56,837 nucleotides of DNA from a virus, in IMG/VR virus record IMGVR_UViG_3300042549_007930, positions 1 through 56,837 of that record. One strand, given 5' to 3'. The translations under genes and the position numbers were made by a program. Each line of letters begins with the position of its first letter. Positions within the stretch are counted from its first letter, which is position 1. Of this stretch, positions 1 to 56,837 are shown piece after piece. The notes under the pieces are model-generated. The model was not told the DNA's origin, did no database searches, and saw nothing but the letters and a program-made list of their open reading frames with translations.

Positions 1-393
1 AAACAATGTTTTAAATTTATACCTGAGAAATATAAATCAGTAATAATCCATGATTGTGATGTTATAATAGATTCTGAAGTATTAAATAAACTTCAACATA
101 ATAGTTTAGCTATAACTAATTATAAATTAGATGGATTAAAATATGGTTTTATAGAGTTAGATCAAAATTTTAAATATTTAAAAGGTAATGAAAAGGAAAC
201 TGAAACCGGGCATATATCAATTGGAGCCTATTCAGTTGAAGGAAAATTATTTTTTGATTACTTAAAAACTGCTACTGAAGAAAGTTTATTAGCTTATTAT
301 AATCAGGCAGAATGTGTAAATGTAGTTTACTCTAAAAAACATACTAATTTAGGTGATATTAACTCTTATATGGATAATTTATGGTTATTGTAG
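1..393 (+). CDS. Sugar-phosphate nucleotidyltransferase-like protein, C-terminal part
   Basis: Frame 1 is open from the window edge to a TAG at 391-393, so the 5' end is missing. The remaining 130 residues look like the second half of a GT-A-fold NTP transferase that makes NDP-sugars: a strand ending in HDCDVIID near the start (substrate/metal-binding region), then GHISIGAYSVEG followed by FFDYL, resembling the G-x-Y-x-F segment of such enzymes, and a C-terminal TNLGDINSY that resembles their closing D-x-G-x-x-x-x-Y segment. The next gene starts inside its end (ATG at 381). As first gene of the sugar operon it could supply the activated sugar. A glycosyltransferase of the same fold cannot be excluded. 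Confidence 0.6.
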   Translation, partial: KQCFKFIPEKYKSVIIHDCDVIIDSEVLNKLQHNSLAITNYKLDGLKYGFIELDQNFKYLKGNEKETETGHISIGAYSVEGKLFFDYLKTATEESLLAYYNQAECVNVVYSKKHTNLGDINSYMDNLWLL

Positions 394-1370
394 TAGACTT
401 TGATGGAACATTAGCGTTAGGAGATACAAGTAATATCCCAACAATGCATCCTAATCTTAAATTAATTACCCTTATTAATCAGATGTATAATGATGGTAAT
501 TATATAAAAATAGTAACAGCTCGAGGATGTAAATCTTGCTCCACTATTAAAGAAAGGGAAGACAAATATGGAAAAATTATAACTAATTGGTTAAACATTA
601 ATGGAGTAACCTATAATGAATTATCATTTAATAAAGAGTACGGAGATGCTTATATTGATGATAGAGGTTATAATATTAAAGATACAATCTATTATAACAA
701 ATTAGATTCTAAATTTACTAATAATAAAGTAAGACGAATTAATGATTGTGTAGTTAAGAAAAGTGACTCAACTATACAAGAAGTATCTTGGTATAATAAA
801 GCACTAGAAATAGGATTAGATATACCTTCAGTTTTAAGTTATGATAAGGATACTATAGCAACTAGTTTTATTGAAGGTTCTTCTTGTTATAATGTAGATT
901 TAATTCTTAATACTTTAAGAAAATTTAAAAATACTAAACCAACTAATAAAGTTAATTTTAATTCTTATATTGAAAGAATTGAAAATCATATCAAAAACAA
1001 TCCTTCAATAAAGTCTGGAAATAAATTAATTGATAAATTAAATTCAATTAACCCACCTAATACTTTCAATCATGGAGATTTCTCCACTCATAATCAAATT
1101 GAAAATGAGGGTAAATTATACCTAATAGATCCTATATATTCAGAAGATGTCTATCAATCCTATGTTATAGATGCTGCTAAACATTTATTTAGTGTTTTAT
1201 ATTATAATTTAGATGCTGACTTCTATAATATATGTTATAATGAGTATATAACTAAACTTGATATTAAAGAAGAAGAATTAAATATCTTAATAGCAAGTGA
1301 ATCAATCAGAGTATCTAATAGAAAAAAACAACTAATTGATGTTACTAATAATTTAATAGACATTTTATGA
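381..1370 (+). CDS. HAD phosphatase fused to an APH/choline-kinase-like phosphotransferase
   Basis: Two enzyme halves in one 329-residue chain. Residues 1-120 are HAD-like: DFDGTL at 6-11 (nucleophile Asp6, acid/base Asp8) and the acidic pair Asp93-Asp94 in YIDDRGYN. Residues about 126-329 look like an aminoglycoside/choline kinase: HGDFSTHN at 231-238 (catalytic Asp233, Asn238) and LIDP with the metal-binding Asp250. Known families: HAD enzymes usually remove phosphate from small metabolites, while APH/ChoK-like kinases phosphorylate sugars or amino alcohols. Inference: with the upstream nucleotidyltransferase this resembles a kinase-phosphatase-cytidylyltransferase set for activating a sugar or alcohol. 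The start overlaps the previous gene and the stop overlaps the next start (ATGA). Confidence 0.72.
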   Translation: MVIVVDFDGTLALGDTSNIPTMHPNLKLITLINQMYNDGNYIKIVTARGCKSCSTIKEREDKYGKIITNWLNINGVTYNELSFNKEYGDAYIDDRGYNIKDTIYYNKLDSKFTNNKVRRINDCVVKKSDSTIQEVSWYNKALEIGLDIPSVLSYDKDTIATSFIEGSSCYNVDLILNTLRKFKNTKPTNKVNFNSYIERIENHIKNNPSIKSGNKLIDKLNSINPPNTFNHGDFSTHNQIENEGKLYLIDPIYSEDVYQSYVIDAAKHLFSVLYYNLDADFYNICYNEYITKLDIKEEELNILIASESIRVSNRKKQLIDVTNNLIDIL

Positions 1371-2440
1371 AAATAATAGATGTAAATATACCTGATTTAA
1401 CTCACCCTCATAGACATTATTGTTTCTTTTTAGAGGATACTTTAATACAGCATAAAGATCCTATTATAGAAAAGGGTATAGGGCAAGGATGGATGAAATT
1501 AATTCATAATAATGTTGAATTAGATTTAGATCAAAAAGATTATGGTAAAATGGGACATAAAACTTTACCTATTATAAATCATAATATTGATATGATACAT
1601 GATGAGATCATAACTGAAGATTTATTTTTACTTTATGACCCAGCTGGATTAAATTATGCTCATTTCTTTTTTGATTTGTTTGGAAAGGTACTTTATTATG
1701 ATGAATTAATAAAAAATAATCCTAATATAGTTTTAGGTATCCCAGAAGATTTTTATCAAACTGAGGGTAATAATACTTTTATAAAACAATGGTTAGATTT
1801 ATATTATGAGGGTAAAGATATAAAAATAATTGTATTAAAAAAAGATATTAAGTACTTGGTATCTAAATTAATTATACCTAATATATTGTATGGTTTCCCT
1901 GAGGGTAATGGAGACAATTATATAATAGATAAAATAATAGAAACTGTAACTAAAGTACCATCATTAACACCTGTTAAAAATGGATGTTACATTTCAAGGC
2001 AAGACACTATTAAAAGAGGATGGTACCATAAAAGAGATTTAGTTAATGAATTAGAATTTATTGATAAGGTAAAAACTGAACTTGACTATGATATAATTGA
2101 ATTAATGGATTATGATTTAAAAGGAAAAATACAAATATTTAAATCATACAAAAATATAATTCAACAAAACAGTGCTTCTAATATTAATATATTATTTTCA
2201 GATAAAAATAACACTAATATAATTTTAACTAATCCTAGAATGGGTGAATGGTTAAATTACAAATTATCACAATTTTCAAATAAATCTAAAACTAATTTAA
2301 TAGTATTAAATGGTGTGGGTAGTTATTTAACTGAAGAATTAGATCCTAATCAAGTTGATAAAGGAAATTATCCATGGGAACTAGATAATATAGATGGTAT
2401 TATAGAGGTATTAAAACAAATTGATAAAGGAGAAATATAA
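1367..2440 (+). CDS. GT61-like (DUF563) glycosyltransferase
   Basis: The 357-residue protein has the outline of family GT61: an N-terminal NYAHFFFDLFGKVLYYDEL segment (family N-x-x-H-x-x-x-D), a central ISRQDT followed by RDLVNELEFI (family R-x-x-x-x-R-x-x-x-N-E), and EIIL-type strands leading to QQNSASNINILFS, where the family normally has H-G-A-x-x-x-N-x-x-F. The usual HGA is replaced by NSA, so activity is uncertain. It probably adds a sugar to the glycan made by this operon. ATG 1367 overlaps the preceding TGA by 4 nt, indicating translational coupling. Confidence 0.6.
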   Translation: MKIIDVNIPDLTHPHRHYCFFLEDTLIQHKDPIIEKGIGQGWMKLIHNNVELDLDQKDYGKMGHKTLPIINHNIDMIHDEIITEDLFLLYDPAGLNYAHFFFDLFGKVLYYDELIKNNPNIVLGIPEDFYQTEGNNTFIKQWLDLYYEGKDIKIIVLKKDIKYLVSKLIIPNILYGFPEGNGDNYIIDKIIETVTKVPSLTPVKNGCYISRQDTIKRGWYHKRDLVNELEFIDKVKTELDYDIIELMDYDLKGKIQIFKSYKNIIQQNSASNINILFSDKNNTNIILTNPRMGEWLNYKLSQFSNKSKTNLIVLNGVGSYLTEELDPNQVDKGNYPWELDNIDGIIEVLKQIDKGEI

Positions 2441-2451
2441 GATATTTTATT

Positions 2452-3594
2452 ATGATATTATTATTAAATACTATTTTTACAGAAGAATCACCTACCCCAC
2501 CTTATCCTAATGTTAATTTACAAAGAGTTTATTACAAATATGATAGAGGTAATTTACAAGACTATGATCAAATAGATATTTTTAAATACTCTTTATCAAG
2601 TTTATCAGTAGCTTATCCTTGGAGTAAAGTTATATTAAAAATAACTTTAGAAGGTAAATATAAAGACAGAAAACAAGAATTAGAAAATTACATTAAAAAT
2701 GAATTTAAAAATTTTAATCTAATTCTAGAATGGGAGAGAAATGGATACCAGCAAGACTGGATAGAAACTTATAAAATTTTAGATGATGATCTAATATGGT
2801 TCTGCTGTAATCATGATCATATTTTTATAGATTCAGATACTGAGCATTTAAAAAATTTAATTGAATGTATTAAAAAAGATAGTAATTATCCTTTAGTTAC
2901 AAGTGGTTTTTCACATTTTCCTGAATGTATTAGAATGGCTAAATCTGGTTTACATTTAGCCCCTAAAGATCCTACATCATATAAAATTGAAGATAGATGT
3001 ATAACTCTAGATTCAACAGTACATGATAGTATACAAATAATAACTAAACAGGTATATTATGAATGGTGGTGTAAACATGATCTTAAAGGAGGATACTTTC
3101 CACGACCTGACTCACATTGGACAATCTCTATAGGATGGGTAATACCAGTTCCTCAAATACGATTTTTTATCCCATTTAAAGAGTTAGTTAGACATTTTGA
3201 TGGATATGGTCACTCTCAAATTTCAAATTATAATTGCCCCGCTTTAGATATTCCTCCTGGATTTTTTGAAAATGATATGAAAATAAGATATGGGTATGAT
3301 GATTATAAAGAAGGTTGGATTAATATAAATCCAAAAAATGAAAATTATTATGCTCATGATAAATCAGGAACTGACTATAAATTTGAAATAGATAGTTTAC
3401 CTTTATTCTGGAAAGATAGAATATCAATTACAGATATTAATCCTAATATTGATAAAGAAGAAATGATACAATATTATTTAAAATCTATACTTGATATAAT
3501 TTATACTTCAAATGAGTGGGAGATAGATGAAGAAGTAGAAAATAAAATAATTAATGAGTATTTAAAATCATACTCTTATGAGCTTTTAAATTAA
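2452..3594 (+). CDS. Glycosyltransferase-like protein, family not recognised
   Basis: The 380-residue protein begins with a hydrophobic strand (MILLLNTIF) and has a centre reading DDDLIWFCCNHDHIFID, resembling the D-x-D/acidic nucleotide-sugar site of GT-A folds where a strand ends in acidic residues. It also has conserved-looking aromatic and His clusters (EWWCKHD, RPDSHWTISIGW). No signal peptide or membrane segment is visible. It sits between a GT61-like protein and the RfbH-like gene, so transfer or decoration of a sugar is the simplest idea. The fold call rests on one motif. Confidence 0.45.
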   Translation: MILLLNTIFTEESPTPPYPNVNLQRVYYKYDRGNLQDYDQIDIFKYSLSSLSVAYPWSKVILKITLEGKYKDRKQELENYIKNEFKNFNLILEWERNGYQQDWIETYKILDDDLIWFCCNHDHIFIDSDTEHLKNLIECIKKDSNYPLVTSGFSHFPECIRMAKSGLHLAPKDPTSYKIEDRCITLDSTVHDSIQIITKQVYYEWWCKHDLKGGYFPRPDSHWTISIGWVIPVPQIRFFIPFKELVRHFDGYGHSQISNYNCPALDIPPGFFENDMKIRYGYDDYKEGWININPKNENYYAHDKSGTDYKFEIDSLPLFWKDRISITDINPNIDKEEMIQYYLKSILDIIYTSNEWEIDEEVENKIINEYLKSYSYELLN

Positions 3595-3605
3595 TTTATA
3601 AGATA

Positions 3606-3635
3606 TTTGGATACTCAAATTTCTTTTATTACATT
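3606..3635 (+). promoter_or_regulatory. Degenerate host-type promoter before the RfbH-like gene
   Basis: TTTGGAT, 15 nt, then ATTACATTAAAT matches the spacing of the promoter family found at 16-32 kb, but the -7 box is weak. It lies in the largest gap of the sugar operon (58 nt), 47 nt before ATG 3653. Confidence 0.4.
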
Positions 3636-3652
3636 AAATAAAAATTAGTTAC

Positions 3653-4963
3653 ATGGATAATATTTTAAGTTTAGTACAGGAGTACATTACAAAAAAAGAC
3701 AGTGAAAAGAAATGGGTCGCAGGAGAGGACTTAGTCCAATATGCTGGACCTTACTTTGATGGTCAAGAAGCTCAAGCGGTTGTTAAAACTATGCTTGAGG
3801 GTTGGTTAGTATTAGGAAAAGAAGGAGCAATGTTTGAAAGACGCTTCCCTAAAAAATTAGGACACAAGACAGGAGTTATTGTTAATAGTGGTTCAAGTGC
3901 TAACTTATTAATGATGTTAGCTTTAACATCTAAAAGAGGAATGAATTTACCTAAGGGTACAAAAGTAATTACTCCAATAGCTGGATTCCCAGCAACACTT
4001 AGTCCTGCTATCCAAGTAGGCTTTACACCTATATTTGTTGATATTGAATTAGAATCTTTAAATTTAGATTTAGATCAAGTAGAACAAGCATGTATTGATC
4101 ATCCAGATGCTAAAATCATTACATTTGCACATGTATTAGGTAATCCACCTAACATGGATCGATTAATGGAAATTATAAATAAATATGACTTAATTTTATT
4201 AGAAGACTGTTGTGACGCGTTAGGAACAACTTATGATGGTAAAATGTTAGGTTCATTTGGTAAAATGGCTTCATGTTCATTCTATCCAGCACATCATATT
4301 ACAATGGGTGAAGGAGGATTTGTAGCATGTAGTGATCCTCAATTGGAAAAAATCTTAAGAAGTTTTAGAGACTGGGGTAGAGGATGTTACTGTCAAGGTA
4401 AAGCAAATGCTTTAGAATGTGGTTCATGTGGAATTAGATTTAGTAACTGGTTACCAAGTTTACCTAATGAGATATTTGATCACAAATACACTTACGAAGA
4501 GATTGGTTACAATTTGAAACCAACTGAGTTACAAGCAGCAATGGGTAATATTCAGTTAGGTAAATTAGAAGAAATTGGAGTACTAAGAAGAAGAAACCAT
4601 AAAGCAATTGTTGACATCTTTAAAAAATATGAAGATAAATTTATATTACCTAAAGCAACAGATAAATCAGACCCAGATTGGTTTGCAGTTGCATTAACAG
4701 TTAGAGATGGAATGGATTTCACAAGAGCTGAATTTTGTCAGTACTTAGAAAAAAATAAGATTCAAACAAGACCTTATTTCGCAGGTAACATTATGTTGCA
4801 ACCAGGATACTCTCACTTAATTGATTCAAAAGAAGTAATTGAAAAATATCCAGTATCAAGAAAAGTAACAACTGATACATTTTTCTTAGGATGTTCACCT
4901 GTAATTACCTTAGAACAAATTGATTATATAGAAACAATTGTAGATAAATTCTTTAATAATTAA
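3653..4963 (+). CDS. rfbH: RfbH/DdhC (E1)-type NDP-4-keto-6-deoxyglucose 3-dehydrase
   Basis: A 436-residue DegT/DnrJ/EryC1/StrS-fold PLP enzyme. The PLP-lysine position is histidine (His214 in SFYPAHHITMGEGG), the mark of E1 dehydrases rather than aminotransferases. The [2Fe-2S] ligand pattern is present: Cys187, 57 residues, Cys245, 1 residue, Cys247, 8 residues, Cys256 (known E1: C-x57-C-x1-C-x7-C). Such enzymes remove the C3 hydroxyl of an NDP-4-keto-6-deoxyhexose on the way to 3,6-dideoxyhexoses and need an E3-type reductase, which is not in this window. The length fits the family. It has its own 58-nt upstream gap and looks codon-optimised compared with its neighbours, suggesting good expression. 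Confidence 0.88.
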   Translation: MDNILSLVQEYITKKDSEKKWVAGEDLVQYAGPYFDGQEAQAVVKTMLEGWLVLGKEGAMFERRFPKKLGHKTGVIVNSGSSANLLMMLALTSKRGMNLPKGTKVITPIAGFPATLSPAIQVGFTPIFVDIELESLNLDLDQVEQACIDHPDAKIITFAHVLGNPPNMDRLMEIINKYDLILLEDCCDALGTTYDGKMLGSFGKMASCSFYPAHHITMGEGGFVACSDPQLEKILRSFRDWGRGCYCQGKANALECGSCGIRFSNWLPSLPNEIFDHKYTYEEIGYNLKPTELQAAMGNIQLGKLEEIGVLRRRNHKAIVDIFKKYEDKFILPKATDKSDPDWFAVALTVRDGMDFTRAEFCQYLEKNKIQTRPYFAGNIMLQPGYSHLIDSKEVIEKYPVSRKVTTDTFFLGCSPVITLEQIDYIETIVDKFFNN

Positions 4964-4964
4964 T

Positions 4965-5897
4965 ATGGGCGATAAAAAAATAGGATGTTTTTTCCTTCAA
5001 ATTAGTAATGAGGAATATGATAATTATCAAAAAGATGATTTTTTAGCTCCTAATGCTATAAATAGTTTTAAAAAATGGCATCCCGAAGTTGATATACATC
5101 ATATCACTAATGATAATTTTGAATCATATTTAAAAGATTTAAATATAACTGATTATTATGATAATTTAGGTTTAGTTAGAATTCACCTTATTAGAGAATT
5201 AATAAGACAGAAAAAATATGATAAAATTATAATGTTGGGTGTAGATACCTTTACATGTTCATATTTAGATGAATTTATAAACAATGATACTGATGACTTA
5301 ATATGCTCATCTGGTCCTCCATATTTGTTTATAAAAACAGATTATTGGGCTCCTAAAAGTGTTCAATTTGAGCATAATGGTTTTATTTACAATGATGTAG
5401 ATTTTATTAATGCTGATGTAGTTTGTTTTAATAATTTATATGCAGCTGAAATGTTATATGACAAATCTATTGAATTTTGGACTGGCCATGCTGAACAGGG
5501 AGGTATGAATTACTTATATCAAAATCAAGACCAATTAAATATTAAAGTCAGTATTGTAGATTTTCCTTATAATAAAGCCAACTCATTATATAATGTTAGG
5601 TCTAAAGGAAGTGCTTGTGGTGGTGATCAAATGCGTCAAGGAAAATTATATAGTGGTAACTATAAAGATCCAAATAGTAGAGTTATAGGTGATGTTTATC
5701 CTACCTCAACTTACCAGGTAAGAGATAATAAATTATTTACTCCTGATAATAAACAAATAAAAGTATTTCATTACGCTGAAGCTTTAGGAGTTAAAACTAA
5801 AGAGGAATATAATGAGGCTATATATGAGATGAAAAATATATGGTTTAATAAAGAAACAAAAAAATTCTTAATAGAAGAATGTGATATGAATTTTTAA
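4965..5897 (+). CDS. Glycosyltransferase-like protein (GT-A, GT8-like layout)
   Basis: 310 residues. Residues around 75-100 read RIHLIRELIRQKKYDKIIMLGVDTFTCSYLDEF: a helix, a hydrophobic strand and an acidic residue, the layout of GT8-like enzymes where the strand ends in D-x-D (here only one Asp, VDT). A later FINADVVCFNN fits the acceptor-side strand of that fold, followed by EQGGMNYLYQNQ, like the D/E-Q-x-x-x-N helix of GT8/GT32 proteins. It starts 1 nt after the previous stop and ends 1 nt before the next start. Probable transferase for the operon's sugar. Confidence 0.55.
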   Translation: MGDKKIGCFFLQISNEEYDNYQKDDFLAPNAINSFKKWHPEVDIHHITNDNFESYLKDLNITDYYDNLGLVRIHLIRELIRQKKYDKIIMLGVDTFTCSYLDEFINNDTDDLICSSGPPYLFIKTDYWAPKSVQFEHNGFIYNDVDFINADVVCFNNLYAAEMLYDKSIEFWTGHAEQGGMNYLYQNQDQLNIKVSIVDFPYNKANSLYNVRSKGSACGGDQMRQGKLYSGNYKDPNSRVIGDVYPTSTYQVRDNKLFTPDNKQIKVFHYAEALGVKTKEEYNEAIYEMKNIWFNKETKKFLIEECDMNF

Positions 5898-5898
5898 T

Positions 5899-6855
5899 AT
5901 GAAAAAAGTAGTATACGTAACAGGTTGCTTAGGGTTTATAGGATCTTATGTAACAAGAGAATGCTTAAAAAAAGGATGGTATGTTAAAGGAGTTGACAAA
6001 ATGACTTACGCTGCCAATAAAGAATTACTACATCAGTTTAGAGAATATGATAATTTCTCATTTGTAGATTGTGATATAAACGACTTAAAATTTTTATATG
6101 ATTGTGATTATATAATTAATACTGCCGCTGAGACTCACGTTGGTAATTCCATAGTTAACAGTGATGAATTTGTATCTTCAAATATAAATGGGGTACATAA
6201 CTTACTTGAGTTAATAAAAAACCATAGAGGAGAAAATACATCTAAACCTATTTTACTTCATTTCAGTACAGATGAAGTATATGGAGATATTGAAGAAGGA
6301 GAACATATTGAAACAGATTTACTTAAACCTTCTAATCCATACTCAGCTACTAAAGCAGCAGCTGATATGTTAATAACAGCTTGGGGTAGAACTTATAATT
6401 TACCTTATATCATAATAAGACCCACAAACAATTATGGTGTAGGTCAATATGTTGAAAAATTAATCCCTAAATCACTTAAGTATTTAAAATTAGGTAAAAA
6501 AATACCTTTACATAATAATGGTACTCCAATTAGAAATTGGCTACATGCTCAAGACACAGCTAACGCTGTTATTAAAATAATTGAATCGGGAGTACAAAAT
6601 GAAATTTATAACATTTGTGGAGGGTTTGAACAGAGTAATTTGGATACTGTAAAAAAATTACTTACATTATATAATAATGATCAAGTTTATATTTTAGAGG
6701 ATTTTATAGACTTCTCATGTAATAGACAAGGTCAAGATGTTAGATATGCTTTAAATGATGATAAATTAAGAGCATTAGGATGGAAACCTGAAATGAATTT
6801 TGAAATAGAATTAAAATCAATAGTAGAATATTATAAAAATAAATTTATATGGTAA
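5899..6855 (+). CDS. NDP-glucose 4,6-dehydratase-like extended SDR
   Basis: 318 residues, RmlB-like. The Rossmann motif is TGCLGFIGS (9-17), then VDKMTYAAN, AAETHV, the active-site segment HFSTDEVYGD (Thr-Asp-Glu), PYSATKAAAD (Tyr-x-x-x-Lys), RPTNNYG...EKLIP and RNWLH. In known enzymes this set converts dTDP- or CDP-glucose to the 4-keto-6-deoxy sugar, which is the substrate class of the adjacent E1-like dehydrase. The motif wording is closer to dTDP-glucose 4,6-dehydratase (RmlB) than to the CDP enzyme (RfbG), so the nucleotide is uncertain. It is slightly shorter than typical RmlB (about 350). Confidence 0.82.
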   Translation: MKKVVYVTGCLGFIGSYVTRECLKKGWYVKGVDKMTYAANKELLHQFREYDNFSFVDCDINDLKFLYDCDYIINTAAETHVGNSIVNSDEFVSSNINGVHNLLELIKNHRGENTSKPILLHFSTDEVYGDIEEGEHIETDLLKPSNPYSATKAAADMLITAWGRTYNLPYIIIRPTNNYGVGQYVEKLIPKSLKYLKLGKKIPLHNNGTPIRNWLHAQDTANAVIKIIESGVQNEIYNICGGFEQSNLDTVKKLLTLYNNDQVYILEDFIDFSCNRQGQDVRYALNDDKLRALGWKPEMNFEIELKSIVEYYKNKFIW

Positions 6856-7514
6856 AAACATTAGACGAGTTAGCGATACAGTACGAAACAGATAAAGCTA
6901 CAATTTATCCTAGATCTAGTGTTCATGGGTATGCTCCAATCTATGATAAATTATTAACTCCTTTAAGAGATAAGCCTATAAAAATGTTAGAGGTAGGAGT
7001 GTGTATGGAGGGATCAGAAGGAGGTCATTCAATATTAATGTGGAATGATTATTTTACTAAAGCTCATATTCATACTTTTGATATTGTTGATATGTCTTCA
7101 AAATTATGTATAACTGAAAATGATAATGTTTTCTTTTATCAAGGGGATCAAAGTAATAGAGAACATATGAAAAATATGTACCAGGAATATGGTAGCACTG
7201 AATTTGATTTTATTTTAGAAGACGGTTCACATGAACATAACCATCAAATGATCTCTTTAGGTTATTTATTTAAATATGTTAAGTCAGGAGGATATTACAT
7301 ATTAGAAGATATGTCAATACCAGAACAAGTAGTATGTTGTATACGAAATGATGAGACTTATAAAATACTTCAACAGTTTAAAGAAACAGGTAAAATTGTT
7401 TCTGAACATTTATTATCTGAAGAAATAGACTATTTGGAAAAAAATATTAAAAGTATAGAAATACATCATGATATTCAAAACGCTTACGCAGTTGCAATTA
7501 TAACTAAAAAATAA
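6849..7514 (+). CDS. SAM-dependent sugar O-methyltransferase-like (TylF/MycE type)
   Basis: 221 residues with a class I methyltransferase core: LEVGVCMEGSEGGHSILMW (SAM-binding Gly loop), IHTFDI (acidic residue at the end of strand 2), FDFILEDGSHEHNHQMISLGYLFKYVKSGGYYILEDM (motif IV/V region). The EDGSHEHNHQ segment resembles the metal-binding D-x-S-H-x-x of TylF/MycE and cephalosporin-hydroxylase-related methyltransferases that act on sugars. It overlaps the dehydratase by 7 nt. Inferred role: methylating a hydroxyl of the deoxysugar. Confidence 0.7.
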   Translation: MVKTLDELAIQYETDKATIYPRSSVHGYAPIYDKLLTPLRDKPIKMLEVGVCMEGSEGGHSILMWNDYFTKAHIHTFDIVDMSSKLCITENDNVFFYQGDQSNREHMKNMYQEYGSTEFDFILEDGSHEHNHQMISLGYLFKYVKSGGYYILEDMSIPEQVVCCIRNDETYKILQQFKETGKIVSEHLLSEEIDYLEKNIKSIEIHHDIQNAYAVAIITKK

Positions 7515-7519
7515 TAAAC

Positions 7520-8317
7520 ATGAATACAAGAGAATCAAAATGTGTAAAAATCCTAACAGACCTTGTTGAAAATGAGGGGCTAGTAGGTATTAAAACTAGT
7601 TTCGAAGATGAAGGTGCTACCTTTAATGAAACAGTTAGACTTAAACAAGTATGTAATGAGGCTAAAGTCAAAATTACACTTAAAATAGGAGGGCCAGAAG
7701 CAATTAGAGATTTAAAAGACTCTACTATTATTGGAGTAAAAGGAATTGTTGCTCCTATGGTTGAATCAGAATTTGGTCTAGTAAAATTCTTACAAGCTAC
7801 TAAAACTCATATATCAGAAGATACTTTAAGTTCATTGCAATTGAATGTAAATCTAGAAACAATCACCGCTATGAATAACTCTGATAAAATATTATCCATT
7901 CCTGAAGTACAGGATTTATATGGAGTGACTGTAGGTAGAGTTGATTTAGTATCATCAATGGGTAAGGATAGATCTTATGTTAATAGTGAAGAGGTTTATA
8001 AATTAGCTAAACAAGTATTTACTAAAGCAAAATCTAAAGGACTTAAAGCTTGCTTAGGTGGAGCAGTATCTATTGAGTCATTAGACTTCCTTAAAAAATT
8101 ACACTCAGAAGGATTACTTGATAAATTTGAAACTAGATATTGTATTTTTGATCCATCAATATCATTAAAGAATTTATCTAGAGCATTAGCTAAAGCTCAA
8201 ATGTTTGAATACGAGTGGATGACTAGTAAACATGAATATTATACAGCTTTATCAAATCAAGATATTAAACGAATCAAAATGATTCAAGATCGTATCAACC
8301 AATCTTCTACATTTTAA
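7520..8317 (+). CDS. HpcH/HpaI aldolase/citrate-lyase-like protein
   Basis: 265 residues with the TIM-barrel wording of this family as found in polysaccharide loci: VGIKTSFEDEGATFNE at the N-terminus, VKITLKIGGPEAIRDL, GVKGIVAPMVESEFGLVKFL (the Glu-containing substrate/metal strand), LQLNVNLET, and LYGVTVGRVDLVSSMG. Family members join or split pyruvate-type 2-keto acids and aldehydes, or cleave CoA esters. Here it could build or trim a carbon branch, but the substrate is unknown. It is followed 1 nt later by the SDR gene. Confidence 0.6.
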   Translation: MNTRESKCVKILTDLVENEGLVGIKTSFEDEGATFNETVRLKQVCNEAKVKITLKIGGPEAIRDLKDSTIIGVKGIVAPMVESEFGLVKFLQATKTHISEDTLSSLQLNVNLETITAMNNSDKILSIPEVQDLYGVTVGRVDLVSSMGKDRSYVNSEEVYKLAKQVFTKAKSKGLKACLGGAVSIESLDFLKKLHSEGLLDKFETRYCIFDPSISLKNLSRALAKAQMFEYEWMTSKHEYYTALSNQDIKRIKMIQDRINQSSTF

Positions 8318-8318
8318 T

Positions 8319-8954
8319 ATGAAGGTACTAGTTACAGGAGGTTCTAGAGGTATAGGTAAAGCAATTGTGACTCTATTTAAAGAAAAAGGTCATGATGTGT
8401 ATTCTCCATCAAGAGAAGAATTAGACCTAACAAAGGACTTTACACTAGTAAAAACTAATTTTGATATTATTATTAATAATGCTGGGGTAAATCCTCTAAA
8501 ACATATTGAAGAAATAAATGATAATGAGGTGATGAAGGTAAATTACCAGTCACCTCTTTCAATTATTCAACAATGTCTTCCTTATATGCTAAATAAAGGT
8601 TATGGAAGAATATTAAACATAGGGAGTATTTGGATAGAATTAGCTAAACCTAAAAGATTAGCTTATAGTGCTAGTAAAAATGCTATACATGCCCTAACAA
8701 AATCAATTGTAGCTGAATATGGAGACCAAGGTATAATAGCTAATACTGTATCACCTGGATTCATAGGGACTGATTTAACCTATCAAAACAACTCAGAATT
8801 AGAGATACAAAACCTTACAAACCAAATACCTCTAAAAAGATTAGGCACACCAGAAGAAGTAGCGAAACTAGTTTACCAACTTACAATAGAAAATAATTTT
8901 ATAGCAGGACAAAATATAATAATAGACGGAGGATATTCATGTACAATACTATAA
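8319..8954 (+). CDS. Short-chain dehydrogenase/reductase
   Basis: 211-residue classical SDR with TGGSRGIG (NAD(P) binding, residues 6-13), NNAG, a catalytic Ser in ILNIGSIW, YSASK (Tyr-x-x-x-Lys), and VSPGFIGTDLT, ending with FIAGQNIIIDGGYS, the standard C-terminus. It is a little short for the family (about 245) but the core is complete. It probably reduces a keto group in the sugar pathway. Its end overlaps the next start by 16 nt. Confidence 0.85.
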   Translation: MKVLVTGGSRGIGKAIVTLFKEKGHDVYSPSREELDLTKDFTLVKTNFDIIINNAGVNPLKHIEEINDNEVMKVNYQSPLSIIQQCLPYMLNKGYGRILNIGSIWIELAKPKRLAYSASKNAIHALTKSIVAEYGDQGIIANTVSPGFIGTDLTYQNNSELEIQNLTNQIPLKRLGTPEEVAKLVYQLTIENNFIAGQNIIIDGGYSCTIL

Positions 8955-9955
8955 AAATACAATCAAAAATTAATAACTACAATATCCAGTTTGTAGATAC
9001 TCTTAATAACATACAATCCCTTATTGACCAACCTCATACTATTACTTTTATAGATAGTAATGTTTCTAAATTATATCCTGAATTATATAGGGAAGCAAAT
9101 ATTAGTGTAGAATGTAATGAAAATGCTAAGACCTTAGAAGGCACATATAATATTTTTGATACTTTAATTGAACAAAAAGCTAATATACAAACTAAATTAG
9201 TAGTAATAGGAGGAGGTATTTTACAAGATCTAATTGGATTTTGTGCTTCAACATACTGTAGAGGTATTCAATATGATTTAGTTCCAACAACTTTATTATC
9301 TCAAGCTGATAGTTGTTTAGGAGGAAAAACTTCTATAAATGTTAAAGGTAAGAAAAATATTTTAGGAACATTTTACCCACCCAACAACATTTATATTTGT
9401 ACTGAGTTTTTAAAAACTTTATCTACATTAGATTATTGTAGTGGGTTAGGTGAAGTATATAAATTTCATATACTGGAAAATAAAATTGATCAATTTAACA
9501 TTGATGGAGATATAAATAATATGATATATAAAGGATTATTATTTAAAGGAGATATACTTTCTAGAGATGAATTTGATAAAGGAGAACGTAAGTATTTAAA
9601 TTTTGGACATACATTTGGACACGCTTTAGAAACCACATCACAAAATAATCTCCCTCATGGTATAGCTGTCATTTTAGGAAGTATAATTGCAAGTCGAATT
9701 GCTAATAAGCTAAAATATAAAGTACCTAATTATGATTTATTACTATTAAAAGGAAAAGAATTAATAAATAGGTCTAATATAAAATTAGAACAGTCTTGGT
9801 TTGATTTAGATAGTCTATTAGAGATAGTAAAATCAGATAAAAAGAGTACAGGAAAATTAACAATGGTCTTATCTACAGATCATAACTTTCTTCAAGATAT
9901 AGAAGATATAAAAATTATAAAACAAGCTTTACAAGAAACATATGAGAGTATCTGA
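8939..9955 (+). CDS. 3-dehydroquinate synthase-like sugar-phosphate cyclase
   Basis: 338 residues with the AroB-superfamily core: VVIGGGILQDLIGFCAST, RGIQYDLVPTTLLSQADSCLGGKTSIN, KKNILGTFYPP, SGLGEVYKFHIL, and the metal-site NFGHTFGHALE plus LPHG. The His/Glu zinc ligands and the catalytic Lys of these motifs are present. Known relatives make 3-dehydroquinate, 2-deoxy-scyllo-inosose or valiolones from sugar phosphates. In a deoxysugar operon it may form a cyclitol rather than serve shikimate synthesis, since no other shikimate gene is near. The substrate cannot be read from the sequence. Confidence 0.75.
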   Translation: MYNTIKIQSKINNYNIQFVDTLNNIQSLIDQPHTITFIDSNVSKLYPELYREANISVECNENAKTLEGTYNIFDTLIEQKANIQTKLVVIGGGILQDLIGFCASTYCRGIQYDLVPTTLLSQADSCLGGKTSINVKGKKNILGTFYPPNNIYICTEFLKTLSTLDYCSGLGEVYKFHILENKIDQFNIDGDINNMIYKGLLFKGDILSRDEFDKGERKYLNFGHTFGHALETTSQNNLPHGIAVILGSIIASRIANKLKYKVPNYDLLLLKGKELINRSNIKLEQSWFDLDSLLEIVKSDKKSTGKLTMVLSTDHNFLQDIEDIKIIKQALQETYESI

Positions 9956-11669
9956 TTATATAATACAATATTTAAAAGATAAACACAACACTGATACTAT
10001 ATTCACTGTATCAGGAGGAGGATGTATTTTTCTTATAGATTCTTTAGGGCATACTGAGGGAGTTAATTATGTAGCTACCCACCATGAACAAGCAGCAGCT
10101 ATAGCAGCTGAGGGATATGCTAGAATGAATAGTAAATTAGGAGCTTGTATTGTTACAAGTGGTCCTGGTGCTACTAATGCTATGACAGGAACATTATGTA
10201 GTTGGCAAGACTCTATACCTGTTATTTTTATTAGTGGTCAGGTAAATAAAGAATTAACAACTAATTTTACTGGACTACCTTTAAGACAGTTAGGAGACCA
10301 AGAATATAATATTGTTGAGTCAGTTAAAAATATGACAAAGTATGCTGTACAAGTTAATAATGTAGATGATATTAGATTTCATTTAGAAAAAGCTTGTACT
10401 TTAGCAACAACAGGAAGACCAGGTCCTGTATGGTTAGATATACCTCTTAATATACAATCAGCTGAAATTAATCCTGAACAATTGCATGGGTATAATGAAT
10501 CTATTGAGTTTCATCAAGCTAGTGAATTAGATATAGAACAAGTTATTACTAAATGGAATAATGCAAAGAAACCCTTACTATTAGTTGGTAACGGAATAAG
10601 ATTATCAGGAGGAGTAAAGGAGTTAAGAGAATTGCTAACTAAAACTAATATACCAGTTATCTCAGCTGTAAATGGAAATGATATAGTGACTTCTGACTAT
10701 GAACATTACTGTGGTAGATTTGGAACACATGCTCAAATTAGTGCTAATAAATTATTAAGTGAATGTGATTTTTTATTATCAATAGGAAGTAGATTATATG
10801 TAAGACAAACAGGATATAACTTTAAAGGATTTGCTAAACAAGCTCATAGGATATATGTTGATATAGACCAAAATGAGTTAAACAAACCAACTTTATTCCC
10901 TGACCATAAAATACATTCAGATGCTAAAGACTTTATTAATAAGTTATTACAAGAAGATATCAATGTGAGTAATTCAGAATGGTTAGAAGAATGTAAAGAA
11001 AGTAATAAAGCCCCTAAAGTATTACAAAGACATAGAGATAAAAAACATAATACTAGTGTATATGCTTTTATAGAACAGTTATCTAAAGTCTTACCTAAAG
11101 ATCACCATGTGGTAACTAGTGATGGCTCAGCTAATGTAGTTACTATGCAAGTAATGGATTTAACAGGTAATCAAAGATTAATCACAAATACAGGATGTGC
11201 TCCTATGGGTTATGGATTACCAGCTGCAATTGGAGCCGCTACACATAATAAAATAGTTTGTATAGAAGGAGATGGAAGTTTACACTTAAATGTCCATGAA
11301 TTGCAAACTATGAAACATTATAATCTTCCTATTAAATTAATAGTAATTAATAATGATGGGTACTTATCTATAAAGGTATCTCAAAAAACATTCTTTAATG
11401 GTAATTATGTAGCATCAGAAAAAAATAGTGGTGTATCATTTCCTAATTATGAAAAATTAATTAAAGCTTATGACTTACCTTATTTTAATATTACCAATAA
11501 TGATAATATACATCCTACATTAACTAAATTTTTATCTCAAGATGGACCATGTGTATTAGAAGTATTTACAGATCCAGATGAATTCCATGAACCAAAAGTA
11601 GTAGCTAAATTAGATGATGAAGGAAAATTTATACCAGGAGAATTAAATAATATACAATGGATAGAATAA
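9942..11669 (+). CDS. ThDP-dependent enzyme, acetolactate synthase/YerE-like
   Basis: 575 residues with all three ThDP-enzyme domains. The N-terminal PYR domain has the catalytic Glu49 in THHEQAAAIAAEGYAR and SGPGATNAMTG. The central domain has KPLLLVGNGIRLSGG. The C-terminal PP domain has EGDGSLHLNVHEL (GDG at 443-445) and INNDGYLSI. Length and motif order match acetolactate synthase large subunits and YerE, which attaches a two-carbon unit from pyruvate to CDP-4-keto-3,6-dideoxyglucose to make yersiniose. Co-occurrence with an E1-type dehydrase makes the YerE-like role attractive, but this is inference. It overlaps both neighbours by 13-14 nt. Confidence 0.8.
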   Translation: MRVSDYIIQYLKDKHNTDTIFTVSGGGCIFLIDSLGHTEGVNYVATHHEQAAAIAAEGYARMNSKLGACIVTSGPGATNAMTGTLCSWQDSIPVIFISGQVNKELTTNFTGLPLRQLGDQEYNIVESVKNMTKYAVQVNNVDDIRFHLEKACTLATTGRPGPVWLDIPLNIQSAEINPEQLHGYNESIEFHQASELDIEQVITKWNNAKKPLLLVGNGIRLSGGVKELRELLTKTNIPVISAVNGNDIVTSDYEHYCGRFGTHAQISANKLLSECDFLLSIGSRLYVRQTGYNFKGFAKQAHRIYVDIDQNELNKPTLFPDHKIHSDAKDFINKLLQEDINVSNSEWLEECKESNKAPKVLQRHRDKKHNTSVYAFIEQLSKVLPKDHHVVTSDGSANVVTMQVMDLTGNQRLITNTGCAPMGYGLPAAIGAATHNKIVCIEGDGSLHLNVHELQTMKHYNLPIKLIVINNDGYLSIKVSQKTFFNGNYVASEKNSGVSFPNYEKLIKAYDLPYFNITNNDNIHPTLTKFLSQDGPCVLEVFTDPDEFHEPKVVAKLDDEGKFIPGELNNIQWIE

Positions 11670-12433
11670 AAATATTAATTACAGGAGGTAATGGTTATAT
11701 TGCTAAAAGCATTACTAACCGTTTATGGGAAAAATACCATATATTATCTCCTGGAAGAGAAGAATTAGATTTACTTGATTCTAAATCAGTAGATGAATTT
11801 TTTGAAGGGAAACATTTTGATGTTGTTATTCATACAGCTACATTAGGTGGAAGTAGATTAAAAGAAGAGGATGAAACAGTTAGTTTTTATAACCTAATTA
11901 TGTTTTATAATCTAATTAGAAAAAAAGAACAGTTTAACAAATTAATATCATTTGGTTCAGGAGCTGAATATAGAACAGAATATACTCCATATGGCTTTAG
12001 TAAGAAGATTATAAATAAACTTATTCACAAGTATGATAATTTTTATAATTTAAGAATATATGCTGTATTTGATGAAAAAGAAAAAGATACACGTTTTATC
12101 AAATCTAGTATACAACGTTACTTAAATAATGAGCCTATAGTTATACACCAAGATAAATTAATGGATTTTATTTATATGCCTGACTTAATTTCTATAATTG
12201 AATTTTATATAACAGGAACTAATTTACAAAAAGAAATAGATTGTATATATGATGATACAGTTTCATTAAGTAATATAGCTAAGCAAATAAATAACTTATC
12301 AATAAATAAAGTCCCAATTAATATACAAAACCCTACCCCAGGAGAAAATTATATAGGAACTTATAATGAGCTGCCAATAGCTTATATAGGATTAGAAAAT
12401 GGAATTAAAAACGTTTTTGATAGATTAAAATGA
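11657..12433 (+). CDS. NAD-dependent epimerase/dehydratase-like SDR
   Basis: 258 residues. The N-terminal ILITGGNGYIAKSI is a Gly-x-x-Gly-x-x-(Gly/Ala) Rossmann motif; then SPGREELDLLD, VVIHTATLGG, ISFGSGAEY (Ser region), and TPYGFSKKII (Tyr-x-x-x-Lys). It is shorter than most sugar epimerases (about 310). It directly follows the ThDP enzyme; in yersiniose pathways an SDR reductase (YerF) follows YerE, so 4-keto reduction or epimerisation is plausible. Overlaps: 13 nt upstream, 4 nt (ATGA) downstream. Confidence 0.75.
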   Translation: MDRIKILITGGNGYIAKSITNRLWEKYHILSPGREELDLLDSKSVDEFFEGKHFDVVIHTATLGGSRLKEEDETVSFYNLIMFYNLIRKKEQFNKLISFGSGAEYRTEYTPYGFSKKIINKLIHKYDNFYNLRIYAVFDEKEKDTRFIKSSIQRYLNNEPIVIHQDKLMDFIYMPDLISIIEFYITGTNLQKEIDCIYDDTVSLSNIAKQINNLSINKVPINIQNPTPGENYIGTYNELPIAYIGLENGIKNVFDRLK

Positions 12434-13359
12434 ATATAAAAATTATTATACATTTGATGCCTTGGGAGATAGATTATGCCTTATTAACCTATACCCAACT
12501 TAAAAAAACTAAATATCATTTACCTGATGATGTTAATGTTTATGTTGAAACGGTTTTAAATTTATCTAATTATACTATTGATTGGGATCAAACTAAATTT
12601 CCTAAACAATACTTTATAGACAAATACACTCAATTAGCTCCACTACTTAAAGATTATAATCATATAAGTAGAATACATGATAATGAAAATTTATATGGGC
12701 ATTTAGATTTACAACGAGAATGTATAGCACCTGAAATTGATTATTATTTAGGTATTTGCCCTGATATATATTTTAGTGAGTACACTTTACCTTATTTAAT
12801 AGAAAGTGCTAGACAAATAACTAATAAGTATTTTATCATAACACCTAACATATCAAAAGTAGGTGATGCTGATTGGGATGAAATTACAAACCCTAAATAT
12901 TTAGATATCCCTTACTCAGATTACCTCAAAGTAGATATATTTGATATCAGAAATGATAATAAAAATTTAAATCAAGATGTAAGTTTATACCCAACTAAAA
13001 AAAGTAAATTTGCGGGTTGGTTTGATTTTTGTAGTAAATCATTTTATGAAGATTTATGTCCAGTCCAAGAAGATTGGGTGGGTTATGGACCTTGGGATTG
13101 GTACTCATTAATGATAACTAATTATGTTAAGTCATTAGGAGTAGATTTTCAGCAGTACTTACTTCAAGGAGAAACTATTTGGATGTATCCATCAGGCCCT
13201 TTAGTAGGAGATAATATTGATGGGTTTTCAAAATATTATAGAGATCATATAGTTTTTAAAGAAGGTGATAAACATTCTCAAAGAGCTTTATTTGAATCTA
13301 AAATGCAAGAATATCTTGAAAGAGGAATACAAACTTTAAAAGACAAAAATATAATATGA
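12430..13359 (+). CDS. Unrecognised protein of the sugar operon, possible glycosyltransferase
   Basis: 309 residues without a clear family signature. The first 40 residues (MNIKIIIHLMPWEIDYALLTYTQLKK) look like the opening beta-alpha unit of a GT-A fold. A strand with acidic residues (YLGICPDIYFSE) sits near residue 115 where a D-x-D-like site would fall, and aromatic-rich PVQEDWVGYGPWDWYS follows. No membrane segment or signal is visible. It overlaps its neighbours by 4 nt on both sides, next to a GT2 enzyme. The glycosyltransferase call is mainly by context. Confidence 0.4.
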   Translation: MNIKIIIHLMPWEIDYALLTYTQLKKTKYHLPDDVNVYVETVLNLSNYTIDWDQTKFPKQYFIDKYTQLAPLLKDYNHISRIHDNENLYGHLDLQRECIAPEIDYYLGICPDIYFSEYTLPYLIESARQITNKYFIITPNISKVGDADWDEITNPKYLDIPYSDYLKVDIFDIRNDNKNLNQDVSLYPTKKSKFAGWFDFCSKSFYEDLCPVQEDWVGYGPWDWYSLMITNYVKSLGVDFQQYLLQGETIWMYPSGPLVGDNIDGFSKYYRDHIVFKEGDKHSQRALFESKMQEYLERGIQTLKDKNII

Positions 13360-14288
13360 TTTCACTTATAATACCAACAATAGGTACTAACTCAGACTAC
13401 ACTGATAATTTAATTAACAATATTAGGGATTTATACCCTAATGAAAATGAAGTTGAAATAGTACTTCATATAGATGACACTGTAACTTTAGGAGTAAATT
13501 ACAATAATGCTGTGGCTAAAGCTAAAGGTGATAAAATTATTTTACTTCATAACGATATGATTATATCTAAGGGGTTTATTGAAACCATGGATAAACATAT
13601 TCAAAAAGGTAGAGTAACAACTTATACTAGGATTGAACCACCCATCTATAATGATACTTACCCAGGTAAAGTAATTTTAGACTGTGGAGGTGATTTAAAA
13701 ACATTTAATAAGGATAAATTTGATAATTTTAATATTGAAGAATCTTTAATAGATGGTGGCTCACAATTATTCTTTGGTTGTATGAAAGAAGATTATATTG
13801 GTATTGATGGTTATACCTTTAAAATGTTTTGTGAGGATGATGACTTACATTTAAGATATAAATTAGCTAATTTTGAACATAAAGTATCTTCAGCTCATGT
13901 TTACCATTTTGTAAGTAAAACTTCTAGAGCTAAAACTGACTATAAAGAAATTGAAAGTGAATCTAATATGGCTTTTATTAAAAAATGGGGATTCAGAAAC
14001 TCTCAATTCAATAAAGTATATAAAACTTATTATAACATAAAAGGAGATTTCCCAGCTTTATCATGGTGGATAAATCATTTTTCAACATCTATTTTAGAAG
14101 AAGCAAATATTATTGTAGATGTGGATGTTAGTAAATTTGAACAAAATGATCAAAATAATATTTTACAAATGTCTGATATTATATCTTCTAATAATGAAAT
14201 AGGTGAGTTTGAATTAGGTAATTTAAAAGTAAAAGTTAAATCCTTAGATTCATATGAGAAAGATTTAATATATCTTAAAAATAATTAA
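13356..14288 (+). CDS. GT2-family glycosyltransferase
   Basis: 310 residues. The GT-A opening MISLIIPTIGTNSDYTDNLINNI is followed by EIVLHIDD, GVNYNNAVAKAKGDKIILLHNDM (the usual A-x-G-x-x-I-x-x-L-x-D-D region, here HND) and a later FGCMKEDYIGIDGYTFKMFCEDDDLHLRYKL, matching the GT2 E-D-x-D-L acceptor motif. It likely transfers an NDP-sugar made by the operon. It is the last gene of the sugar cluster; the next gene starts 21 nt later behind a different candidate promoter. Confidence 0.78.
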   Translation: MISLIIPTIGTNSDYTDNLINNIRDLYPNENEVEIVLHIDDTVTLGVNYNNAVAKAKGDKIILLHNDMIISKGFIETMDKHIQKGRVTTYTRIEPPIYNDTYPGKVILDCGGDLKTFNKDKFDNFNIEESLIDGGSQLFFGCMKEDYIGIDGYTFKMFCEDDDLHLRYKLANFEHKVSSAHVYHFVSKTSRAKTDYKEIESESNMAFIKKWGFRNSQFNKVYKTYYNIKGDFPALSWWINHFSTSILEEANIIVDVDVSKFEQNDQNNILQMSDIISSNNEIGEFELGNLKVKVKSLDSYEKDLIYLKNN

Positions 14289-14296
14289 TATTTATA
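14289..14296 (+). promoter_or_regulatory. TATTTATA motif, candidate late-type promoter element
   Basis: TATTTATA overlapping the last codons' end and 21 nt before ATG 14310, in a gene boundary without the TTTGGCT/CGTATATT promoter. The same motif precedes structural blocks at 36351, 39595, 42394 and 49587. Confidence 0.35.
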
Positions 14297-14309
14297 CCAA
14301 AATAAAACT

Positions 14310-14732
14310 ATGGCTTATAAATTAAAAGAATTCTTCTTAGGTGAAGATTTACTTAACGAAGAAGGAGAATTAAATTACAACGCTACCTTTAATGGTGAAA
14401 AGTTTAAAGTGGTAGTTGATGTAAATAAAAATCCAAGTAAAAAAGGTATTAAAGTTAAATTCTACCCTGTTAATCAAGAGGGTATGGTAATTTCTAATTT
14501 AACACCTGAAGAAATTGATACATTGCAAAACAGTTTAGCAACTACTATATCTAAAAAATTCATTGACTATGGTTTAGAATTTGATAGAGATACAGACGCT
14601 CCAGATAAACAAGCAGCTAACTTCCAAATACCATTAGACTCAGTATTTACATTTATTAGAGATAAAGTATTAGGTAGTACACCTGAAAACGATCCAGAAG
14701 AAGAAGTTCCGGCAGATGAAGAAAACGCCTAA
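14310..14732 (+). CDS. Hypothetical protein with acidic tail
   Basis: 140 residues, family not recognised. The body is a soluble mixed alpha/beta chain (NYNATFNGEKFKVVVDVNKNP, ISNLTPEEIDTLQNSLATTISKKF). The last 15 residues are strongly acidic (PEEEVPADEEN type). No membrane or metal motif is seen. It starts right after the sugar operon and overlaps the next gene by 17 nt. Confidence 0.7.
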   Translation: MAYKLKEFFLGEDLLNEEGELNYNATFNGEKFKVVVDVNKNPSKKGIKVKFYPVNQEGMVISNLTPEEIDTLQNSLATTISKKFIDYGLEFDRDTDAPDKQAANFQIPLDSVFTFIRDKVLGSTPENDPEEEVPADEENA

Positions 14733-15024
14733 TATAGTATTTATAGATTATAGTTTAAGGGGTATCATGGATACCCTTTTTACCCCTAAAATACAAAAGT
14801 TATTATTTGAAAATGTTTTTATAAGTATAAAAAGTGCTTTAAAAACTAAAAAGAAAGAGGTTGTCATATGTGATATCACTCAAATAGAAACTAGTATATT
14901 AATACCTAAAACTCATTGGGTTAATGCTTTAAAATCTGTTTTAGAATATTATGTTAGAGTTGAAGACTACTCAATGTGTACTCAAGTTAATAAACTAATT
15001 AAAGATATAGAAGATGGACGATGA
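14716..15024 (+). CDS. Small protein with UVR-like C-terminal motif, paralogue of the gene at 17542
   Basis: 102 residues. Its C-terminal 35 residues, HWVNALKSVLEYYVRVEDY then SMCTQVNKLIKDIE, align with EWIKALELGLEYFVEQEEY then ETCAHIRNLLIKIK of the 106-residue protein at 17542-17862. The E-x-Y-x-x-C-x-x-(V/I)-x-x-L-I part recalls the helical UVR motif of UvrB/UvrC and McsA, a protein-interaction hairpin. The function is unknown. It overlaps both neighbours by 11-17 nt. Confidence 0.7.
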   Translation: MKKTPNIVFIDYSLRGIMDTLFTPKIQKLLFENVFISIKSALKTKKKEVVICDITQIETSILIPKTHWVNALKSVLEYYVRVEDYSMCTQVNKLIKDIEDGR

Positions 15025-15442
15025 ATTAAAACATAACTTAGAAGCCGGATTCAATAAATTATTTAACTCCCCAGTTATAATAAGAAAGAAAAAACGTGAT
15101 CAGGCTCTAAAGAAAAAAGCGTTATTTATATCTTTAATAACCCAATACGAAATTTCCCTTAACAAATCAGTTAAATTACAAGAAGAATATGCTATTGATT
15201 TATTTGACTATGAAGGGGCATATTATGAAATTATAGACAAGTTAATGTTGTTAATGTGGGGTGGTGATGTTTATGAAATAATAACTTACTATTTATATGA
15301 GCGACTTAATTTAGATGGTAGTTTAAATAGTATAATTGAAACTAATGAAGAAGGAATAGAAACTGAAGTGTTCTTAAAAACCTCTGAGGAGTTATATAAT
15401 TACCTAATAAAAATCAATCCAAATTTCTTAAACGAAAAATAA
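15014..15442 (+). CDS. Hypothetical helical protein
   Basis: 142 residues, mostly predicted helical by eye, with a basic patch near residues 24-36 (RKKKRDQALKKKA) and an aromatic, acidic C-terminal half (DLFDYEGAYYEIIDKLMLLMWGG). No recognised family. It is translationally coupled to the previous gene (11-nt overlap); the HNH-like gene follows 5 nt later. Confidence 0.65.
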   Translation: MDDELKHNLEAGFNKLFNSPVIIRKKKRDQALKKKALFISLITQYEISLNKSVKLQEEYAIDLFDYEGAYYEIIDKLMLLMWGGDVYEIITYYLYERLNLDGSLNSIIETNEEGIETEVFLKTSEELYNYLIKINPNFLNEK

Positions 15443-15447
15443 GTTAT

Positions 15448-16104
15448 ATGGCTAGAGCAGCTAAAATATTCTCTAAGGAAGATTTACTTAGGGCAATGAA
15501 GGTGACTAAAAGTGTTAGAGCAGCAGCTCGTTACTTAAATTGTTCGTACCAACATCTTAAACCCTATATGAAATCTTATAGGTTAGATGATAATGACATT
15601 AACTCCCCTACTCTATTTGAAACTCATAAAAACCAAGTTGGTAAAGGTATTCCTAAATTCTTAACTAACCATGGTAAGGGACCTGACTTACAAAAACTAT
15701 TATCAGGTGAATTATACACTGAATCATATAGTATAGATAAATTCAAGCAACGTCTAATAACTGAGGCTATACTGCCTGAAGAATGTTCATGTTGTGGATT
15801 TAAAGAACAACGAGTATCAGATTATAGAGTACCTTTACTATTAAGTTTTAAAGATTATAATAAACGTAATTGGAAAAGAGACAATATAGAGTTCTTATGC
15901 TACAACTGTTACTTTTTAACTATCGGAGACATATTTTCAGCTAAACAAATTCAAGGTATAGAAGATTATAAAGACGTTCCTAAAGTACAAGAGGTAAAAT
16001 GGGAAATGGATGATAACACTTATGACCATTTTAAATCATTAGGGTTAATAGGCAATGATGAAATTGAAAATGAGGAAGACGATATAATATCTTATAATAA
16101 ATAG
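15448..16104 (+). CDS. HTH + degenerate HNH-like zinc protein
   Basis: 218 residues. Residues about 8-45 (SKEDLLRAMKVTKSVRAAARYLNCSYQHLKPYM) form a helix-turn-helix. Residues about 110-165 have CSCCG and CYNC pairs framing PLLLSFKDYNKRNWKRDNIEFL, the scaffold of an HNH nuclease of the C-x-x-C zinc type, but the HH and final H catalytic positions are replaced (SF and Y). It therefore looks like a DNA-binding protein derived from an HNH endonuclease, possibly without cleavage activity. It is the last gene of a run begun at 14310. Confidence 0.6.
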   Translation: MARAAKIFSKEDLLRAMKVTKSVRAAARYLNCSYQHLKPYMKSYRLDDNDINSPTLFETHKNQVGKGIPKFLTNHGKGPDLQKLLSGELYTESYSIDKFKQRLITEAILPEECSCCGFKEQRVSDYRVPLLLSFKDYNKRNWKRDNIEFLCYNCYFLTIGDIFSAKQIQGIEDYKDVPKVQEVKWEMDDNTYDHFKSLGLIGNDEIENEEDDIISYNK

Positions 16105-16105
16105 C

Positions 16106-16135
16106 TTTGGCTACCTAATATCTCTTTTATATATT
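16106..16135 (+). promoter_or_regulatory. Host-type promoter, variant -7 box
   Basis: TTTGGCT, 15 nt, TATATATT, directly after the stop at 16104; ATG 16169 follows. Confidence 0.6.
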
Positions 16136-16168
16136 TATAGCATATAAATTAAAACGTAAAACATAAAA

Positions 16169-16393
16169 ATGGAAAACACATTCAACTTAAAAAAATACCT
16201 TGCTGAAGGAAAATTAACTGAAAATGAAGAGGTAAATGAAAATGAAACCTTAAATGAAGGAGCATTAAACTTTTCACCTGAAGAAATAGAAATATTAAAA
16301 GATGGTTTAGGTTGGATACTTGAATATCAAGAAGGTGTTGCTTCTGATGAGTATATTAATGCTGTTAAAGAATTAGAAGCAAAATTAGGATAA
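16169..16393 (+). CDS. Small acidic protein
   Basis: 74 residues, Glu-rich, beginning MENTFNLKKYLAEGKLTENEE with repeated NENE runs and a helical C-terminal half (SPEEIEILKDGLGWILEYQEG). The family is not recognised. It is monocistronic, with promoters on both sides. Confidence 0.65.
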   Translation: MENTFNLKKYLAEGKLTENEEVNENETLNEGALNFSPEEIEILKDGLGWILEYQEGVASDEYINAVKELEAKLG

Positions 16394-16419
16394 AATCCTC
16401 ACCCACTATATAAAAAATG

Positions 16420-16449
16420 TTTGGCTCCCATAGGGAGCCTTCATATATT
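16420..16449 (+). promoter_or_regulatory. Host-type promoter with built-in hairpin
   Basis: TTTGGCT, 15 nt, CATATATT. The -33 box and spacer form GGCTCCC-ATA-GGGAGCC (16423-16439). ATG 16470 follows. Confidence 0.8.
16423..16439 (+). terminator. Terminator-like hairpin inside a promoter
   Basis: 7-bp perfect stem GGCTCCC/GGGAGCC with a 3-nt loop. Its 5' arm is part of the TTTGGCT box and its 3' arm fills the spacer. It probably ends the transcript of the gene at 16169. Confidence 0.6.
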
Positions 16450-16469
16450 TAGGTATTAAAATAAAAGTT

Positions 16470-16892
16470 ATGTTATACCAAGTATCAAATGAATGGAAAT
16501 GTGGGTTTATGGAAGATTTTATAGCCTACTCTAAAGGTGGTTATACATTAGATTCACCCCAAACTAAAATATCTATTGTAAAAGTATTCAAATATAAAAT
16601 TGAATCCAGACAAACACCTGGTATAGCTAATATAAAAGGTAAAAAATTTATAACACCAGGTTGGATACCATGTCACCCAAACACTGAGTTGAGTGATATT
16701 ACTTGGATACAAAAAGTATCAAAACAAGAACAAGTAAAGGAAATTGATACATGGAGATTCAAATCTTCAAGTAATGATGGTGAGTATGTTACTAAACGAA
16801 ATGGTTTTAAATATACTTGTAACTGTCCTGGATTTTGGAGAGCTAAAGATAGAGAATGTAAACATATTAAAGAAGTAAAGGGCAAACAATAA
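16470..16892 (+). CDS. SWIM-type zinc-finger protein
   Basis: 140 residues. The C-terminus carries C-x-C, 9 residues or so, C-x-H (TCNCPGFWRAKDRECKHIKE, about residues 117-136), the SWIM zinc-binding signature that mediates DNA or protein contacts. The N-terminal 100 residues resemble a small beta-rich domain (KISIVKVFKYKIE, KKFITPGWIPCHPN). The partner is unknown. The gene at 16898 follows closely. Confidence 0.7.
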   Translation: MLYQVSNEWKCGFMEDFIAYSKGGYTLDSPQTKISIVKVFKYKIESRQTPGIANIKGKKFITPGWIPCHPNTELSDITWIQKVSKQEQVKEIDTWRFKSSSNDGEYVTKRNGFKYTCNCPGFWRAKDRECKHIKEVKGKQ

Positions 16893-16897
16893 TATTT

Positions 16898-17128
16898 ATG
16901 AATATGATAACAACTGAGTACATACATAAATTTATTGATCATACTATTATAAAGTATGTTCCTGAAGGTATAGACCCTATATTACATGTTAATGCTAGAG
17001 TTGAAATTAGATCTGTTATAATGAAATTGTTAAAACAAAATCAATTACCTCTAAAATTATCTCTAATTAAATTGGTTATAATAGATTACAAAGATATACT
17101 TCACGCTAAATATTCTGTGTTAAATTAG
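16898..17128 (+). CDS. Hypothetical small protein
   Basis: 76 residues (MNMITTEYIHKFIDHTIIKYV...), hydrophobic/basic, not recognised. ATG 16898 lies 5 nt after the previous stop in a TATTTATG context. Its stop overlaps the start of the next promoter (17125), so the two are packed without a gap. Confidence 0.6.
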   Translation: MNMITTEYIHKFIDHTIIKYVPEGIDPILHVNARVEIRSVIMKLLKQNQLPLKLSLIKLVIIDYKDILHAKYSVLN

Positions 17129-17154
17129 GCTCCCCAAATTTGATTTCGTATATT
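17125..17154 (+). promoter_or_regulatory. Host-type promoter
   Basis: TTAGGCT, 15 nt, CGTATATT; retains the GGCTCCCC half-hairpin sequence. ATG 17179 follows. Confidence 0.8.
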
Positions 17155-17178
17155 AAGGTATAATTAAAATTAAATGTT

Positions 17179-17541
17179 ATGACTAAAGCACCAAATAGAG
17201 GAAGACCAACTGAAAATGATACTCCAATACTTCAGTACACTCAGAATTTTAAAGAACATACAGGTGAAACATTTACTTGGAATTGGGACAAAACTCGATT
17301 CCCAAATGGACCATTAAGTGTTGAAATTAAAGACCCACAATGGAGCACTTTTGACAGATTAGAAAATAAATTAGCAGCATTATTATCTCAATATGAAGTA
17401 AAAGGTAGTGAGCGTAAAAAACGAATTACCAAAACTGATAAATTAGAAATAGAAGCATTAGAAAGTGAAATAAATGAAATATGGTATGGTTTCTATCCTG
17501 AAGACAGACCTAAAGTAAGAAAAAACGCTAAACGTAAATAA
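17179..17541 (+). CDS. Hypothetical basic protein
   Basis: 120 residues, basic at both ends (NRGRP near the N-terminus, RPKVRKNAKRK at the C-terminus), with a Trp/Phe-rich middle (FTWNWDKTRFPNGPLSVEI) and a helical second half. Nucleic-acid binding is possible from charge alone. No family recognised. The stop touches the next start (17542). Confidence 0.65.
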   Translation: MTKAPNRGRPTENDTPILQYTQNFKEHTGETFTWNWDKTRFPNGPLSVEIKDPQWSTFDRLENKLAALLSQYEVKGSERKKRITKTDKLEIEALESEINEIWYGFYPEDRPKVRKNAKRK

Positions 17542-17862
17542 ATGAAGGCTAAACAACTTAAATTCAAAAATTTAGATGAACTAATGGAGTTCAATGAAGA
17601 TCAAGTTCGTGACATACACCTTCATACTTTTAAATTCTTAAGACAAGAATGGAATAAAAATAAAAAGTTTAGTGATGTAGATCTTTTCAATGTAGATTTT
17701 GAAGACGATGATGAATTTGAAAATATAATTTTAACTATTCATTCTAATGAATGGATTAAAGCTTTAGAATTAGGGTTAGAATATTTTGTAGAACAAGAAG
17801 AATACGAGACATGTGCTCACATTAGAAATTTATTAATTAAAATTAAAACTAAAAAGAAATGA
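17542..17862 (+). CDS. UVR-like motif protein, paralogue of the gene at 14716
   Basis: 106 residues. The C-terminal third, EWIKALELGLEYFVEQEEY then ETCAHIRNLLIKIK, is the same module as in 14716-15024; the N-terminal two thirds are acidic and Phe-rich and differ. The E-E-Y-E-x-C-A-x-I-R-x-L motif resembles UVR hairpins of UvrB/McsA. It overlaps the next gene by 4 nt. Confidence 0.7.
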   Translation: MKAKQLKFKNLDELMEFNEDQVRDIHLHTFKFLRQEWNKNKKFSDVDLFNVDFEDDDEFENIILTIHSNEWIKALELGLEYFVEQEEYETCAHIRNLLIKIKTKKK

Positions 17863-18065
17863 GTTATTTTCAAGCAACAGTAGAAATCCTTGACATGAAT
17901 GAAAAAGGTAAACAATCAAAAAACAGAGAGTTATATTTAGTAGATGCTGTTTCGGTAACAGACGCAGAAGTTAAAGTAACAAAAATGTTTGAAGACGAAG
18001 GTTCACAAGTGGATTTTCAAGTAAAAAGTGTTAGAGAAACAAAGATTTTACAAGTAATTGAATAA
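17859..18065 (+). CDS. DUF4494-like protein
   Basis: 68 residues with RELYLVDAVSVTDAEVKVTKMFEDEG, matching the Y-L-V-D-A-x-S-x-T-(D/E)-A-E wording of DUF4494, a small family found mostly in Bacteroidetes and their phages. Function unknown; useful as a host-range hint. Coupled to the previous gene by an ATGA overlap. Confidence 0.7.
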   Translation: MSYFQATVEILDMNEKGKQSKNRELYLVDAVSVTDAEVKVTKMFEDEGSQVDFQVKSVRETKILQVIE

Positions 18066-18115
18066 AAGCTTTTTGAAGCACACCCCATCCTTAGATACGT
18101 ATATACGCCACAAAC

Positions 18116-18325
18116 ATGAATTACCTTTATAAACATAATGATAAATTGTATTTGGTACTTAGAAACATGCCCGAACATAATTTTAAAAATAAGGATGGGT
18201 CTTTTAACATGGAGGTTTTAAAGGCATGGCGCGATCATTTAGGTGGCGACCATGTCTTAAAACAAAATGATAGATTTTTAATAGTAGAAACAATACAAGA
18301 AATAGAATATGAAACAAGTAATTAG
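18116..18325 (+). CDS. Hypothetical small protein
   Basis: 69 residues (MNYLYKHNDKLYLVLRNMPEHNFKNKDG...), soluble, not recognised. The 50-nt leader holds a palindromic CGTATATACG near 18098 but no clean TTTGGCT at the usual distance. It overlaps the thioredoxin gene by 17 nt and so may be the first gene of that operon. Confidence 0.6.
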   Translation: MNYLYKHNDKLYLVLRNMPEHNFKNKDGSFNMEVLKAWRDHLGGDHVLKQNDRFLIVETIQEIEYETSN

Positions 18326-18560
18326 ATTTACAGCCACTTGGTGTGGTCCATGTAAAATGTATGCTCCAACATTTGAAAGAGTAGCCTCAGAAGTATCAGG
18401 AGTACAATTTAAAACAATTGATGTTGATTCAGGAGACCCATTAATAATGAAGTTAGGAATTAGAAACGTGCCAACAACAGTTATATTAGAAGGAGATAAA
18501 GTACTTCAAAAACAATCTGGGAATATGGGAGCGGAACAGTTGAAACAACTTATTGGATAA
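18309..18560 (+). CDS. Thioredoxin
   Basis: 83 residues, a compact thioredoxin fold. The redox motif is WCGPC at residues 11-15 (ATWCGPCKMYAPTF) and the cis-Pro is in RNVPTT. Length fits minimal phage thioredoxins. It forms an operon with a radical SAM enzyme 2 nt downstream. It could supply electrons to ribonucleotide reductase elsewhere on the phage or to the radical SAM system; the sequence does not decide. Confidence 0.9.
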   Translation: MKQVIRFTATWCGPCKMYAPTFERVASEVSGVQFKTIDVDSGDPLIMKLGIRNVPTTVILEGDKVLQKQSGNMGAEQLKQLIG

Positions 18561-18562
18561 AA

Positions 18563-19588
18563 ATGATTAAACAACAATTTGAAAAATATAAAATAAGTCA
18601 GATGCAATTAGACCCCTTTGGGGTCTGCAATGCTAAATGTTGGTTTTGCCCTGTTAAGTATAAAGGTAATCCTAAAGAGGGTAAAGAGGTTATGTCTATA
18701 GAATTGTTGGAGAAAATCATTGTTAATTTACTTGAGGAACGAGGTAGAGAAGATGGTTTAGTAAGTAAGAGTTTTAATGGGTTTTATACCGCCCATTATA
18801 ATGAAATACTATTATACCCTCATTTTGAAGAGATGTTAAAGTTATGTAAAAAATATAGATTACATACTTTAGTATTAACAAATGGGGTTCCAATGACTCC
18901 TGAAAAAACTGATTTGATAAAACAATACCCTGAAGTAATAACTGGAGTATGTTTTAATACACCTGCATTTGAAGCAGATGTATGGAGTAAACGTAGTGGA
19001 ATTAATATTAAACAATTTGATAAATTAATTAATAATATTAAATACGCTACTGAAAACTTACCTGATTTAGTTAGGGGAGGAGCTTTATCAATTCAAGTAA
19101 ATGGAGTAAATGAAAATTCATTCAGTGATAGAGGGGGTTGGTTAGATAAAGGTTTAGAGTTTCCAACTGACATTGATTTAGATCAATATAAAGGAGAATT
19201 AATTACTCAAGCTAATTTAGCTAGAGAAATGTTTCCGGGAGTTCAAGTGTATGAAGTACCTTCATTAATTGATAGAGCAGGTTTATTAGATAATATTATT
19301 ACTAATAAAGAGGCTATTAAGAGAAATTTACAAGGGTACAATGAAAATAAAAAAGTAATTGGTTGTGGAAATGGTATAGAGGTAGGAGGAAGACCTATAG
19401 GGTGGATACATATTAACGCAGCGGGTGATGCTTTCTTATGTTGTAATGATTATGATTTTGATTTTAAATTTGGTAACTTCAAAACACAAGAATTGAGAGA
19501 TTTTTGGGGTACAGAAGAACATATCAATTTAGTACAAAAGTCTTATGATACAATATGTAGAAATTGTGCATCTGCAATATTTGAATAA
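18563..19588 (+). CDS. Radical SAM/SPASM-like enzyme
   Basis: 341 residues. The [4Fe-4S] motif C-x3-C-x2-C is at Cys22, Cys26, Cys29 (FGVCNAKCWFC). Later TLVLTNGVPMT and VCFNTPAF fit the TIM-barrel strands. The C-terminal third has a second Cys set: IGCGNG, DAFLCCNDYDF, GNFKTQELRDFWGTEEH and ICRNCA, the pattern of SPASM/twitch domains that hold auxiliary clusters in peptide- and protein-modifying enzymes. The substrate is unknown. It lies between a thioredoxin and a Cys-rich protein. Confidence 0.85.
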   Translation: MIKQQFEKYKISQMQLDPFGVCNAKCWFCPVKYKGNPKEGKEVMSIELLEKIIVNLLEERGREDGLVSKSFNGFYTAHYNEILLYPHFEEMLKLCKKYRLHTLVLTNGVPMTPEKTDLIKQYPEVITGVCFNTPAFEADVWSKRSGINIKQFDKLINNIKYATENLPDLVRGGALSIQVNGVNENSFSDRGGWLDKGLEFPTDIDLDQYKGELITQANLAREMFPGVQVYEVPSLIDRAGLLDNIITNKEAIKRNLQGYNENKKVIGCGNGIEVGGRPIGWIHINAAGDAFLCCNDYDFDFKFGNFKTQELRDFWGTEEHINLVQKSYDTICRNCASAIFE

Positions 19589-19590
19589 TT

Positions 19591-19845
19591 ATGAATAAAA
19601 TACAAGAAATTTTTACAGCATGGGCAATATCATTTGACCCAAACCAAGCTCAATCTGATTTAGCAAGTGAGAGAATTCAAATTTGTAATGAATGTGAATT
19701 TAAAGCTACAATACCTATTATACATTGTAGTTTATGTGGTTGTGCCTTAAGAGCTAAGATTTTTACACCTCTTAAAGGAACAGAAGAAACACCTACTTGC
19801 CCTAAACATAAATGGAAAGAAGTAGAGGAGAAATACCTACCGTAG
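19591..19845 (+). CDS. Small zinc-ribbon protein
   Basis: 84 residues with ICNEC, HCSLCGC and a later TCPKHKW, giving C-x2-C ... C-x2-C-x-C ... C-x-x-H ligands for one or two zinc ions. Similar small proteins often follow radical SAM genes in marine phages (from general knowledge, not searched). It starts 2 nt after the radical SAM stop, so a partner role such as substrate or recruiter is possible. Confidence 0.7.
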   Translation: MNKIQEIFTAWAISFDPNQAQSDLASERIQICNECEFKATIPIIHCSLCGCALRAKIFTPLKGTEETPTCPKHKWKEVEEKYLP

Positions 19846-19851
19846 GAAATG

Positions 19852-19881
19852 TTTGGAAAACCAAAACGCATTTCGTATATT
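19852..19881 (+). promoter_or_regulatory. Host-type promoter
   Basis: TTTGGAA, 15 nt, CGTATATT; a small TTTGG-AAAA-CCAAA inverted repeat overlaps the -33 box. ATG 19901 follows. It argues against the upstream TTG at 19853 as a start. Confidence 0.8.
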
Positions 19882-19900
19882 AAAGCATAAATTTAAAAAT

Positions 19901-20125
19901 ATGAAAACAGTTATTAAAGTTTTAGCAATATTAATATTAGGGTTTGGGTTAGTACAATTAACTGACTTAGCACTCTATCTAATGAATAGACCTGATAGTT
20001 ACCTATTCAATATTGGGTTATTAATATTTGGAATATTGTTTGTAGCATTTGGCTATTTAGGATTGTATCTACTGAAGGTGTTAAAACCAGAGGATGAGGA
20101 AGAAAAAGAAGAAAATGAATTATAA
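19901..20125 (+). CDS. Two-helix membrane protein
   Basis: 74 residues from ATG 19901 (an earlier in-frame TTG at 19853 lies in the promoter). Two hydrophobic segments, about residues 3-25 (VIKVLAILILGFGLVQLTDL) and 35-60 (LFNIGLLIFGILFVAFGYLG), then a highly acidic tail of Glu/Asp/Lys. Likely an inner-membrane protein with the tail in the cytoplasm. It is followed 21 nt later by the SPFH gene, so the pair may act together at the membrane. Confidence 0.7.
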   Translation: MKTVIKVLAILILGFGLVQLTDLALYLMNRPDSYLFNIGLLIFGILFVAFGYLGLYLLKVLKPEDEEEKEENEL

Positions 20126-20146
20126 ATCAAATTTAAACAACAAGTT

Positions 20147-20974
20147 ATGAACAGAATTTTAGTAGCATTAGGTTTAGTCCTAACAATTTTTGCAATCACA
20201 ATGTCATGTGAAAACATTGACTCAGGTAACATTGGTATCAAAGTAAACAAGTTTGGTACGGGAAGAGGGGTAAGTGGAGTGACAGAATGTACAGGTACAG
20301 TCTTTTACAACCCAATCACAACAAACATTTTTGAATTCCCAATTAACATTAGGCATAAGGAATATACAGAAGAAGGATCGTTTGTAGTAAATAGTAAGGA
20401 TGGATCAGAGTTTCATGTGTCACCGATTGTAAACTATAGAATTAATCCTGATAAAGCCACTCAAATCTTTGCCAAATATAGAAAAGACTTAGATGGTATT
20501 GAGAATGGGTTCTTGAAAACAGCTGTAACAGAAGCATTCAGAATTGTCACAAATAGTTATACTGCTGATCAATTAATTTCAAGTAGAGAATCTTTTGATA
20601 ATAAAGTAAAAGCTACATTAAGGAAACAACTTGAACCTGAAGGATTTGTATTAGATCAGTTTACAACTAATTTAGAATATCCAACATCGTTTAAGAACGC
20701 TATTAACGCTAAAAATAATGCAGTACAAAAAGCATTAATGGCTGAAAATAGGGTTAAACAAGCAGAAGCTGAAGCTAAAATTAAAGTAGCAACTGCTGAA
20801 GGAGACGCACAAGCGACACTTACAAGAGCAAAAGCTGAAGCTGAAGCAAATGCTTTGAAACAAAGAACATTAACACCTCTATTAATTCAACAACAATGGA
20901 TTGAGAAATGGAGAGGAAATGTACCAACAACAACATTAGGTTCAGGTACAAATGTGATGTATGGTTTAAAGTAA
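20147..20974 (+). CDS. SPFH/band-7 (prohibitin-like) membrane protein
   Basis: 275 residues. An N-terminal hydrophobic segment ends at Cys21 (AITMSC, a weak lipobox). Then comes the SPFH core: IKVNKFGTGRGV, NPITTNIFEFPI, SKDGSEFHVSPIVNYRI, and the helical stretch KNAINAKNNAVQKALMAENRVKQAEAEAKIKVATAEGDAQA typical of prohibitins and HflK/C. Such proteins form membrane rings that hold proteases or organise lipid domains. Phage copies are known but their role is unclear. The small membrane gene upstream is a likely partner. Confidence 0.85.
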   Translation: MNRILVALGLVLTIFAITMSCENIDSGNIGIKVNKFGTGRGVSGVTECTGTVFYNPITTNIFEFPINIRHKEYTEEGSFVVNSKDGSEFHVSPIVNYRINPDKATQIFAKYRKDLDGIENGFLKTAVTEAFRIVTNSYTADQLISSRESFDNKVKATLRKQLEPEGFVLDQFTTNLEYPTSFKNAINAKNNAVQKALMAENRVKQAEAEAKIKVATAEGDAQATLTRAKAEAEANALKQRTLTPLLIQQQWIEKWRGNVPTTTLGSGTNVMYGLK

Positions 20975-20993
20975 AATTATATAAAATATGTTT

Positions 20994-21020
20994 AGAGGCT
21001 TGGATTTCCAAGCCTCTTTT
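20994..21020 (+). terminator. Hairpin with T-run, merged with a promoter
   Basis: 10-bp stem AGAGGCTTGG/CCAAGCCTCT around a 4-nt loop, followed by TTTT: a good rho-independent terminator for the SPFH gene. The promoter -33 box CTTGGAT sits at its apex. Confidence 0.8.
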
Positions 21021-21028
21021 CGTATATT
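20999..21028 (+). promoter_or_regulatory. Host-type promoter inside a terminator
   Basis: CTTGGAT, 15 nt, CGTATATT. The -33 box is at the top of the terminator stem. ATG 21053 follows. Confidence 0.75.
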
Positions 21029-21052
21029 AAAATATAATTAAAATGATAAATT

Positions 21053-22168
21053 ATGATGTTACCAATTTTATTTAAACGTTCAAATAGTAAAGAACATATC
21101 AACCAATGGCAAATTGAGGTTGAAGGAAGTAAATTTAGAACCACAACTGGGTTTGTAGGTATGAAGATGTTTACAGGTGATTGGACTGAATGTACTCCTA
21201 AAAATGTAGGTAAAAAGAATTCAACAACAGCTGAAGAACAAGCTTTATTTGAAGCTAATGCCCTTCATACTAAACGTAAAGATTTAGGTTATTGGGAAGA
21301 TATAAATGATTGTGATAAGAAAGTATTCTTTCAACCTATGTTAGCCCAAGACTATGATAAGAGAAAAGACAAAATTAAATTCCCAATCTTATCTCAACCT
21401 AAATTAGATGGTATCAGATGTATTATTAAATCAGATGGTATGTGGACAAGAAATGGTAAAGAGATTATTTCTGCGCCTCACATATATGAATATTTAAAAC
21501 ATATCTTTGATAATCAACCCGACTTAGTATTGGACGGTGAATTATATACTTCAGATAGAGATGTTGATTTTAATACTATTATTTCATGTGTTAGAAAAAC
21601 AAAACCAACACAAGCTGATTTAGAAATGTCAGCTAAATATATTGAGTTTTGGGCTTATGATTTATATGATGGTGAAGATTTAACATATGAAGATAGAAGA
21701 AATCTATTAAAAGAGTTAGAAAGTAGATATAATGTTTATTATCCTTTATACAGAGTAGTTACAACTTATCAATTGCCTGATGAAAAACATATTATGGAAC
21801 AACTTCAACATTACATTGAACAAGGTTTTGAAGGCCAAATATTAAGAGATCCAAACACTCCTTATGAAAATAAAAGATCAAATGGTTTATTAAAACATAA
21901 AACATTTTTTGATGAGGAGTTTGATATCATTGGTTACGCTGAGGGTGTAGGTAAATTTTCAGGTAAATTAGCAACTTTAAAAGTAGATGTTAATGGGGTT
22001 CAAGTTGATTGTACTATAAATGGTACAATGGGTTATTTAGAAGAATTATTTGAAATTAAAGATAATTTAATAGGTAAAAAAGCAACTGTTAAATATTTTG
22101 AAAAAACAACTGATAATTCATTACGTTTTCCAAAAGTGATTCAAATAGATAGAAACAGTTATGAGTAG
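21053..22168 (+). CDS. ATP-dependent DNA ligase
   Basis: 371 residues. The adenylation motif I is QPKLDGIR with Lys117 as the nucleotidyl acceptor; motif III is EFWAYDLYDG, motif IV EGFEGQILRD, and motif V GLLKHKTF. The OB-fold follows with GVGKFSGKLATLKV. Residues 1-85 (QWQIEVEGSKFRTTTGFVG, KKNSTTAEEQALFEA) look like a WGR-type DNA-contact domain. It seals nicks during phage replication or repair. ATG 21053 is chosen; the next codon is also ATG. Confidence 0.9.
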   Translation: MMLPILFKRSNSKEHINQWQIEVEGSKFRTTTGFVGMKMFTGDWTECTPKNVGKKNSTTAEEQALFEANALHTKRKDLGYWEDINDCDKKVFFQPMLAQDYDKRKDKIKFPILSQPKLDGIRCIIKSDGMWTRNGKEIISAPHIYEYLKHIFDNQPDLVLDGELYTSDRDVDFNTIISCVRKTKPTQADLEMSAKYIEFWAYDLYDGEDLTYEDRRNLLKELESRYNVYYPLYRVVTTYQLPDEKHIMEQLQHYIEQGFEGQILRDPNTPYENKRSNGLLKHKTFFDEEFDIIGYAEGVGKFSGKLATLKVDVNGVQVDCTINGTMGYLEELFEIKDNLIGKKATVKYFEKTTDNSLRFPKVIQIDRNSYE

Positions 22169-22367
22169 AAAACCTTATAAAAGATTTTATTGTGAAGATA
22201 CATCTCCTGTATTAAAATCAATAAGAAACGCTAAGAATCATGGTAAAATTAGGACAATAAATGATTTAACTTACGAGCAAATAGGAGATGATATGCTGTA
22301 TTGCTTTAAAACCTCTTGCGTTGTTAAACTTGGCTCTCTAGAATTGGATTCGTATATTAAGACATAA
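22161..22367 (+). CDS. Hypothetical small protein whose end overlaps a promoter
   Basis: 68 residues, basic N-terminus (MSRKPYKRFYCED), not recognised. It overlaps the ligase stop by 8 nt. Its last 13 codons run through the promoter at 22329-22358, so the C-terminus is either dispensable or the reading frame is fortuitous there. Confidence 0.5.
   Translation: MSRKPYKRFYCEDTSPVLKSIRNAKNHGKIRTINDLTYEQIGDDMLYCFKTSCVVKLGSLELDSYIKT
22329..22358 (+). promoter_or_regulatory. Host-type promoter inside the 3' end of a gene
   Basis: CTTGGCT, 15 nt, CGTATATT; ATG 22384 follows. Confidence 0.8.
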
Positions 22368-22383
22368 TTAAAATATAAAGATT

Positions 22384-22578
22384 ATGAGTAAAGAATTAAG
22401 TGAATTAAGTATAGATGAAATTAATAATAAATTAATTGAAAACTATAAAACTCAAGTTGAGATTTTAAAATCAATGGTGGCTGATAGAGATAAATTAATT
22501 TCTCTATATGAAAAACAATTATTAATTCAGGATAAACATATTGATGAAATTAATAAAATTATAAAATCAAATTTATAA
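22384..22578 (+). CDS. Small coiled-coil protein
   Basis: 64 residues, almost all helix-forming and charged, with heptad-like Leu/Ile spacing (LSIDEINNKLIENY, QVEILKSMVADRDKLISLYEKQL). Probably a short coiled coil for self-association. Function unknown. The next gene follows 4 nt later. Confidence 0.65.
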   Translation: MSKELSELSIDEINNKLIENYKTQVEILKSMVADRDKLISLYEKQLLIQDKHIDEINKIIKSNL

Positions 22579-22582
22579 TAAG

Positions 22583-22861
22583 GTGGAGAAAACAGGTAAT
22601 CTTGAAAAACTAACTTATGACTTTAATACAGCCGCTAATCTAGAAATTTGGATGCCAAATCTAGATGGGTGGTATAGAGTCACAAGTAGAGAATTCAGAA
22701 GTTTTAATGGTAAGAGAAGAATTAATGGGGAAGAATATAAAGGTGTTGTATTCCATTATGGAACTAATAAAAGAGCTAACAAGTCATTAGTAGAGGCTAA
22801 TAAAATAGCGAGCCATAATTACAAAAGTGTTAGGAGACCCGGAGATCAATTAGTATATTAA
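22583..22861 (+). CDS. Hypothetical protein, GTG start
   Basis: 92 residues from GTG 22583, soluble, Trp/Arg-rich (LEIWMPNLDGWYRVTSREFRSFNGKRRINGEEY). Family not recognised. The GTG start is supported by the tight 4-nt spacing to the previous stop. Confidence 0.6.
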   Translation: MEKTGNLEKLTYDFNTAANLEIWMPNLDGWYRVTSREFRSFNGKRRINGEEYKGVVFHYGTNKRANKSLVEANKIASHNYKSVRRPGDQLVY

Positions 22862-22884
22862 ATTAAATAAAAAAATAAATATAA

Positions 22885-23088
22885 ATGGAGAAATTAGGAG
22901 TATTTTTTGCCGCTATTGGTATGATAATAGTAATAGCTGTGTTAATGGCTTGGCCTACACAATGGCTTTGGAATAATGCTTTAATAGGGGCTATTGATGG
23001 TTTAAATCCAATTGGGTTTTGGCAGGCGTTAGGTATTAATGTATTATGTGGTATTTTATTTAGAAACTCAACAACAAATTCAAAATAA
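22885..23088 (+). CDS. Small membrane protein
   Basis: 67 residues with a strong hydrophobic helix at about residues 5-25 (GVFFAAIGMIIVIAVLMAWP) and a second amphipathic segment (NPIGFWQALGINVLCGILF). Likely spans the membrane once or twice. Its TAA overlaps the next ATG (TAATG), showing coupled translation. Confidence 0.7.
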   Translation: MEKLGVFFAAIGMIIVIAVLMAWPTQWLWNNALIGAIDGLNPIGFWQALGINVLCGILFRNSTTNSK

Positions 23089-23264
23089 TGAGTTATTATC
23101 AAGTTATATTAAAATCAGGAAAGACACACCCGTCTCTTTATAAAACTATTCCTAATGCTATTAAAAATGTAGGGGTAGAGAATATAAAGGAGATTAAAGA
23201 AATTAGATCGGAATTAGTAGATGCTAAATACGAAGAACCAACAGGAACATTAAACATAGAATAA
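23088..23264 (+). CDS. Hypothetical 58-residue protein
   Basis: ATG 23088 in the TAATG junction; the protein begins MSYYQVILKSGKTHPS and continues with a helical, Lys/Glu-rich half (NIKEIKEIRSELVDA). Not recognised; its opening resembles that of the DUF4494-like protein at 17859 (MSYFQATVEI) only weakly. Confidence 0.6.
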   Translation: MSYYQVILKSGKTHPSLYKTIPNAIKNVGVENIKEIKEIRSELVDAKYEEPTGTLNIE

Positions 23265-23265
23265 T

Positions 23266-23406
23266 ATGAGCAAAAACAGCGCTAAAACAAACTACGAACA
23301 ATTGATTCAGTGGTTACCAACATTAGGACAACCTAAAGTGAAAAAAGAACAACAGTCAACTAAATTTAGTAAAGCTGACCATTACAAGAGTAAAGGGGTT
23401 AAATAA
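23266..23406 (+). CDS. Hypothetical 46-residue protein
   Basis: ATG 23266, 1 nt after the previous stop. Short basic protein with NYEQLIQWLPTLGQPKVKK in the middle and a Lys-rich end. It is the last gene of the 22384-23406 operon, judged by the promoter that follows. Confidence 0.55.
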   Translation: MSKNSAKTNYEQLIQWLPTLGQPKVKKEQQSTKFSKADHYKSKGVK

Positions 23407-23407
23407 G

Positions 23408-23437
23408 TTTTGCTTTCCAAATATCTTTTCATATATT
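23408..23437 (+). promoter_or_regulatory. Host-type promoter, CATATATT variant
   Basis: TTTTGCT, 15 nt, CATATATT; starts 1 nt after the stop at 23406. ATG 23457 follows. Confidence 0.65.
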
Positions 23438-23456
23438 TAGGTATAAATTAAATGAA

Positions 23457-23630
23457 ATGAAAACTGTACAATTTACCTTACAAGAAAGATGGGCTGCTTC
23501 AAAGCATATGGTTCAAAAATCTAAAAAAACTTACACTAGAAAAGATAAACATAAAAACAAGGACCTTAAAGGTCCTTCTTTTATTGTAATGTTTGGCTCT
23601 CCGGGGTATACTTCGTATATTAAAATATAA
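23457..23630 (+). CDS. Small basic protein whose frame runs through a terminator and promoter
   Basis: 57 residues. The first 35 are strongly basic (ERWAASKHMVQKSKK, TYTRKDKHKNK) and could bind nucleic acid. After residue 35 the frame crosses the hairpin at 23559-23577 and the promoter at 23592-23621, ending only at 23630. The N-terminal part looks like a real protein; the tail looks like non-coding DNA that has stayed open. An alternative is loss of an original stop. Confidence 0.5.
   Translation: MKTVQFTLQERWAASKHMVQKSKKTYTRKDKHKNKDLKGPSFIVMFGSPGYTSYIKI
23559..23582 (+). terminator. Rho-independent terminator
   Basis: AAGGACC-TTAAA-GGTCCTT (7-bp stem, 5-nt loop) followed by CTTTT. Confidence 0.8.
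23592..23621 (+). promoter_or_regulatory. Host-type promoter
   Basis: TTTGGCT, 15 nt, CGTATATT; 34 nt from the -7 box start to ATG 23648. Confidence 0.85.
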
Positions 23631-23647
23631 TTAAAAAGATAAAGGTT

Positions 23648-23809
23648 ATGAAAGAAGCGCATTTACAATTAGCTAAACAGTTAATAGAATTAAAACATTT
23701 AAGAGAGGATGTTAAAGTAGCTTATATTGATTTTGAAGATGGATCAGGAAAAAGTTTTATATTTAGTACTACAGTTAATCCTAATCATAAAATTCATATT
23801 AGATTATAA
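23648..23809 (+). CDS. Hypothetical 53-residue protein
   Basis: Starts MKEAHLQLAKQLIELKHL (helix), then a beta-like DVKVAYIDFEDGSGKSFIF. Not recognised. Monocistronic between two promoters; the stop is 8 nt before the next -33 box. Confidence 0.6.
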   Translation: MKEAHLQLAKQLIELKHLREDVKVAYIDFEDGSGKSFIFSTTVNPNHKIHIRL

Positions 23810-23817
23810 AAGTAAAG

Positions 23818-23847
23818 TTTGGCTCCCCTAAATTAATTTCGTATATT
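23818..23847 (+). promoter_or_regulatory. Host-type promoter
   Basis: TTTGGCT, 15 nt, CGTATATT; ATG 23879 follows after a longer leader (39 nt). Confidence 0.85.
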
Positions 23848-23878
23848 AAATCATATTAATAATTAAAAATAAAATGTT

Positions 23879-24616
23879 ATGACAAATCAAGAAACACAAT
23901 TAGAATTAGATTTCGGAATGTTAACAGTTGCTCAACAAGAGCGTGTTGATTCATTTATTCAAAACCAAAAAAATATTATTCAAAATAATATTAAAAATAG
24001 TAATGCTATTGAAACATTATTAAATGAAGGTGGTTTTATTAAAGGTGTTGATTATGAAAACACTATTAAAACTAAAGTTGTAACAGAAGAAAAAGAATTT
24101 TATTGTGATGGTAATTTTAAAACTGATATTACTTATGAAACAGTAGAAGGTAGTATTTCAATTTTATATAAAAAATATGATCCTAGAGAAAATAAAATTG
24201 TAACTCAAAGAGGTTATATTTCAAAAAATTCTGATAAACTTGAATGTAGTTGTATTACTTCACAATATAGAGCTTACAAACCGAAATCATTATATGAAAA
24301 ACTTGTAGAAAGTAATAGTAAAGCTCAAAATGAGTTTGATAGTGATAATCGTGAAAGATTAATTGTAAAATATACTGTTAACAAATACAAAAATTTATTT
24401 CCAAAAGCTGAAGTTACAGTAGGTAGAGATTACTATAAAAATTATAGAAGTAATTATATTGAATTTCCAATTGTAATGGTTAAATTTGAAAGTGGTTCAT
24501 ACATTAGCTTCAGAATGGGTTATATAATTGATGAAGAAGTGGTTTATAAAAAACATGATGCAGTTGCTTCTCAATTAAGTGCTATTGAATTATTAAATAT
24601 TTTTAATCAACAATAA
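23879..24616 (+). CDS. Hypothetical protein, 245 residues
   Basis: Larger than most of its neighbours. The N-terminal 50 residues are helical and Asn/Gln-rich (QQERVDSFIQNQKNIIQNN). The rest is beta-rich with many Tyr/Lys residues and a C-x-C pair (KLECSCITS). No nuclease, kinase or membrane motif is visible. Monocistronic with its own promoter. Not recognised. Confidence 0.7.
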   Translation: MTNQETQLELDFGMLTVAQQERVDSFIQNQKNIIQNNIKNSNAIETLLNEGGFIKGVDYENTIKTKVVTEEKEFYCDGNFKTDITYETVEGSISILYKKYDPRENKIVTQRGYISKNSDKLECSCITSQYRAYKPKSLYEKLVESNSKAQNEFDSDNRERLIVKYTVNKYKNLFPKAEVTVGRDYYKNYRSNYIEFPIVMVKFESGSYISFRMGYIIDEEVVYKKHDAVASQLSAIELLNIFNQQ

Positions 24617-24618
24617 AG

Positions 24619-24648
24619 TTTGGCTCCCCTAAATTGATTTCGTATATT
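24619..24648 (+). promoter_or_regulatory. Host-type promoter
   Basis: TTTGGCT, 15 nt, CGTATATT; ATG 24678 follows. Confidence 0.85.
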
Positions 24649-24677
24649 AAAGTATAATAATAAAAAATATAAATGTT

Positions 24678-25478
24678 ATGACACAGTTAAAAAAATTATC
24701 AAGAGAGGAGTTAAAATCATTAGCACCTCAAGTATTTAACCATCAAGTTAGTTCTAAGTTAACTGACAAGTATGTTCATATTCCAACTGATACTATAGTT
24801 GAAGATATGGAAAAGTTAGGTTGGTTTCCCTACCAAGTGAAAACAGTTAAGGCTAGAAAATCATCAGGTGCAATGGGTAAACACTTAATTCAGTTTTTTA
24901 ATCCTGAAATTGTTATTAATAATGAAGCAGGTGAAGCTGATTTGTTTCCAAATTTATTATTAATTAATTCACATGACGGTTCTACTTCAGTAAGATTTGA
25001 AATGGGAGTATTCAGATTAGTATGTGAAAATGGTTTAGTAATTAAATCAAAAGATTTTGGAGGTTTCAAAATGAGACACATGGGTTATAATTTTGAAGAT
25101 TTAAGAACCCATATTAGCTCTTTAGTTAAAACATTACCTGATGTAGTTGATAATTTGAATAAATTCTCTCAGGTAATTATGACACCTGAACAACAAAATG
25201 AATTTGCAAATAAGGCAATTGAAGCTAGGTTTAATGAAGAAAAATCATTACCTCAAAGTGAAATTGACTATTTGTTAACACCTGAACGTAAAGAAGATGA
25301 AGGTGACAATTTATGGGTTGTACTAAATCGTGTACAAGAAAAATTAACTCAAGGAGGTTTTGGTTATTTAAACGCTAAGGGTAAATTAAGAAAAACAAGA
25401 GCTGTTAAAAACTTCACCATGGACACTGAAATGAATATGAAGTTGTGGGAAATTGCTGAAGAGTATTTAGTTAACTAA
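24678..25478 (+). CDS. DUF932 protein
   Basis: 266 residues with the DUF932 core: DKYVHIPTDTIVEDMEKLGW, PNLLLINSHDGSTSVRFEMGVFRLVCENGLV and MRHMGYNFEDLRTHI. The N-S-H-D-G and R-x-V-C-x-N-G-(L/M) signatures are diagnostic. The family is widespread on phages and plasmids, often near recombination or anti-restriction genes; its biochemical function is not established. It is one of the larger genes in the short-gene array and ends at a terminator hairpin. Confidence 0.85.
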   Translation: MTQLKKLSREELKSLAPQVFNHQVSSKLTDKYVHIPTDTIVEDMEKLGWFPYQVKTVKARKSSGAMGKHLIQFFNPEIVINNEAGEADLFPNLLLINSHDGSTSVRFEMGVFRLVCENGLVIKSKDFGGFKMRHMGYNFEDLRTHISSLVKTLPDVVDNLNKFSQVIMTPEQQNEFANKAIEARFNEEKSLPQSEIDYLLTPERKEDEGDNLWVVLNRVQEKLTQGGFGYLNAKGKLRKTRAVKNFTMDTEMNMKLWEIAEEYLVN

Positions 25479-25483
25479 AATTA

Positions 25484-25502
25484 AGGGGAGCTTGGCTCCC
25501 CT
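25484..25502 (+). terminator. Terminator hairpin containing a -33 box
   Basis: AGGGGAGC-TTG-GCTCCCCT, 8-bp stem and 3-nt loop; its loop and 3' arm are the CTTGGCT box of the next promoter. Confidence 0.75.
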
Positions 25503-25520
25503 AATATAAAATCGTATATT
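25491..25520 (+). promoter_or_regulatory. Host-type promoter merged with a terminator
   Basis: CTTGGCT, 15 nt, CGTATATT; ATG 25540 follows after a short leader (27 nt). Confidence 0.8.
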
Positions 25521-25539
25521 AAATTAAATAAATAAAATT

Positions 25540-25728
25540 ATGACATTAACACCAATTCAAAAATTAAGAGAAGATATTAGAAGTTATGACTCTTCTATAT
25601 ACTTGTATGTTTTAGCTTTATTAGTTGAAGCAGAAGGTCAGGAAAAAGCATTCTTGGAAAAAGTTTATAACGAACCTAAAACAACTGAGTTTGAAGACTA
25701 TTATAAACAGTTTGGAAAACCTAAATAG
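25540..25728 (+). CDS. Hypothetical 62-residue protein
   Basis: Helical and acidic (PIQKLREDIRSYDSSIYLYVLALLVEAEGQEKAFLEKVYNE pattern, shown here only as character). Its last six codons contain the -33 box of the next promoter (TTTGGAA at 25711 encodes part of QFGK). Not recognised. Confidence 0.6.
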   Translation: MTLTPIQKLREDIRSYDSSIYLYVLALLVEAEGQEKAFLEKVYNEPKTTEFEDYYKQFGKPK

Positions 25729-25740
25729 GATTCGTATATT
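25711..25740 (+). promoter_or_regulatory. Host-type promoter starting inside a coding region
   Basis: TTTGGAA, 15 nt, CGTATATT; the -33 box is coding sequence of the gene ending at 25728. ATG 25772 follows. Confidence 0.8.
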
Positions 25741-25771
25741 AAATCATATTAATAATTAAAAATAGAAAGTT

Positions 25772-25960
25772 ATGACATTACAAGTAATTAATACCAAAAA
25801 GGAAAAGTACAATCAAATTAGAACAACTAAAGAAAATTTATTTTCTGATTTAAAATTTCAAGGTTGGAATTTAAAAGATTGTAAAATAAGTGAATTAAAA
25901 GAAGGTTTAGTTCATACATTGTACAGAAGTGCAGATGGTAAAAACACTAGTACAAGATAA
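25772..25960 (+). CDS. Hypothetical 62-residue protein
   Basis: Basic and polar (MTLQVINTKKEKYNQIRTT...LYRSADGKNTSTR). Not recognised. It ends 8 nt before the tRNA-like gene and is probably co-transcribed with it, since no promoter separates them. Confidence 0.55.
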   Translation: MTLQVINTKKEKYNQIRTTKENLFSDLKFQGWNLKDCKISELKEGLVHTLYRSADGKNTSTR

Positions 25961-25968
25961 AAACAAAA

Positions 25969-26097
25969 AGTCAGGTGGCGGAATTGGTAGACGCAAATGC
26001 CACTCGGAGAGTTATATAAAAGTATAAATCTCCTTGCTAGTGGTAGGGTTTCCTAAAGAGTAAAACATCCCATACAGGTTCAAATCCTGTCTTGACT
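25969..26097 (+). tRNA. tRNA-Leu-like gene with aberrant anticodon region
   Basis: The 7-bp acceptor stem AGTCAGG (25969-25975) pairs with CTTGACT (26091-26097) with one G-T. A TG linker and a perfect Leu-type D-arm (GCGGAATTGGTAGACGC) follow. The T-arm ACAGG-TTCAAAT-CCTGT (26074-26090) is canonical. Between the arms a normal anticodon arm is missing. Instead TGCCACT (25998-26004) pairs with AGTGGTA (26039-26045) around a 34-nt loop that holds its own hairpin, GGAGA/TCTCC stacked on TTATA/TATAA. A 28-nt variable region follows. Length is 129 nt against the usual 85-90. CCA is not encoded. It could be an intron-bearing tRNA, a degraded tRNA or a tRNA-like RNA. The anticodon cannot be assigned. 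Confidence 0.6.
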
Positions 26098-26100
26098 TCT

Positions 26101-26137
26101 AATAAATGCCTCATAACCATTTATTATTTTTAATTAT
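26101..26137 (+). repeat. Covarying hairpin repeat, copy 1
   Basis: AATAAATG-CCTCATAAC-CATTTATT (26101-26125), an 8-bp stem with a 9-nt loop, then a TATTTTTAATTAT tail. Copy 2 at 27562-27597 has the same loop and tail but a stem changed on both arms. It follows the tRNA-like gene by 3 nt. Confidence 0.65.
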
Positions 26138-26145
26138 CGAAGAAG

Positions 26146-26172
26146 AGCCTAACAGAAATGTTAGGCTTTTTG
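26146..26172 (+). terminator. Rho-independent terminator overlapping a promoter
   Basis: AGCCTAACA-GAAA-TGTTAGGCT, 9-bp stem with a GNRA-type loop, then TTTTT. The 3' arm ends in TTAGGCT, the -33 box of the next promoter. Confidence 0.85.
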
Positions 26173-26190
26173 GGTTTAACTTCGTATATT
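26161..26190 (+). promoter_or_regulatory. Host-type promoter merged with a terminator
   Basis: TTAGGCT (3' arm of the terminator), 15 nt, CGTATATT; ATG 26216 follows. Confidence 0.8.
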
Positions 26191-26215
26191 AGGGTATAAT
26201 TAAAAATATAAAGTT

Positions 26216-26491
26216 ATGACAAAAGAGAAAGTAGGTTACAGTAGAGAAGCAATGATTAAGTTTCTAAAAATTGAAGGTGTTTATGTAATTGGAACAACTG
26301 AAGAATTTTCAGGTCAAAAAGGTGGAATTTGGGTTGGTGGTGAAGAAATGGATGGGTTATTTGAATACTATAATAATAGTTCTAAATTTACATTTGGAGT
26401 AGAGAAAAAATTAAACGAAGCTGTTAATAAAAGAGGGTGGTGGTTTAGTTGGAATGATCCGGGTACAATGATGGTGTGGCCAATTAATTAA
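26216..26491 (+). CDS. Hypothetical 91-residue protein
   Basis: Mixed alpha/beta, Gly- and Trp-rich in the second half (GGIWVGGEEMDG, KRGWWFSWNDPGTMMVW). The run of aromatics at the C-terminus suggests a folded domain, but no family is recognised. Monocistronic. Confidence 0.65.
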   Translation: MTKEKVGYSREAMIKFLKIEGVYVIGTTEEFSGQKGGIWVGGEEMDGLFEYYNNSSKFTFGVEKKLNEAVNKRGWWFSWNDPGTMMVWPIN

Positions 26492-26493
26492 AA

Positions 26494-26523
26494 TTTGGCT
26501 CCCCTAAATTGAATTCGTATATT
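26494..26523 (+). promoter_or_regulatory. Host-type promoter
   Basis: TTTGGCT, 15 nt, CGTATATT; starts 2 nt after the stop at 26491. ATG 26550 follows. Confidence 0.85.
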
Positions 26524-26549
26524 AAAGTATAATTAAAAATAAAAATGTT

Positions 26550-26747
26550 ATGATAAATCCAAAAGTACAAGAAGTTATTGACACTTTAAGAGAAATTGAA
26601 GTGGATGGTGAAACAATGCAATACATTCTAGATAAAGTAGGAATGTCAGATCAAATATTAAGACAATTAATATTTTTAGCCCCTAAAGATCAATTAGAAG
26701 ATCTTATGGATGAAGTAGTAGCTTACCAAAAAATAAGAGGTTATTAA
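26550..26747 (+). CDS. Hypothetical 65-residue helical protein
   Basis: Acidic and helical (NPKVQEVIDTLREIEVDGE, PKDQLEDLMDEVVAYQK). Not recognised. Monocistronic with its own promoter. Confidence 0.6.
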   Translation: MINPKVQEVIDTLREIEVDGETMQYILDKVGMSDQILRQLIFLAPKDQLEDLMDEVVAYQKIRGY

Positions 26748-26753
26748 CCAAGG

Positions 26754-26783
26754 ATTGGCTATTTAAAATATATTTCGTATATT
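26754..26783 (+). promoter_or_regulatory. Host-type promoter
   Basis: ATTGGCT, 15 nt, CGTATATT; ATG 26810 follows. Confidence 0.8.
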
Positions 26784-26809
26784 AAAGTATAATTAAAAAG
26801 ATAAAAGTT

Positions 26810-27565
26810 ATGAAAAACATTGAAACATTAAATCAGGAAATTGTAAAGTTAGAAGAACAAAAAACTAATTTCTTAAATTTAGAACAAGATTTAAAAGATG
26901 CAAGATCTAATATCTATGTTAGAGAACAACAAGCATTAAGTGATTCTTTATTAATATTTTTTGAGGGTTTTAATCCTGATGCGTATATTGAAGTATCAAG
27001 AGACTCTATTTACTTTAAAACTGATCACCCTGATTACACTTACCGAAAAGAATTATTTAGTATTTATTTAAGAGAAAGATACGCAATTGAGGGTAAAAAA
27101 TATAGTGGGGCTGATTTATCTTATTACACCACTTCTACTAAAGGAGATGATGTTTGGGAGTTAAAAAGATTAAGAATGTTAGGAGATGTAGCTGACATTT
27201 TAATTAAAAGTCAACATGCAATAGTTGATGTAGCCAATAATACTGTAGACAAATTCAAAGAAGAATTTAATGAAGTTTATGGTAAAATGGGTGTTGTTGG
27301 AAATTCTATTAGAGACTTAAATAACCAAATTAGAGAAATCCAAAAACAAATTAAAAGAATTGAATTATTTGGAGAAGGTATTCAATTTGAAAAATCAAGA
27401 TGTATTACTTTGAAACATAATTATGAACCAAGAGTTGTATCTTTAAAATTAATTGAAGTTTCTAAATCAGGTAAAAAAGCAACTGCTGTATTTGAGTGGG
27501 AGAAAGGAAGAGAATCAAGAGAAGAAGGTGTAAATGTTGAAAAAATCATTTACCAAGTTATATAA
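26810..27565 (+). CDS. Coiled-coil protein, 251 residues
   Basis: Heptad-rich helices at residues about 2-45 (IETLNQEIVKLEEQKTNFL) and 130-190 (VVGNSIRDLNNQIREIQKQI) flank a globular middle with Tyr/Asp-rich segments (DSIYFKTDHPDYTYRKELF). The C-terminal 60 residues look beta-rich (KSGKKATAVFEWEKGR). No family recognised. The stop at 27563-27565 lies inside the 5' arm of hairpin repeat copy 2. Confidence 0.7.
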   Translation: MKNIETLNQEIVKLEEQKTNFLNLEQDLKDARSNIYVREQQALSDSLLIFFEGFNPDAYIEVSRDSIYFKTDHPDYTYRKELFSIYLRERYAIEGKKYSGADLSYYTTSTKGDDVWELKRLRMLGDVADILIKSQHAIVDVANNTVDKFKEEFNEVYGKMGVVGNSIRDLNNQIREIQKQIKRIELFGEGIQFEKSRCITLKHNYEPRVVSLKLIEVSKSGKKATAVFEWEKGRESREEGVNVEKIIYQVI

Positions 27566-27597
27566 GTGCCTCATAACCACTTATTATTTTTAATTAT
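27562..27597 (+). repeat. Covarying hairpin repeat, copy 2
   Basis: ATAAGTG-CCTCATAAC-CACTTAT then a TATTTTTAATTAT tail. Compared with copy 1 the stem base pair A-T becomes G-C on both arms, while loop and tail are identical. It overlaps the stop codon of the coiled-coil gene. Confidence 0.65.
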
Positions 27598-27608
27598 ACT
27601 TTGTTAAG

Positions 27609-27628
27609 GCCCCTTATTAAGGGGCTTT
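27609..27628 (+). terminator. Terminator hairpin abutting a promoter
   Basis: GCCCCTT-ATT-AAGGGGC, 7-bp stem, followed by TTTGGCTTT: the T-run is the start of the next -33 box. Confidence 0.8.
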
Positions 27629-27655
27629 GGCTTTCTAAATTATAATTCGTATATT
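27626..27655 (+). promoter_or_regulatory. Host-type promoter merged with a terminator
   Basis: TTTGGCT, 15 nt, CGTATATT; ATG 27682 follows. Confidence 0.85.
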
Positions 27656-27681
27656 AGGGTATAATTAAAAAATAAAATGTT

Positions 27682-27918
27682 ATGACAAGTTTTAAATTGC
27701 AAGATGAAGCAAATGGGTCTTTTAAAATATTTGATTTAAGACAAGCTATAGGTAGAGAATTTAGTGATAATCACTCTCCAACTTTAAGGAGTAAATTATT
27801 AGAAGTAAGTGATTGTGGGAATGTTTGTACTGTAATTAGTATAGAAGCCTATAATAAACAAGGGGGCAAAGTAAGTAAACAACCTTCTTATTTAACTTGG
27901 AATGCCTTATTTTATTAA
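27682..27918 (+). CDS. Hypothetical 78-residue protein
   Basis: Soluble protein (MTSFKLQDEANGSFKIF...), with two Cys (SDCGNVCTVI) and a beta-rich second half. Not recognised. Monocistronic. Confidence 0.6.
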   Translation: MTSFKLQDEANGSFKIFDLRQAIGREFSDNHSPTLRSKLLEVSDCGNVCTVISIEAYNKQGGKVSKQPSYLTWNALFY

Positions 27919-27920
27919 AA

Positions 27921-27950
27921 TTTGGCTTTTATAAGTCAGCTTCGTATATT
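27921..27950 (+). promoter_or_regulatory. Host-type promoter
   Basis: TTTGGCT, 15 nt, CGTATATT; 2 nt after the previous stop. ATG 27976 follows. Confidence 0.85.
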
Positions 27951-27975
27951 AGGGTATAATTAAAAATTAAATGTT

Positions 27976-28101
27976 ATGAAAAAAATAGTATTGTTAGGAG
28001 TTATTTATTGGGAAGTAGAAATTGGAGGGGTAACTCATATGTCATTCAACCCTCAAGAATTAGTTGTTAAAATGGCCTCAATGGGTTTAAGTTTAAATTA
28101 A
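27976..28101 (+). CDS. Hypothetical 41-residue protein
   Basis: Reads MKKIVLLGVIYWEVEIGG then a short amphipathic helix (PQELVVKMASMG). It has a canonical promoter and a GTTATG start context, which supports a real gene despite its size. The next gene starts 12 nt later without a promoter, so the two share a transcript. Confidence 0.55.
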   Translation: MKKIVLLGVIYWEVEIGGVTHMSFNPQELVVKMASMGLSLN

Positions 28102-28113
28102 AAATATAAAGTT

Positions 28114-28332
28114 ATGAGTTTACATTCAGTTTATATATGTGAAGATTTTGAAGTTGGTAATGGTATTTTAACTATTTGGGATGCCAAAGAAGTAGCTAAG
28201 GTAAAAGATATAGATGGTTTTAATAGGATTAGTGAAATTCTAATTTCTGAAAATGGAGTATTACCTAATGGAATTATATGTCCTAATTTATTTCATAATT
28301 CTGAATTTTTTGATATTATACTTTTTGAATAA
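28114..28332 (+). CDS. Hypothetical 72-residue protein
   Basis: Beta-rich and acidic (SVYICEDFEVGNGILTIWDAKE, ISENGVLPNGIICPN). Not recognised. Second gene of the two-gene unit from the promoter at 27921; its start has the usual AAAGTTATG context. Confidence 0.6.
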   Translation: MSLHSVYICEDFEVGNGILTIWDAKEVAKVKDIDGFNRISEILISENGVLPNGIICPNLFHNSEFFDIILFE

Positions 28333-28334
28333 TA

Positions 28335-28364
28335 TTTGGCTTTTATAAGTTGACTTCGTATATT
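28335..28364 (+). promoter_or_regulatory. Host-type promoter
   Basis: TTTGGCT, 15 nt, CGTATATT; the spacer is nearly identical to that of the promoter at 27921. ATG 28390 follows. Confidence 0.85.
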
Positions 28365-28389
28365 AGGGTATAATTAAAAATATAAAGTT

Positions 28390-28692
28390 ATGATAAAGAA
28401 AGAAAGATTAAGATTAAATACAGTTCATGTATTTGAAATGGTAAAAGCAAATTTTGAAGTAAGTACTGATTTTTGTGATGATGAAGGTCATGGTTATTTT
28501 ACTTTTGGGGTAATGAAAGATGGAGTAGAATACTTATTTGATTTAAGTAGAAGAGATTTTAGTGTTATTACCCATAAAATAAGAGGTGAAAAAGGTTATG
28601 AAATTGGAGCTGATTTAGAAGCTGAATTAGACAGATTTATTTTCTTAGAATTAGAAAATTCAAATGCCTTTATTGATAATATGGTTAAATAA
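28390..28692 (+). CDS. Hypothetical 100-residue protein
   Basis: Mixed alpha/beta, acidic (FEVSTDFCDDEGHGYFTFG, GADLEAELDRFIFLELEN). No recognised motif. Monocistronic, ended by the hairpin-promoter at 28698. Confidence 0.65.
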   Translation: MIKKERLRLNTVHVFEMVKANFEVSTDFCDDEGHGYFTFGVMKDGVEYLFDLSRRDFSVITHKIRGEKGYEIGADLEAELDRFIFLELENSNAFIDNMVK

Positions 28693-28697
28693 TATAG

Positions 28698-28727
28698 TTT
28701 GGCTCCTTAAAGGAGCCTTCGTATATT
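28698..28727 (+). promoter_or_regulatory. Host-type promoter with built-in hairpin
   Basis: TTTGGCT, 15 nt, CGTATATT; -33 box plus spacer form GGCTCC-TTAAA-GGAGCC. ATG 28754 follows. Confidence 0.85.
28701..28717 (+). terminator. Terminator-like hairpin inside a promoter
   Basis: GGCTCC-TTAAA-GGAGCC, 6-bp stem, fully between the start of the -33 box and the -7 box. Confidence 0.6.
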
Positions 28728-28753
28728 AAGGTATAATTAAAAATAAAAATGTT

Positions 28754-28981
28754 ATGAAAGTTACAGATGAAAAAGCAAGAGTAAAAGCTCTAAAAAATAA
28801 AATTAAAGATTTAACTGGGGTTAGAAGATTATATAAACCTTCTAAAGTTACTATTAAAGGAGAACCATTTCTTAGGTTTTATAATTCAGTAGATGGAATA
28901 GTTTGGCTTGATAGATTTTATGTAAATGAATATGATAAAGTTTTCACAGTAAAAGATGGAGAATTAGTTTTATTAGGGTAA
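28754..28981 (+). CDS. Hypothetical 75-residue protein
   Basis: Basic first half (KARVKALKNKIKDLTGVRR), beta-rich second half (FLRFYNSVDGIVWLDRFYV). Not recognised. The stop codon touches the next promoter. Confidence 0.6.
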   Translation: MKVTDEKARVKALKNKIKDLTGVRRLYKPSKVTIKGEPFLRFYNSVDGIVWLDRFYVNEYDKVFTVKDGELVLLG

Positions 28982-29011
28982 TTTGGCTTTATAATAATAA
29001 ATTCGTATATT
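28982..29011 (+). promoter_or_regulatory. Host-type promoter
   Basis: TTTGGCT, 15 nt, CGTATATT; begins 1 nt after the stop at 28981. ATG 29039 follows. Confidence 0.85.
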
Positions 29012-29038
29012 AAAGTATAATTAAAAATATAAGATGCT

Positions 29039-29398
29039 ATGGCAACAAGATCAAGAATCGGAATCGAAAATGAAAATGGTACAATTAGTTCAATTTATTG
29101 TCATTGGGATGGTTACCCAGATGGTGTAGGGGCAACTTTAGAAGAACATTACTCCAATAGACAAAAATTAAGAATGTTAATTAATTTAGGTGACATTAGT
29201 ATTTTAGGAGAACATGTAGCAACAATGGATGAACACTCTTTTGATAATAGAAAAGAAGGTGTTACAGTAGCTTATCATAGAGATAGAGGTGAAGAAAAAC
29301 GAGAAGCAAGAGTAGACAAATCATTAGAAACATTCTCAAACTATGAACAATATGGTTATGTTTACACTAAGGATGAAAAATGGGTAATGTTTGAATAA
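29039..29398 (+). CDS. Conserved phage/plasmid protein of the MATRSRIGIE type
   Basis: 119 residues starting MATRSRIGIENENGTISSIY followed by CHWDGYPDGVGATLEEHY and LINLGDISILGEH. This N-terminal signature recurs in small proteins of many unrelated phages and plasmids (general recognition, not searched). No function is established. The conserved H-W-D-G-Y-P and G-D-I-S could form a binding pocket. Ended by a UUCG-loop hairpin. Confidence 0.75.
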   Translation: MATRSRIGIENENGTISSIYCHWDGYPDGVGATLEEHYSNRQKLRMLINLGDISILGEHVATMDEHSFDNRKEGVTVAYHRDRGEEKREARVDKSLETFSNYEQYGYVYTKDEKWVMFE

Positions 29399-29404
29399 TA
29401 AAAA

Positions 29405-29418
29405 GGGGCTTCGGCCCC
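29405..29418 (+). terminator. Terminator-like hairpin with TTCG loop
   Basis: GGGGC-TTCG-GCCCC, preceded by AAAA and followed by an AT-rich stretch; 6 nt before the next -33 box. C(UUCG)G is an extra-stable tetraloop. Confidence 0.75.
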
Positions 29419-29424
29419 ATATTA

Positions 29425-29454
29425 TTTGGCTCCTATATATATATTTCGTATATT
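29425..29454 (+). promoter_or_regulatory. Host-type promoter
   Basis: TTTGGCT, 15 nt, CGTATATT; ATG 29480 follows. Confidence 0.85.
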
Positions 29455-29479
29455 TAATTATAATTTAAAAATAAATGTT

Positions 29480-29761
29480 ATGAGAAAAGGTACAGTTACA
29501 GGTGAAATTAAAAGTATTTTAAATGAATTAAATGTAAAGTATAATGGATGTTATTCAGATACTTATAGGTTTGTAGAAGGAGGCAGATGGAATAATAGAA
29601 GGGTAGGGGTAAAATTTATAGGGGTATTCTTGACACCCGAACAAACAGAATTAGTAAAAATTAAAATGGAAAATAAAGGTTTTAAATTTGATTTTATTAG
29701 GGAAAATAGAGGTAAAAGTTATTATAATACTAATGGTACTAGATTTTGTTTTAAATATTAA
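29480..29761 (+). CDS. Hypothetical 93-residue basic protein
   Basis: ATG 29480 has the GTTATG start context; an earlier in-frame start at 29426 lies in the promoter and is rejected. Arg/Asn/Tyr-rich (GGRWNNRRVGVKFIGVFLTPEQ, ENRGKSYYNTNGTRFCFKY). Possibly nucleic-acid binding from composition only. Confidence 0.65.
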   Translation: MRKGTVTGEIKSILNELNVKYNGCYSDTYRFVEGGRWNNRRVGVKFIGVFLTPEQTELVKIKMENKGFKFDFIRENRGKSYYNTNGTRFCFKY

Positions 29762-29766
29762 TTAGG

Positions 29767-29796
29767 TTTGGCCCCTTAAAGGGGCCTTCGTATATT
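29767..29796 (+). promoter_or_regulatory. Host-type promoter with built-in hairpin
   Basis: TTTGGCC, 15 nt, CGTATATT; GGCCCC-TTAAA-GGGGCC spans -33 box and spacer. ATG 29822 follows. Confidence 0.85.
29770..29786 (+). terminator. Terminator-like hairpin inside a promoter
   Basis: GGCCCC/GGGGCC stem around TTAAA. Relative to the hairpin at 28701 a T-A pair has become C-G on both arms, so pairing is kept while the bases differ. Confidence 0.6.
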
Positions 29797-29821
29797 ATAG
29801 TATAATTAAAAATATAGAGTT

Positions 29822-29995
29822 ATGACACAAGAAGAAATGAATACCGAAAATGCTTTAGTATTAGAAAAGTATGAAGTGATTAAAAAATTAGATAATTACT
29901 TACACAACGCAGCTTTTGATAGAATTACCCTAACAAGTGATATGTTAAAGGAGTTAAAAGGTATGATTGATGAAATGTTATTATCCGATTTTTAA
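29822..29995 (+). CDS. Hypothetical 57-residue helical protein
   Basis: Mostly helical and acidic (MTQEEMNTENALVLEKYEVI, SDMLKELKGMIDEMLLSDF). Supported by a canonical promoter and GTTATG start context. Not recognised. Confidence 0.6.
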   Translation: MTQEEMNTENALVLEKYEVIKKLDNYLHNAAFDRITLTSDMLKELKGMIDEMLLSDF

Positions 29996-29997
29996 TA

Positions 29998-30027
29998 TTT
30001 GGCCTTTAAAAATATTATTCGTATATT
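29998..30027 (+). promoter_or_regulatory. Host-type promoter
   Basis: TTTGGCC, 15 nt, CGTATATT; ATG 30056 follows. Confidence 0.85.
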
Positions 30028-30055
30028 AAAGTATAATAATTAAAAATAAAATGTT

Positions 30056-30277
30056 ATGAAAGTAAAAGATTTAATTAAGTTTTTGAGTGAACAAGATCAA
30101 AATTTAGAAGTAGTTATTAAATATATTGATCACACAGATTGGAATTATGAATTGCCTTTAAGAGCTCAAGATGTTTATGTGGACGAAGTATTTGAAGTGG
30201 ATGAAGCTAATTTGGAAGAAGGTCAATCTATTGAATCAGGAGATGAGTGTTTAGTAATTGAATTAAGTTTTGAATAA
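30056..30277 (+). CDS. Hypothetical small phage protein (KVKDLIKFL type)
   Basis: 73 residues. The opening MKVKDLIKFLSEQDQNLEVV matches a common small phage-protein pattern (K-V-K-D-L-I-x-x-L-x-x-x-x-x-x-x-x-V), followed by a very acidic C-terminal half with many Glu. Function unknown. The gene at 30284 follows 6 nt later. Confidence 0.65.
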   Translation: MKVKDLIKFLSEQDQNLEVVIKYIDHTDWNYELPLRAQDVYVDEVFEVDEANLEEGQSIESGDECLVIELSFE

Positions 30278-30283
30278 CATATT

Positions 30284-30388
30284 ATGAAAGAGAAATTATA
30301 TATTATTGAGGGATTTGAAATATGGGCGAATAATGAAGCCGGGGCTATTGAAAAATATAGATTATGGTGTTTACCATGTTGGAATTAA
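30284..30388 (+). CDS. Hypothetical 34-residue protein
   Basis: Reads MKEKLYIIEGFEIWANNEAG then ends in LWCLPCWN with a C-x-x-C pair. It follows the previous gene by 6 nt and ends 2 nt before the next promoter, which supports it as the second gene of that unit. Confidence 0.45.
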   Translation: MKEKLYIIEGFEIWANNEAGAIEKYRLWCLPCWN

Positions 30389-30390
30389 TA

Positions 30391-30420
30391 TTTGGCTTTT
30401 AAGTTTATATTTCGTATATT
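30391..30420 (+). promoter_or_regulatory. Host-type promoter
   Basis: TTTGGCT, 15 nt, CGTATATT; ATG 30449 follows. Confidence 0.85.
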
Positions 30421-30448
30421 ATAGTATAATAATTAAAAATAATATGTT

Positions 30449-30625
30449 ATGGAAAGTAGATTTGGTATTGAATTAGAGGTATTAGAGAGAGCATTACAAA
30501 ATATGATCAGTGAAGGTTATATGGGTAAAGATGATACAATTGAAGATTTAGAAGATTTAGCTTATACATGTTGTGAAGGGTTAGCTTGGTACGCCAAATC
30601 TAAAATATATGATTGGGCAAATTAA
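30449..30625 (+). CDS. Hypothetical 58-residue protein
   Basis: Acidic, helical (MESRFGIELEVLERALQNMI, DDTIEDLEDLAYTCCEGLAW). Start chosen at 30449 (GTTATG context); the ATG at 30444 is out of frame. Not recognised. Confidence 0.6.
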   Translation: MESRFGIELEVLERALQNMISEGYMGKDDTIEDLEDLAYTCCEGLAWYAKSKIYDWAN

Positions 30626-30627
30626 GG

Positions 30628-30657
30628 TTTGGCTTTTAAGATTATTATTCGTATATT
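30628..30657 (+). promoter_or_regulatory. Host-type promoter
   Basis: TTTGGCT, 15 nt, CGTATATT; ATG 30685 follows. Confidence 0.85.
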
Positions 30658-30684
30658 AAGGTATAATTAAAAAGATAAATTGTT

Positions 30685-30852
30685 ATGGAAAATCAAGTAA
30701 ACGAATTAGAGTTATTGTTAATAAGGTTAGAAAACCTTGAATTGCAAATGGTTGAATTAGGAATAATAGAAGATGGAGATGAAAGAAGTGAAGTAATTGG
30801 TACAATAAAAGAATCAATATACGATGAAATAAGAGAAATAAGCAACGAATAA
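30685..30852 (+). CDS. Small coiled-coil protein, 55 residues
   Basis: Leucine heptads over most of the length (VNELELLLIRLENLELQMVE) and an acidic C-terminus (YDEIREISNE). Probably a dimer-forming helix pair. Not recognised. Confidence 0.6.
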   Translation: MENQVNELELLLIRLENLELQMVELGIIEDGDERSEVIGTIKESIYDEIREISNE

Positions 30853-30862
30853 AATTCAGTGT

Positions 30863-30970
30863 ATGAAACCAATAATATTCTATCATACGGGGAAAGATAT
30901 ATGGGTAAAAGTAGATGAAATACTCACCGGGGAAACGATCATTTCCTCACCCGTTTCACCCCTCACATAA
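30863..30970 (+). CDS. Hypothetical 35-residue protein
   Basis: MKPIIFYHTGKDIWVKVDEI and a Ser/Pro/Thr-rich end. ATG 30863 is 10 nt after the previous stop. Its base composition is richer in G/C than its neighbours. The end overlaps an inverted repeat TCACAT-A-ATGTGA (30963-30975). Weakly supported. Confidence 0.4.
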   Translation: MKPIIFYHTGKDIWVKVDEILTGETIISSPVSPLT

Positions 30971-31202
30971 TGTGACAAATCGGAATTAATATACCCTAAC
31001 AAATAATGGGATATGGATATTGGGATATAGGGATAGTATAGTATGTGGAAAATAGATTATATGGGATGTGGAAATAACAAAGGCGGGTACGTGACTTCAT
31101 TGAGGTGGGAGGCCAAGCCTTACTCGAATAGAGGAGTATATACTTTACCCTAAATAATGTTTTAAAACGCTGATTATACCCTGAAAAATATATGTTAAAA
31201 TG
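30971..31202 (+). other. Gene-poor region with GGGATAT-type repeats and tandem hairpins
   Basis: No convincing ORF. The stretch 31005-31040 repeats GGGATAT/GGATAT units; 31109-31119 (AGGC-CAA-GCCT) and 31120-31137 (TACTC-N8-GAGTA) are two adjacent hairpins; TTTTAAAACGCTG (31160-31172) recurs as TTTTAAACGCTG at 31247-31258. The region is richer in G than its surroundings. It could hold a structured RNA, an iteron-like control region or an origin. Confidence 0.4.
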
Positions 31203-31232
31203 TTTGGCTTAGTTAAAAAGGTTTTATAAATT
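31203..31232 (+). promoter_or_regulatory. Possible promoter with degenerate -7 box
   Basis: TTTGGCT, 15 nt, then TATAAATT where CGTATATT is expected. It would transcribe 31240-31310, which has no ORF. Confidence 0.35.
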
Positions 31233-31239
31233 AAATTAA

Positions 31240-31312
31240 AAAAGGGTTTTAAACGCTGCCATGTTGTGAACCTAAAGTAGACGCGGCCCCACTCCCCCGG
31301 GGCCCCTACTTA
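31240..31312 (+). ncRNA. Candidate small RNA ending in a GC hairpin
   Basis: No ORF lies between the weak promoter at 31203 and the next promoter at 31320. The stretch contains the TTTTAAACGCTG repeat and ends in GGCCCC-ACTCCCCC-GGGGCC (31285-31304), a 6-bp all-GC stem very unusual for this AT-rich DNA. No long T-run follows. Confidence 0.35.
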
Positions 31313-31319
31313 AATTTTG

Positions 31320-31349
31320 TTTGGCTATTGGAAAATTGCTTCGTATATT
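31320..31349 (+). promoter_or_regulatory. Host-type promoter
   Basis: TTTGGCT, 15 nt, CGTATATT; ATG 31376 follows. Confidence 0.85.
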
Positions 31350-31375
31350 ATAGCATAATTAAAAAATAAAACGTT

Positions 31376-31663
31376 ATGACAAAGCAAGAATTTTTATCGG
31401 GTAAGTGTTTTACAATTGGGGCTCCGACTTATAAGGGTGCTAACACCTATAGCTATTATAAAAGTGATAGGAATGAGGGTTGTATAATGAGACAATCAAG
31501 ATCATCATTAGACAATAGAATAGTATTAAATGATTATGAGTGTAACGCTCCAACAGTGGGGTCAAAATCGTTTACTGGGTTTACTTACGTGTTGAAAAAG
31601 AAAGTAGTGGTTAAATATCGGTTTGAGGACCTAATACCGTTTGAGGAAACTGTAGGGGAGTAA
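31376..31663 (+). CDS. Hypothetical 95-residue protein
   Basis: Soluble, beta-rich, Ser/Tyr-rich (GAPTYKGANTYSYYKSDRNEG, SKSFTGFTYVLKKKVVVKYRF) with two Cys. Not recognised. G/C content is higher than in the genes before it. The gene at 31698 follows after a short hairpin (TATAGA/TCTATA). Confidence 0.65.
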   Translation: MTKQEFLSGKCFTIGAPTYKGANTYSYYKSDRNEGCIMRQSRSSLDNRIVLNDYECNAPTVGSKSFTGFTYVLKKKVVVKYRFEDLIPFEETVGE

Positions 31664-31697
31664 AACCCCTGCATAGTTATAGAGAAAATCTATAGCA

Positions 31698-31934
31698 ATG
31701 AACATAACTAAACAACTAAACGGGTTAAACGCCCGTCTAAACGAATTACTCGAGGATCTAGACCGAGTACTGGATTATACCGATAATAACGAATTGTATA
31801 ACGAGATAGATAATAATGTCAAATCTCAGCTGGAAAACGCGCAAACGCACCTAGATATCGCTATTGACGATATAAATGACGGTATGTATGAAAATCCGCC
31901 CGCGGACGAAGAAGATTTAGAAGAATGGGATTAA
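31698..31934 (+). CDS. Acidic helical protein with atypical codon use
   Basis: 78 residues, helical, rich in Asp, Glu, Asn and Leu (NARLNELLEDLDRVLDYTDN, EDLEEWD end). Codons are unlike the rest of the window (CTC, CTA, CGA, CGT, GCG, CCC), and the region contains G/C-rich palindromes such as CTCGAG and CAGCTG. An acidic, DNA-mimic-like composition is notable, but no function can be assigned. Confidence 0.65.
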   Translation: MNITKQLNGLNARLNELLEDLDRVLDYTDNNELYNEIDNNVKSQLENAQTHLDIAIDDINDGMYENPPADEEDLEEWD

Positions 31935-32202
31935 AAAATGATTTTGCATCCTTACAGTTCGGACCCGTTCGGTGCTGGTTTATAAACGTATAGCCACGCG
32001 TCGTTGCTGTCCATCGACGGATCCGCGGGATCACGGGACAAGATTATGGTGATAAGAGATCGAAAACACTCTTTACCCAACCCCCTTGTATATACAAATA
32101 TATACGAGTTTCAAATAACCCCTTTGATATAAAATTCATAAAGGTTAAAAAAAGAGATCTTAAAAAGATTTTACCAAATAAAAAAGTATATACAAAATAA
32201 AT
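31935..32202 (+). other. Gene-poor region with GC-rich possible pseudoknot and palindromes
   Basis: No convincing ORF (a 15-codon frame starts at 31939). 31999-32040 is GC-rich with three complementary pairs (listed separately). Further on are the perfect palindrome TTGTATATACAA (32086-32097) and a second GTATATAC at 32186-32193, possibly an operator pair for the downstream lipoprotein operon. Confidence 0.4.
31999..32040 (+). ncRNA. Candidate structured RNA with pseudoknot topology
   Basis: Stem 1 CGTCG (31999-32003) with CGACG (32015-32019). Stem 2 GATCC (32020-32024) with GGATC (32028-32032), 3-nt loop. Stem 3 TGTCC (32008-32012, in the loop of stem 1) with GGACA (32036-32040), crossing stem 1. 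The GC-rich block stands alone in AT-rich DNA. Pairing is by eye; strand and function are unknown. Confidence 0.35.
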
Positions 32203-32222
32203 GGGGAGCGGTTTGGCTCCCC
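32203..32222 (+). terminator. Terminator hairpin containing a -33 box
   Basis: GGGGAGC-GGTTTG-GCTCCCC, 7-bp stem; TTTGGCT of the next promoter forms the loop and 3' arm. Confidence 0.75.
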
Positions 32223-32241
32223 AACTTCTGTTTCGTATATT
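32212..32241 (+). promoter_or_regulatory. Host-type promoter merged with a terminator
   Basis: TTTGGCT, 15 nt, CGTATATT; ATG 32270 follows. It is the last clear member of the array. Confidence 0.85.
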
Positions 32242-32269
32242 GCTACATAATAATAAAAACAAATAGGTT

Positions 32270-32935
32270 ATGTTAAAATTAAAAAATCTTTTCTTAGTAA
32301 TTCTTTTAGGAATTAGTTTTATCTCATGTACTCCAGAAGACATAAGAGATAATTGCCCATGTGTAGATGGAAATTGTGACGCATCATTTTATATAGATGC
32401 AGTACAAAATCCAGGTTCATATCAAGATGCTCAGGGTGTATGGCATGTTAAATGGTCAGGTTTACATTATTTTAGAATTAAAGGTCAAACAGATCAATTA
32501 GATCCAGAGTATGTAGTAAACGGAGTTCCATTAATTGAAACAGGATATGATTCAAATTTCTTTTATACACCATCAGGTATTACATGGACATTTCCATTAT
32601 ATTCATATTTAGGAGTTTTCTCCAATAATAATCTAACAAACCCAATTCCGGTAGGTAATGGTACATATACTTTACCTCAAATAGTAGGTGACACTAGTGT
32701 TTCTAATTTAGCAGGGTATGAGATTAATAGATATTTTAATTTTAATCACCCGGCAGCAAAAACGATGCTCCAAACATACTCTAAGTACACTTATACACCA
32801 GTACAACAGATGCCATTTCATCAAGGAATGATCGGTAAAACCGCTGATATATACATTCGAGTTTTATTTAATTCAGATTTTTCGGGTGTCACTCAGGAAC
32901 GTTTATATAAATTAACTGTTAAATTTGAGCAATAA
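32270..32935 (+). CDS. Phage-encoded lipoprotein
   Basis: 221 residues. A lipoprotein signal covers residues 1-20: basic MLKLK, hydrophobic core, then SFISC with Cys20 as the lipidation site (Bacteroidetes tolerate such boxes). The mature part has CPCVDGNC and a beta-rich, aromatic body (WHVKWSGLHYFRIKG, GITWTFPLYSYLG). It would sit in the inner or outer membrane of the infected cell. Phage lipoproteins often block superinfection, but that is inference. Its stop overlaps the next start (TAATG). Confidence 0.75.
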   Translation: MLKLKNLFLVILLGISFISCTPEDIRDNCPCVDGNCDASFYIDAVQNPGSYQDAQGVWHVKWSGLHYFRIKGQTDQLDPEYVVNGVPLIETGYDSNFFYTPSGITWTFPLYSYLGVFSNNNLTNPIPVGNGTYTLPQIVGDTSVSNLAGYEINRYFNFNHPAAKTMLQTYSKYTYTPVQQMPFHQGMIGKTADIYIRVLFNSDFSGVTQERLYKLTVKFEQ

Positions 32936-33561
32936 TGACTGAGGTAATTTCAATTCATAAAGCACTTATATTAGAAGCTCGTTCTGATATAGAGATTTAC
33001 GCCACCAATAGAGTTTCATCTCCTCTAAATAAACTTCCTAATTTTTTAAAATGGAAAACCAATTGGGATGAATTAGTTTCACGTTACCATAAAATTCCTA
33101 CTCATAAATTAGCTTCGTTTGTTAATTTTGAATATAGTATTGAATATAAATTTAAAGAGGAAGGTGAGGAAGGTACTGTTTCTTGGGTATATATGTATGG
33201 CAAGACGCGTGCGGGTAGGGAACAGCTTGATCGTTCTTTTACTAAAGGAAAATATGTATACGTATTAACTAATATAGCTTACCCCGGAGTTTGCAAAATA
33301 GGAAAAGCTGTTAATCCACAAGAAAGAATAAAACAAATTAATAACGCAGGAGTAGTTTCCGAATGGGAGCTAAAGTATGCTTTACCTGTTAGTGATGATT
33401 TTTTAGTTGAGAATTTAGTTCATCAAGAATTAGCTACTTTAAGATTAAATTCACATCAAGGTTCATCTAGAGAGTTTTTTTCTATAAGTTTAAAAGAAGC
33501 AATTTCTACTATAGAAAAAATAGGTTCTAACTTTAAAACAGATTCACCAATTTATTATTAA
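32935..33561 (+). CDS. T5orf172/GIY-YIG-type nuclease-like protein
   Basis: 208 residues. The C-terminal half (about 103-200) has KYVYVLTNIAYPGVCKIGKAVNPQERIKQIN, the Y-V-L ... K-I-G-x-(A/S) ... R-x-x-Q-(L/I) signature of T5orf172, then NLVHQEL and REFFSISLKEAI. The first 100 residues are an unknown domain with basic and aromatic residues. It could cut DNA or be a modified DNA-binding protein. Coupled to the lipoprotein gene. Confidence 0.75.
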   Translation: MTEVISIHKALILEARSDIEIYATNRVSSPLNKLPNFLKWKTNWDELVSRYHKIPTHKLASFVNFEYSIEYKFKEEGEEGTVSWVYMYGKTRAGREQLDRSFTKGKYVYVLTNIAYPGVCKIGKAVNPQERIKQINNAGVVSEWELKYALPVSDDFLVENLVHQELATLRLNSHQGSSREFFSISLKEAISTIEKIGSNFKTDSPIYY

Positions 33562-33577
33562 TTAAAAACTTATTATT

Positions 33578-33784
33578 ATGGAAATTATTTTATATTTACT
33601 TTTTGCATTTTTAAAATTTTATTTTATCTTAGGTTGTATTTTTACTTTATTCGCAGGATTATTTGCTTTTGCAACTAGAACCGAGAATGAATACACAATG
33701 GGAGAAATATTTACTGTTATTTTTATTTACCCTATTGTAATCTATTACTTATTAAATCCAGAAAAAAACGATTATGAGCAATAA
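33578..33784 (+). CDS. Small membrane protein
   Basis: 68 residues with two hydrophobic segments, about 2-30 (IILYLLFAFLKFYFILGCIF) and 45-60 (IFTVIFIYPIVIYYLL). Probably an integral inner-membrane protein. It overlaps the next gene by 11 nt. Confidence 0.65.
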   Translation: MEIILYLLFAFLKFYFILGCIFTLFAGLFAFATRTENEYTMGEIFTVIFIYPIVIYYLLNPEKNDYEQ

Positions 33785-34076
33785 TTTTGAGAGTTTTTTA
33801 ATTTCCCAAATGGAAGAAGTTATGAATTCATTTACTTCTAATCTAGAAGGAATTATTGAAGGTGAAAATGAAATTTCACAAAACCAAAAAGAAGATATTT
33901 TAAAAGACTTATTAGATATAGTAGAGACTATTTCTCCTTATCAAGGTGTATTAGGACCACAAATAAAGGATAAAATCAACCATATTAAACACTTATTAAA
34001 TATCTCAAACGAGGTAGATGAAGGTGAAGAGCACCCACTTAATACCCCACCATTATCAGATATTCAAGAAAATTAA
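33774..34076 (+). CDS. Acidic helical protein
   Basis: 100 residues, Glu/Asn-rich helices (NFESFLISQMEEVMNSF, NQKEDILKDLLDIVETI) and a Pro-rich acidic tail (EEHPLNTPPLSD). Not recognised. Paired with the membrane gene upstream by an 11-nt overlap. Confidence 0.6.
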   Translation: MSNNFESFLISQMEEVMNSFTSNLEGIIEGENEISQNQKEDILKDLLDIVETISPYQGVLGPQIKDKINHIKHLLNISNEVDEGEEHPLNTPPLSDIQEN

Positions 34077-34103
34077 CCTCTTTTGAAGACTTCACACAAA
34101 AGG

Positions 34104-34133
34104 CTTGGCTTGCAGTTTTTAATTTATTATATT
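34104..34133 (+). promoter_or_regulatory. Possible promoter, degenerate -7 box
   Basis: CTTGGCT, 15 nt, ATTATATT. A CTTTTG/CAAAAG inverted repeat just upstream may be a terminator. ATG 34180 is chosen; ATG 34141 gives only a 10-codon frame. Confidence 0.45.
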
Positions 34134-34179
34134 AGGAGCATGGAGGAAGATAAAACTATAATATATAAAAGATAGAAAG

Positions 34180-34488
34180 ATGAGAAAATGGGAAATGGTA
34201 GTATTTGGTATCGAGGGTTGTGATTACTGCCGCGAACTGAAGAACGGATTAGGGGTAATGAACATTCCTTTCACTTACATCAATATCTCAGACAACGATG
34301 AGTTGGGAGATAAAATAGAGGATATATATAAATGTCCTGTTTACCCTATGGTTTCTCTCAGACAAGATAAAATACCTCAGCAAATAGCTTGGCTACCCGG
34401 AACTTCTTTATTACATTCCACATCAATTCGAGTTTTCGATACAATCAATCAGTTATTAATTAATATTAAAGAAACATATGACAATTAA
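34180..34488 (+). CDS. Glutaredoxin-like protein
   Basis: 102 residues. VVFGIEGCDYCRELKNGLG carries the redox motif C-D-Y-C near residues 14-17, IPFTYINI is the second strand, and CPVYPMVSL has the cis-Pro. The length suits a phage glutaredoxin that serves ribonucleotide reductase. It overlaps the HD-domain gene by 11 nt. Confidence 0.8.
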   Translation: MRKWEMVVFGIEGCDYCRELKNGLGVMNIPFTYINISDNDELGDKIEDIYKCPVYPMVSLRQDKIPQQIAWLPGTSLLHSTSIRVFDTINQLLINIKETYDN

Positions 34489-35245
34489 ATTATCAGCGGA
34501 TCAAATATCAGCTAATTGGGATACCTTCATGTCTAATATAGACACTTATATCTCAGAACCAAGACGTTCGCAACTTAAGACTTTCTATACTAAGTATCAA
34601 GAACGTATTATGATGATGCCTGCATCTAATAAAAAAGAATACCATTCAGCATTCCCAGGAGGATATGTGGATCATGTTAATCGTGTAGTTTTAGGTGCTA
34701 GAAAATTACATTCTTTATGGACAGAAATGGGTTGTGACACTTCAACTTACACTTTAGAAGAATTAGTCTTCTCAGCTATCAACCATGATTTAGGTAAAAT
34801 GGGAGATGATGAGAATGAAGCTTACATACCACAGACAGACGTGTGGAGAAAGGATAAATTAGGTGAAGATTACACGTTTAATACTAAATTAGCATTTGCG
34901 TCGGTTCCTGATAGATCGCTGTTTTTACTTATGTCTAATGACATTAAATACACTTTCAATGAAATGGTAGCTATTCAAACTCACGATGGTTTATATGATG
35001 AGGGTAATAAGAAATATCTTATGGGTTATATGCCGGAATTAAAACCAAGAACTGCTTTACCTTACATTTTACATCAAGCTGATATGATGGCCGCACGTAT
35101 TGAGTGGGAAACTGATTATTTGCCTAAATTTAAAGGAGATAAAAAAGTAGAAGTAAAATTACAACCTACTAATAAGTTTTCTATTAAAGCACCTAAATTA
35201 TCAAATCCTGATGCCCCTTTTGCTAATCTTTTAAACAATATATAA
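34478..35245 (+). CDS. HD-domain metal-dependent phosphohydrolase
   Basis: 255 residues. The HD metal ligands are visible: His in GGYVDHVNRV, the His-Asp pair in INHDLGKMG, a later His in IQTHDGLYDEG and an Asp in LHQADMMAAR. HD enzymes hydrolyse nucleotides or cyclic nucleotides; marine T4-like phages often carry one. A role in nucleotide balance or against cyclic-nucleotide defence signalling is possible, and the sequence does not decide. Confidence 0.8.
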   Translation: MTIKLSADQISANWDTFMSNIDTYISEPRRSQLKTFYTKYQERIMMMPASNKKEYHSAFPGGYVDHVNRVVLGARKLHSLWTEMGCDTSTYTLEELVFSAINHDLGKMGDDENEAYIPQTDVWRKDKLGEDYTFNTKLAFASVPDRSLFLLMSNDIKYTFNEMVAIQTHDGLYDEGNKKYLMGYMPELKPRTALPYILHQADMMAARIEWETDYLPKFKGDKKVEVKLQPTNKFSIKAPKLSNPDAPFANLLNNI

Positions 35246-35247
35246 TA

Positions 35248-35529
35248 ATGGATACAATAATTTTAATTAATGTAGTAGTAATACTTGTAGGTGTAGTAGG
35301 ATATGTAATTTGGAATCTAATGAAGAAAGTTGAAAAACTTGAATCAATGATTGATGTACAAGAAAGATATATAACTGATTTTTATGATCTAGTTAAACAA
35401 TCTGAAATGAAAATTAAAGAAATTGATTCAAAACAATTATTTCAATCAGATGATGAGGTAGGTTTCTTTTTTAATAATTTAAAAACAATACAAGAGGCTT
35501 TATCCGATTATATTAAATATATAAAATAA
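35248..35529 (+). CDS. Membrane-anchored coiled-coil protein
   Basis: 93 residues: an N-terminal hydrophobic anchor at about 4-22 (ILINVVVILVGVVGYVIW) followed by a charged helix (KKVEKLESMIDVQERYITDFYDLVKQSEMKIKEI pattern). Topology resembles small spanin- or holin-associated proteins but no lysis motif is seen. It lies 2 nt after the HD gene and 1 nt before the sigma gene. Confidence 0.6.
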   Translation: MDTIILINVVVILVGVVGYVIWNLMKKVEKLESMIDVQERYITDFYDLVKQSEMKIKEIDSKQLFQSDDEVGFFFNNLKTIQEALSDYIKYIK

Positions 35530-35530
35530 C

Positions 35531-36331
35531 ATGGAAGTATTAAGTTCAGAAATCAAGATACTTCATGTCCCTCAAGAAGAAACAGAAGTACAATATACAA
35601 AAAAAGGTACAGTAAGGAAAAGAAAGCCTAAAACTAAGAAAATGTATTTCACTCAGGACACTGAGGATGCAATTGTAGAGTATTTAGCCGCCACGGATCA
35701 TTACACCCGAAATAAGATTTATAATGAAAGAATAAAATATGCCTTTCATAAGTTAACAGAAAATATAATTCACACCTTTAAATTTTATTATACAGAAGTA
35801 GAAACAATAGCTGAGCTTCAACATGAAGTTACAGCCTTTCTCCTTGAAAAACTGCATCTCTATAATCAATCTAAGGGTAAAGCTTATTCTTATTTTGGTA
35901 CTATTGCTAAACGTTATTTAATTCTTTATAATAATAAGAATTATGAAAAACTAAAAGGTAAAGCTGGTGTGGACGCTATAGACGAAGACAAAACAATTGT
36001 AATTAATATTTTAAACTCTTCAGCACCTACAGATGATCCTTTAGTTAGTGAGAATTATTTTATAGAACAATTTATTAAATATATGGATATTCATTTATTC
36101 AGAATATTTCCTGATAAAGAAGATGCTAAGACAACTGATGCTATTATGGAATTATTTAAACGAAGAGAAGACTTAGATATCTTTAATAAAAAAGGAATTT
36201 ACATTTATATTAGAGAGATGACTAATCAAGATACTCCTCAAATAACTAAAGTAATAAAAAGTTTAAAGAAAGTATATCTTAGACTATTAAACCAATATCT
36301 AGATTATGGTTATGTTGGGTTAAACTATTAA
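35531..36331 (+). CDS. gp55-like late-transcription sigma factor
   Basis: 266 residues. Residues about 45-140 carry the region-2-like core seen in T4-type gp55: DAIVEYLAATDHYTRNKIYNERI, LTENIIHTFKFYY, LQHEVTAFLLEKLHLYNQSKGKAYSYFGTIAKRYLI, LYNNKNYEKLK. It directs RNA polymerase to late promoters together with the sliding clamp in T4; here that mechanism is inferred. It is longer than T4 gp55 (185). It stands immediately before the structural genes, whose boundaries carry a distinct TATTTATAAT motif. Confidence 0.8.
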   Translation: MEVLSSEIKILHVPQEETEVQYTKKGTVRKRKPKTKKMYFTQDTEDAIVEYLAATDHYTRNKIYNERIKYAFHKLTENIIHTFKFYYTEVETIAELQHEVTAFLLEKLHLYNQSKGKAYSYFGTIAKRYLILYNNKNYEKLKGKAGVDAIDEDKTIVINILNSSAPTDDPLVSENYFIEQFIKYMDIHLFRIFPDKEDAKTTDAIMELFKRREDLDIFNKKGIYIYIREMTNQDTPQITKVIKSLKKVYLRLLNQYLDYGYVGLNY

Positions 36332-36350
36332 GAAATTTTTATTTAATTTA

Positions 36351-36360
36351 TATTTATAAT
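36351..36360 (+). promoter_or_regulatory. TATTTATAAT, candidate late promoter
   Basis: 12 nt before ATG 36372, at the head of the baseplate block, where no TTTGGCT/CGTATATT promoter exists. Confidence 0.45.
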
Positions 36361-36371
36361 AAAAATATATC

Positions 36372-36749
36372 ATGGATTTTAACACCATAACACTCTTTGG
36401 TAAAAAGACTTTTGCTGATTTACTAAAAGAGATACATACTAATTCCTCTAATAAGGAAAGAGAGATTAGAGCTCTTATAGACAATTTAAAACCGTTCATC
36501 AACTCTGCTGGTGACGCGGTTATTATTGTCCCTTTAATTAAAGACTATTTAGATGTATCTGTAAAAAATGATGATTTATTAATCAAAATGGCAGGTATTG
36601 TACAACGTGCAATAAATTCTAACCAAGGGTCAGATGATTTATTATTATCAGATTCTGATAAAGAGATGCTATTCCAATCAATGAATGAGTTAGATGCTAA
36701 AGTAAAAGAAGAATTACCTAAAATAGAGAATGAGCAATTTATATCCTAG
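36372..36749 (+). CDS. Hypothetical protein at the head of the structural block
   Basis: 125 residues, helical (TFADLLKEIHTNSSNKEREI, VPLIKDYLDVSVKNDDLLIKM). No family recognised. It precedes and overlaps the tail/baseplate gene at 36730 by 20 nt, so it is probably a minor structural or assembly protein. Confidence 0.6.
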   Translation: MDFNTITLFGKKTFADLLKEIHTNSSNKEREIRALIDNLKPFINSAGDAVIIVPLIKDYLDVSVKNDDLLIKMAGIVQRAINSNQGSDDLLLSDSDKEMLFQSMNELDAKVKEELPKIENEQFIS

Positions 36750-37656
36750 TTTACAAACCAGTATATCTGATAATTCTAGTAAAAAAGGAGGTGGAGGTGG
36801 TAACACTTTTTTCTTTGCTAGAGTTAATGACATTTTATTATCAACTAAAACTGAAACTGATAATTTTTTTAATGACGCAGGTGGATGGGCAGGATTAGGT
36901 TCTATTAAATTTACTAAGTTAGGTTCTTCAACAGATAATGGTAATCCAACCTCTTTAATAGCTAGACCTTTATTTACTAATGTTTCACAATATCCTATTT
37001 TACAAGAAATTGTTTTAATATTACAAGCACCTTCTGAAGGGTTAAATAAAGATCCTCAAGCTAAAACTTATTATTATCTAACAACTGTAGGATTATGGAA
37101 TAGTATTCACCATAATGCTTTTCCTGATATACCTAATTTTAATAGTAAAATAAGAAATAAGAATAAAACTTCTACTAAAGAAATAGAAGAAGGAAGTACT
37201 AATACTAATTCACCTGATACTGAAGTTTTAAAATTTGGAAACTCATTTAAAGAAAAATCAGGAATAAGAAATTTACTTCCAGAAGAAGGAGATGTTATAG
37301 TTGAAGGAAGATGGGGTCAATCAATTAGACTTTCATCTACAACTACAAAAAAATTACCAAATAATTCATGGAGTGCTCAGGGTGAATTAGGATCACCTAT
37401 TACTATTATACGTAATGGGCAATCTAAAGAAAGAAACACTTCAGCGCCATGGGTTCCTTTATATGAAGATATTAATAATGATGGTTCATCAATTTATATG
37501 TCATCAGGTCAAGATATACCTTTAGAACTTGCTTCTAAAAATTTAAAATCTTTTGATGTAACTGTAGGGGCAGCATTTAACTCTGCATTACAAATTCCTG
37601 ATCCTTATATTCCATCCCCAAATATTTCACCTAACCAAGCAGATAATCTTAAATAA
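36730..37656 (+). CDS. Tail/baseplate hub protein, gp5-like N-terminal part (tentative)
   Basis: 308 residues. A Gly-rich start (KKGGGGGNTFFFARVNDILL) is followed by a beta-rich body with an OB-like section (GDVIVEGRWGQSIRLSS, near residues 185-200) that resembles the spike-domain G-R-x-G-x-S-I-R-x-G wording of phage hub proteins. The next gene encodes a beta-helix-like spike. Together they may form a split gp5-type hub and spike. No lysozyme motif is visible. Confidence 0.55.
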   Translation: MSNLYPSLQTSISDNSSKKGGGGGNTFFFARVNDILLSTKTETDNFFNDAGGWAGLGSIKFTKLGSSTDNGNPTSLIARPLFTNVSQYPILQEIVLILQAPSEGLNKDPQAKTYYYLTTVGLWNSIHHNAFPDIPNFNSKIRNKNKTSTKEIEEGSTNTNSPDTEVLKFGNSFKEKSGIRNLLPEEGDVIVEGRWGQSIRLSSTTTKKLPNNSWSAQGELGSPITIIRNGQSKERNTSAPWVPLYEDINNDGSSIYMSSGQDIPLELASKNLKSFDVTVGAAFNSALQIPDPYIPSPNISPNQADNLK

Positions 37657-38075
37657 TGGCAGACTATAAACCAGACTTTCCTTACTTAGGAGAACAAATA
37701 ATAATAAATTCAGGTAGAGTTATTCTTAATTCTAAGGATGATTCTGTGTTTTTGTTTGGTAAAAAAGCTATAGGTTTTTCTTCAGCTGGTACTATTAATT
37801 TTGACGCTGATGATTCTATCATAGTTAACGCTCCTAAAATTTATTTAGGTTTGGGTGCTGCAGAACCTTTAGTAAGAGGAACTCAATTAACTATAATGTT
37901 AGATGATATATTAGATGCTTTAAGAGTTTTAAGTGCTCAATTAAGTGGTACTCAAGATAGTAATGGTGTTGGTATAACTAATATAATAACAGCTAGTGAT
38001 AGTTTAGCTAAATCTGTAGGCAGAATTAAGGGTAGAATAAAAGATATAACATCTAAACAAAATTATACTTTATAA
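37656..38075 (+). CDS. Spike-like beta-helix protein
   Basis: 139 residues. Repeating short strands (IIINSGRVILNSKDDSVFLF, AIGFSSAGTINFDADDSIII, APKIYLGLG) are typical of the gp5 C-terminal needle or VgrG-like beta-helix. The C-terminal 60 residues are helical. It shares its start nucleotide with the previous stop and ends on the next start, a tightly coupled hub-spike unit. Confidence 0.65.
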   Translation: MADYKPDFPYLGEQIIINSGRVILNSKDDSVFLFGKKAIGFSSAGTINFDADDSIIVNAPKIYLGLGAAEPLVRGTQLTIMLDDILDALRVLSAQLSGTQDSNGVGITNIITASDSLAKSVGRIKGRIKDITSKQNYTL

Positions 38076-39574
38076 TGGCCATACCTGTAGGAATATCTAG
38101 AGTTTTAACTGAAATTGCTCCTAAGCGTATAAATGATGCTGTGGAGAAGATATTAGATGTTTTAAATAAAATTAATGAGGGTGTTAGAAAAATTAATGAA
38201 ATTGATTTTTGTAATCCTTTAGGATACATTTTAACTAAAGCTTTACCTCCTGGAGGTGTTTTAGAAAATAAAATGTTACAATATGCTAAAAAAGTAACTG
38301 ATTTCATTAATAATGTTGAAAATAAAATGTCTCCAGGTAGAATTGAAAGTGAAATTATCAGACCTGGTGATACACCTGAACAAATAAAAGCTAAAGATGA
38401 AGCTTATAAAACTAGATTATTATCATATCAAGCATCAATTGAAGAGATAAGAGTATCTTTAGAAGAAATTATACCTCCTCCAGATTTAGTTGAAATTTTC
38501 CCAGGAGGTGAAGGTTTAGTACAAACTATTAATTCAATAAATTTAGCTTTAACTGCTACAAGTGATACTATTGATGCTAAAATTGATCCTAAACAAACTA
38601 TTTTAACTCAAATTTCTCTTTTAAAATCTTTTTCTGATAAATTAAGACCTTTTATGAGTCCTATTAATATAGCTACTTTAGCTATAGGTGATCAAGCTGA
38701 AGAATTAAATAAAAAATTAAGAGATTTTATTAAACCTGAACGATTTGCTTCAAGTGTAGCCTTTATTGTAAGACAGGTAAAAGCTATAGATAAAGGAATT
38801 GCTCAAATACAAAAAATGGTCCAATTAATTAATACTATTTTAAAATTAATTAATCTTCTTATAAAAATCTTTAAATTTGTATGTAAAATACTTAAAATAG
38901 CTCCTATACCTGTAGCTGTTGGTGGAGGTGGTGGTCCGGTTATAGCTGTGACAACAGGTTCATTAACTTCTAAAGCAGATAGAGTAGCAAAATTTCAAGC
39001 TGATATTGATGATTATGGTAAAATAATTAGAATGATATCTAACTTTTTAAGTAAAAGTATAATTCTTCAAATACAAAGAATAAGAAAAGAAATTATAAGA
39101 TTATTAACAGGTTTAAATATTTTATATAAAAATCTTTTAGCATGTCCTTATACAAATGATCCTTTATTAGAGCAAAGTTTACAAAATGCTATCTCTTCTC
39201 TAGAAAATAATTTAACTACTTTAGATACTTTATTTCCTACAGCTAAAACAGATACTCTTTTACCTTCATTATATGGAGGATATGAAATTGATATTATTAA
39301 AGAAGAAGTTGTTGACGCTGGGATAAAATTATTAAGAAGAAGAGTAATAGTAGCTGATCAAAGAGGAATTACAGTTTATGAAGGTACACCTACTTTTGCT
39401 TCTGATGATCAAGTTTTAATAAAAGAAGGTCAATACCAAATTGATAAATTAGGAAATGTAGGTACTAGTGATGAAGGCAATTCAGCTCCTACTAACCAAC
39501 AAGTAATAAATGAAATGAATGAATTAGGATTTAACCCAAATAATGTCACTGTTACTCCTGATGACATAGATTAA
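38075..39574 (+). CDS. Large helical structural protein
   Basis: 499 residues, mainly long helices (IEEIRVSLEEIIPPPDLVEI, KLINLLIKIFKFVCKILKI) with a hydrophobic patch near residues 250-285 and a GGGGG-type linker at about 288-292. The helical hydrophobic segment could be a tape-measure-like or membrane-interacting part, but 499 residues is short for a tape measure. The C-terminal 90 residues are beta-rich. Family not recognised; placed by context in the baseplate. Confidence 0.6.
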   Translation: MAIPVGISRVLTEIAPKRINDAVEKILDVLNKINEGVRKINEIDFCNPLGYILTKALPPGGVLENKMLQYAKKVTDFINNVENKMSPGRIESEIIRPGDTPEQIKAKDEAYKTRLLSYQASIEEIRVSLEEIIPPPDLVEIFPGGEGLVQTINSINLALTATSDTIDAKIDPKQTILTQISLLKSFSDKLRPFMSPINIATLAIGDQAEELNKKLRDFIKPERFASSVAFIVRQVKAIDKGIAQIQKMVQLINTILKLINLLIKIFKFVCKILKIAPIPVAVGGGGGPVIAVTTGSLTSKADRVAKFQADIDDYGKIIRMISNFLSKSIILQIQRIRKEIIRLLTGLNILYKNLLACPYTNDPLLEQSLQNAISSLENNLTTLDTLFPTAKTDTLLPSLYGGYEIDIIKEEVVDAGIKLLRRRVIVADQRGITVYEGTPTFASDDQVLIKEGQYQIDKLGNVGTSDEGNSAPTNQQVINEMNELGFNPNNVTVTPDDID

Positions 39575-39594
39575 AAACAAGTTGTATTATTAAA

Positions 39595-39604
39595 TATTTA
39601 TAAT
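39595..39604 (+). promoter_or_regulatory. TATTTATAAT, candidate late promoter
   Basis: Only 1 nt before ATG 39606, so any transcript from it would be nearly leaderless or would start inside the gene. Confidence 0.3.
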
Positions 39605-39605
39605 T

Positions 39606-40082
39606 ATGAATTTAGAAGCTTTAAGAAAATTAATCAGAGAAGAAATGAGAACTGTAATCAGAGAGGAACTAAAAGGTATCCTTACTGAAGCGGTAATCAT
39701 AGCAAGTACGCCTGAAACAAAAACTCAAGCTCAAACTCACCCTCATGTTAAAGTTGAGTCTACTTACAAACCTAAATTTTCAGAAATTTTAGCTGAAAAG
39801 AAAACTCCTGTATCTACCGGAAACCCAATGTTTGATTTATTAAATGAAACCGCAAATGAAGGAGGATGGAGATCTATAAATGGTGGTTATAACGCCTCAG
39901 ATGCAGTAGGTTGGGCTGGTGGAATGCCTGGTATGGGTGGTGCTAATACCCCTGTAGTAGCATCGGTAGATCAAATGGTATCACAACATGCCCCTGTACA
40001 TGATATTAATGATGTAAGAATAGATGCTGTTCCTGATTTTACAGGACTAATGGGTAAATTAAAAGAAAACGGTAAATTATAA
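39606..40082 (+). CDS. Minor structural protein (tentative)
   Basis: 158 residues: a charged N-terminal helix (LEALRKLIREEMRTVIREEL), a Thr/Pro-rich linker and a Gly-rich part (GGWRSINGGYNASD, GGMPGMGGAN). Low complexity suggests a virion linker. It ends on the start of the gp25-like gene. Confidence 0.55.
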   Translation: MNLEALRKLIREEMRTVIREELKGILTEAVIIASTPETKTQAQTHPHVKVESTYKPKFSEILAEKKTPVSTGNPMFDLLNETANEGGWRSINGGYNASDAVGWAGGMPGMGGANTPVVASVDQMVSQHAPVHDINDVRIDAVPDFTGLMGKLKENGKL

Positions 40083-40492
40083 TGGCATATAATGTAATTA
40101 ATATTAATCCTTTAGACTTACAACCTAGTAAAGGTGTAGGTATTAAAGTACCCTTTGATGGTCCTACAGGGTTAAATATAACTTACACTACTAAAGAAGC
40201 TATTAAATCTAATATATTAAATTTCTTTTTAACAGGTAAAAGAGAAAGAATAATGAATCCTAATATGGGAGCAGGTATTAGAGAACAACTATTTGAACAA
40301 ATAACAAATAATACCGCTGAAAATATAGAAGATATTATTACTTTTGGTTTAGGTGATTATTTCCCTCAAGTTAAGTTAACTAATTTAAACGTTAGTGCCT
40401 CACCTGATCAGAATTTAATACAAATATATTTTAGTTATTCTATAAAAAACACTAATATACAAGACGAAATTACAATAAATTTCAATAATTAA
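40082..40492 (+). CDS. gp25-like baseplate wedge protein
   Basis: 136 residues. GP25/W family layout: KEAIKSNILNFFLTGKRERIMNPNMGAGIREQLFEQI, matching the L-L-x-T-x-x-x-E-R-x-x-x-P-x-x-G-x-G-(L/I)-x-x-x-L-F signature, followed by a beta-rich C-terminal end. It is a conserved part of the contractile baseplate wedge, next to the gp6/J-like gene as in other myoviruses. Confidence 0.88.
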   Translation: MAYNVININPLDLQPSKGVGIKVPFDGPTGLNITYTTKEAIKSNILNFFLTGKRERIMNPNMGAGIREQLFEQITNNTAENIEDIITFGLGDYFPQVKLTNLNVSASPDQNLIQIYFSYSIKNTNIQDEITINFNN

Positions 40493-40494
40493 TA

Positions 40495-42375
40495 ATGGCT
40501 AATTCTAAGACCGTACAATATTTAAATAAAGATTTTGATAGTTTAAAAGCTCAATTAATAAATTTTGCTCAAACTTACTATCCAAATACTTATAATGATT
40601 TCAATGAGGCTTCACCAGGTATGATGCTTATTGAGATGGCATCTTATGTAGGGGATGTTTTATCATTTTATATTGATAATCAAATACAAGAAAATTTCCT
40701 TCAATTTGCTAAACAAAGAAAAAATTTATTAGCTCAAGCTTATACTTTTGGTTACCAACCTAAAGTAACTAAAGCAGCTTCTGTAATATTATCAGTTTAT
40801 CAAGTAGTACCTTCTACTTTAGCATCAGGTCAATATGAACCTGATTTAAATTATGCTTTAATTTTAGAAGAAGGAGGTAAAATATCATCTAATTTAGATC
40901 CTAGTGTTCAGTTTTATATAAATGAAAAATTAGATTTTTCAAAATCTACACCTGGTTCTGAAACTGAAATATCTGTTTACTCAACAGATGTTTTTCAAAA
41001 TCCTCAATTTTATTTATTAAAGAAAACTGTTAAAGCCTCAGCAGGAACTTTAACTTCTACTAATATAACCTTTGGTAATCCTGAGCGTTTTCCTACAGTA
41101 GATATTAATGATACTAATATTATTGAAATAGTTAGTGTAGTTGATTCTAATAATAATAAATGGTATGAAGTACCTTATTTAGCCCAAGATACTATTTTTG
41201 AACCTACTGTTAATATAGCTCAAAATGATCCAAATCTAGCTCAATATAATGACACAGTACCTTATTTACTAAAATTACAAAAAGTACCTAGAAGATTTGT
41301 AACTAGATTTAAAGAAAATAATCAATTGCAAATGCAATTTGGACCTGGTGTTTCATCAGGAGCAGATGAAGAAATTATCCCTAACTCAGATAATATAGGT
41401 TTAGGATTACCTTATGGGGTAAATAAAATGACAACTGCATTTGATCCTTCAAACTTTTTATATACTCAAACTTATGGTTTAGCACCTTCTAATACTGTTT
41501 TAACTGTAACTTATTTAAAAGGAGGAGGAGCATCTTCAAATGCACCTGTAGGCACATTAACTGTAAATTCAGGTGTCACTACTGTATTTAATGGTAACAA
41601 TATAGATACTACTTTATCTACTACTGTACGTAATTCATTAGCTTTTGATAATGAAGAAGCAGCTAATGGTGGAGGAGATGGAGATACTAATGAACAAATA
41701 AGACAAAATGCTTTATCATCATATCCTACTCAATTAAGAACTGTAACTAAAGATGATTATATTATTAGAGCTTTATCTTTACCTTCAAAATATGGTGTAA
41801 TTGATAAAGCCTATATTAATCAAGATATTAGTATTCAAACTAATTTCATGACAGATATAATGGCTACTCAAAATTATAATTCTATTTCTTTATATATTTT
41901 ATCTAAAGATAATAATAATAATTTATCTATTCCTAATAACGCTGTAAAACAAAATCTTAAAACTTATCTTTCTCAATATAGAATGATAACTGACGCTGTT
42001 AATATAAATGAGGCTTTTATTATTAATATTGGAGTAAATTTTGAAATTATAGTTAGACCTAATTATAATAATAGATTAGTTTTAAATAATTGTTTAACTT
42101 TATTACAATCTTATTTTAATGTTGATAATTGGCAAATAAACCAACCTATCATCCTACCAGAAATTTATAGTAATTTAGATCAAATTGAAGGAGTTCAAAC
42201 TGTACAAAAAGTAGAAATTATAAATAAAGCAGGAAGTAATACTAATTATTCACCATACTCATATGATATTAAAGGAGCTACTATTAATAATATAGTTTAT
42301 CCATCATTAGATCCAAGTATTTTTGAAGTTAAATTCCCTACAACTGATATACAAGGTAGAGTAGTTACTTTTTAA
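40495..42375 (+). CDS. gp6/baseplate-J-like wedge protein
   Basis: 626 residues. N-terminal NKDFDSLKAQLINFAQTYYP, ASPGMMLIEMASYVGDVLSFYIDNQIQENFLQFAKQRKN is the opening of T4 gp6/gpJ-type wedge proteins. LRTVTKDDYIIRALSLPSKYGVIDKAYI corresponds to the baseplate-J core, and the C-terminal half (LKTYLSQYRMITDAVNINEA) to its end. It joins gp25 to form the wedge ring. Confidence 0.85.
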   Translation: MANSKTVQYLNKDFDSLKAQLINFAQTYYPNTYNDFNEASPGMMLIEMASYVGDVLSFYIDNQIQENFLQFAKQRKNLLAQAYTFGYQPKVTKAASVILSVYQVVPSTLASGQYEPDLNYALILEEGGKISSNLDPSVQFYINEKLDFSKSTPGSETEISVYSTDVFQNPQFYLLKKTVKASAGTLTSTNITFGNPERFPTVDINDTNIIEIVSVVDSNNNKWYEVPYLAQDTIFEPTVNIAQNDPNLAQYNDTVPYLLKLQKVPRRFVTRFKENNQLQMQFGPGVSSGADEEIIPNSDNIGLGLPYGVNKMTTAFDPSNFLYTQTYGLAPSNTVLTVTYLKGGGASSNAPVGTLTVNSGVTTVFNGNNIDTTLSTTVRNSLAFDNEEAANGGGDGDTNEQIRQNALSSYPTQLRTVTKDDYIIRALSLPSKYGVIDKAYINQDISIQTNFMTDIMATQNYNSISLYILSKDNNNNLSIPNNAVKQNLKTYLSQYRMITDAVNINEAFIINIGVNFEIIVRPNYNNRLVLNNCLTLLQSYFNVDNWQINQPIILPEIYSNLDQIEGVQTVQKVEIINKAGSNTNYSPYSYDIKGATINNIVYPSLDPSIFEVKFPTTDIQGRVVTF

Positions 42376-42393
42376 AGAAATTGATTTAATGTA

Positions 42394-42403
42394 TATTTAT
42401 AAT
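42394..42403 (+). promoter_or_regulatory. TATTTATAAT, candidate late promoter
   Basis: 13 nt before ATG 42417 in the 41-nt gap after the gp6-like gene. Confidence 0.45.
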
Positions 42404-42416
42404 ATATATTAGATTT

Positions 42417-43448
42417 ATGGCTATTTACAAAATATTTCCTGAAAAAGATACTTTCATTTCTCACTATCGTCCTACTCAAAACTTTGGTAGAGACGAAATA
42501 TTAGAAATTTCTAATGAAACTGAATTAACTTCATTACACGCTGACAAAACCCGAACTTTAATACAGTTCCCTACATCTCAAATAACAGATGTTATTAATA
42601 ATAAAGTAAGTGGTAGTTTTGTATCTTATCTAAGATTATTCTTAGCTAATGCTTATATCCCTTCAGATTATACTATATTAGCTTATCCTGTCTCAAGAAG
42701 TTGGGAAATGGGGTTAGGTAGATCTACTGATGATCCTATTAGTACCCTTGGATGTACTTGGAACGCATCAGCTCAATCATCAAGCTGGGTTAGTGCTGGT
42801 GGAGATTATTTAGAAAATATTTCTTCATCTCAAAATTTTAACTATATATCTGATAAAGATGTTAACATGAATGTTAGCAATATAGTTTTAGGATGGAAAT
42901 CAGGATCTTTTTCTAATTATGGTATTTTATTAAAACAGAGTAGTAGTATAGAAGGAAGTGAAAATCCACTTATTACTAAATTCTTTTCAATGGATACTCA
43001 TACTATTTACCCTCCTCAATTAGAATTTAGATGGGATGATAGTTCATATAATACTACTTTAACTCAAATAACATCTTCAGATTTTATTTCTACTATTTCT
43101 AATAATAAAACAGAATTTGAAGAAAATACTATATATAAATTTAGAATTAAAGCTAGAGATAGATTCCCAGCTAGATCATTTTCAACAGTATCAGTTTATT
43201 TAACTACAAAAGCCTTACCATCAACAACATATTGGGCTTTAAAAGATGTTAAAACTGAAGAAATAATAATTGACTTTGATACTACTTACACTAAAGTAAG
43301 TTGTGATAATACTAGTAATTATTTTAAATTATATATGGATGGTTTAGAACCTGAAAGATATTATCAAATTATATATAAAACTATATTATCAAGTGGTGAA
43401 ACTGTAGTTATAGATGATCCATCAAATTATTTTAAAATAGTTAGATAA
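42417..43448 (+). CDS. DNRLRE-like beta-sandwich tail/baseplate protein
   Basis: 343 residues. The first 200 resemble a DNRLRE (CBM96-type) domain: EKDTFISHYRPTQNFGRDEIL, KTRTLIQFPTSQI, SYLRLFLANA and W-rich strands (CTWNASAQSSSWVSAGGDY). Such domains bind polysaccharide. The C-terminal 140 residues look Ig/FN3-like (FRIKARDRFPARSFSTVSVY, GLEPERYYQIIYKT). It could be a baseplate-mounted sugar-binding protein. Confidence 0.65.
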   Translation: MAIYKIFPEKDTFISHYRPTQNFGRDEILEISNETELTSLHADKTRTLIQFPTSQITDVINNKVSGSFVSYLRLFLANAYIPSDYTILAYPVSRSWEMGLGRSTDDPISTLGCTWNASAQSSSWVSAGGDYLENISSSQNFNYISDKDVNMNVSNIVLGWKSGSFSNYGILLKQSSSIEGSENPLITKFFSMDTHTIYPPQLEFRWDDSSYNTTLTQITSSDFISTISNNKTEFEENTIYKFRIKARDRFPARSFSTVSVYLTTKALPSTTYWALKDVKTEEIIIDFDTTYTKVSCDNTSNYFKLYMDGLEPERYYQIIYKTILSSGETVVIDDPSNYFKIVR

Positions 43449-43783
43449 TGGCTGAACAAGTTCAATTAAATAAAATAGTCTATGGTAAAATTACATACCC
43501 CAATGTGATCAATACTCAGTTTACTCAATTAGTAGGTGCTAACCCTGCTGAGGAAGCTGCTCCTATTACTATAGAAGAATTTTTTCAAGCCTATAATGAT
43601 TTATTTTTTGAGATTCCTATTGATGGAGAATTTAATTCTCATTTAGAATTGATAAAAAGAAGCACAGAGTATGTTGGTGTTACTCAAAACCCAGATGAAA
43701 TTGATGCTTTATTAACAGAAATAAATCAATTAAGATTAGAAAATCTTAGATTAAATCAGCAATTAGATGAATTAAATTCATAA
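43448..43783 (+). CDS. Small baseplate-associated protein with coiled-coil end
   Basis: 111 residues. The N-terminal half is polar and Pro-rich (GANPAEEAAPITIEEFFQAY). The C-terminal 35 residues form a coiled coil (EIDALLTEINQLRLENLRLN). It sits between the DNRLRE protein and the 1924-residue protein and overlaps the former by 1 nt. An adaptor role is possible. Confidence 0.55.
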   Translation: MAEQVQLNKIVYGKITYPNVINTQFTQLVGANPAEEAAPITIEEFFQAYNDLFFEIPIDGEFNSHLELIKRSTEYVGVTQNPDEIDALLTEINQLRLENLRLNQQLDELNS

Positions 43784-43793
43784 TAAAAAATAA

Positions 43794-46700
43794 ATGGAAA
43801 TAACTAATATATCAAGTCTAGATAGAGCTTCTTATTTAAATCAAGACTATAAACCTCAAGATGAGACCTTACTAAATACTTTAGAAGTAAATAGTGATTT
43901 TGGTAACCCTGAGGATAAAATAGAAGTCCATATTATATCTCCTGATGGGGAAGTTTTAGAATCAGATTATGAGTTTAGAAATTATAAGATAGCAAATAAA
44001 ACAGAAGATACTTCTTTATTTAATCAAATCATATTAGACCCTAAAGCTGATCTAGAACGATTTAATTATTCTACTGGACAATATGATGTTAATTATAATT
44101 TTTATAGACAATTATTCTTAAGTAACCCTACAAATAACTACTTTATATCAGAAATATCATCAGATAGAACTGAAATAAAAGTTACTAATAATAATATATC
44201 CTATACTGATTTAGGTCAATCTTATTTAAATTATATAGCTACTCGAAATTCAAGAAACTTCTATTCAGATTTCATTTTAAATTTTGGAGATAATAAAACT
44301 TATATAGGAGTTAATGTAGCTTTTGATAATGTTAATGAAAATATTCCTAGTTTATATATTAAATTATATGAACCACTTCCAGCTGATATAACTGTTAAAA
44401 GTACTTTATGGTTAGTAGAGGCTATATCAGAACCTTATTCATTTAGAGTAAATACAGATTTTATAGCTGAAGATACAAATACTACTATTCCTTTAAAAGG
44501 ACCAAATATTAATATTGATTTAAATGATAGAATTAATTTAACAACACCTTATTTAAATCTATCTAATTTATTAACTAATTCTTCTACTTCATCTTATCAA
44601 CAATTACAATCTTGGTTAGATGAAAAAAGTATAGAGATAACTGTTGATTATACTGATTTTTCTAATTTTGTTCATTTTTCATCAGCTGTTGAAAGATTAG
44701 ATAATTTTAAATATAAATTATCTCAAATCCAATCTTTACAAGCTGATATAAACACTTTATCATCTTTAAATCCTTTAACAGGTCCAACTTATATTAATAG
44801 TAATAAAGCTATTTTACAAGCTAAATTAGATACTCTTATTCAAAAATTAGATGGTTATGAGTATTACTTATACTTTGAAACAGGATCAAAAGCATGGCCT
44901 AAAATTAATGGGGTAAAACCTTATATTAACGCTGGGGTGACTGACCCTCAAGCTAAAACATGGTTTGGTAGTGCTGATGAAAATTCAAATTATTATGGAG
45001 GAGAAATACTATCTGCTTCTTCTTTTGATACTTCTAATAGGGATTACATTTGGAATAATTTACCTGATTATATTAAAGCTGATCCTCAAAATGCTAATTT
45101 AGAGTTATTTACATCAATGTTAGGTCAGCATTATGATTATATTTGGACTTACATTAAAGATATAACTGATATTCAGGTTGCAGATAATAGAATTGATTTT
45201 GGTATTTCAAAAGATTTAGTAGCTGATACTTTAAGAAGTTTTGGTATTAAATTATACACTAACTCTAGAAACCAAGATGATATTTACTCTTCATTATTAG
45301 GGATAAATGCTGAGGGTAGTTTCTTACCTTCAACAGGATCTTATTTAATTGATACTTATGTAACTGCATCTCAATATACTATCCCTGACAATGATATCGT
45401 AAAAGAAACATATAAAAGGATTTATCACAACATGCCTTATTTACTTAAGACTCGTGGTACAAGAGCAGGTTTACGTGCTTTAATCAATTGTTTTGGTATT
45501 CCTGAAACTATTTTAAAAGTAAGAGAGTATGGTGGTTTAGATAAAGATTCAAATGATGTAACTACATTCTATGAAAAATTCGCTTATGGATTTAGTACTA
45601 ATGGTAGCTCATCTTTATCAATACCTTGGTTACCTTTAAATTCACAATATCTAGACACTTCATATAATGATATAGTACCTGATACTTTAGAATTTAGATT
45701 TAAAACACCTAGTATACCAGATGTGAGTCATTATTCTCAATCACTATTTTATGTAACTTCACCAACTGAAGGATTACAATTTGGGATTCAATTATTATAT
45801 CCATCAGGAACTAACGCTTCTTATAATACAAATGGGTTAAATGAAGCTTACTCTAAGTATGGAGAATTAAGATTTTTCTTATCAGGTTCAAATGGATACA
45901 TTAATACAACACCTTTATATTTACCTTTCTTTAATGGAGATTGGTGGAATGTTAAATTAAACAGAGAAACAGGAAGTTTAAGACTAATTCAAACTGGCTC
46001 AGATAATACTTATACTTTATCCGCTAAAAATTCTATATACAATGGGTATAATGGAATTAGTGTAGGTTTTGAAGGTTCTACATCTTTATTTATATCAGGT
46101 TCAACATCTTCTTCATATAATAGAGCATGGAGTAATTACACTACATTTGATATTTCTCAATATGGGTACGACTCACCTATAGCTTTATATGATTTTGATT
46201 TTACAATTTATGACGATGATTCAATTGAACCTCCATATTTTGGTTATTTAGGAGGAGATGGTATTCATAATTCACCTTTAGCCCCTAATAATATATTTAG
46301 TGGTTCATTTCAAGAATTTAGATATTGGATAGGTAATTTAGAAAACACTTCGTTTAATGATCACACTTTAAATCCTCGTTCTATAGTAGGTAATGACCCT
46401 TCAGCTTCATATTCTGAATTAAGTTTTAGATTACCTTTAGGGAATGAATTAGATAACAATTTAACTCAATTCTTAACTTCAGCTCATCCTACAATAGCAG
46501 GTAACCAAATAACATCCTCATTCTTATTTGAATCAGGTAGTACTTCTATAGTATTATCAACAGCTAAAATAAATAATTTAGCGTCTGCTTCATATGATAC
46601 TACTGTTTACACTTCATTAATTAATACTCCTAATATAGGAGCTATAACTGAAGTAGATAACAAAGTAAGAATAACTGAACCAAATTTAATACCAGGAGAC

Positions 46701-49568
46701 GTATTAACTCCTTACATTAGTATTCAAAAACCAGGAAATATTCCTTATACAAATGATTTATCAATTGTAGATATATCTTTATCTCCTCAAGATTCTATTA
46801 ATGAAGATATAATATCTCAATTAGGAACTTTTAATATTGATGAGTATATAGGTGATCCTAGATTAGCATCTCTATCATCATATCCTAATTTAATTGAATT
46901 AAAAAACTTTTATTTCCAAAAATATTCTAGATCACAAAATATATTTGATTTAATAAAACTTTTATCTTATTTTGATAATTCATTATTTAAAATGATAAAG
47001 GATTTTGTTCCTGCTAAAGCTAACCTTTCAACTGGTTTAACTATTAAATCTCATATTTTAGAAAGAAATAAAAATGCTAGATTTGAACCTTCATTTACTT
47101 TTATAGATCATAGTGGTTCTATAGAAACAGCTTTCCTATCAGGTTCTAATGGATTAAATTTAGATTTAAATACAGATTATATTGAAAATATAACTAATGA
47201 CTTACTCCCACCTTTCCTTTTTAATCATAATGATAGAAGAGAATTATTTACAGGAGAATTAGGAGGATCTGAAGCTACAATTTATTATCCTCAAAGTAGA
47301 AGTATTGTTTATGAAAAAAATAAATTAGACATATCAGCGTCTGTAGCTATAGCTAACAGATATTCTGAATTACCTTTCTTACCTACATTAAATAATGTAT
47401 TAAATGCCAGAACAACTAATAATTATTTAGATGTAGATTATTCTTATAACCCAAATACTCCTGTTAATATAAACTTTTTAAGTGCTAGTTTAGCTTTAAG
47501 TTTAAGAACAACTGATTATCCATTTTTAGATGCTCCTGTTCAAGATAGTAATTATACTTTAAAAAGACATACTCAACCTAGGTATGAGGGAAGTACATTA
47601 TATGGTAAAAAATATAATATTTACTCTACTGACGATATATCATTTGGTAAAGATCCTGTTATTAATTTAAATTCAGTTAAATTTGCTTATTTTAATGAAA
47701 TATCTTCTCAGTCATCTACTCTTTCAGGAAGAAGTAATGCTAATATAAAATATTTAATTGATAGCGCTTCAAATATTATTGAGTTAACAGAAGCTAATAA
47801 TAATTTATTTGATGTTCAAGATATTTTTAATAAAACTAATGCTAATATAGCTTTAGATAATACAAAATTTCCTTCAAATCAAAAAGCATTAAATGGTTTA
47901 AAAGCTATTTATACAGGTGGATTTAGATATGAACCTATTCTTCAAAATTTTTCTAATCTACAATCAACTTGGGATAATCTAGAATTTACATTTACAGAAG
48001 ATATAGCAATTCCTAATCCAAATGCTGGTGCTCAAGTTACAGCAAGTATAAATCCAGGTTTTACTTTAGGTCTTCCTACTTTAACTACCTCTATAACATC
48101 TACAGCTCCTCAAGTAAGTAGTTTTTTAAGTACTACTATAAATTCAAGTATAAGTTTCCCAGTAGTAAGAACTACTCCTTCAGATGTAGAAGTTAGACAA
48201 AGAATAACAGGAAGTGTAACTGTAACAATGAAATTATCACCACCAAATGATGATCCTGTTATATTATATACAGGTTTAAATGGTACAGGTGATCGATTTG
48301 AGATTATGGCTCTTGGTAATCAAAGCGCATGGTCAACTTATACTACTAATGCTGGTGTAGTTAACTTAAATGATGCTATCCAAAGTATGAGAGTTCCTGC
48401 TGGTAAAAGAGCAGCAATATCTGATCCACGTGGTGGTTCAACAGGATGGGTTTATGGACCAGCACTTGTAAGTGGCCCAGGTTGTCCTTTATGTCATCAT
48501 CCAAGGGGATATGATGATTTTTCAGCTTTAGCATTAGATTGTAATGTAGTTTTCACAGCTTCTCCTGCTCAAAATACTTATCAAACCTCAACTAATTTAG
48601 TACGTTTAAACACAGGTTCAGGAACATATCCTTTAGATGATGTTGATGGAATAGTAATAACTGCTACTTACCCATTTGAAGGTTTAATAATATTACCTGC
48701 AGGAATACCAAATGGTAATATTGAATTAAGAAATTTAAATGGAGTTGTAGGTAATATTAGTCAAACATTTGAATTTAATAGACAAAATAATGCTAATTCA
48801 TTCCCTAGATTTACATCAGCTCCTACAGCAGTAATATCACCTTTTACTCTAGGTAGTACATACTATTTTACCCAAGCTCCTGCTCAAATTTATCTTACAG
48901 GTTCATTTGATTATGGTTTCTTATCAGGTTCAGGTGCTAATGCTAGTAGTTCTAATAATTGGTATTTTGAAAGAGGAAATAAAGCAGAATCTGGTAGTCA
49001 ATTTTTATTAATGACTGCTTCATATGACTTATCTAAATTATATTATAACCATTATGTTCCTGGAGGGCAATATTATGGAAATACTATTATTCAAGTTTTA
49101 CCTACTCAATCTTTAGAATTAGGCTATCAAAGTATAACAGAATATTTTAACCCTAAAAAAGGAGATTTAGTTAGATTTTATAATCATGAAAGTGGAAAAT
49201 TCCCATTCTCTTCAATATTTGAAAGAGAAATAACAAATATTATACCACCTACTCAAAATCCAGGTACAGGAACTAATGGTACCGGTTCATATGCAGGTAG
49301 ATTAGTATTTGAAGTATCAAGTGATATCACTACAACAAATATTCCAAGTCAAGCATGTAAAAATAATCCTCAAGGTCCTATTATAGGTCAAATTTTAGAT
49401 TTTATAATGTTAGCTAAAATCCCTGATGAAACTAATGTTGTTATAAGTCATGAAAAAAATGATGGACTTACTTCATCTGGAATTTTATATACTGAAGATA
49501 TAAATCCTCAATTAAAAGCAGAGGCAGGTAATATAATTAAAGTATTAAAATCACAAAATTTAATTTAA
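43794..49568 (+). CDS. Giant multidomain tail/baseplate protein
   Basis: 1924 residues. Residues about 380-600 form the core: FGSADENSNYYGGEIL, LPDYIKADPQNANLELFTSM, and YKRIYHNMPYLLKTRGTRAGLRALINCFGIP then EYGG (541-582), the wording of tail protein I/baseplate-type domains. About 610-850 is LamG-like (FRFKTPSIPDVSHYSQSLFY, WWNVKLNRETGSLRLIQTG). About 1490-1546 is like a beta/gamma-crystallin fold (ILYTGLNGTGDRFEI, NDAIQSMRVPAGKRA), followed by CPLCHHPRG (about 1563-1571), a possible metal site. Ser/Thr-rich linkers separate the domains. It probably links baseplate to fibres and contacts the host surface. Confidence 0.7.
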   Translation: MEITNISSLDRASYLNQDYKPQDETLLNTLEVNSDFGNPEDKIEVHIISPDGEVLESDYEFRNYKIANKTEDTSLFNQIILDPKADLERFNYSTGQYDVNYNFYRQLFLSNPTNNYFISEISSDRTEIKVTNNNISYTDLGQSYLNYIATRNSRNFYSDFILNFGDNKTYIGVNVAFDNVNENIPSLYIKLYEPLPADITVKSTLWLVEAISEPYSFRVNTDFIAEDTNTTIPLKGPNINIDLNDRINLTTPYLNLSNLLTNSSTSSYQQLQSWLDEKSIEITVDYTDFSNFVHFSSAVERLDNFKYKLSQIQSLQADINTLSSLNPLTGPTYINSNKAILQAKLDTLIQKLDGYEYYLYFETGSKAWPKINGVKPYINAGVTDPQAKTWFGSADENSNYYGGEILSASSFDTSNRDYIWNNLPDYIKADPQNANLELFTSMLGQHYDYIWTYIKDITDIQVADNRIDFGISKDLVADTLRSFGIKLYTNSRNQDDIYSSLLGINAEGSFLPSTGSYLIDTYVTASQYTIPDNDIVKETYKRIYHNMPYLLKTRGTRAGLRALINCFGIPETILKVREYGGLDKDSNDVTTFYEKFAYGFSTNGSSSLSIPWLPLNSQYLDTSYNDIVPDTLEFRFKTPSIPDVSHYSQSLFYVTSPTEGLQFGIQLLYPSGTNASYNTNGLNEAYSKYGELRFFLSGSNGYINTTPLYLPFFNGDWWNVKLNRETGSLRLIQTGSDNTYTLSAKNSIYNGYNGISVGFEGSTSLFISGSTSSSYNRAWSNYTTFDISQYGYDSPIALYDFDFTIYDDDSIEPPYFGYLGGDGIHNSPLAPNNIFSGSFQEFRYWIGNLENTSFNDHTLNPRSIVGNDPSASYSELSFRLPLGNELDNNLTQFLTSAHPTIAGNQITSSFLFESGSTSIVLSTAKINNLASASYDTTVYTSLINTPNIGAITEVDNKVRITEPNLIPGDVLTPYISIQKPGNIPYTNDLSIVDISLSPQDSINEDIISQLGTFNIDEYIGDPRLASLSSYPNLIELKNFYFQKYSRSQNIFDLIKLLSYFDNSLFKMIKDFVPAKANLSTGLTIKSHILERNKNARFEPSFTFIDHSGSIETAFLSGSNGLNLDLNTDYIENITNDLLPPFLFNHNDRRELFTGELGGSEATIYYPQSRSIVYEKNKLDISASVAIANRYSELPFLPTLNNVLNARTTNNYLDVDYSYNPNTPVNINFLSASLALSLRTTDYPFLDAPVQDSNYTLKRHTQPRYEGSTLYGKKYNIYSTDDISFGKDPVINLNSVKFAYFNEISSQSSTLSGRSNANIKYLIDSASNIIELTEANNNLFDVQDIFNKTNANIALDNTKFPSNQKALNGLKAIYTGGFRYEPILQNFSNLQSTWDNLEFTFTEDIAIPNPNAGAQVTASINPGFTLGLPTLTTSITSTAPQVSSFLSTTINSSISFPVVRTTPSDVEVRQRITGSVTVTMKLSPPNDDPVILYTGLNGTGDRFEIMALGNQSAWSTYTTNAGVVNLNDAIQSMRVPAGKRAAISDPRGGSTGWVYGPALVSGPGCPLCHHPRGYDDFSALALDCNVVFTASPAQNTYQTSTNLVRLNTGSGTYPLDDVDGIVITATYPFEGLIILPAGIPNGNIELRNLNGVVGNISQTFEFNRQNNANSFPRFTSAPTAVISPFTLGSTYYFTQAPAQIYLTGSFDYGFLSGSGANASSSNNWYFERGNKAESGSQFLLMTASYDLSKLYYNHYVPGGQYYGNTIIQVLPTQSLELGYQSITEYFNPKKGDLVRFYNHESGKFPFSSIFEREITNIIPPTQNPGTGTNGTGSYAGRLVFEVSSDITTTNIPSQACKNNPQGPIIGQILDFIMLAKIPDETNVVISHEKNDGLTSSGILYTEDINPQLKAEAGNIIKVLKSQNLI

Positions 49569-49586
49569 AGAAATAAAAAATACATA

Positions 49587-49596
49587 TATTTATAAT
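49587..49596 (+). promoter_or_regulatory. TATTTATAAT, candidate late promoter
   Basis: 20 nt before ATG 49617, in the 48-nt gap after the giant gene. Confidence 0.45.
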
Positions 49597-49616
49597 TAGT
49601 AATTACAAAACATACA

Positions 49617-50276
49617 ATGGGATACTTAAATAATACCACAGTAACTATAGACGCTATTCTTACTAAAAAAGGACGTGAATTATTAGCTAAAAATGATGGT
49701 TCTTTTAGAATCACTCAATTTTCATTATCTGATGATGAAATAGATTATACTTTATATAATCCTTATCACCCATCAGGATCTGCTTTTTATGGTGAAGCTA
49801 TTGAAGCTATGCCTATATTAGAAGCATTCCCTGATGAAACTCAAATAATGAAGTATAAACTTTTAACATTACCAAGAGGTACTGCTAAATTACCTGTACT
49901 AGATGTAGGTTATGCTACTATAACATTACGTCAAGGTGCTTCACTTGCAATTACTCCTCAAACATTAAACTACTTAGGAGCAACTACAGCATTTGAATCT
50001 TCAGGATACACAGCTACTATTGGTGATTCAAGATTAATGTCTACATTTAATGGTGTAGGTATTAATACTACAGAAGCAGCTTCTTTAAATTCAACAACTA
50101 CTATTGGAACTAATGTTTCAAGAACTGTAATTGGAGCTACTATAAACTTAACAGCAACTACTGTTAATACTTTATTTGGTTCAAGAAATTCATTAACAAC
50201 TACCTTAATTATAACAGGTAGAGATTCAGGAGCAAGATTAACAATACCAGTAACTATAACTAAAGTAACTAGTTAA
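49617..50276 (+). CDS. Tail structural protein
   Basis: 219 residues starting MGYLNNTTVTIDAILTKKGR then ELLAKNDGSFRITQFSLSDDEIDYTLYN, a pattern shared by tail-fibre-associated proteins of marine myoviruses (general recognition). The C-terminal half is Thr/Ser-rich and beta-structured (TTTIGTNVSRTVIGATINLT). Position and the candidate late promoter support a virion role. Confidence 0.65.
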   Translation: MGYLNNTTVTIDAILTKKGRELLAKNDGSFRITQFSLSDDEIDYTLYNPYHPSGSAFYGEAIEAMPILEAFPDETQIMKYKLLTLPRGTAKLPVLDVGYATITLRQGASLAITPQTLNYLGATTAFESSGYTATIGDSRLMSTFNGVGINTTEAASLNSTTTIGTNVSRTVIGATINLTATTVNTLFGSRNSLTTTLIITGRDSGARLTIPVTITKVTS

Positions 50277-50288
50277 TAAAATAAAAAC

Positions 50289-51329
50289 ATGAGCTATATA
50301 CCTTTTAACGCTGAAGACTTTGTAGTAAGTGCAGATTCAATCACTTCAACTCTATGGAGCAATAATGCGTCTACATTAACATCATTTTTTACATCATCAG
50401 CAGGAATTACTAATAATGCCTATTTACCTGTATATGCTGTAAATCCAATTTCAAATGCAACAGCTTTACCTCAATTTTCTTTAGCTTATGGGCAATTTGA
50501 AGGTTCGGGTTCAGCTCCTATCAATGCTTCAGTTATTGGTTCTACTCCTACAAGAATTACTTATGGTCAATTTAGAACATTAGTTAATGGAGATGAGAAT
50601 ACTAATTTCAATTTTGGAACTGGTAACACTAATTCACCTGATCTTTATGTTATAAACATTAATAGAGCTAACTATAAAGAAAAATTATTCTTAGGAACAT
50701 TTAATTTATGGTTATCAGGTTCAGATGGTGTAAATTCATCTTTAATTAAATTAACTGATAATAGTATATCAACAACAACTGTAAATTACTGTGATGCTGG
50801 TAGAGTATTTGATATTGTAAGTGGTTCTAATGGAATTACTACAACTTCAAATTTCACAGGTTCGGCAGCTGGGTATACTGCATCAGGTTCATACGGTAAG
50901 TATTTACCAGATGTAGGTTTAATTTTATTAAATCCTAGAGCTTTAGCTTTATCTGCTAGTCAAGGAGGTATAGGTTTAACACCAGATTTAGGTTTAAATG
51001 CAAATGCCTTAAACAATACTAATAGACGATTACATAGAGCTATGAGTTTAGGAGCTAATTTTCAACTAAATAGTGAAGAAACAATAACATCAGATTATAT
51101 ATTTGTTAGAGTTAAAAATGGTGATTTTAATTACACTACTAACCCATCTATGATAAGTGGTAGTGGAGAATTTTATTATCCATCATTAGTTAACAATCCT
51201 CAAACATTTATTACAACAGTAGGAATGTATAATGATAATAATGAATTATTAGCTGTTGCTAAACTATCAAAACCTCTTGTAAAGGATTTTACAAAAGAAG
51301 CTCTTATTAGAGTAAAATTAGACTTTTAA
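50289..51329 (+). CDS. Tail fibre-type protein with shared C-terminal module
   Basis: 346 residues, Asn/Ser/Thr-rich beta protein. The last 75 residues (NPSMISGSGEFYYPSL, PQTFITTVGMYNDNNELLAVAKLSKPL, RVKLDF) recur in the 101-residue protein at 55810. The module is probably a fibre assembly or tip-attachment domain. It starts 12 nt after the previous gene. Confidence 0.65.
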   Translation: MSYIPFNAEDFVVSADSITSTLWSNNASTLTSFFTSSAGITNNAYLPVYAVNPISNATALPQFSLAYGQFEGSGSAPINASVIGSTPTRITYGQFRTLVNGDENTNFNFGTGNTNSPDLYVININRANYKEKLFLGTFNLWLSGSDGVNSSLIKLTDNSISTTTVNYCDAGRVFDIVSGSNGITTTSNFTGSAAGYTASGSYGKYLPDVGLILLNPRALALSASQGGIGLTPDLGLNANALNNTNRRLHRAMSLGANFQLNSEETITSDYIFVRVKNGDFNYTTNPSMISGSGEFYYPSLVNNPQTFITTVGMYNDNNELLAVAKLSKPLVKDFTKEALIRVKLDF

Positions 51330-51332
51330 TGA

Positions 51333-53765
51333 ATGAGTTTTTCTTACAAAACATTAAGTTCAAATGATATAACATTGACCTCCTATATAGCTAACAAGCA
51401 ATGGGAGGTTACAAATACTACTTTGTCTCAAAATGGTGTTACGATTTATATAGGTGAAAATTTACCTATATCTAGAACCTACCTTTTTGATCCTATCAAT
51501 GACCTTCAAACCTCTAATGACGAATATAGAAGACTAGTATTTGATTCTATAAAACATTTATTTTTTGAAAATTATACATCAGGTTCATTAACTGGTGAAT
51601 TTTTTCATTCATCTTCTTATTTTAACTATGAACAAAATACTTTAGCCTCAGGTTCAGGTGTGTCTACTTTTAGAAGAATTCCAACTACTACTGGTAGTAA
51701 TACCCCTGTATTATATGATTCTGATGATCTTTATAATGATAATGCTGTATTTGATGCTGATAGAGGAGGAAAAGTAGTAATAGTATCTATAGACCAAAAT
51801 GTATTTGGATCAGGACTAAACCCAAACTCAGTTTATATCTCAGGTTCGGGGTATTATTTAAGAGATGATGGTGAAGGAAATTTATATAACTGGAGAAATG
51901 AAGGAAATTACGCTAAATATTCATCAGCTATATATGATAAAGATGTTTATTTAGAATTAGTAGGTAATGGTTTACAATTAGAGTATGTAGGAAATGTATT
52001 TTACTCTCATGGTTTAATTGTAATTACTGATGAAGATTATTTATGTGTATTTGGAGCTCCTCCAAGTGCAGTGAATGACTACTTTTCATATTTTAATATG
52101 GATTCACCAGGAGCTTTAGATATCTTAGGTAATGATATTTGTGATTGTGGTACAATAAACATTTCATCTTTTGCTACTTCATCTGTGTCAGGTTCTACAT
52201 TTCCTAATTTTACTTATAATAATGGATTAATTAATATAATCCAAGACCAAGCTAGTGTGATACCTGGAAATTATAGTATAGGTTATACTATAGTTAATTC
52301 ATCAGGATTAATAAGTAATACAGGTTCAATAAATTTATCTATAACATCTCAACCTTTAGTGATAGAAAATATTATTTCTTCATCAGTTTGTTTTGGTACA
52401 GCATCTTTATTACCTGTTACTTTCTCAATAAATTATGGTGTACCTTATTATAGTTACTCATTAGATAATGGAAACACTTATATTGGTGCTAGTCCTTTAT
52501 TTAACGTGACTGTTAGTGGAAGTATATCATCTTCACTTAATAATACTATTTATGTAAAAGATTATTTTGGAGAAATAGCTACAGCTTCATTTTCAACAAT
52601 GTTCCCAGCTATAACTTCAAGTACTGTTATTACAAAATTACCTTGTTCAAATATTGCAACTGATGGTATTATATCAGTATCAAATAGTACAGCTACATCT
52701 GCTTCTATAGATGGAGGACCATATTCTATATTACCAACTCAATTCACAGGCCTTAGTACAGGTTCACATACTATTATTTATAAAAATAATTTTGGGTGTA
52801 CAACTAGTTCAATTTATAATTTAGATATTTATCCACCTTTAACTGCTAGTGTGACTATGAGTCATGTTAATTGTTATGGTTCATCAACTGGACAAATAAA
52901 TATAAATTTAAGTAATATTATTGACAGATTACGTTTAAATTTTATTGATCCAACAGGTAGTTATGTTATTAATAATGTTCCTATAACTTCAAGTGCTTTA
53001 ACTTTTTCAAATTTAGCAACAGGAAGTTGGACAGCCTCTATATTTACTACGGATTTATATGGTTGTCAAAATTATTATAATTCATTTAATATAACAAGTT
53101 CAGCCCCAATTACTTTCACAACTACAGCTTCTTATATAAATTCATGTTCAAATCAAATTATATTTAATGCTACTGGTGGTTTAGGAAATTATACTTATTT
53201 TGCTCAAGAAACTGACACAGGTACATCTTATTCATCAACAGGTTCAGTACTTTCAACATTTAATTTAAAGGGAGGTATATTCACTGTATATGTTCAAGAT
53301 ACAGGATCATGCATATCAGGTTTTAAAACTCAAGAAGTTTATGGTAGAAAATATATTTATAGTGGTTCATATTGTGATACTTCAGCTATTCCAACAACAA
53401 CTACAACTACTACAACTACAACAACAACAACAACCACTTTAACTCCATTTGAAGGATACACTTATGTTATAAGTTCAACTGGATATTTTAATGCTGAAGA
53501 TGCTTGTCTTTTACCTGAAGAATTCCTAAATGTGTACAGAAATATACCATTAATAGCAATAGGACAAACAGTATTTAATGATGAAATATGCGCTACACCT
53601 ATAGATGGAGATAATCTTTGGTGGTATATTACTGCTGATGTTGGTGGTAGTAACCAATCAGTTAATATAAATAATCTTGGAGTAATTACAGCAATTAATA
53701 ACTGTACTACACCAAAACCTAATGTTGGTAATTTATCTTTATCATCAGCTTCAGCGTCACCTTAA
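51333..53765 (+). CDS. Tail fibre/adhesin with SprB-like repeats and poly-Thr linker
   Basis: 810 residues. The N-terminal 230 residues are phage-specific (YIGENLPISRTYLFDPINDL). From about 340 to 690 there are SprB-like repeats of roughly 85-95 residues: each has a Cys near the start (SSVCFGTASL, KLPCSNIATDG, HVNCYGSSTGQ, INSCSNQII), a Y-x-Y-S-x-D-x-G-type strand and a (V/I)-x-D-x-x-G-C end. SprB is a Flavobacterium gliding adhesin. A run of about 15 Thr encoded by ACA/ACT codons (53393-53437) links to a C-terminal domain of about 110 residues. Likely a host-binding fibre. Confidence 0.7.
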   Translation: MSFSYKTLSSNDITLTSYIANKQWEVTNTTLSQNGVTIYIGENLPISRTYLFDPINDLQTSNDEYRRLVFDSIKHLFFENYTSGSLTGEFFHSSSYFNYEQNTLASGSGVSTFRRIPTTTGSNTPVLYDSDDLYNDNAVFDADRGGKVVIVSIDQNVFGSGLNPNSVYISGSGYYLRDDGEGNLYNWRNEGNYAKYSSAIYDKDVYLELVGNGLQLEYVGNVFYSHGLIVITDEDYLCVFGAPPSAVNDYFSYFNMDSPGALDILGNDICDCGTINISSFATSSVSGSTFPNFTYNNGLINIIQDQASVIPGNYSIGYTIVNSSGLISNTGSINLSITSQPLVIENIISSSVCFGTASLLPVTFSINYGVPYYSYSLDNGNTYIGASPLFNVTVSGSISSSLNNTIYVKDYFGEIATASFSTMFPAITSSTVITKLPCSNIATDGIISVSNSTATSASIDGGPYSILPTQFTGLSTGSHTIIYKNNFGCTTSSIYNLDIYPPLTASVTMSHVNCYGSSTGQININLSNIIDRLRLNFIDPTGSYVINNVPITSSALTFSNLATGSWTASIFTTDLYGCQNYYNSFNITSSAPITFTTTASYINSCSNQIIFNATGGLGNYTYFAQETDTGTSYSSTGSVLSTFNLKGGIFTVYVQDTGSCISGFKTQEVYGRKYIYSGSYCDTSAIPTTTTTTTTTTTTTTTLTPFEGYTYVISSTGYFNAEDACLLPEEFLNVYRNIPLIAIGQTVFNDEICATPIDGDNLWWYITADVGGSNQSVNINNLGVITAINNCTTPKPNVGNLSLSSASASP
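53393..53437 (+). repeat. ACA/ACT microsatellite encoding poly-Thr
   Basis: About 15 tandem AC(A/T/C) codons inside the fibre gene. Slippage by whole units would change linker length without a frameshift. Confidence 0.8.
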
Positions 53766-53778
53766 TAAATAAAATAAA

Positions 53779-55155
53779 ATGCCAAATAACGGATACATAT
53801 CAAGTTCAGGAGTAGATCAAGTTTTCACAACAGGTCCTTATATAGGAGCTATTGTGACATCTAGTTATTCTAGTGGTAGTACCTTATTGGGACCTGCTAT
53901 TACTTTATATCAACCTTTTATATCAGAATCAAGAGATGTTATAGTTCCTTGTACTGACCCTAGTGGTAATTATCCTATCTTTAGAAGATGGTATTATGAC
54001 CCAATAAGTTGTTCTATTGATGGTTGTTTACCTCCTACCATTATAAGTGCTGCTGTTAGAAATTGTAGTAGACTAGATGATTATAGATACTGGTTATTTT
54101 TCAATTCAGGATCAACTAATGCTATTTTATCAACTATAGAATATAGTACTGTATCTGATTTCTCATTTAACACAGGTTCAGTAATAATTACAAATTCATT
54201 ATCTACTTATACTTCATCTATTGATATAAGTAATTTACCTTTATTACCACTTAAAGCTACTCCGGTATATTTTAGAGTATTTGATAGTTGTAGTTTAGGA
54301 TTATCAGCTTATAGTAATTTAGTATCAGCTTCATGTCAAACAACTCCACCACCAACAAATTCACCTTTCACTGTAAGGTTAAGAAATAGTATGATAGGTT
54401 CAAATAATACTGTATATTATACTCATGAAGGAGTTGAATATTCTTTATTTGGAGGAGCTACTGTTAATTTAGTTATGCAGACATTAAGTACCTTAAATAT
54501 CCCTTTTAGAACTTTAAAACCTGAAGGGGATGTAAGAACAATAATATGCTCAGGTTCATCTCCTATTTTTAATGGTTCTGTAACTACTCAATTAAATGAT
54601 AGTACTCCTACTTTTATTGGTACTACTGTTTATCAATCAGTTAACACTTACACTTCTAATGTATATTATAATTCTGAGGGAACACCAGATGCTTCTGTAA
54701 CTATTGATAGATCTTTATGGAGTGGAACAGGATTACTAGAAATAAACTTTACAGATTTTGTACCGGCTGACGGGGCTAACCCTTGGAACACTAATTTTAA
54801 TATTGGACCAGTAAAAATTCTTTGTAATTTATTTTACAATCAAGGTTATCTACCTAAAGCAATTTGGGAAGCAGATGAAAAATTTGGTAGATTAATGTTA
54901 AGAACAAATAAAGAAGGATTATTTGGTTATTTAACTTGGGCTAAACCTATTGTTAATTTCTTAACTAAACATCCTCAATACTCTAAATATTTCTATTCAT
55001 TTGTTTTAAAACCATGGTCTGAACATATGGCTTATAGAATGGGAGTATTACCTAAAGATAATAAACTTGGAAAAATAATACATTATGTTGGTAATAAATT
55101 TTCAGTATTAGTTTATAAGTTAATAACATCTAAGAGAAAAAGAAGAAAAAAATAA
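53779..55155 (+). CDS. Tail fibre protein with basic C-terminal domain
   Basis: 458 residues. The first 190 are beta-rich with Cys (DPISCSIDGCLPPTIISAA) and FN3-like strands (LKATPVYFRVFDSCSLGLSA); a PPPTNSP linker follows. The last 110 residues form a helical, aromatic and very basic domain (KILCNLFYNQGYLPKAIWEA, SYFYSFVLKPWSEHMAYRMG, KRKRRKK end). The unusual C-terminus could be a chaperone-like or attachment module. Not recognised as a family. Confidence 0.55.
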   Translation: MPNNGYISSSGVDQVFTTGPYIGAIVTSSYSSGSTLLGPAITLYQPFISESRDVIVPCTDPSGNYPIFRRWYYDPISCSIDGCLPPTIISAAVRNCSRLDDYRYWLFFNSGSTNAILSTIEYSTVSDFSFNTGSVIITNSLSTYTSSIDISNLPLLPLKATPVYFRVFDSCSLGLSAYSNLVSASCQTTPPPTNSPFTVRLRNSMIGSNNTVYYTHEGVEYSLFGGATVNLVMQTLSTLNIPFRTLKPEGDVRTIICSGSSPIFNGSVTTQLNDSTPTFIGTTVYQSVNTYTSNVYYNSEGTPDASVTIDRSLWSGTGLLEINFTDFVPADGANPWNTNFNIGPVKILCNLFYNQGYLPKAIWEADEKFGRLMLRTNKEGLFGYLTWAKPIVNFLTKHPQYSKYFYSFVLKPWSEHMAYRMGVLPKDNKLGKIIHYVGNKFSVLVYKLITSKRKRRKK

Positions 55156-55160
55156 AATAA

Positions 55161-55805
55161 ATGTCAGTTTTCGCTAAACCCTATAATTCCTCAAAGTATT
55201 TTTCTTACCAACGAGGTAAAATTATTACTGAAAAATATTGGGAAAGACCTACTTATTCTAAATTAAAAGAATTTTTATTAGAAATAAAAAATGATTCTGA
55301 AATAATGAAGGATTATGATTTATATCTTGTAGGAGATGTATTATGGAATTTTAATAATACTGAAGATATTGATATTATTATAATTGGTAATCCTACTTCT
55401 TATATAGTTTTAGAAGATTATATGCATTATATGTATGATATAGCTTTTAATAAATACAATATATTAATAGATATAAGTTGGGTAAATACTAAACCTGAAG
55501 ATATTATTTATACATCTGATTTAAATTTTTCTTATGATAATGATTTTCTAAGAATAGGATATGTAAGAAAACAAATAGGAGAGGAATACGAAGAATTAGA
55601 TTTAAGAACTAATCCTTCATTCTCAACTCAAGGTGATTATTTAATTAAAGGTAATTTTAAAAATATAAATTTTAAAGAATCTTTCATTAATAAAATAAAA
55701 ACTACTTCAAATTCTATTATAAAAACAACATTCCCTGTTAAAGAATTTTTAGAAAACGATGAAGAATATTTTTTAAAAAACATTAATAAGCTTCAATATT
55801 TATAA
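55161..55805 (+). CDS. Minimal nucleotidyltransferase-fold protein in the tail cluster
   Basis: 214 residues. YDLYLVGDVLWNFNNTEDIDIIIIG resembles the G-(G/S)-x(n)-D-x-D core of Pol-beta-type nucleotidyltransferases (the acidic pair is DID), and KYNILIDISW could supply the third Asp. The usual G-S is G-D, so it may be divergent. Its place between fibre genes is unexpected; a role modifying virion protein, tRNA or host protein is speculation. It starts 5 nt after the previous gene. Confidence 0.5.
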   Translation: MSVFAKPYNSSKYFSYQRGKIITEKYWERPTYSKLKEFLLEIKNDSEIMKDYDLYLVGDVLWNFNNTEDIDIIIIGNPTSYIVLEDYMHYMYDIAFNKYNILIDISWVNTKPEDIIYTSDLNFSYDNDFLRIGYVRKQIGEEYEELDLRTNPSFSTQGDYLIKGNFKNINFKESFINKIKTTSNSIIKTTFPVKEFLENDEEYFLKNINKLQYL

Positions 55806-55809
55806 TAAG

Positions 55810-56115
55810 ATGGCTGCAATAACACAAGACATAAACGCTGTATTAGGATTCAAAAATGAGTATATCATTTATGAAAACGAGGTACGTTGTAAGATAGGAG
55901 AAAATGAATTTAATATGTCTCATAATCCTACTTTAACTTCAGATACATCAGGTTCATTAAAATCCTTCGCTATAAGTTCAGATTTTGCTCCCTATGTTAC
56001 AACTGTAGGACTATATAATGGTTCAAATGAATTATTAGCTGTAGCTAAATTAGCTCAACCTTTACCCTTATCAGCCACTGCTGATACAACAATAGTAGTA
56101 AGGTACGATATTTAA
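55810..56115 (+). CDS. Small tail protein, duplicate of the C-terminal module at 50289-51329
   Basis: 101 residues. EFNMSHNPTL, APYVTTVGLYNGSNELLAVAKLAQPL and TTIVVRYDI match NPSM, QTFITTVGMYNDNNELLAVAKLSKPL and ALIRVKLDF of the 346-residue fibre protein. It looks like a stand-alone copy of a fibre-tip or attachment module. It starts 4 nt after the nucleotidyltransferase-like gene. Confidence 0.7.
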   Translation: MAAITQDINAVLGFKNEYIIYENEVRCKIGENEFNMSHNPTLTSDTSGSLKSFAISSDFAPYVTTVGLYNGSNELLAVAKLAQPLPLSATADTTIVVRYDI

Positions 56116-56125
56116 AATAAAAATT

Positions 56126-56572
56126 ATGTGGTTATATAAAGAAAAAGAAATTAAAGAATTATCAGACATGCCCGGAGACCCTTTCGGGTTTATTTATGTT
56201 GTGACTCACACTCCTACAGGAAGAAAATATCTAGGTAAAAAACAGTTAATGTCAGTACAGAAAAAAGCTTTAGGTAAGAAAGAATTAGCTTTACTTACTG
56301 ATGGTAGAGCTAGTAAGAAAAAAACTGTAATAAAAGAATCTGACTGGAAAACTTACTATGGTTCACATGCTGAAATAAAACAATTAATAAAAGACAAAAA
56401 ACATTTGGAGTTTACAAGAGAGATACTTACATTTGTACCTACTAAAAAACTTCTTACTTATTACGAGACTAAATATCTTTTTATAAATGAAGTTTTAGAA
56501 ACTCAAAATGAGTATATAAATGACAACATTCTTGGAAAATTTTTCAAGAAAGACTTTGCTCCCCAAAAATAA
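56126..56572 (+). CDS. GIY-YIG/Seg-like homing-type endonuclease
   Basis: 148 residues. FGFIYVVTHTPTGRKYLGKKQL matches the GIY-YIG opening (G-F-I-Y ... K-Y-L-G-K). WKTYYGSHAEIKQLI and FTREILTFVPTKKLLTYYETKYLF supply the later conserved Y-G-S, R-E-(I/L) and Y-x-E-x-K segments, and NDNILGKF the final N. Phage relatives spread by cutting relatives lacking the gene. Its 3' end contains a weak host-type promoter. Confidence 0.75.
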   Translation: MWLYKEKEIKELSDMPGDPFGFIYVVTHTPTGRKYLGKKQLMSVQKKALGKKELALLTDGRASKKKTVIKESDWKTYYGSHAEIKQLIKDKKHLEFTREILTFVPTKKLLTYYETKYLFINEVLETQNEYINDNILGKFFKKDFAPQK

Positions 56573-56583
56573 TTCATTATATT
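56554..56583 (+). promoter_or_regulatory. Possible host-type promoter inside a gene end
   Basis: CTTTGCT, 15 nt, ATTATATT, keeping the GCTCCCC sequence of the family. It overlaps the 3' end of the previous gene; ATG 56601 follows. Confidence 0.45.
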
Positions 56584-56600
56584 AAATAAAAATAAACTCT

Positions 56601-56756
56601 ATGAAACGCTACGGTCTTTTCACTAAAAATTCAGATGAAGCTATTAATAACATACCTTCACGAAGTATAGAAGAAGCAAAATCATTCTTTATAGCAAAGA
56701 AAAAATTAACTGTAGATCAATTTGACCAATTATTTGAAGTTAGGTTAGTAAATTAA
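56601..56756 (+). CDS. Hypothetical 51-residue protein
   Basis: Reads MKRYGLFTKNSDEAINNIPS then a helix (SIEEAKSFFIAKKKLTVDQF). Basic, not recognised. It lies alone behind the weak promoter at 56554. Confidence 0.55.
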   Translation: MKRYGLFTKNSDEAINNIPSRSIEEAKSFFIAKKKLTVDQFDQLFEVRLVN

Positions 56757-56771
56757 AAATTAAAATAGGTT

Positions 56772-56837
56772 ATGGTAAATGGAATTTTATTAGGTTTAGT
56801 ACAATCAGTACTAGGGAAAGGGCATGTTACGTCAAAA
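56772..56837 (+). CDS. Start of a gene, possibly a gp61-like DNA primase
   Basis: ATG 56772 (GTTATG context) opens a frame of 22 residues to the window end: MVNGILLGLVQSVLGKGHV then TSK. The L-x-x-V-Q-S-V-L-G-K-G opening recalls primases of T4-like marine phages, but too little is visible for a firm call. Confidence 0.35.
   Translation, partial: MVNGILLGLVQSVLGKGHVTSK

Follow-up and report, generated by a model that had tools for sequence, protein, structure and literature searches.

In Yersinia, yersiniose A is made by RfbF, RfbG, E1, YerE and YerF, a pathway in which E1 deoxygenation is followed by acyl addition to the 4-keto deoxysugar by a ThDP enzyme. YerE-like ThDP enzymes also serve in the erwiniose (ErwE) and caryophyllose (MMAR_2332) pathways; in the accessible part of a 2025 review (PMC12247030), these are described as using 4-hydroxy-2-oxo acids, which ErwE joins to CDP-4-keto-3,6-dideoxyglucose, and that part mentions no AroB step. 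JanthE likewise takes 4-hydroxy-2-oxovalerate as a substrate (PMC12188165). A carbocycle-bearing sugar is represented by bradyrhizose of photosynthetic Bradyrhizobium, whose cluster of 11 genes includes a dTDP-glucose 4,6-dehydratase (PMC4743980).

Here, we analyzed a window of 56,837 nucleotides, the IMG/VR virus record IMGVR_UViG_3300042549_007930, in which an earlier note had recognized a phage-borne operon for a branched or deoxygenated sugar. All the genes it named were recovered as tightly packed or overlapping plus-strand ORFs (Table 1). Homology and recurrence bore out that a phage carries a pathway to a deoxygenated, C-branched sugar and that this pathway includes E1 and a YerE-like ThDP enzyme. 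The cassette resembles the yersiniose A pathway in this pair of enzymes, while it differs in being carried by a phage, in lacking CDP-glucose enzymes, in its extra cyclase and reductase, and in a donor that apparently comes from a dedicated aldolase. It shares the YerE-like enzyme with the erwiniose and caryophyllose pathways but adds AroB, and phage cassettes, unlike those pathways, swap their donor modules. In many uncultured large phages, modular cassettes of this type apparently attach a second carbon chain to a sugar, and in this phage that chain is probably closed into a ring.

Table 1. Genes of the sugar cassette and its flanks in the window, with suggested roles
Gene product and suggested role	Position	Strand	Evidence
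GT61-type glycosyltransferase that may use the sugar	1367..2440	+	Pfam Glyco_transf_61 36.3 bits (cut-off 27)
E1/RfbH-type 3-dehydrase, optional 3-deoxygenation	3653..4963	+	NCBIfam RfbH; PDB 3bcx 343 bits
Unassigned family, suspected glycosyltransferase	4965..5897	+	73-77% identical relatives adjoin E1 in loci L026, L043 and L089; no match in Pfam and PHROG searches
RmlB-like NDP-glucose 4,6-dehydratase, proposed maker of the 4-keto acceptor	5899..6855	+	TIGR01181 305.6 bits (cut-off 365)
SAM methyltransferase, optional decoration	6849..7514	+	PHROG 21658, E 2.4e-18
HpcH/HpaI-type class II pyruvate aldolase, putative	7520..8317	+	Pfam HpcH_HpaI 40.9 bits (cut-off 25)
SDR1, FabG-like reductase	8319..8954	+	adh_short_C2 123 bits
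AroB/DHQ-synthase-like cyclase	8939..9955	+	DHQ_synthase 117.9 bits, DHQS_C 83.1 bits
YerE/JanthE-type ThDP ligase, predicted	9942..11669	+	JanthE 8rph 376 bits; tree
SDR2, epimerase-family reductase	11657..12433	+	Pfam Epimerase 62.9 bits
Unassigned, suspected glycosyltransferase, often 3' of SDR2	12430..13359	+	Conserved neighbour in loci L001, L023 and L033; no match in Pfam and PHROG searches
GT2 glycosyltransferase	13356..14288	+	Glycos_transf_2 26 bits (cut-off 23.3)

The dehydrase matched the NCBIfam RfbH model (NF011936) at 460.7 bits, above the cut-off of 423. His214, which the earlier note had placed at the position of the PLP lysine, lies within YPAHHITMGEGG and aligns with His in the wild-type E1 of Y. 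pseudotuberculosis (3bcx), where 3bb8 has Lys; this His was kept in every E1 relative with a readable motif. The C187-x57-C245-x1-C247 ligands are also present, so that four Cys are available for the predicted [2Fe-2S] cluster, the fourth of which could be C256 or C259. E1 relatives were also seen in cyanophages in the INPHARED set. Since true E1 occurs in only about half of the viral HpcH cassettes (19 of 39), 3-deoxygenation would be optional, and the methyltransferase gene is likewise present in only part of the related cassettes. The RmlB-like protein is of the dTDP type (TIGR01181 305.6 bits vs 71.7 bits for the CDP-type TIGR02622), a likeness to the bradyrhizose cluster, which we compared by its published description. 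No RfbF was present among the 22 related viral loci listed. The link to yersiniose thus held for E1 and the YerE-like enzyme, while a plain yersiniose pathway was ruled out because the CDP-glucose enzymes are absent.

The ThDP enzyme matched JanthE best among solved structures (376 bits vs 256 bits for acetolactate synthase II) and fell in a clade with JanthE, with a support of 0.996, apart from the acetolactate synthases. JanthE has CDG in the cofactor motif, whereas the window enzyme has the canonical GDG. The best NCBIfam acetolactate synthase model reached 359.9 bits (cut-off 738), and TIGR00118 gave 356.2 bits (cut-off 538). A catabolic acetolactate synthase role, raised earlier as a possible refutation, was rejected on these scores and the tree, and by its sequence the protein is a predicted YerE-type ketone ligase. 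The same data bear on the idea that the phage boosts shikimate or branched-chain amino acid synthesis of the host, which the family names (AroB, acetolactate synthase-like) would suggest. This is very improbable, given that the ThDP enzyme scores far below all acetolactate synthase cut-offs and groups with JanthE, the AroB-like protein reached only 233 bits against the aroB model (TIGR01357, cut-off 305), and the cassettes sit amid RmlB, E1 and glycosyltransferase genes.

We compared 90 distinct ThDP cassettes, 82 viral and 8 bacterial; most of the bacterial examples were drawn from 395 sampled Bacteroidota genomes, since one genome scan that used the HpcH alignment found only three loci. The gene set of the window recurs, in conserved order, in 31 distinct viral cassettes and is therefore not due to chance; SDR2 is present in all 31 and in nearly all cassettes overall. 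A matching operon in Bacteroidota (rfbF-rfbG-E1-ThDP-SDR1-AroB-HpcH-SDR2) might suggest that bacterial DNA had been misassembled with phage DNA, as the earlier note had feared. However, this has next to no chance of being right, as about 80 distinct viral cassettes were found, several on contigs of 110-170 kb, and HpcH, AroB and ThDP are only 35-51% identical to the bacterial versions at the protein level. No HpcH relative was found among the isolated phages of INPHARED; the ThDP and AroB matches there look like bacterial DNA within phage assemblies.

HpcH has weak sequence similarity to known aldolases, and its AlphaFold model (pLDDT 94.8) shows the TIM-barrel fold of these enzymes, with SbnG and HpaI aldolases as the best Foldseek matches (E ~1e-8). 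Its candidate metal ligands, E113 and D142, do not vary among family members and align with the VES and ADL motifs of YfaU, in a match that is itself weak (E 0.31). Across the 90 cassettes, the ThDP gene usually adjoins HpcH, a NeuB synthase, MhpF/MhpE or PanB (39, 26, 6 and 3 of the viral cassettes, respectively), which we term donor-making modules, the finishing modules being AroB+SDR1, HAD and the kinase. In the tree, ThDP lineages follow these donor modules, and JanthE itself groups with the MhpE-type viral enzymes. All four modules are expected to supply a 4-hydroxy-2-oxo acid. Given that YerE relatives such as ErwE use donors of this kind, the mix of cyclase and aldolase, which the earlier note could match to no pathway, has a logic of its own: both belong to the design, as in the Bacteroidota operon, and the aldolase/cyclase set is exchanged by rule for a phosphatase or a NeuB+kinase module.

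These exchanges followed clear patterns. Every HpcH cassette has one of two finishing sets, AroB+SDR1 in 36 and a HAD phosphatase in 11, and none has both (Fisher 6e-11, with cassettes counted regardless of kinship); after correction by the ThDP tree only four independent contrasts were left, each of which went the way that was predicted (p 0.125). Locus L035, for example, resembles the window at E1, RmlB and HpcH and then has HAD-ThDP in place of SDR1-AroB-ThDP. In NeuB-1, the common NeuB subfamily, a sugar kinase was found in 8/8 cassettes with AroB and in 0/13 without it, while NeuB-2 cassettes with AroB have no sugar kinase. Some NeuB-1 cassettes combine HAD, AroB and kinase, and strict AroB/HAD exclusivity was rejected as a general rule. 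The HADs were assigned by the motifs DFDGV, T, K and DD and the kinase by a fold search, in which it resembles xylulose and glycerol kinases; Pfam left most of the small HAD proteins and the kinase unrecognized. Within ThDP cassettes SDR1 occurs only alongside AroB. Because the SDR1-AroB pair is also found without ThDP, beside a cytidylyltransferase, a class III aminotransferase and a SIS isomerase, it can serve other pathways, and it may be that E1, RmlB, ThDP and SDR2 make an ordinary YerE- or ErwE-type sugar to which a separately made SDR1-AroB cyclitol is attached later. We regard this as unlikely, as it would predict neither the strict AroB/HAD alternation in HpcH cassettes nor a kinase that tracks AroB in NeuB-1 cassettes.

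The AroB-like protein shares fold family and catalytic residues with 3-dehydroquinate (DHQ) synthase and sugar phosphate cyclases, and its best model is that of the AroB-related phospholyases (TIGR04425, 313.1 bits, cut-off 400). In contrast to these, it scores below both curated cut-offs; its gene belongs to a branched-sugar operon, and in other cassettes a phosphatase takes its place. Residues E172, H224, H240, K130, K175, R217, N221 and H228 were invariant in 19 sequences, at positions that we take to be the zinc ligands and catalytic residues of A. nidulans DHQ synthase. All the DHQ synthase catalytic positions tested were kept except for one Glu-to-Asp change, presumably including those that hold the DAHP carboxylate. 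Such conservation would suit an order with AroB before ThDP, in which a DAHP-like product of HpcH is turned by AroB and SDR1 into a cyclic acid similar to quinate, and the ThDP enzyme adds no more than an acetyl branch derived from pyruvate. This order seems quite unlikely: the cyclic product would have ceased to be a 2-oxo acid, so that HpcH would not feed the ThDP enzyme, yet the lineages of that enzyme follow the donor modules, and HpcH-HAD cassettes are without any ring maker.

We infer instead the following substrates, order of steps and product. RmlB would convert host NDP-glucose to NDP-4-keto-6-deoxyhexose, from which E1 would take off O-3. HpcH would join pyruvate to an aldose phosphate (in the simplest case erythrose 4-phosphate), giving a 2-oxo-3-deoxy-aldonate phosphate, which the ThDP ligase would decarboxylate, transferring the acyl part to the C4 ketone of the NDP-4-keto-deoxysugar. 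AroB would then eliminate phosphate and link the end of the added chain to the acyl ketone just formed, making a cyclohexane branch, a closure modelled on DHQ synthase acting on DAHP, and SDR1 would reduce the ring ketone. SDR2, the methyltransferase and the glycosyltransferases would finish and use the sugar. In cassettes without AroB+SDR1, a HAD phosphatase would remove the phosphate and the branch would remain open. Two points sit awkwardly with the AroB step: carboxylate-binding residues are kept, yet the decarboxylated branch would have no carboxylate, and SDR2 is hard to place in AroB cassettes because cyclisation would use up the branch ketone. We consider a modular phage pathway for a C-4-branched deoxysugar, with the branch closed into a carbocycle, to be evenly balanced between right and wrong. 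That a widespread group of large phages branches sugars combinatorially, swapping donor and finishing modules around a YerE-type ligase, here to give a carbocyclic C4 branch, is a tentative proposal that we hold a little below an even chance.

Surface-sugar genes are known in phages. To our knowledge, however, no phages with a modular pathway building carbon-carbon branches on sugars have been reported, and we know of no organism from which a sugar carrying a carbocycle as its C4 branch has been described. The 2025 review cited above also names viruses as unexplored ground for these ThDP enzymes (PMC12247030). Unusual sugars may thus await discovery in phages, which we infer would use them for recoating hosts or virions. 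The chemical logic of the module swaps leads to predictions that can be tested on dozens of enzymes, and new catalysts for making tertiary alcohols and carbocycles might be found among the cassette enzymes. Should the sugars be displayed on the host surface or the virion, competition between phage and host, and among phages, would gain a layer that changes fast.

Every gene named in the earlier note, which had proposed a phage-borne pathway for a branched or deoxygenated sugar, was found with its coordinates unchanged. The E1 reading also held: the protein passed the RfbH cut-off, His214 replaces the PLP lysine and the Cys pattern is present, and among the fetched loci all E1 relatives with a readable motif carry the His. 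The best solved structure for the window ThDP enzyme was 8rph (376 bits; acetolactate synthase II, 256 bits), which is JanthE, a YerE-like ligase joining 2-oxo acids to ketones (PMC12188165). The cassette ThDP enzymes, viral and bacterial alike, all grouped with JanthE and away from acetolactate synthases in a 97-protein tree (support 0.996), and the YerE-like assignment therefore stands.

The window, from an IMG/VR virus record, has a GC content of ~28% and encodes a phage DNA ligase as well as a baseplate wedge protein, which is 48% identical over its full length to the counterparts in Flavobacterium phage immuto and Microcystis phage Mel-JY01. It also encodes a SPASM-domain radical SAM protein and, just upstream of the cassette, a fusion-like protein whose HAD phosphatase and kinase-like parts both score below Pfam cut-offs. 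Separately, many INPHARED 'phage' records that contain aroB or an acetolactate synthase gene (matches H1-H15 and H56-H95) resemble bacterial contamination.

Features of the window and of related loci
Feature	Sequence	Positions
Sugar cassette	window	3653-12433
RmlB, 4,6-dehydratase	window	5899-6855
HpcH, HpcH/HpaI-type aldolase	window	7520-8317
SDR1, FabG-like reductase	window	8319-8954
AroB, DHQ-synthase-like cyclase	window	8939-9955
ThDP, YerE/JanthE-type ligase	window	9942-11669
SDR2, epimerase-family reductase	window	11657-12433
Fusion-like protein	window	381-1370
Radical SAM protein	window	18563-19588
SDR1-AroB without ThDP	L226	8143-12814
DJ-1/PfpI, cupin and small HAD	L061	12252-13844
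Split transketolase/E1-dehydrogenase halves	L089	13995-15167
Split transketolase/E1-dehydrogenase halves	L022	5623-6789

Relatives were collected by scans of viral contigs, with ThDP proteins collapsed at 90% identity and the window left out of the counts, giving 90 distinct cassettes (82 viral, 8 bacterial). HpcH, SDR1, AroB and ThDP occurred together in 31 distinct viral cassettes, directly consecutive in 27, with genes typically abutting or overlapping by ~15 bases; SDR2 was present in all 31 and RmlB nearby in 26. The module adjoining the viral ThDP gene was HpcH (39), NeuB (26), acetaldehyde dehydrogenase plus 4-hydroxy-2-oxovalerate aldolase (MhpF/MhpE; 6), PanB (3) or a DJ-1/cupin module (5), and no donor module was found beside ThDP in 3. 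HpcH folds like a class II pyruvate aldolase, and by established family chemistry the first four modules are expected to yield 4-hydroxy-2-oxo acids. A passage of PMC12247030 names such acids as preferred donors of ErwE, and JanthE accepts one (PMC12188165). ThDP lineages largely follow the donor module, the MhpE-type viral enzymes falling in the cluster that holds JanthE. In L061, L066, L086 and L193, a DJ-1/PfpI protein, a cupin and a small HAD occupy the donor slot before ThDP; split transketolase/E1-dehydrogenase halves adjoin branched-sugar cassettes in L089, L022 and L019. Viral contig L079, which encodes a ferredoxin-domain protein and has HpcH in two copies, carries E1 and ThDP on one strand and SDR1-AroB on the other.

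AroB is missing from some bacterial operons, and a phosphatase substitute was therefore predicted; accordingly, the unnamed gene (254-258 aa) in their AroB slot is a HAD hydrolase. Among HpcH cassettes, 36 had AroB without HAD, 11 had HAD without AroB, and none had both or neither (Fisher, 6e-11, no tree correction). The ThDP tree implies five or more switches of state, and the supported independent contrasts all ran in the predicted direction (4/4; p = 0.125, four pairs being too few for significance). At the DNA level, related locus L035 matches the window through E1 (89%), RmlB (82%) and HpcH (87%); the match is lost at SDR1-AroB, part of ThDP aligns weakly, and similarity is high again once SDR2 is reached. 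The exclusivity is confined to HpcH cassettes; HAD, AroB and a kinase coexist in five NeuB cassettes, including L152.

Unphosphorylated sugars are common NeuB substrates, and a kinase was therefore predicted in AroB-bearing NeuB cassettes. The extra gene after AroB in these cassettes (312-330 aa) has no firm Pfam assignment, and its AlphaFold model (pLDDT 86.4) matches xylulose and glycerol kinases. NeuB forms two subfamilies. In NeuB-1 cassettes the kinase was present in 8/8 with AroB and 0/13 without, leaving out L152, which is atypical and matches the kinase less well. NeuB-2 proteins (84-93% alike, ~53% to other NeuBs) come with AroB, without kinase or HAD.

DHQ synthase closes the ring of DAHP with phosphate as the leaving group, and the checked catalytic positions are invariant in AroB except for one Glu-to-Asp change. 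In the simplest reading, the donor acid would bear a phosphate, ThDP would join its acyl part to the 4-ketone, AroB would close the ring by expelling phosphate as DHQ synthase does, and SDR1, present only with AroB, would reduce the ring ketone; we infer the step order, the aldose phosphate and the product. That AroB acts before ThDP would fit its retention of residues that we take to be carboxylate-binding, and seems unlikely. True-type E1 occurs in 19/39 viral HpcH cassettes, and 3-deoxygenation of the acceptor may therefore be optional. SDR1-AroB also occurs without ThDP in other phages (L226 and L222-L260), adjoining a cytidylyltransferase/cupin fusion, a class III aminotransferase and a SIS isomerase; this set may form a pathway to an activated aminocyclitol.

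Close HpcH relatives were found in 8/395 Bacteroidota genomes, in operons ordered, with variations, rfbF-rfbG-E1-ThDP-SDR1-AroB-HpcH-SDR2; in alternative operons HAD replaces SDR1-AroB, and Arsenicibacter rosenii has rfbF-rfbG-HAD-ThDP-HpcH-E1. These operons link the cassette with the chemistry of NDP-4-keto-3,6-dideoxyhexoses. RmlB takes the place of RfbG in the phage version, in which no nucleotidyltransferase was seen; the pathway therefore probably draws on host NDP-glucose. GT61 and GT2 genes flank the cassette, which suggests that the product is destined for a surface glycan.
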